A DNA stretch of 35,671 nt from a virus (IMGVR_UViG_3300031873_000018:1-35671), one strand, 5' to 3'. Positions 1-35,671 are shown, counted from the first letter of the stretch. Translations and numbers: made by a program. Notes: generated by a model from the letters alone, not told the origin.

Positions 1-418
1 TGTTCCAGTGGGCGGCGTGCGCCAGGATATACATGCCGTAGCTCGACGCGAGCAGCGCCCGCAGCGCGTTGATGAGGCCGACTTCGGTCGGGTTCGGCAC
101 CTGCATCATCGGCGTGGGCGTCGGCGCTGGCGTGGCCATCTGATCCATGTCCAACAGCACCGCGCGTCCCAGATCGGTCATCTTGCGGATCGGCTTGCCG
201 ATGGTGCCACGCGGCGGAGTGGCCGATGCCTTGAACGGCTTGCCGAGCGACCCCTTGCCGTTCCACACGAACGGCTCGTTCGCGGTCGGATCGTCACTCA
301 GCAAGCTCGGGCCGAGCGCCGCCGTACAGATCGCGAAGGCGTTCGCGCCAGGGTTCTTCGCCTGAACCGACGCTACGCACGAATCCCACTTGGCCGTGTG
401 ATGGCCCTTTCCAGGCAT
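1..418 (-). CDS. Partial head-region protein with Dps/ferritin-like C-terminus
   Basis: The gene starts at 418 behind a strong AGGAGG site 6-8 bases upstream and runs off the left edge of the window after 139 codons. The first 40 residues hold a small Cys-containing module (KWDSCV near residue 11, then AICTAAL near 29). A Pro/Thr linker follows (PAPTPTP near 100), and then a helix with ALLASSYGMYILAHAAHWN. The ending resembles the first helix of Dps-like ferritins, where a YxxxxxAHxxHWN pattern carries the ferroxidase-type histidines. Family assignment is an inference because only the start of that domain is visible. It lies downstream of portal and tagged cargo genes, where capsid, protease or internal head proteins are expected. 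It could instead be a minor head protein with a chance HWN match. Confidence 0.6.
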   Translation of the reverse strand, partial: MPGKGHHTAKWDSCVASVQAKNPGANAFAICTAALGPSLLSDDPTANEPFVWNGKGSLGKPFKASATPPRGTIGKPIRKMTDLGRAVLLDMDQMATPAPTPTPMMQVPNPTEVGLINALRALLASSYGMYILAHAAHWN

Positions 419-431
419 CGCATTCCTCCTC

Positions 432-680
432 TTACCCAGCCGGTCGGCGCGGGTCTTCGCCGTCGTTCGTGCAGATGTCACGGCCCAAACCGTCGAGCGT
501 TCGACGCCAGGTCCGGTCAAGCCCACTCGTGCGCGGTTCGTCGCCATCGGGGAAGGTCGTCGTGTCCACGCCCTGCCGATCGTCCTTGCGCGTGTCACTC
601 AGCGTGCGGTTCGGGCGCGTGGTCGCTGCCAGCGCCTCCGCCCGCTCGTCCATCATGTCGTCGGTCCAGTCCTGCGTCAT
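432..680 (-). CDS. Small hydrophilic protein, function unknown
   Basis: This encodes 82 residues, rich in Asp, Arg and Thr, with no Cys-rich motif, signal peptide or membrane segment. It begins MTQDWTDDMMDE and is likely unstructured over much of its length. A purine-rich stretch (GTGAGG) lies about 8 bases before the ATG. It sits 12 bases after the gene ending at 693 and 13 bases before the ferritin-like gene, so it belongs to the head-region operon. I do not recognise a family. The ordered position in a tight operon is the main evidence that it is real. Confidence 0.6.
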   Translation of the reverse strand: MTQDWTDDMMDERAEALAATTRPNRTLSDTRKDDRQGVDTTTFPDGDEPRTSGLDRTWRRTLDGLGRDICTNDGEDPRRPAG

Positions 681-692
681 CGCGGCCTCACG

Positions 693-1442
693 TCACCGAG
701 GCCGAGGCTCGTTCCACTCCCGCACGCCCCAACGGCCGTGTGGCTTTGGCTTCGGCTTCGTGGTCTTCGGCGCGACATGGGAGGTGTCCACCTCTGGCCC
801 GCGCATCACATGGTCAATGTCGAACGGATCGACCGGATCGCCAGGGTCCGTGCGAAGCGCCTCTTTCGCGTTCTCTGTAGTCCACCCAGATCCGGGGCCA
901 CCTGCCGCTCGTGGCCTCAAGATTAATCCGTGCTTCTCTCGCCGCTCATCGATCCGCCGATCCGCTTCAGCGTCAGCGGCCGCCTCGTCCGCGTTGGCCT
1001 CATCCTCAAAGACCTGCGACTGATATTCATCGAAGTGGTCCTTCGCGTACTTCAGCGCTTCCTGCTCCGCGAACGTCTTCAGGTCTGGCGTGATCTTTAT
1101 GGCCCCAGTAGAACCCGTGACCGCCCTGATCTCAACACTCTCATTGTCGATATCGAACGAGGCGCCGGACCCAGGATAATCGAAGGTCGCCCGCTCCCCA
1201 GGCTCCAAGGTGCCGGTCGCCTTGTACGTGAAGTCGGCCGTAACCTCTTGGCCCTGCCACTGGATGTTCACGCCATCCTCGGTCTCGAAATCGCGCTCAT
1301 TCGCCCGCCGAGGACGGGTGCGGCGCTTGGCCTTCCGCTCAGCATTGAACTTTTCCCACGACTTTGAGTCGAGATCGAGGCTGGCACTCTCCGCGCCGAG
1401 CGCGGCCCCTGCCGCCTCTAAGTCTTCCTTCTTGATGTCCAT
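693..1442 (-). CDS. Tagged head-region protein 1 (shared N-terminal module), 249 aa
   Basis: The start at 1442 is chosen because it follows a TGAGGT site and because the protein then begins directly with the shared module: MDIKKEDLEAAG, a Gly-Ala helix, then LDLDSKSWEKFN and a basic tail (residues 1-45). The rest is unrelated to its neighbours: a beta-rich middle (about 50-140) followed by an acidic Ala/Glu/Asp helix around 150-185 and a Pro/Lys-rich end. No enzyme motif is visible. It is the last of five consecutive genes with this module. I infer that the module is a virion-targeting or assembly signal and the body is cargo; the function of the body is unknown. Confidence 0.75.
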   Translation of the reverse strand: MDIKKEDLEAAGAALGAESASLDLDSKSWEKFNAERKAKRRTRPRRANERDFETEDGVNIQWQGQEVTADFTYKATGTLEPGERATFDYPGSGASFDIDNESVEIRAVTGSTGAIKITPDLKTFAEQEALKYAKDHFDEYQSQVFEDEANADEAAADAEADRRIDERREKHGLILRPRAAGGPGSGWTTENAKEALRTDPGDPVDPFDIDHVMRGPEVDTSHVAPKTTKPKPKPHGRWGVREWNEPRPR

Positions 1443-1449
1443 GTCAACC

Positions 1450-2601
1450 TCACACCCCGTGCGGTTTGCTGTCGTGCGGCGCGGATGAATGCCCGTCGAG
1501 CTTCGCCGCATCGGCGGCCATCTTCGCGTCGATCTCGGCCTCCAGCGCAGCGTCGTCCTGCTCCGTCCACGGGTCATCGATGACGGGCACCAATTCGCCC
1601 TGCTCGTTCTTCTCGAAGCCGTTCGCCATCTTGAACTCCTGCATCGCGAGATTGATTTCGTCCTTGAGCGGGGGACGACGCAACCCGCCCGTGAGCTTGT
1701 CCCACGTATCGCTGGCAGGCGCGGGTGCGGTCGTGGCCGTGGCCCGAGGTGTTCGCGCGCGTCGCGGAACCGCCGCGCGCTCCAGCCGCGTCTGCAACGT
1801 CGAACTCACCGCCGCCGCCTGTCCCGCACGCGCCATTGACGACTCGCGCATCGCTCGCCGATACGCCGTGGCCTGCACCATCGCACCCGCCGCTTTCTTC
1901 GCATCGCCCTGCGAGGACGCGAGCCGCGCTTCCTCCAGCCCGAACTGCACTCTCCGCGCCAGCAGCATCGGGTCGCCGCCGTAGCCAGGCTTCGCGTCGT
2001 TCGTCGCACGCATCGCCTTGGCGATGCAGTTGCGCGTCATAATCGTGATGCCGCCCCAGCCGGTCAGCTTCGCCGCCGCGCTGTTCGTCATCGGCCCCGT
2101 GAGCGGGTCTTCGCCCGCTTCCGCGTTGAACTCGCGCTCCATGACCGACTGAAGCCGCTGGGCGATCTGCACTTGGGCGGCGTGATCGCCGCTGGCCTTT
2201 GCCCCCGACCACTCGTTCGAGATGGTCTCGGTCTCGGCGACCACGGCGTCGCGATGCATCTTCTCGGCGGTGCGGTTGCCCATCCACGCGGGACCACGCC
2301 CCGCCACAAGTCCCTGCGTCGTGCGGGTGACCGTGCTGGTATCGACGCCCGTGGCGCGTTGCACGGCATCGCGCACCATCGCCGCGTGCGGATCGTGACC
2401 TGGCTGGCCGCGACGGGCGACCGTTCTGGCCGTCGCTCGACCGGCGGGAGTGGCGACGTTGTGTGTGCGTCCGGTTCGCCCCTTCTTGCGCGCCTCGTTC
2501 CACTTCGTCCAGTCAAGGTCTACGCGCTGCTCGGCGATTTCAGCCCCGACGATCTCGCCAGCCGCTTCAAGCGCCTGCTTCTGGTTCTGTTCCTTCGCCA
2601 T
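1450..2601 (-). CDS. Tagged head-region protein 2, 383 aa
   Basis: The start at 2601 follows GGAGGAG closely. An alternative in-frame ATG at 2625 also has a fair site and overlaps the previous stop, so the start is not certain. From 2601 the protein begins with a divergent copy of the shared module: QALEAAGEIVGAE, then VDLDWTKWNEARKKG (residues 9-40). The body is Ala-rich and mostly helical, about residues 60-330, with long stretches such as ARRVQFGLEEARLA, and an acidic end (EAEIDAKMAADAA). No signal peptide, membrane segment or catalytic motif is seen. Long helices would suit an internal virion or scaffold-like protein, but that is inference. Confidence 0.72.
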   Translation of the reverse strand: MAKEQNQKQALEAAGEIVGAEIAEQRVDLDWTKWNEARKKGRTGRTHNVATPAGRATARTVARRGQPGHDPHAAMVRDAVQRATGVDTSTVTRTTQGLVAGRGPAWMGNRTAEKMHRDAVVAETETISNEWSGAKASGDHAAQVQIAQRLQSVMEREFNAEAGEDPLTGPMTNSAAAKLTGWGGITIMTRNCIAKAMRATNDAKPGYGGDPMLLARRVQFGLEEARLASSQGDAKKAAGAMVQATAYRRAMRESSMARAGQAAAVSSTLQTRLERAAVPRRARTPRATATTAPAPASDTWDKLTGGLRRPPLKDEINLAMQEFKMANGFEKNEQGELVPVIDDPWTEQDDAALEAEIDAKMAADAAKLDGHSSAPHDSKPHGV

Positions 2602-2626
2602 TGCTCCTCCACGCTCGTTCGCCATT

Positions 2627-3523
2627 TCAGCTCCCGATGTAGGTGCCCGTGTTCTTGCCGCCGATCCGAATCTGGCCGGTGGCTGGGTCAACAACCTCAC
2701 GACGCGCATCGGCCGACCCAGGCGCGGCCCCCGTGCCGTGACCGCCAGTCGCCGCCGCCGCCGACCGACCCCGCCTTCGCCCACTAGGACTGAGGGGCGT
2801 CTTGCGTGCTGATGCTTCTGAGATGGGTCGCCCCAGTTCATCGGTCATCGCGGATCGTCTGGGCAGTTCTGGGTACCGCTTTGCTTTCGACGCCAGATGC
2901 CGATCCAGCATCGCGTCGTCCTCGCCATGATGCGCGGTTCCGCTCGCCGTGCTGGTGCTGGTGTGCCACTTGACCTGCCCGCCCGGACTGACGTTCACGG
3001 AAATGTTGTGCGGACCATTCTTGTAGGTGTGGGCCACGTAGGCAACGTCGTTCCCGTAGCCATTCATGATCGGCGTCGAGTGGCTGTACGTGTAGCCGTG
3101 CTTGGTGATGGTGGCGTCGTGCGGATTCTGCGCGTGGGTGGGGTCTTCACCCTGACCGCTACTGTTGACGTTCGTCCATCCCCGCCGTGCGGCGTTCGCC
3201 GCCGACGTGCGGGAACCGCTGAACCGCGGCGTGGGATCGGCGGGGTCGTCCTCGCCGGGCAGGAGTCCCGCCGTGCGTGGCGGGGTCGGCGGTGTGGCTG
3301 AACGGCGCCCATCGGGTGTATTGGGCGACCGCTGCCCATGCTGTTCTTCGTAGTCGCGGTTCACATCGTTGGCGGCGGCACGATTGGCGCGGCGACCTCG
3401 GGATGCCGCACGGCGCTGCGCGTTCCACTTGGCCCACGACGCGGAGTCGAGATGCATCCCGATGGTGGCCAGCTCCACGCCGATCCGCTCGCCCGCACTC
3501 TTGAGGTCGCGTTCGTTCGCCAT
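2627..3523 (-). CDS. Tagged head-region protein 3, 298 aa
   Basis: The ATG at 3523 follows AAGGA; that site lies within the second copy of a 51-bp direct repeat. The first 45 residues are the shared module: MANERDLKSAGERIGVE, then MHLDSASWAKWNAQRR. A low-complexity Arg/Asn/Pro linker follows to about residue 115. A compact beta-rich stretch around 130-200 is rich in Tyr, His and Thr (HGYTYSHSTPIMNGYG). The C-terminal 90 residues are basic and disordered-looking, ending NTGTYIGS. No family is recognised. The middle domain could be a small binding domain. The gene ends just before the two candidate starts of tagged protein 2. Confidence 0.72.
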   Translation of the reverse strand: MANERDLKSAGERIGVELATIGMHLDSASWAKWNAQRRAASRGRRANRAAANDVNRDYEEQHGQRSPNTPDGRRSATPPTPPRTAGLLPGEDDPADPTPRFSGSRTSAANAARRGWTNVNSSGQGEDPTHAQNPHDATITKHGYTYSHSTPIMNGYGNDVAYVAHTYKNGPHNISVNVSPGGQVKWHTSTSTASGTAHHGEDDAMLDRHLASKAKRYPELPRRSAMTDELGRPISEASARKTPLSPSGRRRGRSAAAATGGHGTGAAPGSADARREVVDPATGQIRIGGKNTGTYIGS

Positions 3524-3524
3524 G

Positions 3525-3626
3525 TTCAGTCCTTCACACCCAGCGCCGCCCGCCAGCCCGGGATTTCCTTGATGTTTCAGTCCTTCACACCCAGCGCCGC
3601 CCGCCAGCCCGGGATTTCCTTGATGT
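3525..3626. repeat. Perfect 51-bp tandem duplication at a gene junction
   Basis: Positions 3525-3575 and 3576-3626 are identical. One copy encodes the last 16-17 codons of the 267-residue tagged protein (ending IPGWRAALGVKD) with its stop; the other lies after that stop and carries the AAGGA ribosome-binding site of the next gene. The unit is a multiple of three. It looks like a recent slippage or recombination duplication that left both the upstream C-terminus and the downstream translation start intact. Confidence 0.95.
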
Positions 3627-4380
3627 CGCTCCCGCCCGCCCGTTCCTTGCGCCAACGACGGGGTCGTATGCGCGGGACGACCGCGCGTGCTCGCGCACGC
3701 TGGGCTTTGGGCTTCGGGCCTTCCTCCGTGCCATCCCACGGCTTCGTCATGTTCGGCACCTTCAGCGTGGCGACCTTCCGCATGCCGTCGTAGCGGAACA
3801 CCATCGTGGACCCCGGCTTGAAGTCGGTGATGGACACCGTGCCCGCCTGCGTGGCCGTATGCAACGTGACGTCGCGCCCAGACTCAATGTACTTCTTGAT
3901 GAGCGGCCCAGACTTCAGCGCCCCTTCGCGGTGGCCCGGCACCGTCACCACATTCGTATCCATCCCACTCACCAGCGTGCCGTTGATCGGCCGCGGCGTG
4001 CTGAGCGCCGGCATATCGGGCACCACGCGCTTGCGTCCAGCCCCGCTACCCGCCATGCGAGCGCGTGCGGCGGCAGCATCATCGTCGGCCCCGAACTCAG
4101 CCATCGCCTCGTCCATCGGATCGTGCCGCGTGCGATGCGCCGTGGTCGAAGGCGCGGGCGGCTTCGTGACCTTGCCACTCAGCGGCTCCGACTGGCCGCT
4201 CTCAGCATTGGCCGCTGACCCGACTTGGTTGCGGCCTTGGCCGCGACGGGCCTTGCGGGCGGCGTTGAACTTCTCCCACGACTTCGAGTCGAGGTTCATG
4301 CCGACGTTGCGCAGCGAGAGCGCCATCTCCTCGCCCACCGCCCGTCCCGCCGCTTCCAGGTCTTCGCGTTTGATGCTCAT
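3577..4380 (-). CDS. Tagged head-region protein 4, 267 aa
   Basis: The start at 4380 overlaps the stop of the HD-domain gene (ATGA), so translation is probably coupled. Residues 1-50 are the clearest copy of the shared module: MSIKREDLEAAGRAVGEE, then MNLDSKSWEKFNAARKARRG. A Ser/Pro/Thr-rich linker follows. A small beta-rich domain occupies roughly residues 130-215 (alternating Val/Thr strands, e.g. SGRDVTLHTATQAGTVSI). A very basic segment, KPKAQRARARAVVPR, comes before the end, and the final 16 residues are duplicated in DNA after the stop. The basic tail may bind nucleic acid. No catalytic motif is visible and I do not recognise the family. Confidence 0.75.
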   Translation of the reverse strand: MSIKREDLEAAGRAVGEEMALSLRNVGMNLDSKSWEKFNAARKARRGQGRNQVGSAANAESGQSEPLSGKVTKPPAPSTTAHRTRHDPMDEAMAEFGADDDAAAARARMAGSGAGRKRVVPDMPALSTPRPINGTLVSGMDTNVVTVPGHREGALKSGPLIKKYIESGRDVTLHTATQAGTVSITDFKPGSTMVFRYDGMRKVATLKVPNMTKPWDGTEEGPKPKAQRARARAVVPRIRPRRWRKERAGGSDIKEIPGWRAALGVKD

Positions 4381-5762
4381 GTTCGTCTCCGTGCCAGAAG
4401 GAAGGCCCCGATGGGGATGTCGCGTAGGATCTTCTTGCCGCTCACCCTGATGATGACCTTCGGCGGGTTGCCGAAGTACTGAATCGGCGATGCCTTGAAG
4501 TCGTCCAGCTTCTTGCCGAACTCCTTCGCCATCTTCGCGAACGACGCCTGACCCATGTCCAAGACACTCATCAGCGCATCGTTCCCGCGATTGACCACGT
4601 GGATGACGGGAGCCTTGTACTGGCGGTCCCACGATACGCGCTTGATCTTCCCGCTCCACATCCCGCCGATGAACTTCGGCAGTCCCGCATTGACCTCTGA
4701 CGTGGCCCTCGCCAACTGCGACTTCAGACCCTCGGGCAAGTTCGACTTCTTGATATTGTCGGTGAGCGTGTTCTGCAACGTCGACACATCCATCTCGCCG
4801 CGGGCGAACGCTTCCATCGCGGTGCGGTTCTCCGGCACGTAGCGGAACAGGCCAGGCGTCTTCTCGGGATAAAACAAGGCGACGTTGTCGGCTAAGCGGC
4901 AACTCGATGCGAGCTTGTCGTTCTCCCAGTCCATATCCTTCGCGTCGTGCGTGGCGATGATGCTCGACGTGCGCTTCGCTGCCTCAGGCCCAAACGCCTT
5001 CTCCACCAGCGGACCGACGTTGGCATCGAAGTGCTGCTGGCTCCAATGGCCGTGGCCTTTGTCCTGCCAAGCCCGCGCCGGATCGGTGAGATAGCCGGTG
5101 TCGTGGAACGTCGCCACGAGGGCGCCGATGATGCGATCGTTGGTCGTGCCGCCCGACGCGCGGAGTAGATCGTCGGTCGTGCGCAGGTTGCCGTAGAGGT
5201 GGTGAATGCCGTGGTCGCCCAGCACGCGCGTGGCCGCTTCGACTTCTTGCGCGATGAGGGCATCGGTGGCCATGCGCACCAGCGCCGCGCCCGCAGAAAG
5301 GTCTTGCGCCCGCGACAGGATACGGTCCGCGATGTTCTCGGCCACATGCCCGATCATCTTGATCGCTTCTGGCGCGAGTTTGTCCGCACACTGATCGATG
5401 CGGGCGCGAATGTCTTCAAACGGGTCGCCCGTTTCGGGCCACGGCTCATCCGTCGTCAGCGCAGCGATGCGCTTGGGAATCGCGTTCGTGGCGTCGGCGA
5501 TGCGGTCACGCTCCGCTTCAGGCGTCTTGGCGTACCATTCCTTGTCGAGACTGGGTGCGGGCGTCGTCCACGCGGCTTTCTCTTCCTCCGTTGTCGGGGT
5601 CGCGGTCTTCTTCTGTTCCATCGATCGCGCGGTACGCCCCTTGCGCTTGCGCAGCGCGTTGAACTTCTCCCACGACTTCGCGTCGAGGTCGAGGTGGGCG
5701 TATTCCTCGCCGATGATCTCGCCGAGGGTTTCCAGATCGAAGCGACTCGGGCGCATCGTCAT
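4377..5762 (-). CDS. Tagged HD-domain phosphohydrolase-like protein, 461 aa
   Basis: The start at 5762 (GAGGAG site, ATGA overlap with the previous stop) gives the shared module at residues 1-45: FDLETLGEIIGEEYAHLDLDAKSWEKFN in two helices, then a basic stretch. Residues about 180-300 match the HD metal-dependent phosphohydrolase layout: a histidine helix (DHGIHHLYG near 183), the HD pair in ATFHDTGYL (H220, D221), THD near 271-273, and CRLADNVALF (D292). Such domains cleave phosphomonoesters or phosphodiesters of nucleotides. The C-terminal 90 residues (VIHVVNRGND and IIRVSGKK) form a further beta-rich domain. As a tagged head-region protein it could act inside the capsid or be delivered with the genome; this is inference. 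Confidence 0.75.
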   Translation of the reverse strand: MTMRPSRFDLETLGEIIGEEYAHLDLDAKSWEKFNALRKRKGRTARSMEQKKTATPTTEEEKAAWTTPAPSLDKEWYAKTPEAERDRIADATNAIPKRIAALTTDEPWPETGDPFEDIRARIDQCADKLAPEAIKMIGHVAENIADRILSRAQDLSAGAALVRMATDALIAQEVEAATRVLGDHGIHHLYGNLRTTDDLLRASGGTTNDRIIGALVATFHDTGYLTDPARAWQDKGHGHWSQQHFDANVGPLVEKAFGPEAAKRTSSIIATHDAKDMDWENDKLASSCRLADNVALFYPEKTPGLFRYVPENRTAMEAFARGEMDVSTLQNTLTDNIKKSNLPEGLKSQLARATSEVNAGLPKFIGGMWSGKIKRVSWDRQYKAPVIHVVNRGNDALMSVLDMGQASFAKMAKEFGKKLDDFKASPIQYFGNPPKVIIRVSGKKILRDIPIGAFLLARRRT

Positions 5763-6064
5763 CGCTCCTCATCGAAGTCGCGCGGGTCGTCCTGTGGGCG
5801 CATGCGGAAGGTGTGTGATTCGCGCACGTCGCCTGGCGCATCGCTGGCGAGGGACGCCCCGACGCGCCGCATGTCGCTCATCTCCGCGTCGTGGATGTAC
5901 GCTTCTGCGCCAGGATGACCGGCTACGATGTCGGTCACACGCTCGCGCGGTCGCTGCGTGCGGGCCGGATAAGCGTCCTCTTGGCCGACCGGACAGGGTC
6001 CGAAGTCGTCCGTATCGAACGCATCGTCGCCGCTATGGTCAAGTGGCGGCCAGCCTACGCTCAT
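5759..6064 (-). CDS. Small acidic protein, function unknown, 101 aa
   Basis: This begins at 6064 with GAGGA about 6 bases upstream and ends in an ATGA overlap with the HD-domain gene. The sequence is Asp/Arg/Pro-rich with no membrane helix; recognisable stretches are VTDIVAGHPGAEAYIHD in the middle and RPQDDPRDFDEER at the end. It lacks the shared N-terminal module of the following five genes. It is the first gene after a structured hairpin element, so its expression may depend on read-through of that element. No family recognised. Confidence 0.6.
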   Translation of the reverse strand: MSVGWPPLDHSGDDAFDTDDFGPCPVGQEDAYPARTQRPRERVTDIVAGHPGAEAYIHDAEMSDMRRVGASLASDAPGDVRESHTFRMRPQDDPRDFDEER

Positions 6065-6083
6065 GGAAAGTCCTCGCGTCTGG

Positions 6084-6157
6084 AAAAGGCCAGAGCGGAG
6101 CGGCCAGGTCCGGCTCGCGCCCCAGCGACATCCTATGAGGACGTCCCCGCTCTGGCC
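6084..6157 (-). terminator. Long hairpin with inner stem and U-tract between genes
   Basis: On the minus strand an 11-base perfect inverted repeat (GGCCAGAGCGG, arms 6147-6157 and 6088-6098) is followed directly by TTTT. The 48-base interior contains a second hairpin of about 8 pairs (GACGUCCU/AGGAUGUC with one G-U pair) and a GGC-GCGA-GCC stem with a GNRA loop. It begins 5 bases after the stop of the 427-residue protein. It could be a leaky intrinsic terminator, an attenuator, or a structured RNA in the head operon. Confidence 0.65.
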
Positions 6158-6162
6158 AACGA

Positions 6163-7446
6163 CTACGGCTTGGTCGGCTGACCGCAGGCTTCGACAACCG
6201 CGGGCTTCTTCTTGTTCGGCTTCCCAATCGATGACCCCTTCGCAGCAAAGGGATTCGGCTTCGGGCCGGGCCCGATCACCGACGGCTGACTCGTGACCTC
6301 GGGCTTGCCCTCGGTGTCCGAGGCCGGATTCTCATCGGGCTTGCCCGCGACCTCACTCGCGTCCTTCGAGCCGAAGGGCGGCTTCGCGCCAGGGAAGGCC
6401 TCGGCCGCCGCCACGCCCAACGCCCCTCCTGCCACGCCATGCGGCGCGGCGGACACAGGCGCGACCGGCGTGTTCATCGGCAGGCCCGCATCGTTCGGCT
6501 CAGGAGCCCCGAAGTTGCGAATCGCGCTCAGCTTGGCCGCCAGGCTCAGGCTCTTGTCGGGATTGTCGAACTCCTCCTGGGCCTCGATGCTGAGGAGCTC
6601 CATCAGCTCGTCCACGAAGCCCCCGCATTCGTCCAGGCACTCATCGATTTCCTTGACCTTCGCGCTGACCGCCTTCTCATCGATGGGTTCGGCCTCGTCC
6701 TCGGCGTCGCCCTCATCCCCGCTCTCCAGATCGGGCAGATCCGGCATCTCTGTGGCGGCGGCCTCGCCCGGTGTGACCGCGAGCGCGACGTTGCTCGGCC
6801 CGTCGTCACTCAGCGACGCCATGCCCACCGTCGGCTGGATGCCGCCCGGCGCAGGCACCGTGACCTGACTTGGGATGTCGGACGCTTCAGCCACGGGCTG
6901 CGGCGTGGCCGCGACCGCCGCCGCCTCGGCCGACGTGGCGCGCGGCATTATGCCGGTGCGCTCCAGGTGCATCAGCGCACAGAACGAGTTCGGGTTCTCA
7001 ATGGTGATCCCCGCCGCGTTCAGCGACGGCACGATCTCCGAGATGCAATGCTGGAAGAACTGGCCGTCATCCTGGAAGTTTTGCGTGTCGGGGAGTTCCG
7101 ACCCCACTTCCAGGTTCGCCGTCTGCAACATGTCGGCGAACTCTTGCCGCGACGGGCCGTTCATGTTCTGCACATCGCGATAGTTGAAGTCCAGCGCTCC
7201 CACCGCCGACGCGGGCACGACGTTGCCGGGTTGGTCCACGATGGCGAGCATGGTCTTCCGCACGGAGTCATCGGGCTTGACGGCCCCGAACAGGGCCCAC
7301 GGCCCGAACTGATCGACGGCGCGGTCGGTCAGCACGGTGGTCTTCACGTGATCGACGACGTTCACCAGGATGAGCTGCCGGTCGCCGAGATCACAGAGAA
7401 GTACCCCGTCTGGGCGGCTCCCATGAATGCGAATACCTCTGAACAT
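6163..7446 (-). CDS. Acidic head-region protein after portal, 427 aa
   Basis: The ATG at 7446 has a near-perfect AAGGAGG site. The N-terminal 150 residues look folded (beta-rich, e.g. GVLLCDLGDRQLILVNVVDH). The middle is an Ala/Pro/Val linker followed by a very acidic stretch around 235-260 (DLESGDEGDAEDEAEP). A helical segment follows (VKEIDECLDECGGFVDEL, CxxxC within it), and the protein ends in a Lys/Pro-rich tail (KPNKKKPAV). No enzyme motif was seen. It directly follows the portal gene with a 12-base gap, a place where phages often carry head-completion, protease/scaffold or MuF-type genes, but the sequence does not let me choose. Confidence 0.65.
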   Translation of the reverse strand: MFRGIRIHGSRPDGVLLCDLGDRQLILVNVVDHVKTTVLTDRAVDQFGPWALFGAVKPDDSVRKTMLAIVDQPGNVVPASAVGALDFNYRDVQNMNGPSRQEFADMLQTANLEVGSELPDTQNFQDDGQFFQHCISEIVPSLNAAGITIENPNSFCALMHLERTGIMPRATSAEAAAVAATPQPVAEASDIPSQVTVPAPGGIQPTVGMASLSDDGPSNVALAVTPGEAAATEMPDLPDLESGDEGDAEDEAEPIDEKAVSAKVKEIDECLDECGGFVDELMELLSIEAQEEFDNPDKSLSLAAKLSAIRNFGAPEPNDAGLPMNTPVAPVSAAPHGVAGGALGVAAAEAFPGAKPPFGSKDASEVAGKPDENPASDTEGKPEVTSQPSVIGPGPKPNPFAAKGSSIGKPNKKKPAVVEACGQPTKP

Positions 7447-7458
7447 TCTTCTTCCTCC

Positions 7459-10326
7459 TTAGCCGGCTTTCGCCGAGTCCTCGTTGGCGCCCGGCTTCGG
7501 GGGCTCAGGCCCCGGCGCGGTCGCTGGTGGTGCGCCGATCGGCGCGGGTGCCTGCGGAGGCACCGGCTTCTTCGACTTCCGCGTTTCCGACTCCTCCATC
7601 GGCGGCAGATCGAGCAGCTTGCGTAGGAGTTTCTCGGTCTCGTCGTCGGGCGTGAGCCACGCCGACTTCTCAGCCGCTTCCTGCGCCCCTTCTTGCGTTT
7701 GACCGGGGGCCTGCGGCTGCTGCTGGCCCGATTTTCCCGGCGAGGCTGACCGCGAGAGCGTGGCGAGCGTGGTCACCAAGTTCTGCAGATCGACGCGCTC
7801 CAAGTCGCGACAGGTGACGCGCGGGTACTTCCGCTTCGTCATGTCGAAGTTCAAATCGCAGTTATGAGCGGCCAATCCGTCAATGACGTAGGAGTGAACA
7901 TCTGCGACTTCAAGATTGAAGACTTGGCCGCGATAGTGCTGCTGTGACACCGACTTGACGCGGTAGTGATGATAGCCGTCGGCACAGAAACTTTTCTGGT
8001 GCAGACGCTTGCCTCCATCCGGCGCAACGCCAGATTCGATGAATCGACGCAGGGCGCGGCAATGATCGCCCGACACGATGACCTCCCACGCCTCTTTTGA
8101 CCGACCAGATGGGGGTCGCCGTTTCAGCCGACAGCTGATGCCAAGCGATTCGATCAGGACGACCAACGCCTCGGCAAGATGGCGAGAGCGCGTGACAGCG
8201 AAGCCGAATACGTGTCCCGAGTTTGACTCCCAGAACGACCCATCGCCATTCCAGTATCCAGCCAGTAGCGTTTGCTTGCGGTCTGTTGCCCAGCACGGCG
8301 CATCTGGGGGGAGATGCTTGGCGTGGCTGTACTCGCCGCACTCACGACGGAGTTGATCAACGAGATCAGGACACGGGCGTGTCTGCACGATCACCACGTT
8401 CCGCTGACGACGAACTGGTCGAACATCCACGCCGCACGAGTCAAGCGCATCGAGAAGGGCGACCACGAATCCTCGACGCTCATCGGATGCGCCCAACGTG
8501 AACTGCACGCCTTGGTACTGTGGCTCGCCACCCCTGACTGGCTTGAGATAGCAACCCTCAGCCAAGAACCATCCCATCACCGAACACATCTCTGGCGATG
8601 GAGCGGGTGCTTCGACGCCAGGCATCGACACGACTGGCGACAGCAGGTACTCGCCGCGGCAGACCGCAGCCGCATCGCGCCATGTTTGCGTTGATGCGGG
8701 GGTCGCTATAGCCGCCGTTCCACGCCGCCCGTACGGATAGCGGTCATCGCTGTACACGGCCATCGTATCGGTGTATCGATTGCGCTGCATGAACAACGGT
8801 CGCGCGGCGGCGACCAGCAACGGATGCTCTGGCGTGCAGACGATTGGGTCATGTCCGACCACCTGAATTTCTGCCATCGGACCGTCATAATCACGCACCA
8901 TCGTTTCGCGCACGACATGGGGCTGACCATCATGTCCAAGGACGAGATCCCCGATGCCGACCTCGGCAATCGGCTTCCGCGTGCCATCGGCCAGCGTCAC
9001 TCTTGCGGTAGGAGGAAAGCACAGCTGCTTCACGACCTGGTGCTTGAGGTCGGCGCTAATGCCCGCCGCCACGCCGTTCAGGCTGGACACGAACATGTCC
9101 GTCAACCGCGACCCAAACCCTAACGTCCCATGCGGGTCCTGCCCCATTGTCAGAAAGCCAGCCAGCACATTGCGGGCGATCTGCTGGTCGTGATGATCGA
9201 TCCACTGGGACGCGCCCGACCCCGCCGTCGCACTTCCCGTCTTCGGCAACAGATCGTAGGTCACATGCGGCGGGGCAATCAGGTACGCCCGCTCGTTCGC
9301 CCGCACGGCTTTCAAGACTTCGACCAAGGCATCGAGGTCCTGCTGGTTGAGCGTGTGGCCTTCTTCCAGTTGGGCGACGGGAATGCCCACGCCCCATCGG
9401 TCTAGCCTGACGCCCTCCTGGTGATACGCCTGGTCCTTGAAGTAGAAATTGCGATATATCGGCCTCAAGAGGGACCGCCCTTGGTAGTTGTCGCCTTCAC
9501 GTTCCAACGTGCAGACCAGACAATACTCAGCGGGGATCTCTAAATACTGAAACGACACCGCCGTGCCGTAGTGAACGGGGGAGGCGTTCGCGACCCCCGG
9601 ATAGATCCCGCTCAACGGGACGTCGCGCTGGCCACCGCCAGGGAGCATGCGTCCACTCCCCGCTGCTGGGTACGACGTGCTGACGGGAACGGGTGCGTAC
9701 TGCACAACCGCCTTCAACCGCCCGTTGCGATCGACATGCCACATGCGAATCGTCTTCGGCAGACGCGGGGCGAGGCGAAGAAGACGATACGCGCCCTCGT
9801 CGTCGACCTTCCAGACTTTCTCGAGGACGCTAAAGCCGAAATCCAGTTGGAGGAGGATGTGCCGCAGGGTACTGTCCCACGACGACTCCATCGCGTCGTC
9901 CTCGAACAGGGCATGGTTGCAGAAGTCGGCAATCGCCTGATCGACGTTGTCGCCATCGGTGGGTGGGAGACACGTCCAAGTGGCCCCGCGCAACGGCAGC
10001 TTGATGACCGACAGCATCGCACGAATCTGCGCGTCCCCCATGCGCATCTTGTCGTAGATGCGCACCGCCGTGACGAAGTTGTCCAGCTCGGGGTTGTAAT
10101 CTTCGCGGCGGATGTAGCCGCCGAAGTTTTCCGTGCCGCTCGCGCCAAACTCAGCGCCGCGCGTGATCGGATGGACATGCGGCGGTACGCCATCGTTGGC
10201 GATGGTCGGCGAAGTTGCCGGCTGCTGGCCTGGGCGCGTATCGGCGTTGATGATGGCCGCATTGCCCAAGGTTGGGCGGGCCAGCCACGGCAGAACATCG
10301 CGCAGGAATTGAAGTCGTGACGCCAT
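7459..10326 (-). CDS. DUF935-type portal protein interrupted by an intein, 955 aa precursor
   Basis: The host protein (about 568 residues after splicing) resembles Mu gp29/DUF935 portals: conserved-looking stretches include RIYDKMRMGDAQIRAMLSV, LQLDFGFSVLEKVWK, GDNYQGRSLLRPIYR and NQQDLDALVEVLKAV, ending in a Pro/Gln-rich tail. Portals form the dodecameric ring through which DNA enters and leaves the capsid. The start at 10326 (MASRLQFLRDVLPW) is preferred over upstream in-frame codons because it lies just after the Zn-ribbon stop, although the ribosome-binding site is weak. Residues 436-822 are an intein placed between KQL and CDLNFD, near the conserved C-terminal part of the portal. Terminase genes lie just upstream, as usual. 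Confidence 0.9.
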   Translation of the reverse strand: MASRLQFLRDVLPWLARPTLGNAAIINADTRPGQQPATSPTIANDGVPPHVHPITRGAEFGASGTENFGGYIRREDYNPELDNFVTAVRIYDKMRMGDAQIRAMLSVIKLPLRGATWTCLPPTDGDNVDQAIADFCNHALFEDDAMESSWDSTLRHILLQLDFGFSVLEKVWKVDDEGAYRLLRLAPRLPKTIRMWHVDRNGRLKAVVQYAPVPVSTSYPAAGSGRMLPGGGQRDVPLSGIYPGVANASPVHYGTAVSFQYLEIPAEYCLVCTLEREGDNYQGRSLLRPIYRNFYFKDQAYHQEGVRLDRWGVGIPVAQLEEGHTLNQQDLDALVEVLKAVRANERAYLIAPPHVTYDLLPKTGSATAGSGASQWIDHHDQQIARNVLAGFLTMGQDPHGTLGFGSRLTDMFVSSLNGVAAGISADLKHQVVKQLCFPPTARVTLADGTRKPIAEVGIGDLVLGHDGQPHVVRETMVRDYDGPMAEIQVVGHDPIVCTPEHPLLVAAARPLFMQRNRYTDTMAVYSDDRYPYGRRGTAAIATPASTQTWRDAAAVCRGEYLLSPVVSMPGVEAPAPSPEMCSVMGWFLAEGCYLKPVRGGEPQYQGVQFTLGASDERRGFVVALLDALDSCGVDVRPVRRQRNVVIVQTRPCPDLVDQLRRECGEYSHAKHLPPDAPCWATDRKQTLLAGYWNGDGSFWESNSGHVFGFAVTRSRHLAEALVVLIESLGISCRLKRRPPSGRSKEAWEVIVSGDHCRALRRFIESGVAPDGGKRLHQKSFCADGYHHYRVKSVSQQHYRGQVFNLEVADVHSYVIDGLAAHNCDLNFDMTKRKYPRVTCRDLERVDLQNLVTTLATLSRSASPGKSGQQQPQAPGQTQEGAQEAAEKSAWLTPDDETEKLLRKLLDLPPMEESETRKSKKPVPPQAPAPIGAPPATAPGPEPPKPGANEDSAKAG
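7861..9021 (-). mobile_element. Intein with LAGLIDADG endonuclease in the portal gene, 387 aa
   Basis: The insert begins with Cys (CFPPTARVTLADGTRKP, block A). It continues with CTPEHPLLV (block B, TxxH), and two LAGLIDADG-type helices: CSVMGWFLAEGCYLK and KQTLLAGYWNGDGSFW. It ends with the block F/G stretch YRGQVFNLEVADVHSYVI and terminal His-Asn, followed by Cys as the +1 residue. All catalytic residues for protein splicing and both acidic residues of the homing endonuclease are visible, so it is probably active. After splicing, the portal would be joined at KQL-CDLNFD. Confidence 0.95.
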
Positions 10327-10330
10327 GTGT

Positions 10331-10564
10331 TTAGAACCGTCGCACGCGAGCATGCGCGTGCGCCCTCGCAGTGTCAAGGAAGTGACTACGTAACTCCCGC
10401 TTCTCAGCCACTTCCGGTGTCTCCGCGTCGGGGGGGATGTCAGCCGCCTTGGCCGACTGCTCGATATGCCAGCTCCGTCCGCAGGCGCTACAGAAACCTT
10501 GACCGCGCCACTCCTCCAGCATGTCTGGCGATGCTTCGCGACAGAAGGGACACGCGATGACCAT
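10331..10564 (-). CDS. Small zinc-ribbon protein, 77 aa
   Basis: The start at 10564 has a GGAGG site 8-9 bases upstream. Two CxxC pairs (CPFC at residues 5-8 and CSAC at 25-28) form a classic zinc ribbon; the rest is a helical, Ala/His/Arg-rich tail. It lies between the large terminase (13-base gap) and the portal, ending 4 bases before the portal start. Small zinc ribbons near terminase genes are common in phages, but their role (packaging accessory, structural, or regulatory) is usually unknown. Zinc binding is well supported; function is not. Confidence 0.75.
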   Translation of the reverse strand: MVIACPFCREASPDMLEEWRGQGFCSACGRSWHIEQSAKAADIPPDAETPEVAEKRELRSHFLDTARAHAHARVRRF

Positions 10565-10577
10565 AAATGGGCCTCCG

Positions 10578-12485
10578 CTAGAAGTAGGACAGACGCGGGG
10601 GCGGATCGGGCTTGGGGTTGTCCATCGGCCTGACGACGTCGCCAGGTTGGCGGTCGCGCTCGCCCGCGTAGTCGGAATCATCGGGTCGCAAGATCGCACC
10701 CGCGGTGACGATGCGCCGGTCGAAGTCGGGCAGGCGTTGCCAGTAGCGGAATTGGTAGACGTAGCGTAGCGCCGAGCAGGCATGGGACCAGTCATCGTGG
10801 ACGGGCAACTGCTTGCCCGGCACGGGGTTGCCTTCCGAGTCGAGCGGCCAGTGGTAGTTGTTCACCGCGTCGATCAGATGCGTGCAGTACGCCGACACCT
10901 CGAAACGACCCTTGCGGATCAGATCGTGGAGAAAGTCCAGCCACTCTAGCATCGATCCGCGCTTCGGTTCGTGGATCACGACGATGCGCGGTTCGCGGGA
11001 TCGCAGGTTTGAAATCCACGACGTCAAGTCGCTCTCACGGTTCTTGCCCGAAGGGTCGCCGTAGTGCATGAGGTCGAGGCCCGTGACCGCATTAACGATC
11101 GGGGCCCAGAGCCCATTCACGAAGGCGTGGTAGTGATCCCACGAGGCATCGCGCCGCTCGTACTCATCGACCCAGCGGATCGTCAAGCTACTCTCATCGA
11201 TCACTTGGCCGAGCAGCAACGAGGTCGGATCATCGACGCCGAAGTCCCATCCCACGACGCACGGACGGTTCGGCTCAAGCACCCGGCGGAGATAGCGCTC
11301 CCGATGCGCGTCCATCGATTCGCGCTCCTGGCGTTCCGGTGTCGCCTCAAGAACATGGCGCGTCGAATCGAAGCTCTCAAACACGCGACCACGTCGGGAC
11401 CGCTCGTAGCTGATGTCGAGTTCGGACGCCACGCCTTCGGGCGTGAGGTCTTGACACTCACGGTCGTACCACGGGCTGCGAGCTTCAGGAGGGCGGAGCG
11501 CCGGGCCGCGGAGGTTGGCACATTCATGCGCCAAGAACTTGTCGCGAGCCGGCAGAAGTTCATCGCGGTCCAGTTCTTCAGGGCTCGGCGTGACCGCCTC
11601 AAGCTGCCAGCCGCAGGTGCAGTACAAGCCTGCGGCCTTGCGGGGATGCTCGGTCCAATGGAAGGACAGCTTGCGGAATGTGGTCGTGGGGGAAAAGCGT
11701 AGGCGGGCAAAGACGTTCCCCTTGCCGTTCGGCGTCGAACTCAAACAAGTGCCGCCCTTGGCCGCCTGGCGCAGTCCCTTGAAGATGGCCTCGGACTTCT
11801 CGATGTAAGCCGCTTCGTCCATCAGCGCCCGCTTGTTCGCGCGCCCGCGGCCGGCTTTGGGCGTGCCCGTCTCTCCGCGAATGTAGCTGCCGCGGCCATC
11901 GTTCTTCGCGAAACCGAGCTTGAAGTCCATCGGCTCTTGCAAGTACGGCGGGAGCGCGAGCCAGAGATGCCGCACCTTGCCGAGGAGCGAGTCCGGCGTC
12001 GATCCTGCCCCACCATCGTCGACTTCATCGGCGCGGCGACTGAGCACCATGTCGCCCCAGTCGTCGTGGAACAGGATGTCCCACAGGAACACGACCATCC
12101 ACGCCCAGGAGAGAAGCATCTGCCGCGACTTCTCCACATGAATGTTTGAAGGTACTTGGGCGGCTTCAAAGAACCGGCGCAAGTACGGATAGAGCGGGAA
12201 CTTGCGCCACTGAGGCGCACCGCTAGGGTCGTCAACGTCCAAGCTCCAGCAATGATGGAAGGCGAACCACTGCAGGCCCCAGCCGTCATGCGCGCATCGC
12301 AGCCACTCCTCGTCGGCATCTTTCAGCGAGCGGATCTCGGGCGCTTGGATTTCCCACTTCGTTCGGAGATAGCCTTCGGGTTCCCAGACGCCCGGCGCGA
12401 TTTCGTTGAACCCGTCTGCGGGCACCCACGTGGTCGCGCGGGCACCCACGCGCGGGGGGCGATGGGAGTGCGGACCCGTGCTCAT
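10578..12485 (-). CDS. terL: Terminase large subunit, 635 aa
   Basis: This is the motor ATPase and nuclease that packages DNA. The N-terminal ATPase shows a Walker-A-like KSRQMLLS (residues 119-126, the K/R-x-R-Q variant common in terminases), Walker B LMDEAAY (D223, E224) and the coupling motif SSTPNGKGN (249-257). The C-terminal nuclease shows VVGWDFGVDDP (D414), a GDPSGKNRES stretch and DDWSHACSALRY near the end, which supply RNase-H-like acidic residues. An inserted Cys pair (CTCGW near 289-292) may bind metal. The start is MSTGPHSH; there is no clear ribosome-binding site, but the ATG overlaps the stop of a tiny upstream reading frame, suggesting coupling. Confidence 0.95.
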   Translation of the reverse strand: MSTGPHSHRPPRVGARATTWVPADGFNEIAPGVWEPEGYLRTKWEIQAPEIRSLKDADEEWLRCAHDGWGLQWFAFHHCWSLDVDDPSGAPQWRKFPLYPYLRRFFEAAQVPSNIHVEKSRQMLLSWAWMVVFLWDILFHDDWGDMVLSRRADEVDDGGAGSTPDSLLGKVRHLWLALPPYLQEPMDFKLGFAKNDGRGSYIRGETGTPKAGRGRANKRALMDEAAYIEKSEAIFKGLRQAAKGGTCLSSTPNGKGNVFARLRFSPTTTFRKLSFHWTEHPRKAAGLYCTCGWQLEAVTPSPEELDRDELLPARDKFLAHECANLRGPALRPPEARSPWYDRECQDLTPEGVASELDISYERSRRGRVFESFDSTRHVLEATPERQERESMDAHRERYLRRVLEPNRPCVVGWDFGVDDPTSLLLGQVIDESSLTIRWVDEYERRDASWDHYHAFVNGLWAPIVNAVTGLDLMHYGDPSGKNRESDLTSWISNLRSREPRIVVIHEPKRGSMLEWLDFLHDLIRKGRFEVSAYCTHLIDAVNNYHWPLDSEGNPVPGKQLPVHDDWSHACSALRYVYQFRYWQRLPDFDRRIVTAGAILRPDDSDYAGERDRQPGDVVRPMDNPKPDPPPRLSYF

Positions 12486-12532
12486 CGTGAGTCTGGTCTA
12501 CGCAGAGCGTCGCGTGCGAGGATGACCGTCAT
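12482..12532 (-). CDS. Possible 16-aa leader peptide coupled to terL
   Basis: This short reading frame starts at an ATG overlapping the stop of another tiny frame (ATGA) and ends in an ATGA overlap with the terL start. It encodes MTVILARDALRRPDSR. Because terL lacks a visible ribosome-binding site, a translated leader here would explain its initiation by coupling. No protein family can be claimed at this length; it may be a chance frame. Confidence 0.3.
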   Translation of the reverse strand: MTVILARDALRRPDSR

Positions 12533-12594
12533 CTTCCCTGTCTGCGCGTCACGGTGACGAAGACGCCCGCTCGCTCAAGATCGGCTCGGGTCAT
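12529..12594 (-). CDS. Possible 21-aa small protein between repeat protein and terL
   Basis: This reading frame (MTRADLERAGVFVTVTRRQGR) starts at 12594, 6 bases after the stop of the serine-repeat gene, with AGGG about 5 bases upstream. It ends in an ATGA overlap with the next tiny frame. The helix-then-strand pattern looks protein-like and the exact overlaps favour translation. It is too short to assign to a family. Confidence 0.4.
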   Translation of the reverse strand: MTRADLERAGVFVTVTRRQGR

Positions 12595-12600
12595 CGCACC

Positions 12601-13476
12601 CTAGTCGTGCGAGATGACCATGACCTTCTGCGCGTAGGCGACAGGGAAGGTGAACTGGATGATCTTCCCCGCGCTGTCGAGGCTCCGTAGGTAGTCCTGC
12701 AACGCATCATACCGCACGGCGAGGGCGACGTACCCGTGCGGGGTCGGCGAGGGACTTACGCTCGCGCTGGGCGACACCGATGCGCTGGGGGACCGCGAGA
12801 GACTGGCCGATGCGCTCGGGCTGCGCGACTGGCTCGCGGAGGGCGAGAGGCTGGGCGACGCGCTCGCCGATGGCGAAATCGACTCGCTCGCGCTCGGGGA
12901 GATGCTCGGCGAGCGCGATGCCGACGGCGACTGCGACGCACTCGCCGATGGGCTCAGGCTGGGCGACTCGCTCGCGCTGGGCGACTCGCTCGCGCTGGGC
13001 GACTGCGATTCGCTCGCGCTGGGCGAGATGGATGCACTCGCGCTCGGCGATTCGCTGGCGCTCGGTGAGGTCGATTCGCTCGCGCTCGGCGAGATGGATT
13101 CGCTGGCGCTCGGTGAGGTCGATTCGCTCGGGCTGATGCTCGGCGAACTACTGGCCGAGGGCGAGAGCGACTGCGATTCGCTTGCCGAAGGCGATTCGCT
13201 TGCCGAGGGACTCCCGCTCGCGCTCGGGCTGATGGAGGCGCTCGGCGACCGCGACGGGCTGGTGCTCGCCGACGGGCTCAGGCTTGAAGACGGCGACCGT
13301 GAGGAACTGCTGCTCGCGCTCGGGCTACGCGAAGGCGAGGCGGACGCGCTCGGGGAGATGCTCGCCGACGGACTCAAGCTCAGCGACACTGATGCGCTGG
13401 GGGAAACCGACGAGCTCGAACTGGCCGATGGAGAATGCGACGCCGACGGCGAGCGCGAGGCAGACGGGCTGGACAT
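12601..13476 (-). CDS. (Ser-X)n dipeptide-repeat protein with small C-terminal domain, 291 aa
   Basis: The ATG at 13476 follows GGGAGGTGAG. For about 238 residues serine occupies every second position, the other position being mostly Pro, Ala, Glu, Leu, Ile, Arg, Val or Gln (units such as SPSASESPS). The last 52 residues are ordinary folded-looking sequence ([18 protein letters not shown], then [15 protein letters not shown]). The repeat is likely extended and non-globular and could be a spacer, surface fibre or glycosylated stalk, with the C-terminus as anchor or binding head. The gene lies between the small and large terminase genes, an unusual place for a fibre. There is no signal peptide or membrane segment. 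Function unknown. Confidence 0.85.
12757..13473. repeat. GC-rich short-period DNA repeat coding for (Ser-X)n
   Basis: The DNA repeats with a basic period of 6 bases (one Ser codon plus one variable codon) and higher-order units of 18 or more bases, for example tandem copies of GCGCTGGGCGACTCGCTC on the plus strand near 12965-13000. Such arrays gain and lose units by slippage, so length variation between related phages is expected. Confidence 0.9.
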
Positions 13477-13535
13477 CACTCACCTCCCGCCAGACGCCAA
13501 GGGCCCGCCGAATGGTCAGGGCCGCGCCTGGGGAA

Positions 13536-14129
13536 TCAGTTGACCTTCGGCGGTCGTGGCGGGCGCTCGGCCTCGCTCACGAGATGCAGTTCTTCCGCTT
13601 GGATACGCCGCATCGATTCACGAATCTCAGCCGCGCGCGGCAAGGTCACGCGTAGCGAACCCAGCGCCCGCTCCAGCACCCCCAAGTCTTGTAGCAGGTG
13701 GATTTGCTTCTCGCGTGCGTTCATCGCGGTGGCCAGGCACGCCATGCGCTGCTTGGCCGCGAAGATCGGATCGATGCGCCGGTTGACCACCACCTTCTTC
13801 GTCTTGTGGCAGTCGTCGCACTCGACATCGATGGTCTCGTGCCGCGAGCATTCGTCCGCGATGCGTGAGTGTTCCAGCAGCGCGAGCTTCTCCCCGTCCT
13901 GCCACAGCGCCAGCGTTTCGCCGATGACTTCAGCGGGGTCCGCCTGCGGGAGCAAGCCGTAGCGGTCGCGCCAATTCTGCGCAATCCATTCAAGGTCGCG
14001 GCTGATGGTGGCCTCGGACACTTGGACGATGGCCGCGATCGCGGCCTCCGTCATGCGGCGTAGGCGTAGAGACAGGACGCGCTCGCGTCGCCACTCCAGT
14101 TCAGACTTCGTTGGTTGCGGTTCGTCCAC
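13536..14129 (-). CDS. terS: Probable terminase small subunit, 197 aa
   Basis: The N-terminal half contains a helix-turn-helix: RRMTEAAIAAIVQVSEATISRDLE split over two helices (about residues 25-50), followed by WIAQNWRDRYG. Small terminases use such domains to bind the packaging site. A Cys/His cluster (ECSRHETIDVECDDCHK, around 90-110) may bind zinc. The C-terminal half is a long helix suited to oligomerisation. I chose the GTG at 14129 because AAGG lies 9 bases upstream; a TTG at 14138 is an alternative. Its place two genes before terL supports the call, but small terminases are poorly conserved and a helix-turn-helix regulator remains possible. Confidence 0.7.
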   Translation of the reverse strand: MDEPQPTKSELEWRRERVLSLRLRRMTEAAIAAIVQVSEATISRDLEWIAQNWRDRYGLLPQADPAEVIGETLALWQDGEKLALLEHSRIADECSRHETIDVECDDCHKTKKVVVNRRIDPIFAAKQRMACLATAMNAREKQIHLLQDLGVLERALGSLRVTLPRAAEIRESMRRIQAEELHLVSEAERPPRPPKVN

Positions 14130-14161
14130 GGTGTCCAACCTTGCAGGTCTTTCAGGCGGGG

Positions 14162-14190
14162 ATTGTACCGAAGGCGGGACGATGGCGGGA
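14162..14190 (-). promoter_or_regulatory. Possible promoter for the packaging/head operon
   Basis: TACAAT (14162-14167, minus strand) is a good -10 box just before the small terminase gene and after an intrinsic terminator. The -35 region (near 14185-14190) matches poorly and does not carry the TCTRGACATT element of the other three promoters, so this may be a late promoter needing an activator, or a chance match. Confidence 0.3.
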
Positions 14191-14207
14191 ATTATGACTA
14201 CAAATGC

Positions 14208-14234
14208 GAAGGGCGCCCGCGTTGGACGCCCTTC
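14208..14234 (-). terminator. Intrinsic terminator-like hairpin after the DUF6011 gene
   Basis: On the minus strand GAAGGGCGTCC pairs with GGGCGCCCTTC around an AACGC loop (11 pairs including one G-U). It is followed by GCATTTG, so the U-tract is poor. It sits 25 bases after the stop at 14260 and before the small terminase gene, where a break between transcription units is expected. Confidence 0.65.
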
Positions 14235-14259
14235 AAGAGAACGATGCGTTCGAGGAACT

Positions 14260-14868
14260 TCAGACGACGGCGGTGGTGGCTCGCAGATCGACCACCGGCT
14301 CCAAGATCAGCGTGCCGAGGGCGGTGTGCGGTAGCCCCCAGTGTTCCGCGCAGACGGGGCCGTAGCCGCATTCGACGCTCCCCATGTCGGTCAGTTGAAG
14401 GCCGCAGAAGCAGCAACGGCTCATCAGGGCGGCGTAGGCTTTCGCGGCTTCGACAGGATTGACCGCCACGCGGAGGAGGTGCGCTTGCAGCGTGAGGTCA
14501 TCCGCAAGCGGGCCGCGCACGTCGCCGGTCGGGCGCACGGTGCCGATCCATTCGCCGTGGCGCTTCACGCTCACGGAACCTGGGGCCGCACCGCTTGAGG
14601 TGATCGACAGCCGCAGTTCGGTGGCGTTGTCGGGCGCGAGGACGCGGAGCTTGGGGAACTTCAGGCCACGGTCACGGGCGGCGGCGAGGAAGTCGGCGAT
14701 GGGCTGAAGGTGGAGCGAGGCCACAGGCGTAGGCGCGGGGGCGTGGCAGTCGGCGGCGTCGGCGTGGCGGATCGCCCGCGTGGAGCGGTCCCATTCGACG
14801 CTGGCGCCTGCGGGGATGCGGGAGCCACAGACGGTACAAACACCGGAATATCGGGCCTGAATGGTCAT
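14260..14868 (-). CDS. DUF6011-type double zinc-ribbon protein, 202 aa
   Basis: The start at 14868 follows AGGAGGTGAAC, an ideal ribosome-binding site. Residues about 10-40 hold a first Cys module (CTVCGSRIPAG ... DCHAP). Near the C-terminus is the DUF6011 signature: CCFCGLQLTDMGSVECGYG followed by PVCAEHWGLP. Between them lies a beta-rich domain of about 100 residues (LRLSITSSG, VSVKRHGEWIGTV). DUF6011 proteins are common phage zinc-binding proteins of unknown role, often beside replication or recombination genes. Here the gene stands alone between its own promoter and a terminator, so it may be an early, separately expressed gene. Confidence 0.85.
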   Translation of the reverse strand: MTIQARYSGVCTVCGSRIPAGASVEWDRSTRAIRHADAADCHAPAPTPVASLHLQPIADFLAAARDRGLKFPKLRVLAPDNATELRLSITSSGAAPGSVSVKRHGEWIGTVRPTGDVRGPLADDLTLQAHLLRVAVNPVEAAKAYAALMSRCCFCGLQLTDMGSVECGYGPVCAEHWGLPHTALGTLILEPVVDLRATTAVV

Positions 14869-14893
14869 GTTCACCTCCTGCTTTCCTAGTGAA

Positions 14894-14922
14894 AGTATAG
14901 CAGAAGTAGACATGAATGTCCA
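14894..14922 (-). promoter_or_regulatory. Promoter A: TGGACA -N17- TATACT with extended -10
   Basis: On the minus strand TGGACA (14917-14922) and TATACT (14894-14899) are 17 bases apart, and the -10 is preceded by TGC (extended -10). The -35 lies in TCTGGACATT, shared with two other promoters in this window. GACAT and ATGTC form an inverted repeat at 14909-14920, a possible operator. It drives the DUF6011 gene, whose strong ribosome-binding site lies just downstream. Confidence 0.85.
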
Positions 14923-14931
14923 GACGCACAA

Positions 14932-15374
14932 AGGGCGGGGGGCAGTGCCCGCCAGGCGCTAACCTCAGCAACTCTCGGAAGGGAAGGTGTGACCTACCCT
15001 GTCACGGCCGGCGGCCGTGACTCACTCATCAAGCCCGGCGGCGCGGCGGCAAATCCAAGGTCGTCGGTCGCGTCAAACGCTTGACGGGCAGGGCGACCCG
15101 TGGCACACTGGCCACGGGTGCCCCGGGCCGAGAGATATCGGCCTACTCAGGGCGGAGGCCGGAAGCCCCGCCCTGTTTCTCTACCGCTCGGCCGCCAGTA
15201 GGCCCGCCAAGGGGCGTCCTGGGGCCGTGGAACGAGTTTCTCAGCCCAGAGGAAGGGAAACCCCGCCCTTGCGGGAACGTCGCGCAGCGGTCAAGCGTGA
15301 GCCCATGCGAGCCCTTGGCCGACACGGTCGGGAACGCCAATGTCGGTCAAGCACCGAATCCCGCCCTCCGAGCG
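14932..15374 (-). ncRNA. Hairpin-rich non-coding region, candidate structured RNA
   Basis: About 440 bases between the glycoside-hydrolase-like gene and promoter A carry no convincing gene. I see five hairpins in a row: 15001-15021 (9-base perfect stem), 15071-15086, 15096-15119 (8-base stem), 15126-15143 and 15148-15175 (8-base stem plus inner pairs). Further on is a near-repeat of CGGGAACG...CGGTCAAGC at 15272-15296 and 15329-15352. The 15148-15175 hairpin is followed by TTTCT on the plus strand, so the element could be read from either strand. It may be a terminator cluster, a packaging or origin site, or an ncRNA; the strand given is only that of the genes around it. Confidence 0.45.
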
Positions 15375-16811
15375 TCAAACAAACCGCCCCACGATCAGCT
15401 GCGCGTCACCATCGCGCTGATACACGCGCAGATCCCCCATGCCCTCGCGTAGGAGTCGCCCGTCTAATAGCGAGTGGACCCGCCACGTCATCGCACGGCG
15501 TTGTGCGAGTTGCACATGGTCGCGAATCCCGAAAGGCACGCACACGATCTGACTGCCGTTATCCGTCGCGTAGGCACGCACACACCCGTCGCCCTCGGTG
15601 CCCGCCTGTGTCACCATCGTCCACGGGTAGTTAGTCCACCCGTGGTTCTGCCGCCCCCACCCTGAGATACCCTGCGGGAGTAGATCGCGCAACACCGCAT
15701 AGCCTTTCAGGGTCTCCGTCAGTCCCGGCACGTCCCAGAAGTTCGCGGGTCGCGCAAGCCTCGCCCCCCACGCGCCCCCGCCGTAGATACCGGGGCCGCA
15801 GTGATACACGTACGACGGACACCCCGCAATGTAGCTCACGGCTGCCGCGGCAATCAGGTGCAGCGGGTCATGCTCCGTCGCAATACTCGAATAGGGGCCA
15901 ATCGGCTCGTTATTGCTACACTTCGGCAAGCGGGGTGCAGGCGTGCCGGGGTACTCCTTCTCCCACGCCCCATCATATTCTCCCGGCCATCCCCACGGTT
16001 GTCGCACGGGGCGCCAATGCCCATCTGCCGCGTTGACATCACGCTCGAAATGCTCGGTGGCAAAGTTGGCGATGTTGTCTGCATACAGATGGCACGTTTC
16101 CACCCCCGCTTGCGCAGACGTGATGGCCACCAGTCCGCTCACCTTCGAGCGCAGATACCGACAGAGGCGACGTAACTGCTCACGGTTGCTCCCCGTGCCG
16201 TAGCCTTCGTTGGCGATTTCCCAATACAGAATTAGGTGCTCCCGGCCCCGCACCGCGTCCACAACCTTGTCGATGAACCTGTCGCACGCGGCATCGGTGG
16301 CGAACTTCTTGATGCTGGCGAAGATGCAGAGCGCCACGCGCATCCCATGTGTCGCGCAGAGGTCGAGCGTGCCTTGCAGGACACTCGCAAAGTCGGGCCA
16401 GTCGGGGTCAATATAGCGATCGCCCCACGCCGCATCTTGCGGGGACTCCCCGACCTGTCCGAAGATCCGCACGGCCTCAAACTGTCCTGGCCGAAGCGTG
16501 ACGAGGTTCTGTTCCAACCGCTCGCGATCAAACTTATAGCCCCACAGCGCCCAGAACAATGATGCAACAAGGGCGTTGAACGGGCCGCGATCATCGACCA
16601 TCGCCCCGTTCTCGATCCGCACGATCCCGGTCGGTGGCGGGATCGGGGCGGGGCCTGGTGGTAAAGGGGCTGGCACAACATTCACGGGTCGCACGGTGTG
16701 GCTGGCCCAGTACGGCACGCCGTTGTCAGACGCGACGACGTTGCCGTCATTCTGAATCCGCACTTCAAACTGTCCGCTCGCTGAAACAATCTTGTCAGTC
16801 TTGTCACTCAT
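15375..16811 (-). CDS. Glycoside-hydrolase-like protein with lectin-like N-terminus, 478 aa
   Basis: The ATG at 16811 follows AAGGAG. Residues 10-40 (GQFEVRIQNDGNVVASDNG followed by PYWAS) resemble the QxDGNxVxY repeat of bulb-type lectins. After a Pro-rich linker (46-62), residues 63-460 look like a cellulase-type TIM barrel: FWALWGYKFDRERLEQNL, RIFGQVGE, and YWEIANEGYG with N201-E202 as the typical Asn-Glu acid/base pair of clan A hydrolases. I could not place the second catalytic Glu with confidence. It has no signal peptide, so it may be a virion or tail enzyme acting on host surface polysaccharide. A GH-like identity is inferred from motifs only; substrate unknown. Confidence 0.7.
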   Translation of the reverse strand: MSDKTDKIVSASGQFEVRIQNDGNVVASDNGVPYWASHTVRPVNVVPAPLPPGPAPIPPPTGIVRIENGAMVDDRGPFNALVASLFWALWGYKFDRERLEQNLVTLRPGQFEAVRIFGQVGESPQDAAWGDRYIDPDWPDFASVLQGTLDLCATHGMRVALCIFASIKKFATDAACDRFIDKVVDAVRGREHLILYWEIANEGYGTGSNREQLRRLCRYLRSKVSGLVAITSAQAGVETCHLYADNIANFATEHFERDVNAADGHWRPVRQPWGWPGEYDGAWEKEYPGTPAPRLPKCSNNEPIGPYSSIATEHDPLHLIAAAAVSYIAGCPSYVYHCGPGIYGGGAWGARLARPANFWDVPGLTETLKGYAVLRDLLPQGISGWGRQNHGWTNYPWTMVTQAGTEGDGCVRAYATDNGSQIVCVPFGIRDHVQLAQRRAMTWRVHSLLDGRLLREGMGDLRVYQRDGDAQLIVGRFV

Positions 16812-16826
16812 CGGAGTCTCCTTTGG

Positions 16827-16988
16827 TCATGGTACCACTTGCCACCGCGCCTCCAGCGCGGCGCGTGTCCCATCCGCGCTGGCGTGGTCCACGACAAACA
16901 AGCGATCGGCGAAGGCCCCGTAGCAGCGCAACCAGTACGGGATCATGTACGCCTCGTGGTGCGTGAGGACGTAGGCGTGAACCACCAT
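16827..16988 (-). CDS. Truncated GT2-like glycosyltransferase stump, 53 aa
   Basis: The product matches the very start of family-2 (GT-A) glycosyltransferases: HAYVLTHHEAYMIPYWLR, then YGAFADRLFVVDHASADGT, the first two strands that hold the nucleotide-sugar. It stops at residue 53, whereas the family needs 200 or more residues; the DxD and acceptor parts are missing. Yet its ATG overlaps the previous stop (ATGA) and its stop lies 15 bases before the next start, so it is probably still translated. It could be a decayed gene or a reduced nucleotide-binding peptide. Retention in a packed operon makes it worth noting. Confidence 0.65.
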   Translation of the reverse strand: MVVHAYVLTHHEAYMIPYWLRCYGAFADRLFVVDHASADGTRAALEARWQVVP

Positions 16989-17542
16989 CAGCGCGCGACC
17001 GCCGAGGTGGGCGCAAACAGCGCACTCTCAACGCCAGTCCCTGACACCGTCGTCAGCGCGATCGCCGTCGTACTACACGCCGTCGCCGCCGTCACCACCG
17101 TCGCGGCCACGCCCGAAACCACGCTGGTGCGCGTCGGCACCCCGGCGACGAGGGCGTAGATGTTCACACGGGCGGCGGCCGTCGCCCAACTCAGCACACA
17201 CACCCCCACGGGGGTGCTGATAAATGTATTGCTCGGTGCGCTCCACTCGCCGCCCACAGCACGAATCTTTGCCGTGAAGGTTCCGACGACTGGACGCACG
17301 AGATAGATGGACGCCGAGCACACGTTCGTCGCATTCGGCATCGGCTTGCCAATGTCCACGACACTCACGGGCGTCGGCACCCCCGACGGGAACCAACCCA
17401 GTTCATAAGTCGTCACGAGCGTGGCGTGGTCCAGCGACGGCGTGAACTCAACGGAAGTCGGGTTCGGCACCTGCGCAAACGCCGCCCGTGACACACACAA
17501 TCCCACGATGACCGTTCCCCACGTCAGCCGGTGCCTTGACAT
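16988..17542 (-). CDS. Exported Ig/FN3-like protein, 184 aa
   Basis: The ATG at 17542 has GGGAGGT 6-7 bases upstream and gives a clear signal peptide: MSRHRLTW, a hydrophobic core VIVGLCV, then AAFAQ with cleavage after AFA. The mature part (about 160 residues) is rich in Thr, Val and Ser with alternating strands (PTSVEFTPSLDHATLV, GTFTAKIRAVGGEWSAPSN), typical of an Ig or fibronectin-III fold. Two Cys in the mature part might form a disulphide. The ending is Ala/Thr/Val-rich. Exported beta-sandwich proteins of phages often act at the host surface (superinfection exclusion or adhesion), but no specific role can be given. Confidence 0.7.
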   Translation of the reverse strand: MSRHRLTWGTVIVGLCVSRAAFAQVPNPTSVEFTPSLDHATLVTTYELGWFPSGVPTPVSVVDIGKPMPNATNVCSASIYLVRPVVGTFTAKIRAVGGEWSAPSNTFISTPVGVCVLSWATAAARVNIYALVAGVPTRTSVVSGVAATVVTAATACSTTAIALTTVSGTGVESALFAPTSAVAR

Positions 17543-17571
17543 ACCCCACCTCCCAATTCGGCCGGTGCCAA

Positions 17572-18342
17572 CTACTCCGCCACGAAGGCCACAAGGGCGC
17601 ACCCGCTCAAGCGCGGCAGGACCGTGTATGCCGGATTCGCGGCCAGGATCGTCGCCGACAACACCGCGTGGTCGTCGCGTCGATGATAGGCCGCCAGCCC
17701 CAAGCGCGGCTGATACCGCCGCAACGTCCGCGCCGCACCCAACAGGGCGTGTTGCTCGGCACCCTCAATGTCCATCTTGATAAAGTCCACGCCCGGCAAC
17801 CCCAAGTCTTCCACCATCTGATCGATGGTCGTGGCTTGCACTTGACCCAGCATCCGCCCCGGAATGTTCCTGTCCTTGTTCGTCAACCCAACCTGGACCG
17901 CGGGGCAATGCTTGCCCTGGATCAGCTCAAGAGTACGGACCGAACTCCAGGCTGCCTTTCCACAAATCACGAGGCGACCGTCCGCGATCGCCCCTGCACA
18001 GTTGCGCCGTAGACACTCAAGCGTGGGCCCCACGACCTCCATCGCGACCACCAGGTTCGCACCGCGGTCGAGCGCGGACGGCTTGGCAAAGCCCCCGAAA
18101 TGCGCCCCACAGTCGATGACGATGTCGCCGGACCGCACGCCAGTCTGCGCATCCCCGTAGAAGTTCTGATCTTGCTCAGCCAGCACTGCGGCGATCTCGT
18201 CAATCCGACCTGACGGCACCCACCAGCGGCCGCCAGGACGGTCGCTGGTCAAATCCCACAACTCGTACCCAGCGGGGTCCGTCTCAATCAGCACCGAGTT
18301 GCGGCCGTACCGATGGCGACCGGTGATAATCCCATGCGCCAT
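17572..18342 (-). CDS. FkbM-family SAM-dependent methyltransferase, 256 aa
   Basis: The start at 18342 (MAHGIITGRH) has GGAGCG upstream. Motif I for SAM binding is GDIVIDCGAHFGGFAKP (about residues 72-88). MEVVGPTLECLRRNC marks the second strand, and VDFIKMDIEGAEQHALLGA (around 185-203) is the FkbM hallmark with the DIEG acidic residues. FkbM enzymes methylate oxygen atoms, often on sugars or small molecules. Nearby are a glycosyltransferase stump and the GH-like gene, and upstream in the same transcription order a nucleotidyltransferase and GT-B enzyme, so a sugar substrate is plausible. Length fits the family. Confidence 0.88.
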   Translation of the reverse strand: MAHGIITGRHRYGRNSVLIETDPAGYELWDLTSDRPGGRWWVPSGRIDEIAAVLAEQDQNFYGDAQTGVRSGDIVIDCGAHFGGFAKPSALDRGANLVVAMEVVGPTLECLRRNCAGAIADGRLVICGKAAWSSVRTLELIQGKHCPAVQVGLTNKDRNIPGRMLGQVQATTIDQMVEDLGLPGVDFIKMDIEGAEQHALLGAARTLRRYQPRLGLAAYHRRDDHAVLSATILAANPAYTVLPRLSGCALVAFVAE

Positions 18343-18359
18343 CACGCACGCTCCATCGG

Positions 18360-18530
18360 CTACGCCTCGATCGGTACGCCAGGATGCCAGCGCGCGGCCC
18401 CGCGCTTTGCACTCCACTTCTTCCCGTACATCTGCGAGCGGTCGCCGGGCTCGCCGTTCTTGGCCACGGGTACGTAGTACCACTTGCCGTTCCGGCTTTG
18501 CTTGATACGGATGATCGTCGGTGGTCTCAT
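18360..18530 (-). CDS. Small basic DUF1508/YegP-like protein, 56 aa
   Basis: The ATG at 18530 has GGAGGGA 6-7 bases upstream and overlaps the previous stop (ATGA). The sequence IIRIKQSRNGKWYYVPVAKN followed by GEPGDRSQMYGKKWSAKRG has the strand-NGxWYY-strand-NGE pattern of the YegP/DUF1508 fold. It is strongly basic. The family's function is unsettled. It lies 17 bases before the FkbM gene. Confidence 0.65.
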   Translation of the reverse strand: MRPPTIIRIKQSRNGKWYYVPVAKNGEPGDRSQMYGKKWSAKRGAARWHPGVPIEA

Positions 18531-18745
18531 CTGTTCCCTCCACGTCGCCAGAGTTCACGGTCAATCGCCACGCACGCGAACACGTGCATGGCCTTCGGCT
18601 CCCAGAGATGCCGCATGTCCTTGGGCCAGCACATCATCGGCTTCCCATCCAGAACCACATACATAGGGCGGGCGTAGATGTCCACGTAGACCAGGGCCAG
18701 GGTCATCGTCAGGAAGATCGCCAGCATCGCGAGCCACATGCGCAT
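18527..18745 (-). CDS. Single-pass membrane protein, 72 aa
   Basis: The start at 18745 has AAGGAG 5-6 bases upstream. Residues 3-23 are one hydrophobic helix (MWLAMLAIFLTMTLALVYV), followed by a short soluble part with DGKPMMCWPKDMRHLW and a CVAIDRELW stretch. The N-terminus could also be an uncleaved signal anchor. It overlaps the next gene by 4 bases. It belongs to the run of small envelope-directed proteins; a holin or spanin role is possible but not shown by the sequence. Confidence 0.65.
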   Translation of the reverse strand: MRMWLAMLAIFLTMTLALVYVDIYARPMYVVLDGKPMMCWPKDMRHLWEPKAMHVFACVAIDRELWRRGGNR

Positions 18746-18755
18746 ACAAGCTCCT

Positions 18756-19238
18756 TCAGAAGTACCACCACGCCACGAGGAGCAACATCGCCACCACCAC
18801 CGCGATGACAATACGCCCGACCCTGTGCGCGGCCGTGGCGATCCCGTCCTCGTCATAGAACGGGTCAATAGATGGTGGCGGGTGGCCCTGTGGGGTCATG
18901 TCCATCAACACGATGTCCACGTCTGAACGTCCTTGCAAGAACGTATGCACACGCTCCACGAACCGTCGCCGGTCATCCGGGTCGGGCATGACACGCTTGA
19001 CGTCGCCCCCGAAGAGGATGCAGTCGGTGCTGAGCCCCCGAGCGTGGCACATCTCAAGGAGTCGCCCGAACGCCGTCCAGTAGTCCGCCTGCTCAGGATG
19101 GATGCGCGGGTCAGCCATCGTCATTTTGATCGCGATGCCCGTCCATCCAGCCCTCTGCGCCGCATCCAATTCACGCACGAGATCCTCGTCGCGATTCAGC
19201 CGTACAAGCCGGAGTGCGTGGAAGAAACGGTCGTTCAC
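18756..19238 (-). CDS. Protein with barrel-like fragment and C-terminal membrane helix, 160 aa
   Basis: The GTG start at 19238 overlaps the previous stop (GTGA), with GGAGG upstream. The first 130 residues have the alternating strand-helix look of part of a glycosidase TIM barrel: WTGIAIKMTM, WTAFGRLLEMCHARGLSTD, CILFGGD, RRRFVERVHTFLQG and VDIVLMDMTPQ. The last 20 residues are a membrane helix (RIVIAVVVAMLLLVAWWYF). No signal peptide. The spacing of the motifs recalls the region of the 478-residue GH-like protein around ATHGMRVALCIF, so it may be a degraded relative. No catalytic pair is seen; function unknown. Confidence 0.6.
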   Translation of the reverse strand: MNDRFFHALRLVRLNRDEDLVRELDAAQRAGWTGIAIKMTMADPRIHPEQADYWTAFGRLLEMCHARGLSTDCILFGGDVKRVMPDPDDRRRFVERVHTFLQGRSDVDIVLMDMTPQGHPPPSIDPFYDEDGIATAAHRVGRIVIAVVVAMLLLVAWWYF

Positions 19239-19615
19239 TTCTTGGCCCCCTCCATCATCCACTTGCGGAGTTGACCGATGGTGCGGCACTGGACGAGGCC
19301 CCCATAAGGGGGTTCCAGACAGAGAAGGGCCTGGTCGTCCATGGTGCGCTTGACGGTGATGGTCTCAGGAATAAACCCCGAGGGTTCCGCGAACTTCGCG
19401 TTCTTACTCATGGATTCCGTCGTGACGGGGCGCTGTGATTGCCCCGGTTGCCCGAACAACCACACCCCAAGCATCACGACCAGTACGACGATCAAGGCTG
19501 CGCTCGCCGTGACCGATGTCCGGCCGCCGTTCGGCACATTCGGCGTCGGCCACTCCGTCGCCGTCTGGCTCAGCACCCGCCCGTCCTTCTCGGGGTTCCC
19601 GCTCTCGTTCGTCAT
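19235..19615 (-). CDS. Single-pass membrane protein, 126 aa
   Basis: The ATG at 19615 overlaps the previous stop (ATGA), with GGGAG upstream. A 37-residue polar N-terminus is followed by one membrane helix (ASAALIVVLVVMLGVWLFG, about 37-55) and a 70-residue soluble C-terminus with a CLEPPYGGLVQC pair of cysteines that may form a disulphide outside the cytoplasm. It ends TIGQLRKWMMEG. No family recognised; membrane placement is the only firm point. Confidence 0.62.
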   Translation of the reverse strand: MTNESGNPEKDGRVLSQTATEWPTPNVPNGGRTSVTASAALIVVLVVMLGVWLFGQPGQSQRPVTTESMSKNAKFAEPSGFIPETITVKRTMDDQALLCLEPPYGGLVQCRTIGQLRKWMMEGAKK

Positions 19616-19866
19616 TGGAGCACTCCCTTGTTGCGCAACGTCACCGCCAGCTCCTTGAGTCGCAGGTCGAGCTCGAACTGCTGCTTGCTCAAGGCATCGG
19701 CCTCCAAGTGCAACGCCGCGGTCGTCTTCCCCAGTTGGTCCACTTGATACACGATAACGGCGGCCGACCCGGCAGTTGTGACCAGCGCCCCCGCGATCAG
19801 GAGGAGCCACTTGAGGTCGATCGTCACCGTCGTGCTCTCCGTCACGCGCACGGGTTTCTTGGCCAT
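19612..19866 (-). CDS. Membrane helix plus coiled-coil protein, 84 aa
   Basis: The start at 19866 has GAGG 7-8 bases upstream. Residues 18-40 are a membrane helix (LKWLLLIAGALVTTAGSAA), and residues 42-80 form a heptad-like helix (VDQLGKTTAALHLEADALS, FELDLRLKELAV). This layout recalls small phage holin-like or inner-membrane spanin-like proteins, but no lysis enzyme is in the window to support that. It overlaps the next gene by 4 bases. Confidence 0.62.
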   Translation of the reverse strand: MAKKPVRVTESTTVTIDLKWLLLIAGALVTTAGSAAVIVYQVDQLGKTTAALHLEADALSKQQFELDLRLKELAVTLRNKGVLQ

Positions 19867-19876
19867 AGAACATGCC

Positions 19877-20368
19877 TCACGCCAGCGAAGTCCCGTCCTG
19901 GTCCGTCTGCTTCTGGCGCACCCACCATGCGATGCGCGCGGCAGACATCTTCGCCCGTGCCGCATCGGACATCTTGAACTGTCGGGGACGCACGGGCCGC
20001 ACGTCTTTCGCCTGTTGCGCCGCAGCGAAACTCTGGTACCCAGGGTCAGGGTCATCGGGGAGTCGCAAGAGGGGGATAAGCGGAACGGTGGCATTGGCGA
20101 CCCCGTTCGGACCCGGCGAATCCAGCACCAGACGTCCCGCAATCGCTTCGTGGATCTTGTAACACATCGAGTCGGCGCAATTCACCCACGTGGGCGCGGA
20201 ATGCCCAGGCCGACGCGTGCGGAGATTGTGAGTGCGGTGGAGCGCCTCCGCCACTCGTCGGAGAACATGCACCAGTAGCGCGTTACGCCCGAGGAGTTCA
20301 TCTACCTGCTCGGACAGCGCATGCGGCACTGGCCGCTGGAGCGGTTCTCCGACGAATGGGTCGGCCAT
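19877..20368 (-). CDS. Hypothetical protein with NUMOD3-like C-terminus, 163 aa
   Basis: The start is the ATG at 20368, 7 bases after the previous stop; the ribosome-binding site is weak. The N-terminal part is helical (ALSEQVDELLGRNALLVHVL). A stretch with CADSMCYKIHEAI follows. Near the C-terminus KMSDAARAKMSAARIAWW resembles the NUMOD3 DNA-binding repeat often attached to phage homing endonucleases, but no nuclease domain is present. It may be a DNA-binding remnant or an unrelated protein. Low certainty on function. Confidence 0.55.
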   Translation of the reverse strand: MADPFVGEPLQRPVPHALSEQVDELLGRNALLVHVLRRVAEALHRTHNLRTRRPGHSAPTWVNCADSMCYKIHEAIAGRLVLDSPGPNGVANATVPLIPLLRLPDDPDPGYQSFAAAQQAKDVRPVRPRQFKMSDAARAKMSAARIAWWVRQKQTDQDGTSLA

Positions 20369-20375
20369 GAGGGTG

Positions 20376-20858
20376 CTACTTCGGGATGAAATCGCCGATG
20401 GCGATGCCGAGTCCGACGGCCTCGCTCGCCACCACCGAGAACTCCAGCGTGCCCGTGAGGGTCTTGATGCCATCGCCCATGTCCGCATCGGCTTCGACAA
20501 TCAGCTGCCCCCCGTCCAACAGCGGCACACTCGGCACCAGGAGCGCGGACATGCCGTCGTCCGCGACCTGGATTCCCGCCGTGGCCGGGTCGGCGACGGC
20601 CCACACGGGGATCCCGTCCACCTTGGCCGGCACGCCGTACGCATCCACCGGCTTGATCGACACCTGCAGGTTCTTGTCGTTCGGAATCTGGAACATCGTC
20701 AGTTCTCCCTCCACTACCATTAGTCCACATCCCGCACGCACGAACAGGATCGTCGGCGTGCGAACCACCACAGGGGGGCTCGGCTTCATCGACAACGCCC
20801 ACCCCAACAGCGCGGCCACAACGAACAAGACGAAGAAGCTCGCGAACACCGTCGTCAT
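20376..20858 (-). CDS. Membrane-anchored Ig-like protein, possible internal start, 160 aa
   Basis: From 20858 (ATGA overlap with the previous stop) the protein starts with a membrane helix (FASFFVLFVVAALLGWALS), a short linker, then a beta-rich domain beginning MFQIPNDKNLQVSIKPVDA. The latter, with GIPVWAV, LLVPSVPLLDGGQLIV and TGTLEFSVVASEA, looks like a small Ig-like phage protein that is complete on its own. A GGAGGGAG site lies before the internal ATG at 20696, so a shorter 106-residue form may also be made. It ends GLGIAIGDFIPK. Confidence 0.65.
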   Translation of the reverse strand: MTTVFASFFVLFVVAALLGWALSMKPSPPVVVRTPTILFVRAGCGLMVVEGELTMFQIPNDKNLQVSIKPVDAYGVPAKVDGIPVWAVADPATAGIQVADDGMSALLVPSVPLLDGGQLIVEADADMGDGIKTLTGTLEFSVVASEAVGLGIAIGDFIPK

Positions 20859-21316
20859 CGCGGCACCGGCGACTGCGCGACCACGAGCGGTTCGGGGTCA
20901 GGCGTAGCCGTCACCACCACCGTCACCCACGCGGAGAACCCCGTGCTCCGCACCGTTCCTGGCGACGGCGGTAACTGGCCGTTCGGGTCGCGCACCACGA
21001 ACCCGCCCTGCACTCTAAATGTGCCCGTCTTGACGGGGAAGAACCAGACCGACAACGGCTCAATCGATCCATCTAGGCGAGAAGCGGGCTCAAACGTCCC
21101 GAGGACGTTGTCCTTCGATGCGCCTTCAACACTCCACCCCGAGAGGGTGGCCCCCGGCGGGAGTACGCCCCCCACCTGGTCGTAGCCCGTCAGCGTGAGC
21201 TTCACCTTCTGCGAGAGGTTCATCGTCACGGTCGGGTCCTGTGCGGCGAGGTTCGACGTCACAAGCACGGGACCCACCACGAACACGCACAACATCCACG
21301 CGAGAATCTGCTTCAT
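20855..21316 (-). CDS. Exported Ig-like protein, 153 aa
   Basis: The ATG at 21316 has AAGGGAAG about 7 bases upstream and overlaps the previous stop. Residues 1-25 are a signal peptide (MKQILAWMLCVFVVGPVLV, cleavage likely after NLAA). The mature part is a beta-sandwich-like sequence: VTMNLSQKVKLTLTGYDQ, GATLSGWSVEG, VWFFPVKTGTFRVQGGFVV. It shares its opening pattern (VTM...QKVxLT) with the 130-residue neighbour at 21686, so the two are probably paralogues. Confidence 0.68.
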   Translation of the reverse strand: MKQILAWMLCVFVVGPVLVTSNLAAQDPTVTMNLSQKVKLTLTGYDQVGGVLPPGATLSGWSVEGASKDNVLGTFEPASRLDGSIEPLSVWFFPVKTGTFRVQGGFVVRDPNGQLPPSPGTVRSTGFSAWVTVVVTATPDPEPLVVAQSPVPR

Positions 21317-21678
21317 GGGCTTCCCTTCGGCATCGGCGCGCCTGGCAGAATGCGCACCCACGCGACGGCGGGCTGCATGGGGGCGGTCACCGACTGGGTC
21401 TTCTGTAACCAGAGCGAAGTCGTCCACGATGTATAGCCCCGCGCGATCACACTCACGACGTACTGCTGCCGAAGCACGAGCGTGAACGTCACGATGCCCG
21501 ACATCCCCGTCGTCTTCGTCTGGCCGCCAGCCGTCACGACCGCTCCTGCATGAGCCGTGCCCGCCGCGATCACGACGACCGTCAGGGTGCCGTATTTCAC
21601 AGGCTGGAGCGAGGGGGCTGCGCCAGTCGCCGCGCAGGCGACGTAGAATACCACGGCGAGAACGAGGAGGCGCCTCAT
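21313..21678 (-). CDS. Exported PEGA/carboxypeptidase-regulatory-like protein, 121 aa
   Basis: The protein begins MRRLLVLAVVFYVACAATGA, a signal peptide or, because of the VACA cysteine, possibly a lipoprotein signal. The mature part fits a small Ig-like repeat: YGTLTVVVIAAGTAHAGAVV, TKTTGMSGIVTFTLVL, YVVSVIARGYTSWTTSLWL, the pattern of PEGA or carboxypeptidase regulatory-like domains. It ends RILPGAPMPKGSP, nearly the same tail as the neighbouring 130-residue protein. The stop overlaps the next start. Confidence 0.68.
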   Translation of the reverse strand: MRRLLVLAVVFYVACAATGAAPSLQPVKYGTLTVVVIAAGTAHAGAVVTAGGQTKTTGMSGIVTFTLVLRQQYVVSVIARGYTSWTTSLWLQKTQSVTAPMQPAVAWVRILPGAPMPKGSP

Positions 21679-21685
21679 CGGCGAC

Positions 21686-22078
21686 CTACTTCGCGACGGG
21701 AGCGCCCGGCACGATCTTGACCGAAGCAGGGATGATCACGACATCGTTAATCGTCACCGACTGGGTGGCGGTGAACTTCTGGCCGGTGGCATAGGTCACA
21801 ACCAACGTGACCGTGAACGCGCCCACGTCGGTGCCAGCGGTGAACCACGTCGACCACGCCTTCGCGGTCGTGTCATACCCGCCAGAGATGGTGCAAGTCG
21901 GGCAGTTCGATGACCACTGGACGGTCACGCCCGTCTGCGGGATCGGCACGGGTGCGCCCGCCGCGTCCGCCGCCGTGGCGGTCAGGGGAACTTTCTGGGC
22001 GGTCGTCATCGTGACCCCTTGGGCGAACGCCAGGACCGGAACGAGACACAAGAGCAACGTGAGCATGATTCGTCGCAT
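21686..22078 (-). CDS. Exported Ig-like protein with CxxC, 130 aa
   Basis: The ATG at 22078 follows AAGGAGGG. The signal peptide is MRRIMLTLLLCLVPVLAFAQ with cleavage after AFA. The mature part is an Ig-like domain: VTMTTAQKVPLTATAADAAG, VTVQWSSNCPTCTISGG, GAFTVTLVVTYATGQ, ending KIVPGAPVAK. The CPTC pair may form a disulphide after export. The motif order (comparison of time-like alternatives, VQWSS, VTLVV) is typical of Big-type bacterial Ig domains. Partner or target unknown. Confidence 0.7.
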   Translation of the reverse strand: MRRIMLTLLLCLVPVLAFAQGVTMTTAQKVPLTATAADAAGAPVPIPQTGVTVQWSSNCPTCTISGGYDTTAKAWSTWFTAGTDVGAFTVTLVVTYATGQKFTATQSVTINDVVIIPASVKIVPGAPVAK

Positions 22079-22089
22079 GTGATCCCTCC

Positions 22090-22278
22090 TTACGGGTGAT
22101 TCTCTAGCCAATCCAGGACTTCCTCGAACACATCAGACTCGCGGGTGAAGGCGCAGGCGTCCAGCCGCTCGTGGAGCCATGTCCGCAGTTCTTCATCGCG
22201 CGTGGTGAGGAGGCTGATTTTAGCGCGGAGCGTGGCCAGCGCCTTCTGATCACTGGTCAGGGAGTTTGCCGTGGTCAT
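22090..22278 (-). CDS. Small helical protein, 62 aa
   Basis: The start at 22278 (MTTANSLTSDQ) has GGGAG and GGGGAT upstream. The protein is soluble and almost all helix: ALATLRAKISLLTTRDEELR, TWLHERLDACAF and DVFEEVLDWLENHP. It could form a coiled coil. It stands 11 bases before the exported-protein gene. No family recognised. Confidence 0.6.
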   Translation of the reverse strand: MTTANSLTSDQKALATLRAKISLLTTRDEELRTWLHERLDACAFTRESDVFEEVLDWLENHP

Positions 22279-22381
22279 GTGATCCCCACTCCCAAGCCGC
22301 CGATACGGTGCGACGATCGTGTTCTTCGCCCAGCATGCGAATCGCCTCACCGACCGCACTATACTCCGCCAGCACCAGCAT
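22250..22381 (-). CDS. Possible small protein, 43 aa
   Basis: This reading frame (MLVLAEYSAVGEAIRML, then HDRRTVSAAWEWGSHDHG) starts at 22381, overlapping the end of a 28-residue frame, and runs 29 bases into the next gene. The composition is protein-like and it fills a gap that would otherwise be empty, but there is no clear ribosome-binding site. Coupled translation would be needed. Confidence 0.4.
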   Translation of the reverse strand: MLVLAEYSAVGEAIRMLGEEHDRRTVSAAWEWGSHDHGKLPDQ

Positions 22382-22445
22382 GTGAACAGATTTGTGCGCC
22401 GAGGGCGTCTGGCGCTACGAGCGGGAACAGCGGTGGCTGCTCCAC
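22359..22445 (-). CDS. Possible small protein, 28 aa
   Basis: A GTG at 22445 follows GGAGG at good spacing; that site overlaps the last codons of the previous gene. The product (VEQPPLFPLVAPDALGAQIC, then SHAGAGGV) is short and not recognised. The strong ribosome-binding site is the main reason to list it. Confidence 0.38.
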   Translation of the reverse strand: MEQPPLFPLVAPDALGAQICSHAGAGGV

Positions 22446-22446
22446 G

Positions 22447-22659
22447 TTACCTCCGTGTCCCGCCGACCACGCGCAAGGCCGCGCGTCTCGCCACCGCGTC
22501 CTCCGCTCGATGCACGGCGGCCAGTTCCTCGGGCGTCATCCAGTGGGGGAGGTCCACGCCCCGCGTTTCGGCGTGGTATTGATGCGCCCGCCGCGTGGCG
22601 AGGCTCACGTACCCACGCCAGCCGTTGTCGCGAATGCGCCGAAACAGCCATCGCAGCAT
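22447..22659 (-). CDS. Small basic protein, 70 aa
   Basis: The ATG at 22659 is chosen over 22671 because GGAGG lies at proper spacing before it. The sequence MLRWLFRRIRDNGWRGYVSL is an amphipathic, basic start, followed by RRAHQYHAETRGVDLPHW and a helix (TPEELAAVHRAEDAVARR). It is the first gene after promoter C, with a leader of only about 14 bases, so it opens a transcription unit. No family recognised. Confidence 0.6.
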   Translation of the reverse strand: MLRWLFRRIRDNGWRGYVSLATRRAHQYHAETRGVDLPHWMTPEELAAVHRAEDAVARRAALRVVGGTRR

Positions 22660-22679
22660 GACCACCTCCAATGCGACAC

Positions 22680-22709
22680 ATAGTACCGCAGGCTGGACGC
22701 AAATGTCTA
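22680..22709 (-). promoter_or_regulatory. Promoter C: TAGACA -N18- TACTAT
   Basis: On the minus strand TAGACA (22704-22709) and TACTAT (22680-22685) are 18 bases apart. The -35 lies in TCTAGACATT, the element also present at promoters A and B. It is in the gap after the Zn-ribbon gene ending at 22717 and would start RNA near 22673, just before the ribosome-binding site of the 70-residue gene. Confidence 0.78.
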
Positions 22710-22716
22710 GATATAA

Positions 22717-23019
22717 TTAGTTGACGAGGCGTACCGCCCCAGGCTCCCGCCTGAACCGCCCGCGCGCCACCTCGCCTTGCATGTCCGCGATGGTGAGGAG
22801 TTGCGCCACACTCAGCGCCCGGTACTCGGCATCGCGGAGTTCGCGCAGCGTCCCGACGTTGGTGAGCGTCAGCAGTCCTGCGCAATGCGTGCAGACGACA
22901 ACGTCCCCGACCTTGGGCTTGAGGATGCGATAGGACGGGTCTTCCACCAAGTCGGTCACGGCGCGGCATCGTGGACACCGCGTGCCCGCAGCGATCGGGA
23001 GCGAATACGGATCACTCAT
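22717..23019 (-). CDS. Zinc-ribbon protein, 100 aa
   Basis: The start overlaps the previous stop (ATGA). Two CxxC pairs (CPRC at residues 15-18, CTHC at 43-46) frame a strand-rich zinc ribbon. The C-terminal half is a helical segment: TLRELRDAEYRALSVAQLL, then MQGEVARGRFRREPGA. It is cotranscribed with the ParB-like gene before it. Zinc binding is clear; a regulatory or DNA-binding role is a guess. Confidence 0.7.
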   Translation of the reverse strand: MSDPYSLPIAAGTRCPRCRAVTDLVEDPSYRILKPKVGDVVVCTHCAGLLTLTNVGTLRELRDAEYRALSVAQLLTIADMQGEVARGRFRREPGAVRLVN

Positions 23020-23648
23020 AGCGACGGCTGCAAGAGGAGCCCTTGGCCATTCTCAAAGGTCGGCGTCACGCCCGTCAGCACCCGCATCTTCATGTGAGTC
23101 GATCCGCTCGCCCACGCGGCCGTCGTTCGGTGATGCCCATCGGCCAGCACGTTGTACTTGTCGCTGACGCGAATGATTGTGGGCATCTCTTGGAAGTCCA
23201 GCGCCCCGCCGAGTCGGACGTCGGGGGCCTTCCCTCGGAGCATGAGGCCGATGTGCGTCGGCGTGACAGGACCCGTGGCAATCAGCGAGGCGAGCGGCAC
23301 ACGCTCCGTGCGCGCCTGAGACAGCGAGGCCGCCAGCGCATCGTCGCCCTCCACAATGCTCGCGAGAGGCCCACCGGCCATCTGGAACGGGTGCGTGCTC
23401 CCCCTGATCATCAGGCCCGTGTAGCGGCGCAGCGCATTGTAACCGCCGGGTTGCAGCTTCGGCCTCGGCTTCCGCTCGGCCTGCTCCTCAGCAGAGTTGG
23501 GATCTTCCGCACTCTCGTCATCCGTGGAGAGCGGGTCGCCAGGCTCGTCCGTGCTGCGCTTGCCATCCTTGCAGCAGAAGACGTTGGGTTGCCGATGCTC
23601 TACGCACCAGTCCAGTCCGAGTCGCCGCACAGTCAGGGCGTCAACCAT
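23016..23648 (-). CDS. ParB/sulfiredoxin-fold protein, 210 aa
   Basis: The ATG at 23648 follows GGAGG at about 8 bases. The N-terminus carries a small Cys/His cluster (DWCVEHRQPNVFCCKDGKR), then an acidic Ser/Glu linker (about 30-60). The C-terminal 130 residues match the ParB N-terminal fold: VPLASLIATG, MPTIIRVSDKYNVLADGHHR (the ADGHHR turn matches the phosphate-binding GxHR motif), and TTAAWASGSTHMKMRVL. Phage proteins of this fold can bind or cut DNA or hydrolyse CTP. A second ParB-like gene lies two full genes upstream in the operon. Confidence 0.75.
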   Translation of the reverse strand: MVDALTVRRLGLDWCVEHRQPNVFCCKDGKRSTDEPGDPLSTDDESAEDPNSAEEQAERKPRPKLQPGGYNALRRYTGLMIRGSTHPFQMAGGPLASIVEGDDALAASLSQARTERVPLASLIATGPVTPTHIGLMLRGKAPDVRLGGALDFQEMPTIIRVSDKYNVLADGHHRTTAAWASGSTHMKMRVLTGVTPTFENGQGLLLQPSL

Positions 23649-23649
23649 G

Positions 23650-23733
23650 TCATTTCCTCCAGTCAAGGTCCGGCGGCCTAAGCGTAACCCAATCTCGCCC
23701 TTTGCGGATCTCTATGACTACCTTGAATCCCAT
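23650..23733 (-). CDS. Possible tiny protein, 27 aa
   Basis: The ATG at 23733 follows TGAGG at about 5 bases and overlaps the end of the DUF1064 gene; the stop lies 1 base before the ParB-like start. The product (MGFKVVIEIRKGRDWVTLRP, then PDLDWRK) looks like three short strands. It exactly fills the gap between two genes. Too short to assign. Confidence 0.42.
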   Translation of the reverse strand: MGFKVVIEIRKGRDWVTLRPPDLDWRK

Positions 23734-24230
23734 CGGACCTCATTCACTTGAATCCCATATTCCGCGGCGAAGTGCTTCGCCTTCAATTTATACATCGGCA
23801 GCGCCATCCCCTTCGCGTCCTCGACCACCATCTGCCCGTCCTGCTCGTAGACGAAATCCGCCACATACTTCGCCACTTGGGTGCCGCCTGGGGAGTGCAG
23901 CGGGAACACCACCTGCCGGCGCAAGTGGCACAGGCGGCCCCCCAACTCCTCGCGCCGGAGCAGGCTCCACCGACGGGCTTCAAGCGTCGAGGCGAACACC
24001 TCGCCCCGCATGCGGAGCGCGACCGCTAACTCGCGCAGCGTCAGCGACCTGGGCGATGGCGGGGACGTGCGGTGCTTGACCATCACCTCGGTCGCCACGC
24101 CACGGTACGCCGCCAGCGCCAACAAGTCGCTCCGCACGAAGGTCGTTCCGTCGTCCAAGACGAACGTCTGGATGGCGTGGTACTTACCGCCCTGCGCTCG
24201 TCCGCGCGGCCCGTGGAACCACTTCCGCAT
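23718..24230 (-). CDS. DUF1064 (nuclease-like) protein, 170 aa
   Basis: The ATG at 24230 overlaps the previous stop (TGATG). The C-terminal two-thirds match DUF1064: STLEARRWSLLRREELGG, LRRQVVFPLHS, KYVADFVYEQDGQMVVEDAK, MYKLKAKHFAAEYGIQV. The E...D-x14-ExK pattern (Glu in STLEARR, Asp in ADF, Glu-Asp-Ala-Lys in VEDAK) is that of a PD-(D/E)XK nuclease, and the family is thought to act on DNA in phage recombination. The first 70 residues include HAIQTFVLDDGTTFVRSDL, an extra domain. The end of the gene holds a short repeat of GGGATTCAAG. Confidence 0.82.
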   Translation of the reverse strand: MRKWFHGPRGRAQGGKYHAIQTFVLDDGTTFVRSDLLALAAYRGVATEVMVKHRTSPPSPRSLTLRELAVALRMRGEVFASTLEARRWSLLRREELGGRLCHLRRQVVFPLHSPGGTQVAKYVADFVYEQDGQMVVEDAKGMALPMYKLKAKHFAAEYGIQVNEVRWDSR

Positions 24231-25105
24231 CACGAGGCGTCCGGTGTCCCTACGGACACATCGACGCGACTCCAGGCCGTGCGGTAGGCGGGGAGCGCAT
24301 CTTTGACGACGCTGGCGAGCAACAGGTTGAGATCCACGCGGCGGTCCACTGCGATCTCGGCCATGTTGTCAAGGAGCGCTTTCATCTCATCGGTCAGCTC
24401 GATCATGTACGACACATGGCCGCCCCACATGAACGCGATGTAGCCGTAGGGTAGCGTGGAGCCGTGGCGGGTGAACAGCAAGTTCAGGACGGTCGCCAAA
24501 TCGTCCAGCACCTTGACCTCACCCTTGGCCTTCGCGAGCACGGCCTTGTCGTCGATCGCCTTCGGCTTCGCCTCGCGAACCATGTGCGAGTACATCTCCT
24601 TGCTGGAGTCGAAGCCCATCAGCGCGGCGGTCATGTCCGCGTCCATCTGGTGATCCCCGCGGAAGATCCGCACGATGGCGGTCAGCTTCTTCGGGTTCGG
24701 CTCGCCGCGCACGACGTTGTCGCGCACCAAGCGCGAGAGTCGGGTGAGGTCGTCGCGCCACTCCTCGCGCACCACGCAGGGGAAGGTCGTCCAGCCGATC
24801 ACCCGCGCAGCCCGCCAGCGGTGTTCGCCCTTGATGATCTGGTAGCGCTGGCGCCCATCTACGACGTCAATCGGCACCACGACGCACGGCTGGTCGGGGC
24901 CGTCCTCAGCCATCCCTTCGGTGAGCGCGTTGAACTTGTCCGTCGTTTCCTCGTTCGGATTGAGGGGGTGCGGCTCAAGGTCATCCACGGGGATGTCCAC
25001 GACCTCCATGCGCCCACTCTTGCGCGGGCCATCGGTCGTGGTGATGCCCGCGAATGGGGTCACTTCGTAGGGTTCAGGCGTCACGTTGTCGGTTTCGTCA
25101 GGCAT
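24230..25105 (-). CDS. ParB-like nuclease-domain protein, 291 aa
   Basis: Residues about 34-130 show the ParB N-terminal domain: VDIPVDDLEPHPLNPNEE, DKFNALTEGMAEDG, and YQIIKGEHRWRAARVIGWTT with the GEHRWRAA motif that binds CTP or phosphate. The helical part that follows (DDLTRLSRLVRDNVVRGEPN, then MDADMTAALMGF) resembles the ParB helix-turn-helix region. The C-terminal 90 residues are a separate helical domain. The start at 25105 has a weak ribosome-binding site 3 bases after the radical SAM stop. In phages such genes often accompany DNA methyltransferases, as here. Confidence 0.85.
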   Translation of the reverse strand: MPDETDNVTPEPYEVTPFAGITTTDGPRKSGRMEVVDIPVDDLEPHPLNPNEETTDKFNALTEGMAEDGPDQPCVVVPIDVVDGRQRYQIIKGEHRWRAARVIGWTTFPCVVREEWRDDLTRLSRLVRDNVVRGEPNPKKLTAIVRIFRGDHQMDADMTAALMGFDSSKEMYSHMVREAKPKAIDDKAVLAKAKGEVKVLDDLATVLNLLFTRHGSTLPYGYIAFMWGGHVSYMIELTDEMKALLDNMAEIAVDRRVDLNLLLASVVKDALPAYRTAWSRVDVSVGTPDAS

Positions 25106-25108
25106 AGG

Positions 25109-26350
25109 TCATAGTCCAGGTGCAACTTCGGATGCGGGGTCGTTGAAGACAACCGCCTTGATTGCCCACATCGCCGCCGTTTCAAGTTCGGTGAGCGCCA
25201 CCGCACGCTGCCGTGACTCAGGACAGTTCCGTTCGATGATCGCCTTCATCTCAGAGAAGCCGAGCCGGAGTTCCGTGATCTTCTGGAGACCATCGGCGCT
25301 CGGCTTGTGGTAGGCAAACGGCTTATCGATCATGCTTGGCTCCTTTGCGCCGACACAGTGGGCGCACACGGGGTTCTCGCGGAAGCCGCCACGCTGGTGC
25401 AGCGCCCGCAGCGCACTCATCTTCGGGTTCGTCCACGCCTCGCGAATCGTCATCTCCGGGGTGCGCCCCAGCGGCATCGACCGCCCCCCAAAGGTGCAGC
25501 ACGGCAGAATCGATCCATCGGCATCGACCACCATCAGCTTGAATGGCAGCGCGCAATGGAACTCATCGAAGTTCCGGTCGAGGCGCTGGTCGGACAGCGC
25601 GAAGTCGTTCTCAACGCCTGGCACCCCCACGCGGCTGAGGAACGCGACGGAGTCAGCCACGCCACGCCACCGGGCGAGGAAGGCGTCCGCTTCGTGCATG
25701 TTCACGTTGGTCTTGAGGAAGTTGACGCGCACGAGCGGCCAGGTCACGCGTAAGCGCGTGCGGAGATTCAGCAGTTCTTCGACATGTGCGACCACGGTGA
25801 AGAACCGATTGCTTCGGCGCATCGCGTAGAAGGTTTCGGGCGTCGTGGCATCGATCGAAACCATCACCTTGCTCACGCGGGCATCGATGAGATGTAGGCC
25901 GATGGACGTGGGGAGTGCTAATCCGTTTGTGGCGAAGTAGGTGTTCAGGACACCCCGCTTCTTGGCGTACCGCGCCACGCGCAAGAGGGTGTCGGGGTAC
26001 TGTAGCGGCTCGTTGATGTAGTTGAGCTTGACCGAGCAGAGCCCATATTCAGACGCCTCATCGATGACACGCTGCGCCGTCTCGAATGGGAGAAAGCTCT
26101 CTGGTGGGCGCGCGACCCCCCCGTGGACGCAGAGAGGGCAGCGGAAGTTGCACGAGGCATGTAGACCGAAGTCCAACTGAAGCGGAAAGTCGCCATCCTC
26201 GCACGCTTGGGCCCGGTGGTAGGCCGCGCGGAACGCCGCCCATCGCGCCACGTCAGCCGCGCCCGTCACATCGCCAGGGGGAGCCTCAAAGCGCTCTTGG
26301 TCGGTGACGACCGTCATCTCGTTCGGACGCAAGGGCATCGTGGCACTCAT
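25109..26350 (-). CDS. Radical SAM/SPASM-domain protein, 413 aa
   Basis: The CxxxCxxC iron-sulphur motif is CNFRCPLC (C67, C71, C74), which binds the cluster that cleaves S-adenosylmethionine. Barrel strands are visible around it: FGLHASCNF, CSVKLNYINEPLQYPDTL, GVLNTYFATNGLAL, VMVSIDATTPETFYAMR. The C-terminal part carries more cysteines (FHCALPF, GSILPCCTFGG, NPVCAHCVG), fitting a SPASM or twitch domain with auxiliary clusters. Substrate unknown. The neighbours are a DNA methyltransferase, a nucleotidyltransferase and a glycosyltransferase, so it may modify a base, sugar or peptide. The start overlaps the methyltransferase stop. Confidence 0.92.
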   Translation of the reverse strand: MSATMPLRPNEMTVVTDQERFEAPPGDVTGAADVARWAAFRAAYHRAQACEDGDFPLQLDFGLHASCNFRCPLCVHGGVARPPESFLPFETAQRVIDEASEYGLCSVKLNYINEPLQYPDTLLRVARYAKKRGVLNTYFATNGLALPTSIGLHLIDARVSKVMVSIDATTPETFYAMRRSNRFFTVVAHVEELLNLRTRLRVTWPLVRVNFLKTNVNMHEADAFLARWRGVADSVAFLSRVGVPGVENDFALSDQRLDRNFDEFHCALPFKLMVVDADGSILPCCTFGGRSMPLGRTPEMTIREAWTNPKMSALRALHQRGGFRENPVCAHCVGAKEPSMIDKPFAYHKPSADGLQKITELRLGFSEMKAIIERNCPESRQRAVALTELETAAMWAIKAVVFNDPASEVAPGL

Positions 26351-27069
26351 GATGCATCCAAGAAGAACGACGCTTGCGTGGGTTCCGGCTCAACATGTAG
26401 CGGCAGAACTTCCTGTTGAAGCCGACGAACCGCGATGCGGCAGTAATCTTCGGACATCTCGATCCCGATGGCTTTCCGCCCGAGGAGCTTGGCCGCCACC
26501 AGCGTGCTCCCGCTCCCCATGAATGGGTCGAGCACGACACTCTCGCGGTCCGTCACCGCGCGAATGATCCACGCCATGACCTCGACAGGCTTCTGGGTCG
26601 GGTGGAACGGCGTGGGGCCCCGGTTGAACCGGAAGATGTTGGGCGTGGCCCCGCCGCCGTTCCACGGGGTCGTGCCGCGCCTGGCGTACACCGCCTGCTC
26701 CACACAGTTCACGAAGTTGCGCCTCGGGTTGATCCCGCTGTCGCCTTTGTCCCAGTAGAGAAACTGGCGCAGCGGCAAGTCGGCGGCGGCGAGGGCGGCA
26801 ACCGCGCGGCCCGCGTCCTTGTGGTCATGGAAGACGACAGCGGCCGTGACCTCGCGACAGAGCGCCACCCAATCCCACGATGCCGACTCATCCCAGGCCC
26901 CCCACGCGGCATCACCCACCACCCCGCCCGCCATGTGAATCTTCCCGTCACGATCCAGCAAGCCGTACGGCGGGTCCGTCACAATGACTTCCGCCGTGAT
27001 GTTCGGGAGCACATGGCGGCAATCACCCAGGAAAATCTGGATGCCCGCGTGGTCGTAGAAGGGCCTCAC
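26347..27069 (-). CDS. DNA N4/N6 methyltransferase, 240 aa
   Basis: A GTG start at 27069 overlaps the previous stop. The catalytic motif IVTDPPYG is at about residues 28-35, and the SAM-binding motif DPFMGSGST is near residue 200, followed by EMSEDYCRIAVRRL. This order (catalytic motif first, SAM motif last) is that of the N6_N4 methyltransferase family (Pfam N6_N4_Mtase). FHPTQKPVEVMAW marks the usual TQKP stretch. Target sequence unknown. Such phage enzymes protect DNA from host restriction or mark packaging sites. Confidence 0.92.
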   Translation of the reverse strand: MRPFYDHAGIQIFLGDCRHVLPNITAEVIVTDPPYGLLDRDGKIHMAGGVVGDAAWGAWDESASWDWVALCREVTAAVVFHDHKDAGRAVAALAAADLPLRQFLYWDKGDSGINPRRNFVNCVEQAVYARRGTTPWNGGGATPNIFRFNRGPTPFHPTQKPVEVMAWIIRAVTDRESVVLDPFMGSGSTLVAAKLLGRKAIGIEMSEDYCRIAVRRLQQEVLPLHVEPEPTQASFFLDAS

Positions 27070-27752
27070 GGCAGGCGGTCTCCAAAGAGCGGTCGGTGGA
27101 CATCGTAGGCTTTGCGCACGCCGAAGTCCACGAAGCTGATCGCGGCCATCGCCCCGAACCGATGCCCAGCATCCATCGCGGATCGCAGGAGCGTCTCGAA
27201 CGGCAGGTCGGCATCGGGCGGCACGTCCAGCTTCCAGCCCTTGAACATCTGGGCATCCAGCAGGTAGAAGACGCCAGCCGACCCGAACGCCGGCGCACTC
27301 ACCGACCCGCGATCCTCGATCTTCGTGACCAGGCCGAGCGGGTTGAACGTCACCCGCTCGTACCGCTCCGATTCCGTCGGATCAACCGCCATGACGTAGA
27401 TGACGTTGCAGTTCGCGTACCGCGGATCTGGGATGCGCACGAACATATCCGACCACGACACGAAGCACGGGCCACTCACCCGCGACAAGCCCAGGAGCAC
27501 CGCCGCCGCCGTGCCGTTCGGCGTCTTCTGAATCGGGAAGCCGAAGGTCAGGTCGGGAAACTCCGTCGCGAGATAGCGGCGCACCGACCCCACGTTCATC
27601 TCGTTGCACACGACCTCGAAGCGGTTGCAGCCCACATGCGTCAGCGCGTGAACCGCGAGGCCGATCAGCGTGTCCTTACCGACGCTCACCAGCGCCTTGT
27701 CCACGCCGCCCATGCGGGTACCGAGCCCCGCTGCCGCGATGACGGCGCTCAC
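27066..27752 (-). CDS. Sugar-nucleotidyltransferase-like (NTP_transferase) protein, 228 aa
   Basis: The GTG at 27752 overlaps the previous stop (GTGA) and starts directly with the nucleotide-binding motif VIAAAGLGTRMGGVDKAL (GxGTRM...K). PNGTAAAVLLGLSRV and FVSWSDMFVRI give the base-binding and metal-binding (SD) regions. SAGVFYLLDAQMF and DLPFETLLRSAMDAG follow the family order. Such enzymes join a sugar phosphate or similar group to a nucleotide. With the GT-B glycosyltransferase two small genes earlier, it may supply an activated sugar. The family is clear; substrate is not. Confidence 0.88.
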   Translation of the reverse strand: MSAVIAAAGLGTRMGGVDKALVSVGKDTLIGLAVHALTHVGCNRFEVVCNEMNVGSVRRYLATEFPDLTFGFPIQKTPNGTAAAVLLGLSRVSGPCFVSWSDMFVRIPDPRYANCNVIYVMAVDPTESERYERVTFNPLGLVTKIEDRGSVSAPAFGSAGVFYLLDAQMFKGWKLDVPPDADLPFETLLRSAMDAGHRFGAMAAISFVDFGVRKAYDVHRPLFGDRLP

Positions 27753-28141
27753 TTGCTCCACGCCTTCGCTTGCGGGCAAGTCGCCCAGTGGCTATCGCCC
27801 GCGTCGAACTCACCGAGTTCGGGTTCGGGTCCGCCGCCCGTCGTGCGGAGATGCACGACCCCGCCGTTCATGGGCATCGCCTTCCCCTTCGGCGTGGCGT
27901 ACCAGTCCATCATGGCCCCGCACGACCGGCAGGGGGCCGAGTTGGTCTTCGGCAGAATCAGCTTGATGACTGTCATTGTGCCTCCGCATCCTACAAACGC
28001 GGGAGCCGCGGAGGGATTGGAACATATTGGACATGGCATCCAATATGTCCGGCCGTCTAACACGTTCGCGGGGGCGTCCAACACTTCCCCACGACCGCCG
28101 CACTCCTCACACGGTACCGCAGACTTAGCAAGGTCAGTCAT
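27749..28141 (-). CDS. Double zinc-ribbon protein, possible internal start, 130 aa
   Basis: The start at 28141 has GGAGG 9 bases upstream. Residues 10-55 are a DnaJ-like zinc module (CEECGGRGEVLD ... CPICSNPSAAP). A second module starts at MTVIKLILPKT with CRSCGAMMDW. An ATG at 27976 before this part has its own GGAGG site, so a shorter 75-residue protein may also be made, or these are two genes fused in frame. It ends in a GTGA overlap with the nucleotidyltransferase. Zinc binding is clear; role unknown. Confidence 0.7.
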   Translation of the reverse strand: MTDLAKSAVPCEECGGRGEVLDAPANVLDGRTYWMPCPICSNPSAAPAFVGCGGTMTVIKLILPKTNSAPCRSCGAMMDWYATPKGKAMPMNGGVVHLRTTGGGPEPELGEFDAGDSHWATCPQAKAWSK

Positions 28142-28229
28142 CGTCAGCAGCCTCCAGTTTCTCGGTTGCGATGGGCAAGCCCAATACGCGCAGGAACGCA
28201 ATGGATTCCTGAAGGCGATCATCACTCAT
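28134..28229 (-). CDS. Small helical protein, 31 aa
   Basis: The ATG at 28229 is 4 bases after the glycosyltransferase stop with GAGG upstream, and the frame overlaps the next start by 8 bases. The product (MSDDRLQESIAFLRVLGLP, then IATEKLEAADDD) is one or two helices. Its tight fit between two real genes supports it. Confidence 0.55.
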   Translation of the reverse strand: MSDDRLQESIAFLRVLGLPIATEKLEAADDD

Positions 28230-28233
28230 GGGC

Positions 28234-29652
28234 CTATTCCTCTCGCATCCGAAACGCCATCGCCGGGTAGTAGTCCACCATCTCGTAGCCCGCTTGGCAG
28301 ATCCACTTGTAGACGTACCACGTGCCCGCCGTGCCGCGCTTCGACTTCATCCCCTTGTTGCCAGGTCGCCGCTGCGCCAAGTACGCCTTGATGAACTCAT
28401 CGAACGTGAACGCCGACCCGAGGTCGGCCATCACGCCGAGCGCCTCCTCGCGCTGCGCGGCGTAGGGCGACTTCACCATCAGGGCATCCACACCCGCGAT
28501 CACCTCCGCGAAGATGCGGTAGATCCGCGCGGCCACCGCCGCTTCGCCATCATCCGCGAACCTCGCGCGCATGGCCGCCCGCACCCGGCGCACTCGCTCA
28601 TGGCCCAGGTTCGCCGCGAGCCAGCGCACATGGTTCACCGCCTCTAGCGGCGTGTCGTACTGGAACGGGTAGTCGGCGCCCGCCAGCGCGTGCGCCCACG
28701 GGCGGTTCGGGAGCACCACGATCTTGCCTGCCGTCAGCAACTCAGCCACGGTGACGGTGTAGCCTTCGTCCACCGACGCATTGACCACGATGTCGATGTC
28801 CTCGTCGAGCCGCCGCAGGAATTGGTCTTTCTGGACGTTGTGGTAGACCTCGATGTAGGGATGCTCGGCTGTCACCTTTGCGAACGTCTTGGCCTGCTGC
28901 GAGTTGGAAATCACGACGACCTTGAGCGGGGCCCCGAGCTTGAAGGCGAGGTCGGCGATCTCCAGCGCCTTCATGTGCATCTTGTTCGAGTTCATGCGCC
29001 CCGCGTAGGCGACCGTCACGATGCCCTCGCGCGGCGTGGTGCGCGGCGTCATCGCCAGCACATCGTCGCCGATGCCATTCGGCATCACATGGGTCTGCTC
29101 CATCACCTTGTTGACCGACGCGGGTGACAGCACCTTGCGCGCCAGCGCGATCATCAAGTCGCGCTCATGGGCGGTGCCCACCAGCGAGTGCGCGAACAGC
29201 GCGGCCACGGCGTCCTCGCGCTCACTCATCTTCGTCACGGGGTCATGGCTGTGGCCGGCGAGCGCCACCTTCAGGACATGCAGCACGATGGGAATGTGCT
29301 GCCAGTCCAAGAGCGTCGGGCGGCGGTCGTTGATCATCGCCTGCATCATGTGAGGCAGGCCCTTCTGCTGCGTGAAGATCAGGTCGATGGGATCTTGGCA
29401 GAACAGCACGGAGAAGCGGTACAGGTCGGGGAACCATTGGTTCCACACGCCGCGCCCGTTCCGCACGACCCGCACGCGCGGCGTGCTCAGCCCCATGCAG
29501 ACATCGAAGGGCACGTCCCACGGCACATGCACTTGGCCCGCCACGCCGAAGCGCTCACTCATCGCCACTAGCGGGCGGTAGATTTCCAAGAAGCCGCTGT
29601 CGCCCATGATGTTGCCAGGCACGCCAACGGCAGGGAGTCCGAGGACGATCAT
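28234..29652 (-). CDS. GT-B glycosyltransferase, 472 aa
   Basis: The start at 29652 (MIVLGLPAVGVPGN) lies 4 bases after the methyltransferase stop. The C-terminal Rossmann half matches GT1/GT4: VAYAGRMNSNKMHMKALEIA, LKVVVISNSQQAKTF, IEVYHNVQKDQFLRRLDE, and VNASVDEGYTVTVAELLTAG with the ExxxxxxxE-like nucleotide-sugar motif, then GKIVVLPNRPWAHAL. The N-terminal half (NIMGDSGFLEIYRPLVAMS, HVPWDVPFDVC) would bind the acceptor. Extra C-terminal residues after 380 are unassigned. The acceptor could be phage DNA, a virion protein such as the Ser-rich repeat, or host polysaccharide; the sequence does not tell. Confidence 0.9.
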   Translation of the reverse strand: MIVLGLPAVGVPGNIMGDSGFLEIYRPLVAMSERFGVAGQVHVPWDVPFDVCMGLSTPRVRVVRNGRGVWNQWFPDLYRFSVLFCQDPIDLIFTQQKGLPHMMQAMINDRRPTLLDWQHIPIVLHVLKVALAGHSHDPVTKMSEREDAVAALFAHSLVGTAHERDLMIALARKVLSPASVNKVMEQTHVMPNGIGDDVLAMTPRTTPREGIVTVAYAGRMNSNKMHMKALEIADLAFKLGAPLKVVVISNSQQAKTFAKVTAEHPYIEVYHNVQKDQFLRRLDEDIDIVVNASVDEGYTVTVAELLTAGKIVVLPNRPWAHALAGADYPFQYDTPLEAVNHVRWLAANLGHERVRRVRAAMRARFADDGEAAVAARIYRIFAEVIAGVDALMVKSPYAAQREEALGVMADLGSAFTFDEFIKAYLAQRRPGNKGMKSKRGTAGTWYVYKWICQAGYEMVDYYPAMAFRMREE

Positions 29653-29656
29653 CGCG

Positions 29657-32392
29657 TCACCACGGGAGCTTGGGTTGTGCAACTCGCATGACTTGGCCCG
29701 TCACATCATCGACTTCATCGTCTTCGGCTGGCTCGTCCATGCGCGCTTTCGCAATGGCGATGTAGCTCGCATCCTGTTCGATGCCGAAGAAGCGAAAGCC
29801 TTCAATACGCGCGGCCTTGCCAGTTGATCCACTCCCCATGAACGGGTCCAGCACGAGTCCATCTGGCGGCGTCACCAGCCGCACGAGGTAGCGCATCAGC
29901 GCCGTGGGCTTTACGGTCGGGTGCGTGTTGCCCTCGCCCCGGTCAGCGCGACTCGCTTTGGCCGCGTAGAAGAACCGGGCGGCAGAGCCGGAGTCGCCTC
30001 CATACGGCTTACCCACCACGCCCCCGCCAACATAGCCGCCATCCTCGGTAAACTGGCCCTGCCCACGCCGATGTCCCGGAAGAAGATCGCCGCTTTTGGT
30101 CTCAGGAAACCCTGCCCGCACCTCGTCGCTGCCGTCGTGGAGTAAATTAGCTGGCCATCTTCCGGCGGGCGTTACTTGCGAGCAAGTGCAGCGCGAAGCA
30201 TCGCGTTCTCGGCTTCTAGTTCCGCTATCTTGCGAATGACCCGCTTGTGTTCCTGTGAGTGCAGCCGCCAGTCCGTCACGCGCAGATTCTCTGGTCTGTT
30301 GTCGGCCTTGTTCCCGTTGACGTGGTGAACCATCTCGTGCTTGTCCAATGGACGCCCGAGCAACCGAGCTATCACCAGACGATGCTCCAGATAGTCTCTC
30401 GGCATCGGAGTCGGTATCAGGGAACGATCCGATTCGGATAGATGAGCCACCGCAACCCATCGGTAGCCCGAGCGCGATTCCTTCCACTTCCCGCCCGTCC
30501 ACAGGGGATTGCCCTTTCCCCTCATCCCGATAGCCCGACATTTCGGGCCGCACGTCATCGGCCACTTCGCCCGATCCACCTGACATTTCCAGCGCCGCAT
30601 CATCTTCCCGCACACTGCACAGTCCATGAACAGGACACGCTCGCGTGTGCGCTTTGCCGCCGATGCCTTCACCGCCGGACCCGTTCGTCGGTACTCGTGC
30701 GCCATCAATGTTCAAGGCTCCTACGCCATATCTTAGCACGTTCTCCGCCACCGTCCCGGCCAGCGGCTTCCGCGCCACGATGATCGGCTCCCACGCGGGC
30801 TTTAGCGCCGTGCCCCAGCCGGACCAGCGACGGGCGGCATCGGTGGCGGGGGCGGTAACATCCATATTCGCGGAACGCAAGCCGGTCGGCGCTCCCAAGC
30901 CTCCACCACGCCTGTCGTCCGCCAGATTCCATGCCTTGCCATTCGGCAGCTGATAGCGCCCCGCCACTTCCCGCTTTGCCCCCGCCGCCTTGTCAATCGC
31001 CTTGCTCACGTCCAGGGACTTCGGGAACCCCGAGTTTCCCGTGATGAACACCTTCCCGTTCCTGCGAGCCACGAACGCGCCGGTGGATACCGTCGGACAG
31101 AAGATCACGCCAGAGTAGGACACGCGAGTGATGGCGGCCAGAGTGGTGTGATAGCTTGTCCGTGCTCGTGCCGCTTGTGCTCCGCGTTGTTCCTGAACAG
31201 GATCAGGTTCGCCAGATGATTGTCCGTCGCATCGTGATTCAAGTGATGCACGCATTCCTCGCGGGTCAATGGCCGCCCGAGCGCCTGCGCCACCAGCAGC
31301 CGATGCTCCATCACGTACCCATCCTTGCGAGCCATCGACAGGAACGCTGACGGACAGCGCACATACTTGATGGGCTGGTCCGCGTACTTGCCCTTGCGCT
31401 TGAAGTAGGTCAGCCCGCCCTTCCACGCGGGGTTCTTGTCCCCAGTCATCTTCGTTCGACAGGACGCCCGGCTCACCTCGGTCCATGCCGCTCGCCCCTT
31501 GTGCGCGTGGCGCGCCCACTCCTGCCCGCGATAGAACCCGTTGCACTCCCGGCTGCAACACTTCGGCGTGTTCTGGCGGTAGCCCAAGAAAATCGTCTGG
31601 CAACGTGGGCAGATACTCCAGATCCGCGAGGTCTTCTGCCGCCACGAATACGAGTTTTCCGCCGCGTTCAACAAGGCAACGATGATGTCGGCTGACGAGT
31701 TGGTCTGTTGAATCCGAGACAACGCGGTAGGCGGGATCCGACTCGACACGATACTCACTCCACCGTGAGGGAGTTTCCCATTGGTAAACGTCGGCTTGAT
31801 GGTCATACGCCAGAATCTCTCCTGATTTGGCTGTATGGTAGTGTTCCCACCCGCCAAGGGTCAAGACCTCCGTGTCCTCGCTCAGGCACCCGTACACCCA
31901 CATGATCGTGTCGCGGATCTCCCACCCCGCATCTTCAATCGCGCACATCAGACGATGATGCGTCCGCGTCCCCCCAAACGCGAGCAGGTGCGCCCCAGGC
32001 TTCGCCACCCGCAGCGCCTCGACGGCCCATGCGTGATGCCACTCCTGCATGGCGCTCAGGTGGTGCAGCATCCCCCCGCCGGTCATGTCGTCCGGGAGCC
32101 CCTCGTTCTCCTCGTTCCGCCGCTTGCCGATGGGCTTCCACTCCGGCGTCTCGCAGGTGCAGCGTTTCGCGCCGCGCAACCGCCCGCCGCACGTCGCGCA
32201 CGTCGGGTTCGCGGTGCCGAAGCGGCTCGTCGCCGAGAAGGAGGGCCAGTCCGTCTGCCGCTCGCCGATGCCCGGCTTGCTGAACCCGCCACCGGACTGC
32301 CAGCTGCGCGTGCGGGAGCTGTAGTCTGGCGTCGGCAGCGGCAACCCGGCAAGATGCGCCGCGCACATCTCGCGCCAGTTGTCCGGCTTCAT
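29657..32392 (-). CDS. C-terminal part of a split DNA methyltransferase with intein, 911 aa
   Basis: This piece lacks the DPPY motif, which lies in the separate upstream piece (32705-32914) in the same reading frame. It holds the rest of a phage N4/N6 methyltransferase: GAHLLAFGGTRTHHRLMCAI, WEIRDTIMWVYG, then an intein (residues 169-453), SGFPKSLDVSKAIDKAAG, GTALKPAWEPIIVARKPL, GRWPANLLHDGSDEV, NTHPTVKPTALM and DPFMGSGST near residue 850. Residues about 562-740 come from DNA that also encodes an HNH protein in another frame and look unnatural in composition. The ATG at 32392 has AGGG 7 bases upstream, 18 bases after the HNH stop. Without the intein it is 626 residues. Activity would need both pieces to assemble. 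Confidence 0.85.
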   Translation of the reverse strand: MKPDNWREMCAAHLAGLPLPTPDYSSRTRSWQSGGGFSKPGIGERQTDWPSFSATSRFGTANPTCATCGGRLRGAKRCTCETPEWKPIGKRRNEENEGLPDDMTGGGMLHHLSAMQEWHHAWAVEALRVAKPGAHLLAFGGTRTHHRLMCAIEDAGWEIRDTIMWVYGCLSEDTEVLTLGGWEHYHTAKSGEILAYDHQADVYQWETPSRWSEYRVESDPAYRVVSDSTDQLVSRHHRCLVERGGKLVFVAAEDLADLEYLPTLPDDFLGLPPEHAEVLQPGVQRVLSRAGVGAPRAQGASGMDRGEPGVLSNEDDWGQEPRVEGRADLLQAQGQVRGPAHQVCALSVSVPVDGSQGWVRDGASAAGGAGARAAIDPRGMRASLESRCDGQSSGEPDPVQEQRGAQAARARTSYHTTLAAITRVSYSGVIFCPTVSTGAFVARRNGKVFITGNSGFPKSLDVSKAIDKAAGAKREVAGRYQLPNGKAWNLADDRRGGGLGAPTGLRSANMDVTAPATDAARRWSGWGTALKPAWEPIIVARKPLAGTVAENVLRYGVGALNIDGARVPTNGSGGEGIGGKAHTRACPVHGLCSVREDDAALEMSGGSGEVADDVRPEMSGYRDEGKGQSPVDGREVEGIALGLPMGCGGSSIRIGSFPDTDSDAERLSGASSGDSSVARASIGQARDGSPRQREQGRQQTRESARDGLAAALTGTQAGHSQDSGTRSRERDASRCTCSQVTPAGRWPANLLHDGSDEVRAGFPETKSGDLLPGHRRGQGQFTEDGGYVGGGVVGKPYGGDSGSAARFFYAAKASRADRGEGNTHPTVKPTALMRYLVRLVTPPDGLVLDPFMGSGSTGKAARIEGFRFFGIEQDASYIAIAKARMDEPAEDDEVDDVTGQVMRVAQPKLPW
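30172..30627 (-). CDS. HNH endonuclease nested in the methyltransferase gene, +1 frame, 151 aa
   Basis: A zinc finger (DCAVCGKMMRR ... CGPKCRAIG) is followed by NPLWTGGKWKES and the HNH core: YLEHRLVIARLLGRPLDKHE, VHHVNGNKADNRPENLRV, SQEHKR, then a helical tail. All parts match small phage HNH endonucleases. It is read one base out of frame from the methyltransferase and lies wholly within it, between VPTN and GRWPANLL. Start uncertain: ATG at 30627 fits the domain, ATG at 30705 is also in frame. No intron or intein signs flank it. The same family as the HNH inside the intein (shared NPxWxGG and EHRL...LGRPL). Confidence 0.82.
   Translation of the reverse strand: MDCAVCGKMMRRWKCQVDRAKWPMTCGPKCRAIGMRGKGNPLWTGGKWKESRSGYRWVAVAHLSESDRSLIPTPMPRDYLEHRLVIARLLGRPLDKHEMVHHVNGNKADNRPENLRVTDWRLHSQEHKRVIRKIAELEAENAMLRAALARK
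31034..31888 (-). mobile_element. Intein in the DNA methyltransferase, 285 aa
   Basis: It starts at Cys (CLSEDTEVLTLGGW, block A) after WVYG. It continues with QLVSRHHRCLVERG (block B-like, HHR in place of TxxH), and ends with the block F/G stretch GVIFCPTVSTGAFVARRN, then KVFITGN, followed by Ser of SGFPKS as the +1 residue. The last residue is Asn; the penultimate is Gly rather than His, seen in some inteins. The middle (about residues 103-245) has unnatural composition in this frame and carries an HNH gene in another frame, so the splicing part is a mini-intein of about 140 residues. Confidence 0.85.
31105..31806 (-). CDS. HNH endonuclease nested inside the intein, +1 frame, about 233 aa
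   Basis: The protein is read one base out of frame from the intein. The recognisable part begins with a zinc finger (SICPRCQTIFLGYRQNTPK, CCSRECNGFYRG, from about 31617), then NPAWKGGLTYFKRKG, and the HNH core VMEHRLLVAQALGRPLTREE, VHHLNHDATDNHLANLIL, AEHKRHEHG. The first 70 residues from the ATG at 31806 overlap the conserved intein N-terminal splicing region and probably are not a real domain, so the true start may be a TTG near 31670. It resembles the nested HNH at 30172. I infer it is the intein's homing enzyme, encoded in another frame rather than fused. Confidence 0.78.
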   Translation of the reverse strand: MTIKPTFTNGKLPHGGVSIVSSRIPPTALSRIQQTNSSADIIVALLNAAENSYSWRQKTSRIWSICPRCQTIFLGYRQNTPKCCSRECNGFYRGQEWARHAHKGRAAWTEVSRASCRTKMTGDKNPAWKGGLTYFKRKGKYADQPIKYVRCPSAFLSMARKDGYVMEHRLLVAQALGRPLTREECVHHLNHDATDNHLANLILFRNNAEHKRHEHGQAITPLWPPSLACPTLA

Positions 32393-32409
32393 GGGCGAAC
32401 CCTGTATGG

Positions 32410-32721
32410 TCAAGAGGCGCACTGTGCCCTCCGACGACGCTGATAGTCACGCGACCGCTCACGCACGCATTGAATGCAGTTACGCCCTTTCCCGTCTGGC
32501 CGGACATAGGTGTTCTCGTCGTAGCAATGCCCCATGCTACAGAACTTCGCTCGCCTCTCAGGTTTGGGTCCGGCAACGTCACCACGCATGACGTTTTCCA
32601 CGTGAGACACGATGTCGAGATGAGCCGGGTTCACGCATGACGGATTCCGACACAAGTGGTCAATCTCGGATCCAGCAGAAATCGTCCGACCCGCGTTGAA
32701 GCGTTCAGCGATTGTCTTCAC
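32410..32721 (-). CDS. HNH endonuclease splitting the methyltransferase gene, 103 aa
   Basis: A GTG at 32721 with GGAG 7 bases upstream gives a protein whose core is SEIDHLCRNPSCVNPAHLDI (residues 18-37), a standard phage HNH with DH, C/N and NPxHL, followed by ENVMRGD. The C-terminal part has a zinc module (FCSMGHCYDENTYV ... CIQCVRER) and a basic tail. The usual N-terminal strand (a GYG...RAHR stretch) is missing, so it may be truncated. It lies between the N and C pieces of the methyltransferase, overlapping the N piece by 17 bases, and all pieces are in fixed order, so it is an insertion. Confidence 0.82.
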   Translation of the reverse strand: MKTIAERFNAGRTISAGSEIDHLCRNPSCVNPAHLDIVSHVENVMRGDVAGPKPERRAKFCSMGHCYDENTYVRPDGKGRNCIQCVRERSRDYQRRRRAQCAS

Positions 32722-32914
32722 GCCTGTACTCCGCGATCCATTCAGCTGGAAGCGCCTCAAAGTCGCGCCACTTCCAGCTGAGGCTGTCGAAGTCCTTGCC
32801 CATGAACTCAAGGCCGTAGGGCGGATCGGTCACGATGGCGTCCACGCTGTTCGGCTCCATCGTCGCCATCACCTCGATGCAGTCGCCGACTTGCAGCGTG
32901 GCATGATCACTCAT
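32705..32914 (-). CDS. N-terminal part of the split DNA methyltransferase, 69 aa
   Basis: The start at 32914 overlaps the previous stop (ATGA). The protein reads LQVGDCIEVMATMEPNSVD, then AIVTDPPYGLEFMGKDFD, the usual opening of phage N4/N6 methyltransferases with the catalytic DPPYG at residues 30-34. It then ends after 35 more residues at a TGA inside the HNH insertion. The downstream piece (29657-32392) is in the same reading frame and supplies the SAM motif. The natural gene would have joined them near DSLSW. Alone this fragment cannot be active. Confidence 0.85.
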   Translation of the reverse strand: MSDHATLQVGDCIEVMATMEPNSVDAIVTDPPYGLEFMGKDFDSLSWKWRDFEALPAEWIAEYRREDNR

Positions 32915-33048
32915 CGCACGAACGCCCGTGCGGCCTCGCGGAGCCAGACCACCGACCACAGGAACAGCGCGAGCGACCCGACCGCCGCCGCCAGCAGGAG
33001 GAAGGCCGCCGTTGCCATCGACAAGAACTTCTGACCTGGCACGTCCAT
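32911..33048 (-). CDS. Single-pass membrane protein, 45 aa
   Basis: The ATG at 33048 (or 33051) overlaps the stop of the previous gene (TGATG), and the stop overlaps the methyltransferase start (ATGA). After a short polar start (MDVPGQKFLSM) comes one long hydrophobic helix (ATAAFLLLAAAVGSLALFL, then WSVVWL) and a basic end (REAARAFVR). It may be a small membrane peptide with a toxin-like or regulatory role, but nothing in the sequence identifies it. Confidence 0.65.
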   Translation of the reverse strand: MDVPGQKFLSMATAAFLLLAAAVGSLALFLWSVVWLREAARAFVR

Positions 33049-34025
33049 CATGTCACCGCCGTCATCTGCCACTTCGCGCAGGCCCACACCACGAGGTCAC
33101 GGGCGTGAGCCTCCAGCGCGTACCACCGACCTCTGGCGCGGTCGGGGTCCAGCCCATCCGCGCGCATACTCTCATCCACCGAGAAGTACAGATGCTCGGC
33201 CACGCCGCCTGCGAGCTTCGCGGATTCCATCCAGAACCACGTCGCCTTCACTTCCGGTAGCGTCAGGCTCGGCGCGTACTTCACCAGCGCCCGCACCGCC
33301 ATGCCACCAGGCGCGGTGTGCTGATCACAGGCATACCAGCGCACATGGTGGGGCGGGAGCATCGCCGATGCCGTGAGTGGGTTCGCGAGATAGTCTCGCA
33401 CTTCGATCTGCTTCGGTGCCCCTGCGACTTGCTCAAGTGCGGTCAACACGGCTGCCGCCACCATGAACTTCGGCTGGCAATCCTCTGGGCCAGGCCCCTT
33501 GCGGATCTTCTTGGCAGCACCCAGTAATTCGGCGGCACTCACGCCGATCATGCCGACGAGTTCGCTGACGACCTCGTCCTTGAGGCCCATCTCCCACATC
33601 CACCACGCCACTTTCGACGCCAGCACCGCATCCTGCGCCACCAGCGCATCTACCAGCGTGACGGGCGGACGCGAGGCGAACGGCGCGACCGCCATCCTGG
33701 TGTACACGCCCCACGCATCCTTGTTCTTGGGGAGCTTGGTCGTGGCCTCCACGACGCCGAGCGGGTTGTCGTAGACCAGCGGCAGGAGCGGTACCGCCGT
33801 CAGCACATCTTCGGCGACGATGATCGGCCATCGCCAGAAGAAGGCGCGCTTGTCGAGCTTGAGGATGTCGGTCGCCGCTTGGAGCGCGAGGGCGGTTTCG
33901 CCACGGCGCACATACTTCTGGAGGGCCGACTTCGTGACGCCGAGCCAGACATCGCGTGGCGGGCCGCTCGGCATTGCTCGCTCCTGCGGATCGTCGTCAA
34001 AGAGAGATGGTTGCATCGTCCCCAT
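33048..34025 (-). CDS. RarA/MgsA C-terminal-domain-like protein, 325 aa
   Basis: Residues about 28-75 (VTKSALQKYVRRGETALALQ, ATDILKLDKRAFFWRWP, IIVAEDV) match the C-terminal helical domain of RarA/MgsA replication-recombination ATPases, which in bacteria drives tetramer formation; the AAA+ ATPase part is absent. Later helices include KVAWWMWEMGLKDEVVSELV and LTALEQVAGAPKQIEVRDYL, and EHLYFSVDESMRADGLD. It may act in phage replication or recombination as a stand-alone adaptor. The start could be 34025 or the ATG at 34016. Promoter B lies so close that a leaderless mRNA is possible. Confidence 0.72.
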   Translation of the reverse strand: MGTMQPSLFDDDPQERAMPSGPPRDVWLGVTKSALQKYVRRGETALALQAATDILKLDKRAFFWRWPIIVAEDVLTAVPLLPLVYDNPLGVVEATTKLPKNKDAWGVYTRMAVAPFASRPPVTLVDALVAQDAVLASKVAWWMWEMGLKDEVVSELVGMIGVSAAELLGAAKKIRKGPGPEDCQPKFMVAAAVLTALEQVAGAPKQIEVRDYLANPLTASAMLPPHHVRWYACDQHTAPGGMAVRALVKYAPSLTLPEVKATWFWMESAKLAGGVAEHLYFSVDESMRADGLDPDRARGRWYALEAHARDLVVWACAKWQMTAVT

Positions 34026-34031
34026 GCGTAC

Positions 34032-34060
34032 ACGATAGCATGGAGCGACCCCAATGTCTA
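34032..34060 (-). promoter_or_regulatory. Promoter B: TAGACA -N17- TATCGT with extended -10
   Basis: On the minus strand TAGACA (34055-34060) and TATCGT (34032-34037) are 17 bases apart, with TGC before the -10. The -35 lies in TCTAGACATT, as in promoters A and C, and overlaps the TAG stop of the cold-shock gene. The palindrome ATGTCTAGACAT (34054-34065) covers the -35, a likely operator. RNA would start near 34025, at or beside the start codon of the RarA-like gene. Confidence 0.8.
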
Positions 34061-34282
34061 GACATCAGCCACGGGGCTGACATCCTCAGCGCGGAGGCCC
34101 TTCGGTGCGTTGATGGGCGTGAACCGCACCAGCTGGCCCTCGCTCAGTTTCTCGAACCCCGCCGACTCCACCGATGTGCGGTGGAAGAAATACTCGTTGC
34201 CCGTGTCTTCGCGGAGGAAGCCAAAGCCCTTTTCGCGGAGTAGCTTCGTCACGCGGCCGGTCGCAGACTGTGTCGTCGCCAT
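34058..34282 (-). CDS. Cold-shock-domain protein, 74 aa
   Basis: The sequence has both nucleic-acid-binding motifs of the CspA family: EKGFGFLRE (RNP1, residues about 18-26) and EYFFHRTSVE (RNP2, about 30-39), then GQLVRFTPINAPKGLRAEDV. Length is typical. It binds single-stranded RNA or DNA and is common in phages of GC-rich hosts, where it may help translation or transcription. The ATG at 34282 has AAGGAG about 10 bases upstream. It may be a captured host gene. Confidence 0.93.
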   Translation of the reverse strand: MATTQSATGRVTKLLREKGFGFLREDTGNEYFFHRTSVESAGFEKLSEGQLVRFTPINAPKGLRAEDVSPVADV

Positions 34283-34318
34283 CGTCGTTCTCTCCTTCAG
34301 CGCGCCATTCTACTCTAG

Positions 34319-34678
34319 CTAGTTCACTTTCGGCATCGCTGTGACTACGGCCCCGCCGACGCGGAACCGCTTGACCTTCGTGGGGTCGCCGCCCAAGCCG
34401 AACACCACCTCCTCCGTCGCAACCAGCCGGTCGGTGGGCTTGATGTCGGCCACGGTCGTGTACGGCACCTCGATCACGCCACCGGGGGCCATCTTGCAAA
34501 GCGCGATTAACGTCTGCCGCGCCCCCGCGATGTCGCGCAGCAGATTCACGCACTCCCGCAGCAGCAGGGCGACATCTTGGCGCACCTCAGGGTCCATCGT
34601 GAGCGCGGCGTTCACGGAGTTGTACTTGAGATGGAGGCGCTTCAGCATCTCCTCCAAGGGTTCCGACTTCGGCAACAT
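34319..34678 (-). CDS. Hypothetical protein, 119 aa
   Basis: The ATG at 34678 has GGAGGG 6-8 bases upstream and overlaps the methyltransferase stop (TGATG). The first 60 residues are helical (LEEMLKRLHLKYNSVNAAL, RQDVALLLRECVNLLRDIAG), the rest beta-rich (GGVIEVPYTTVADIKPTDRL, KVKRFRVGGAVVTAM). No motif is recognised. The 36-base gap after it precedes the cold-shock gene. Confidence 0.62.
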   Translation of the reverse strand: MLPKSEPLEEMLKRLHLKYNSVNAALTMDPEVRQDVALLLRECVNLLRDIAGARQTLIALCKMAPGGVIEVPYTTVADIKPTDRLVATEEVVFGLGGDPTKVKRFRVGGAVVTAMPKVN

Positions 34679-35671
34679 CACAGACCCTCCAAGAGTTCCA
34701 TCTGCACATCGCTCGTGCGCTTCTGCGCGAGTCCGATGTAGTTCGCATTCAGATCCAGCCCCACATAGCGACGACCCAGCCGCAGCGCCACGCGGCCCGT
34801 GGTGCCGCTCCCCGAGAACGGGTCGAAGACCAAGCACGGCACCGGCTCCGCCGGCACATCTTCGGGGTTGCACTCACAGCCTGGCTCCCACCCGAGCGTG
34901 CGCCAGGCGTACTGCGTGAACGCGCCCGTATTGTAGGCATCGTCAGCCGTCTGGCCCGCGGGCGACACCGTGTCCAGGTTCGATGCCCGTGCGCCCGTCG
35001 CACTCCCGCCCGTCGAGACGACCTCGCCCTTCTCGCGCACCCGCTCCCACGGAGTTCGACAGATCGGGCAGCAGCCTTTCGCACTCGTGCCGGCCTTGAT
35101 GCACGGCTCCACCAGCTTCTCGGGATAGGTCGCGAAGTGGGCCTCGGCGTACGTCTGCGTCGGAATTGTCCAGACGGAACGTCGGTTGCGCGTGATGCCC
35201 TCCCACGGCACATTCCCCGCCACACCTCCGCTGATGTTGCCGCGCTCCTCCGCCATATGCCTACGCAGGTTGCCCGACTTGCCAGCGATGATCCGGCGCT
35301 TCACGTCGCTCGGGTTCTGCACGCCCGCCGACTCATAGTCCTTCACGCCCACGCCGTTGTACGCGGTCTTCATCTGCTCAATCATCGCGCTCGATGCGGG
35401 TTCCGCGATCGCGTCGGCATCGTAGAAGTACCGCGGCGACTTCGCGAGCAAGAACAAGTACTCGTGAGATTTGGTCGGGCGATCCATGATGCTCTCGGGC
35501 ATCGGATTGGGCTTGGACCAGATGATGTCGCTGCGCAAGTACCATCCCTCGGCCTGGAGCGCGAATGCGACTCTCCACGGAATCCCGACCAAGTCCTTCG
35601 GCTTGCATCCCTGCCAGTCCTTGCCCGCCGCGCCCAGCGCCTTCGACAACCCACGCGCCCCGCGATTGCTG
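34678..35671 (-). CDS. DNA methyltransferase, N-terminus beyond the right edge
   Basis: The frame is open to the last base (331 codons) and continues off the window, so the N-terminal catalytic motif (usually SPPYW in this type) is not visible. What is seen fits a phage N4/N6 methyltransferase: WRVAFALQAEGWYLRSDIIW, SKPNPMPESIMDRPTKSHEY, NRRSVWTIPTQTYAEAHFAT, FPxxLVEP-like YPEKLVEPCIKAG, a CCPIC zinc pair, and the SAM motif FDPFSGSGTTGRVA followed by GRRYVGLDLNANYI. It ends in QMELLEGL, overlapping the next start. Confidence 0.92.
   Translation of the reverse strand, partial: SNRGARGLSKALGAAGKDWQGCKPKDLVGIPWRVAFALQAEGWYLRSDIIWSKPNPMPESIMDRPTKSHEYLFLLAKSPRYFYDADAIAEPASSAMIEQMKTAYNGVGVKDYESAGVQNPSDVKRRIIAGKSGNLRRHMAEERGNISGGVAGNVPWEGITRNRRSVWTIPTQTYAEAHFATYPEKLVEPCIKAGTSAKGCCPICRTPWERVREKGEVVSTGGSATGARASNLDTVSPAGQTADDAYNTGAFTQYAWRTLGWEPGCECNPEDVPAEPVPCLVFDPFSGSGTTGRVALRLGRRYVGLDLNANYIGLAQKRTSDVQMELLEGL

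Follow-up and report, generated by a model that had tools for sequence, protein, structure and literature searches.

A short N-terminal header reused on unrelated proteins near phage head genes is a candidate address tag

Why do five consecutive genes of an uncultured phage, whose products otherwise have nothing recognisable in common, begin with the same short stretch of protein? The locus lies in a whole linear IMG/VR virus entry of 35,671 bases (IMGVR_UViG_3300031873_000018; hereafter the window), which is itself a fragment. Transcription on the minus strand proceeds from the terminase large subunit (10578..12485; phrog_2, E 2.5e-17) via a Mu-type portal gene with an intein (7459..10377; PF06074, E 1e-32; phrog_113, E 1e-46; intein and LAGLIDADG families), a 427-aa gene (7446>6163), and a 101-aa gene (6064>5759) to the five genes in question, here termed E (4377..5762, 461 aa), D (3577..4380, 267 aa), C (2627..3523, 298 aa), B (1450..2601, 383 aa), and A (693..1442, 249 aa), respectively. 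Shortly past gene A the contig edge is reached. The starts of the five genes at 1442, 2601, 3523, 4380, and 5762, as given in an earlier note on this DNA, are right, each being the ATG of a minus-strand ORF. The array also lies in the region that this note had indicated, although not just after the portal, as the 427-aa and 101-aa genes intervene. A head protease gene was not found in the window, and the MuF domain PF04233 gave no match in the window record or in any of the records G000, G001, G002, and G003.

Upstream of the terminase gene, an SPSAS-repeat protein is encoded (12601-13479, minus strand), and a late gene of the related contig L006 (7885-8580) specifies a low-complexity tail similar to this protein. 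The portal intein of about 387 aa, which is present in the window (7459-10377), is absent from a strain of otherwise ~99.99% identity (L010:6637-8394); an intein has apparently been gained or lost recently at this packaging gene. The stretch separating genes D and C contains a direct duplication of about 50 bases (3522-3626), in which HQGNPGLAGGAGCEGL is repeated in one frame. Moreover, the gene following gene A (2-598, minus strand) begins with MPGKGHHTAKWDSCVASVQAKNPGANAFAICTAALG, which by eye resembles another header type, and runs off the contig edge in a Dps/ferritin-like stretch (ILAHAAHWN).

The common module, in the following termed the first header, comprises about 45 residues, namely helix 1, a spacer, and helix 2 with the motif LDxxSWxK[FW]NxxRK, followed by a basic run. 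Its five copies form the N-termini of gene E (5631..5756; profile E 1.5e-23), gene D (4237..4380; 1.6e-24), gene C (3395..3523; 8.9e-23), gene B (2470..2601; 2.9e-20), and gene A (1317..1442; 6.6e-24), all on the minus strand. In the alignment 12 columns of the module are invariant. The length of the spacer differs among the copies, and the header of gene B represents a variant, DLDWTKWNEARK, in which three residues preceding the W are missing. Basic runs (RKAKRR, RKKGRTGR, RKARRG) were seen at the end of all five copies. In a leave-one-out test, a profile was built from four copies and the fifth was sought among the ORFs. Each held-out copy was recovered, with E-values ranging from 5.5e-19 for gene A to 4.3e-9 for gene B (genes E, D, and C: 1.3e-14, 2.1e-17, and 7.9e-13), and no further ORF was convincing, the best other one among 647 reaching E 2.3-4.6. 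Likewise, the top score obtained in a shuffled-ORF control was 7.1 bits as compared with 71.8-85.4 bits for the real copies. The invariant columns and the recovery of 5/5 copies indicate that the common N-terminal module proposed by the earlier note is real.

Compared as DNA, the header copies show 48-67% nucleotide identity, with pS values of 0.52-0.77 and pN values of 0.21-0.51. Given this low identity and the near saturation of silent sites, the copies are old and do not stem from a fresh duplication. The comparison indicates that the header is conserved at the level of protein, its residues having been kept since an ancient divergence. AlphaFold, provided with the five-sequence alignment of the module, places helices at residues 5-20 and 26-41; with a pLDDT of 69 and a pTM of 0.31 this two-helix model is of moderate confidence and is fit as a hint only. 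In 50,697 phage records including T4-like phages no tblastn match to the module was obtained, and sequence searches of the PDB returned chance matches only.

Behind the headers the five proteins differ. Past residue 50 we observed no significant mutual similarity between the bodies, the best value being E 0.004 for a weak helical match between B and E and all others being at least 0.17, in agreement with the earlier description of the bodies as unrelated. Searches of genes A to E against Pfam, PHROG, NCBIfam, and PADLOC yielded nothing usable, and by this measure the bodies of genes A to D are orphans without a family match in the four databases. The bodies of genes A and E likewise lack a tblastn match in the 50,697 phage records and hence a cultured relative there. 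In gene E, a linker connects the header to a body with the pattern H..HD..H..HD..D, the positions of which are kept in the alignment with a homologue encoded on contig L027. Since a Cas3-HD profile matches this homologue weakly (E 0.012-0.047), the assignment of the gene E body to the HD type is likely, not proven. The AlphaFold model of gene E alone is poor (pLDDT 42).

We then asked where else the first header occurs. Using five exact-codon patterns and an alignment search, 2.9 million viral contigs were scanned, and beyond the window the header was found in three records only, all of them metagenome fragments: a near-identical strain (L005/L010/L011), L006/L009, and L007/L025. As codon-exact scans miss diverged copies, the true range is probably wider. 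Wherever the length of the contig allows, a phage contains multiple copies. An alignment scan of 84,980 bacterial and archaeal genomes revealed no relative, and the codon pattern gave two chance matches in the same genomes. Pattern matches on L008, L012, L021, and L022 were rejected as chance on account of wrong context, antisense orientation, or low score.

The strain L005/L010/L011, which is ~99.99% identical to the window, contains all five genes and, directly after a shortened gene A, a sixth header gene that begins with MSGQRADNSVDLDWSKWNAKRGKLE. L010 (1-118, minus strand) and the window (~938) diverge from the middle of gene A onward, where gene A of L010 stops earlier, and ahead of the start of the sixth header gene a frameshifted remnant of helix 1 (MDVKKEEAAG) is present. 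In the sixth copy of L010 as well as in L009 and L007 only the second half of the header (LDxxSWxKFNxxRKxKR) is retained, and the core common to the window and L009/L007 amounts to about 19 residues. In L006/L009, an open frame entering from the contig edge comprises DLDAKSWEKWNAERKAKRG, an ART-like region (YHGT) with a weak match to RNA 2′-phosphotransferase (E 0.012), an internal second header copy, LDLDAKSWEKFNAERKAKRH, and a zincin-like region with an HExxH motif (HETLH). Correspondingly, the L007/L025 sequence starts with SWEKFNAERKAKRH at the contig edge and continues into an R-S-E ART-like region recognised by eye; in L025 this region gives way to a CHNPGG header and then to a SAM-lyase-like region, the match of which (E 0.0045) lies below the curated cut-off, one protein thereby bearing both header types. 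Judged by these weak matches and motifs, the L009 protein (ART-like and HExxH) and the L025 protein (ART-like and SAM-lyase-like) look two-domain, and a header before each domain would most simply mean that two tagged neighbours have been fused. The repeated headers may also play a role in cleavage. The expectation that the module occurs at N-termini only thus holds for most copies, but not for the internal one of L009, which lies where two tagged units have apparently been fused.

A core of 12 residues, SWEKFNAERKAK, is identical in gene A, in the second copy of L009, and in L007. Between gene A and L009/L007, 5-6 of its 36 bases differ, and every difference is silent. BLAST reveals no relation between the L007 portal and that of the window strain. 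The sharing of this core as protein between phages with unrelated portals, together with the occurrence of the motif on enzyme-like bodies in two contigs, speaks for the detachable tag that had been suggested from the window.

The body of gene E provides a further argument. The protein encoded by L027:4885-6216 is homologous to it (37% identity over 343 columns, E 6e-67), and the similarity covers residues 109-441 of E, starting past the header. The N-terminus of the L027 protein (MFQSILKYNKCHEPGGSNKGGQFC) carries a different header, CHEPGGSNKGGQFC. As judged by this homology, one kind of body stands behind either of two unrelated headers, depending on the phage. This header swap therefore favours a detachable tag and not paralogy, which the earlier note had set against its own proposal and which is likewise contradicted by the dissimilar bodies within the array. 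A multiple alignment had paired KFN of the first header with EYN of the second; the possibility that both headers represent one family was rejected (hhalign probability 0.2%).

The second header, which was reached via the L007 proteins, conforms to the consensus [YFS]NxCHxP[AG]GxxxGGQFC. A scan with this pattern yielded 14 stretches, the L027 gene being one of them, with far less than one match expected by a rough estimate. Of nine records examined, eight contain 2-15 copies of the header, and the remaining one gave a single weak match. As several records carry near-identical arrays (G005/G007; G006/G009/G010) or one array in common (G002/G011), they represent about five lineages. In the regions examined, 50 second-header proteins fall into 25 body clusters, the largest of which (11 proteins) may be chained through repeated header or pre-header pieces. 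Pfam analysis of 42 of these proteins identified zeta toxin (1e-21), topoisomerase IB (4e-19), DUF3626 (3e-13), ART-PolyVal (7.6e-11), RelA_SpoT (1.2e-8, in two), GNAT (2.1e-6), PI3/4-kinase (3e-5), and DRAT (1e-4), in addition to weaker matches to SAM lyase and zincin (ATLF).

Neighbouring genes of G004 (L040:2669-3598, L041:5975-6797) start with NPYHDPK[ST]G[KR]F, a motif that looks like an abbreviated form of the CHxPxGxxxGGQF header. Stretches of the GALHxxLGVPxGKKIP type, or similar ones rich in K/R, precede the CH..GG header in some proteins of the arrays (L007:1914-2561, L042:10890-11657), and these segments possibly constitute yet another module.

The context of head genes predicted by the earlier note holds in the records examined. 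While the array of the window comes after terminase and portal, the tagged gene of L006 comes before genes for a Mu-like head protease (PF10123, 3.6e-26) and for the major capsid protein (phrog_1005, 1.1e-78). Terminase or portal genes lie beside the arrays of G002, G005-G008, and G010, and on L034 terminase, portal, and a head morphogenesis protein are located downstream of the array. In G006, G010, G008, and G005, header genes are flanked by one terminase-profile part on one side and, on the opposite side, by the second part or by the portal; in G006, for instance, terminase matches at 24.5 kb and 41.0 kb enclose headers at 25-37 kb, with the portal at 42.7 kb. As some headers in the large records are tens of kb away (19-20 kb in G008, 99-104 kb in G005), the link between tag and head genes is strong, not absolute. 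On L042/L043 (G006), L048 (G008), and L044/L045 (G005) the terminase large subunit is seemingly encoded in two separate pieces, and a header-gene array of 5-16 kb splits these pieces from each other or one of them from the portal.

Taken together, the module is very probably a detachable addressing tag, and we assign a probability of roughly 0.6 to the more specific reading that it serves to load proteins into the head. Each of the five genes would then specify a different effector, the first ~45 residues of which act as an interchangeable address. The tag may dock on a component of the assembling head, such as the scaffold-protease, the portal, or the terminase, whereby the tagged effectors would be loaded into the procapsid. 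Upon infection they would enter the host with the DNA, and their bodies might act on host functions or defences.

This reading has precedents. In T4, the internal proteins IPI-III and the ADP-ribosyltransferase Alt have an N-terminal capsid-targeting sequence in common; they are carried inside the head and ejected from it (PMC7411985). Here as there, one N-terminal tag is found on several otherwise unrelated proteins; however, the T4 tag comprises ~10-20 residues and is removed by the gp21 protease, whereas the present one comprises ~45 residues with two predicted helices, has one internal copy (L009), and belongs to a phage with a Mu-type portal. For ejection proteins of phage SPN3US, it has been suggested that N-terminal propeptides direct such proteins into the prohead (PMC7411985), again an N-terminal extension as targeting element, though those named there are 111-130 residues long. 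MuF polymorphic toxins, for which delivery with the DNA was proposed (Jamet et al. 2017, PMC5576092), likewise have variable effector regions joined to a common N-terminal one and are encoded in the head gene region, but it is the MuF head protein itself that they have in common, rather than a ~45-residue tag. Polyvalent proteins comprise 2-15 domains per chain and are predicted to be packaged and injected (Iyer et al. 2017, PMC5512222). They resemble the second-header arrays in their repertoire of ART-PolyVal, RelA/SpoT, GNAT, kinase, and zincin domains and in adjoining virion structural genes; here, in contrast, the activities mostly reside in separate genes with a header copy each, and in the passages of that article considered here no such header is described. 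The motif strings were not found in open-licence paper texts, and an earlier description could exist elsewhere.

Other explanations have to be weighed against loading into the head. If the five genes belonged to a single family that arose by duplication, with C-terminal parts diverged past recognition, this would account for their tandem arrangement and for the clear homology of the module copies; given that the gene E body recurs behind an unrelated header, that tagged bodies elsewhere represent different enzyme-like folds, and that no body resembles another within the window, simple paralogy is largely refuted. Less probable still is that the stretch is kept as DNA homology for the shuffling of bodies. 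The departure of L010 from the window partway through gene A and its sixth header gene could be read in this way, yet the divergence of the copies as DNA, with silent sites near saturation and the protein conserved, disfavours such a recombination cassette.

Of the remaining possibilities, the one to be taken most seriously, although unlikely, is that the tag directs the proteins to the head exterior, the tail, the packaging motor, or a site in the host cell. The evidence at hand is location near packaging genes, and several of the related arrays sit between two terminase-part matches and beside the portal; RelA/SpoT, ART-PolyVal, kinase, and topoisomerase, however, act in the cytoplasm, which fits delivery with the DNA. 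We consider it improbable that the basic run binds phage DNA and thereby draws the proteins passively into the head, with no need of a docking partner: such a run terminates all five copies, but the best-conserved part, LDxxSWxKFN, is not basic, and the second header is found on a homologous body without a comparable run. A similarly small chance, if anything a slightly smaller one, is given to a pro-region that silences the effectors until it is cut in the head or the host. Processing is known for head proteins of T4 and SPN3US (PMC7411985) and for polyvalent proteins (PMC5512222), and the fused proteins of L009 and L025 have a header ahead of each domain like cleavage units. It is nevertheless improbable that a single short module inhibits many unrelated folds, and two unrelated headers would need to play the same role for the E body.

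Loading into the head through a detachable tag, the reading we prefer, may extend beyond this phage. We tentatively consider, at somewhat less than even odds, that uncultured phages use a general postcode scheme, with up to about 15 single-activity effectors per head-region array, several unrelated headers, the same effector behind different headers, and each header fitting the docking site of its own head. Many packaged proteins are already known in T4 and giant phages, and the header swap on a common body, in conjunction with dozens of second-header genes, allows the idea of an address to be tested directly in ordinary phages. If the scheme is true, a phage would gain any effector by fusing its own header to it, short transferable loading signals would mark any protein for packaging, and the headers would be candidate tools for filling phage heads with a cargo of choice. 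Moreover, they would provide a sequence handle by which injected effectors of uncultured phages, anti-defence proteins among them, could be recognised; most such genes there match no family.
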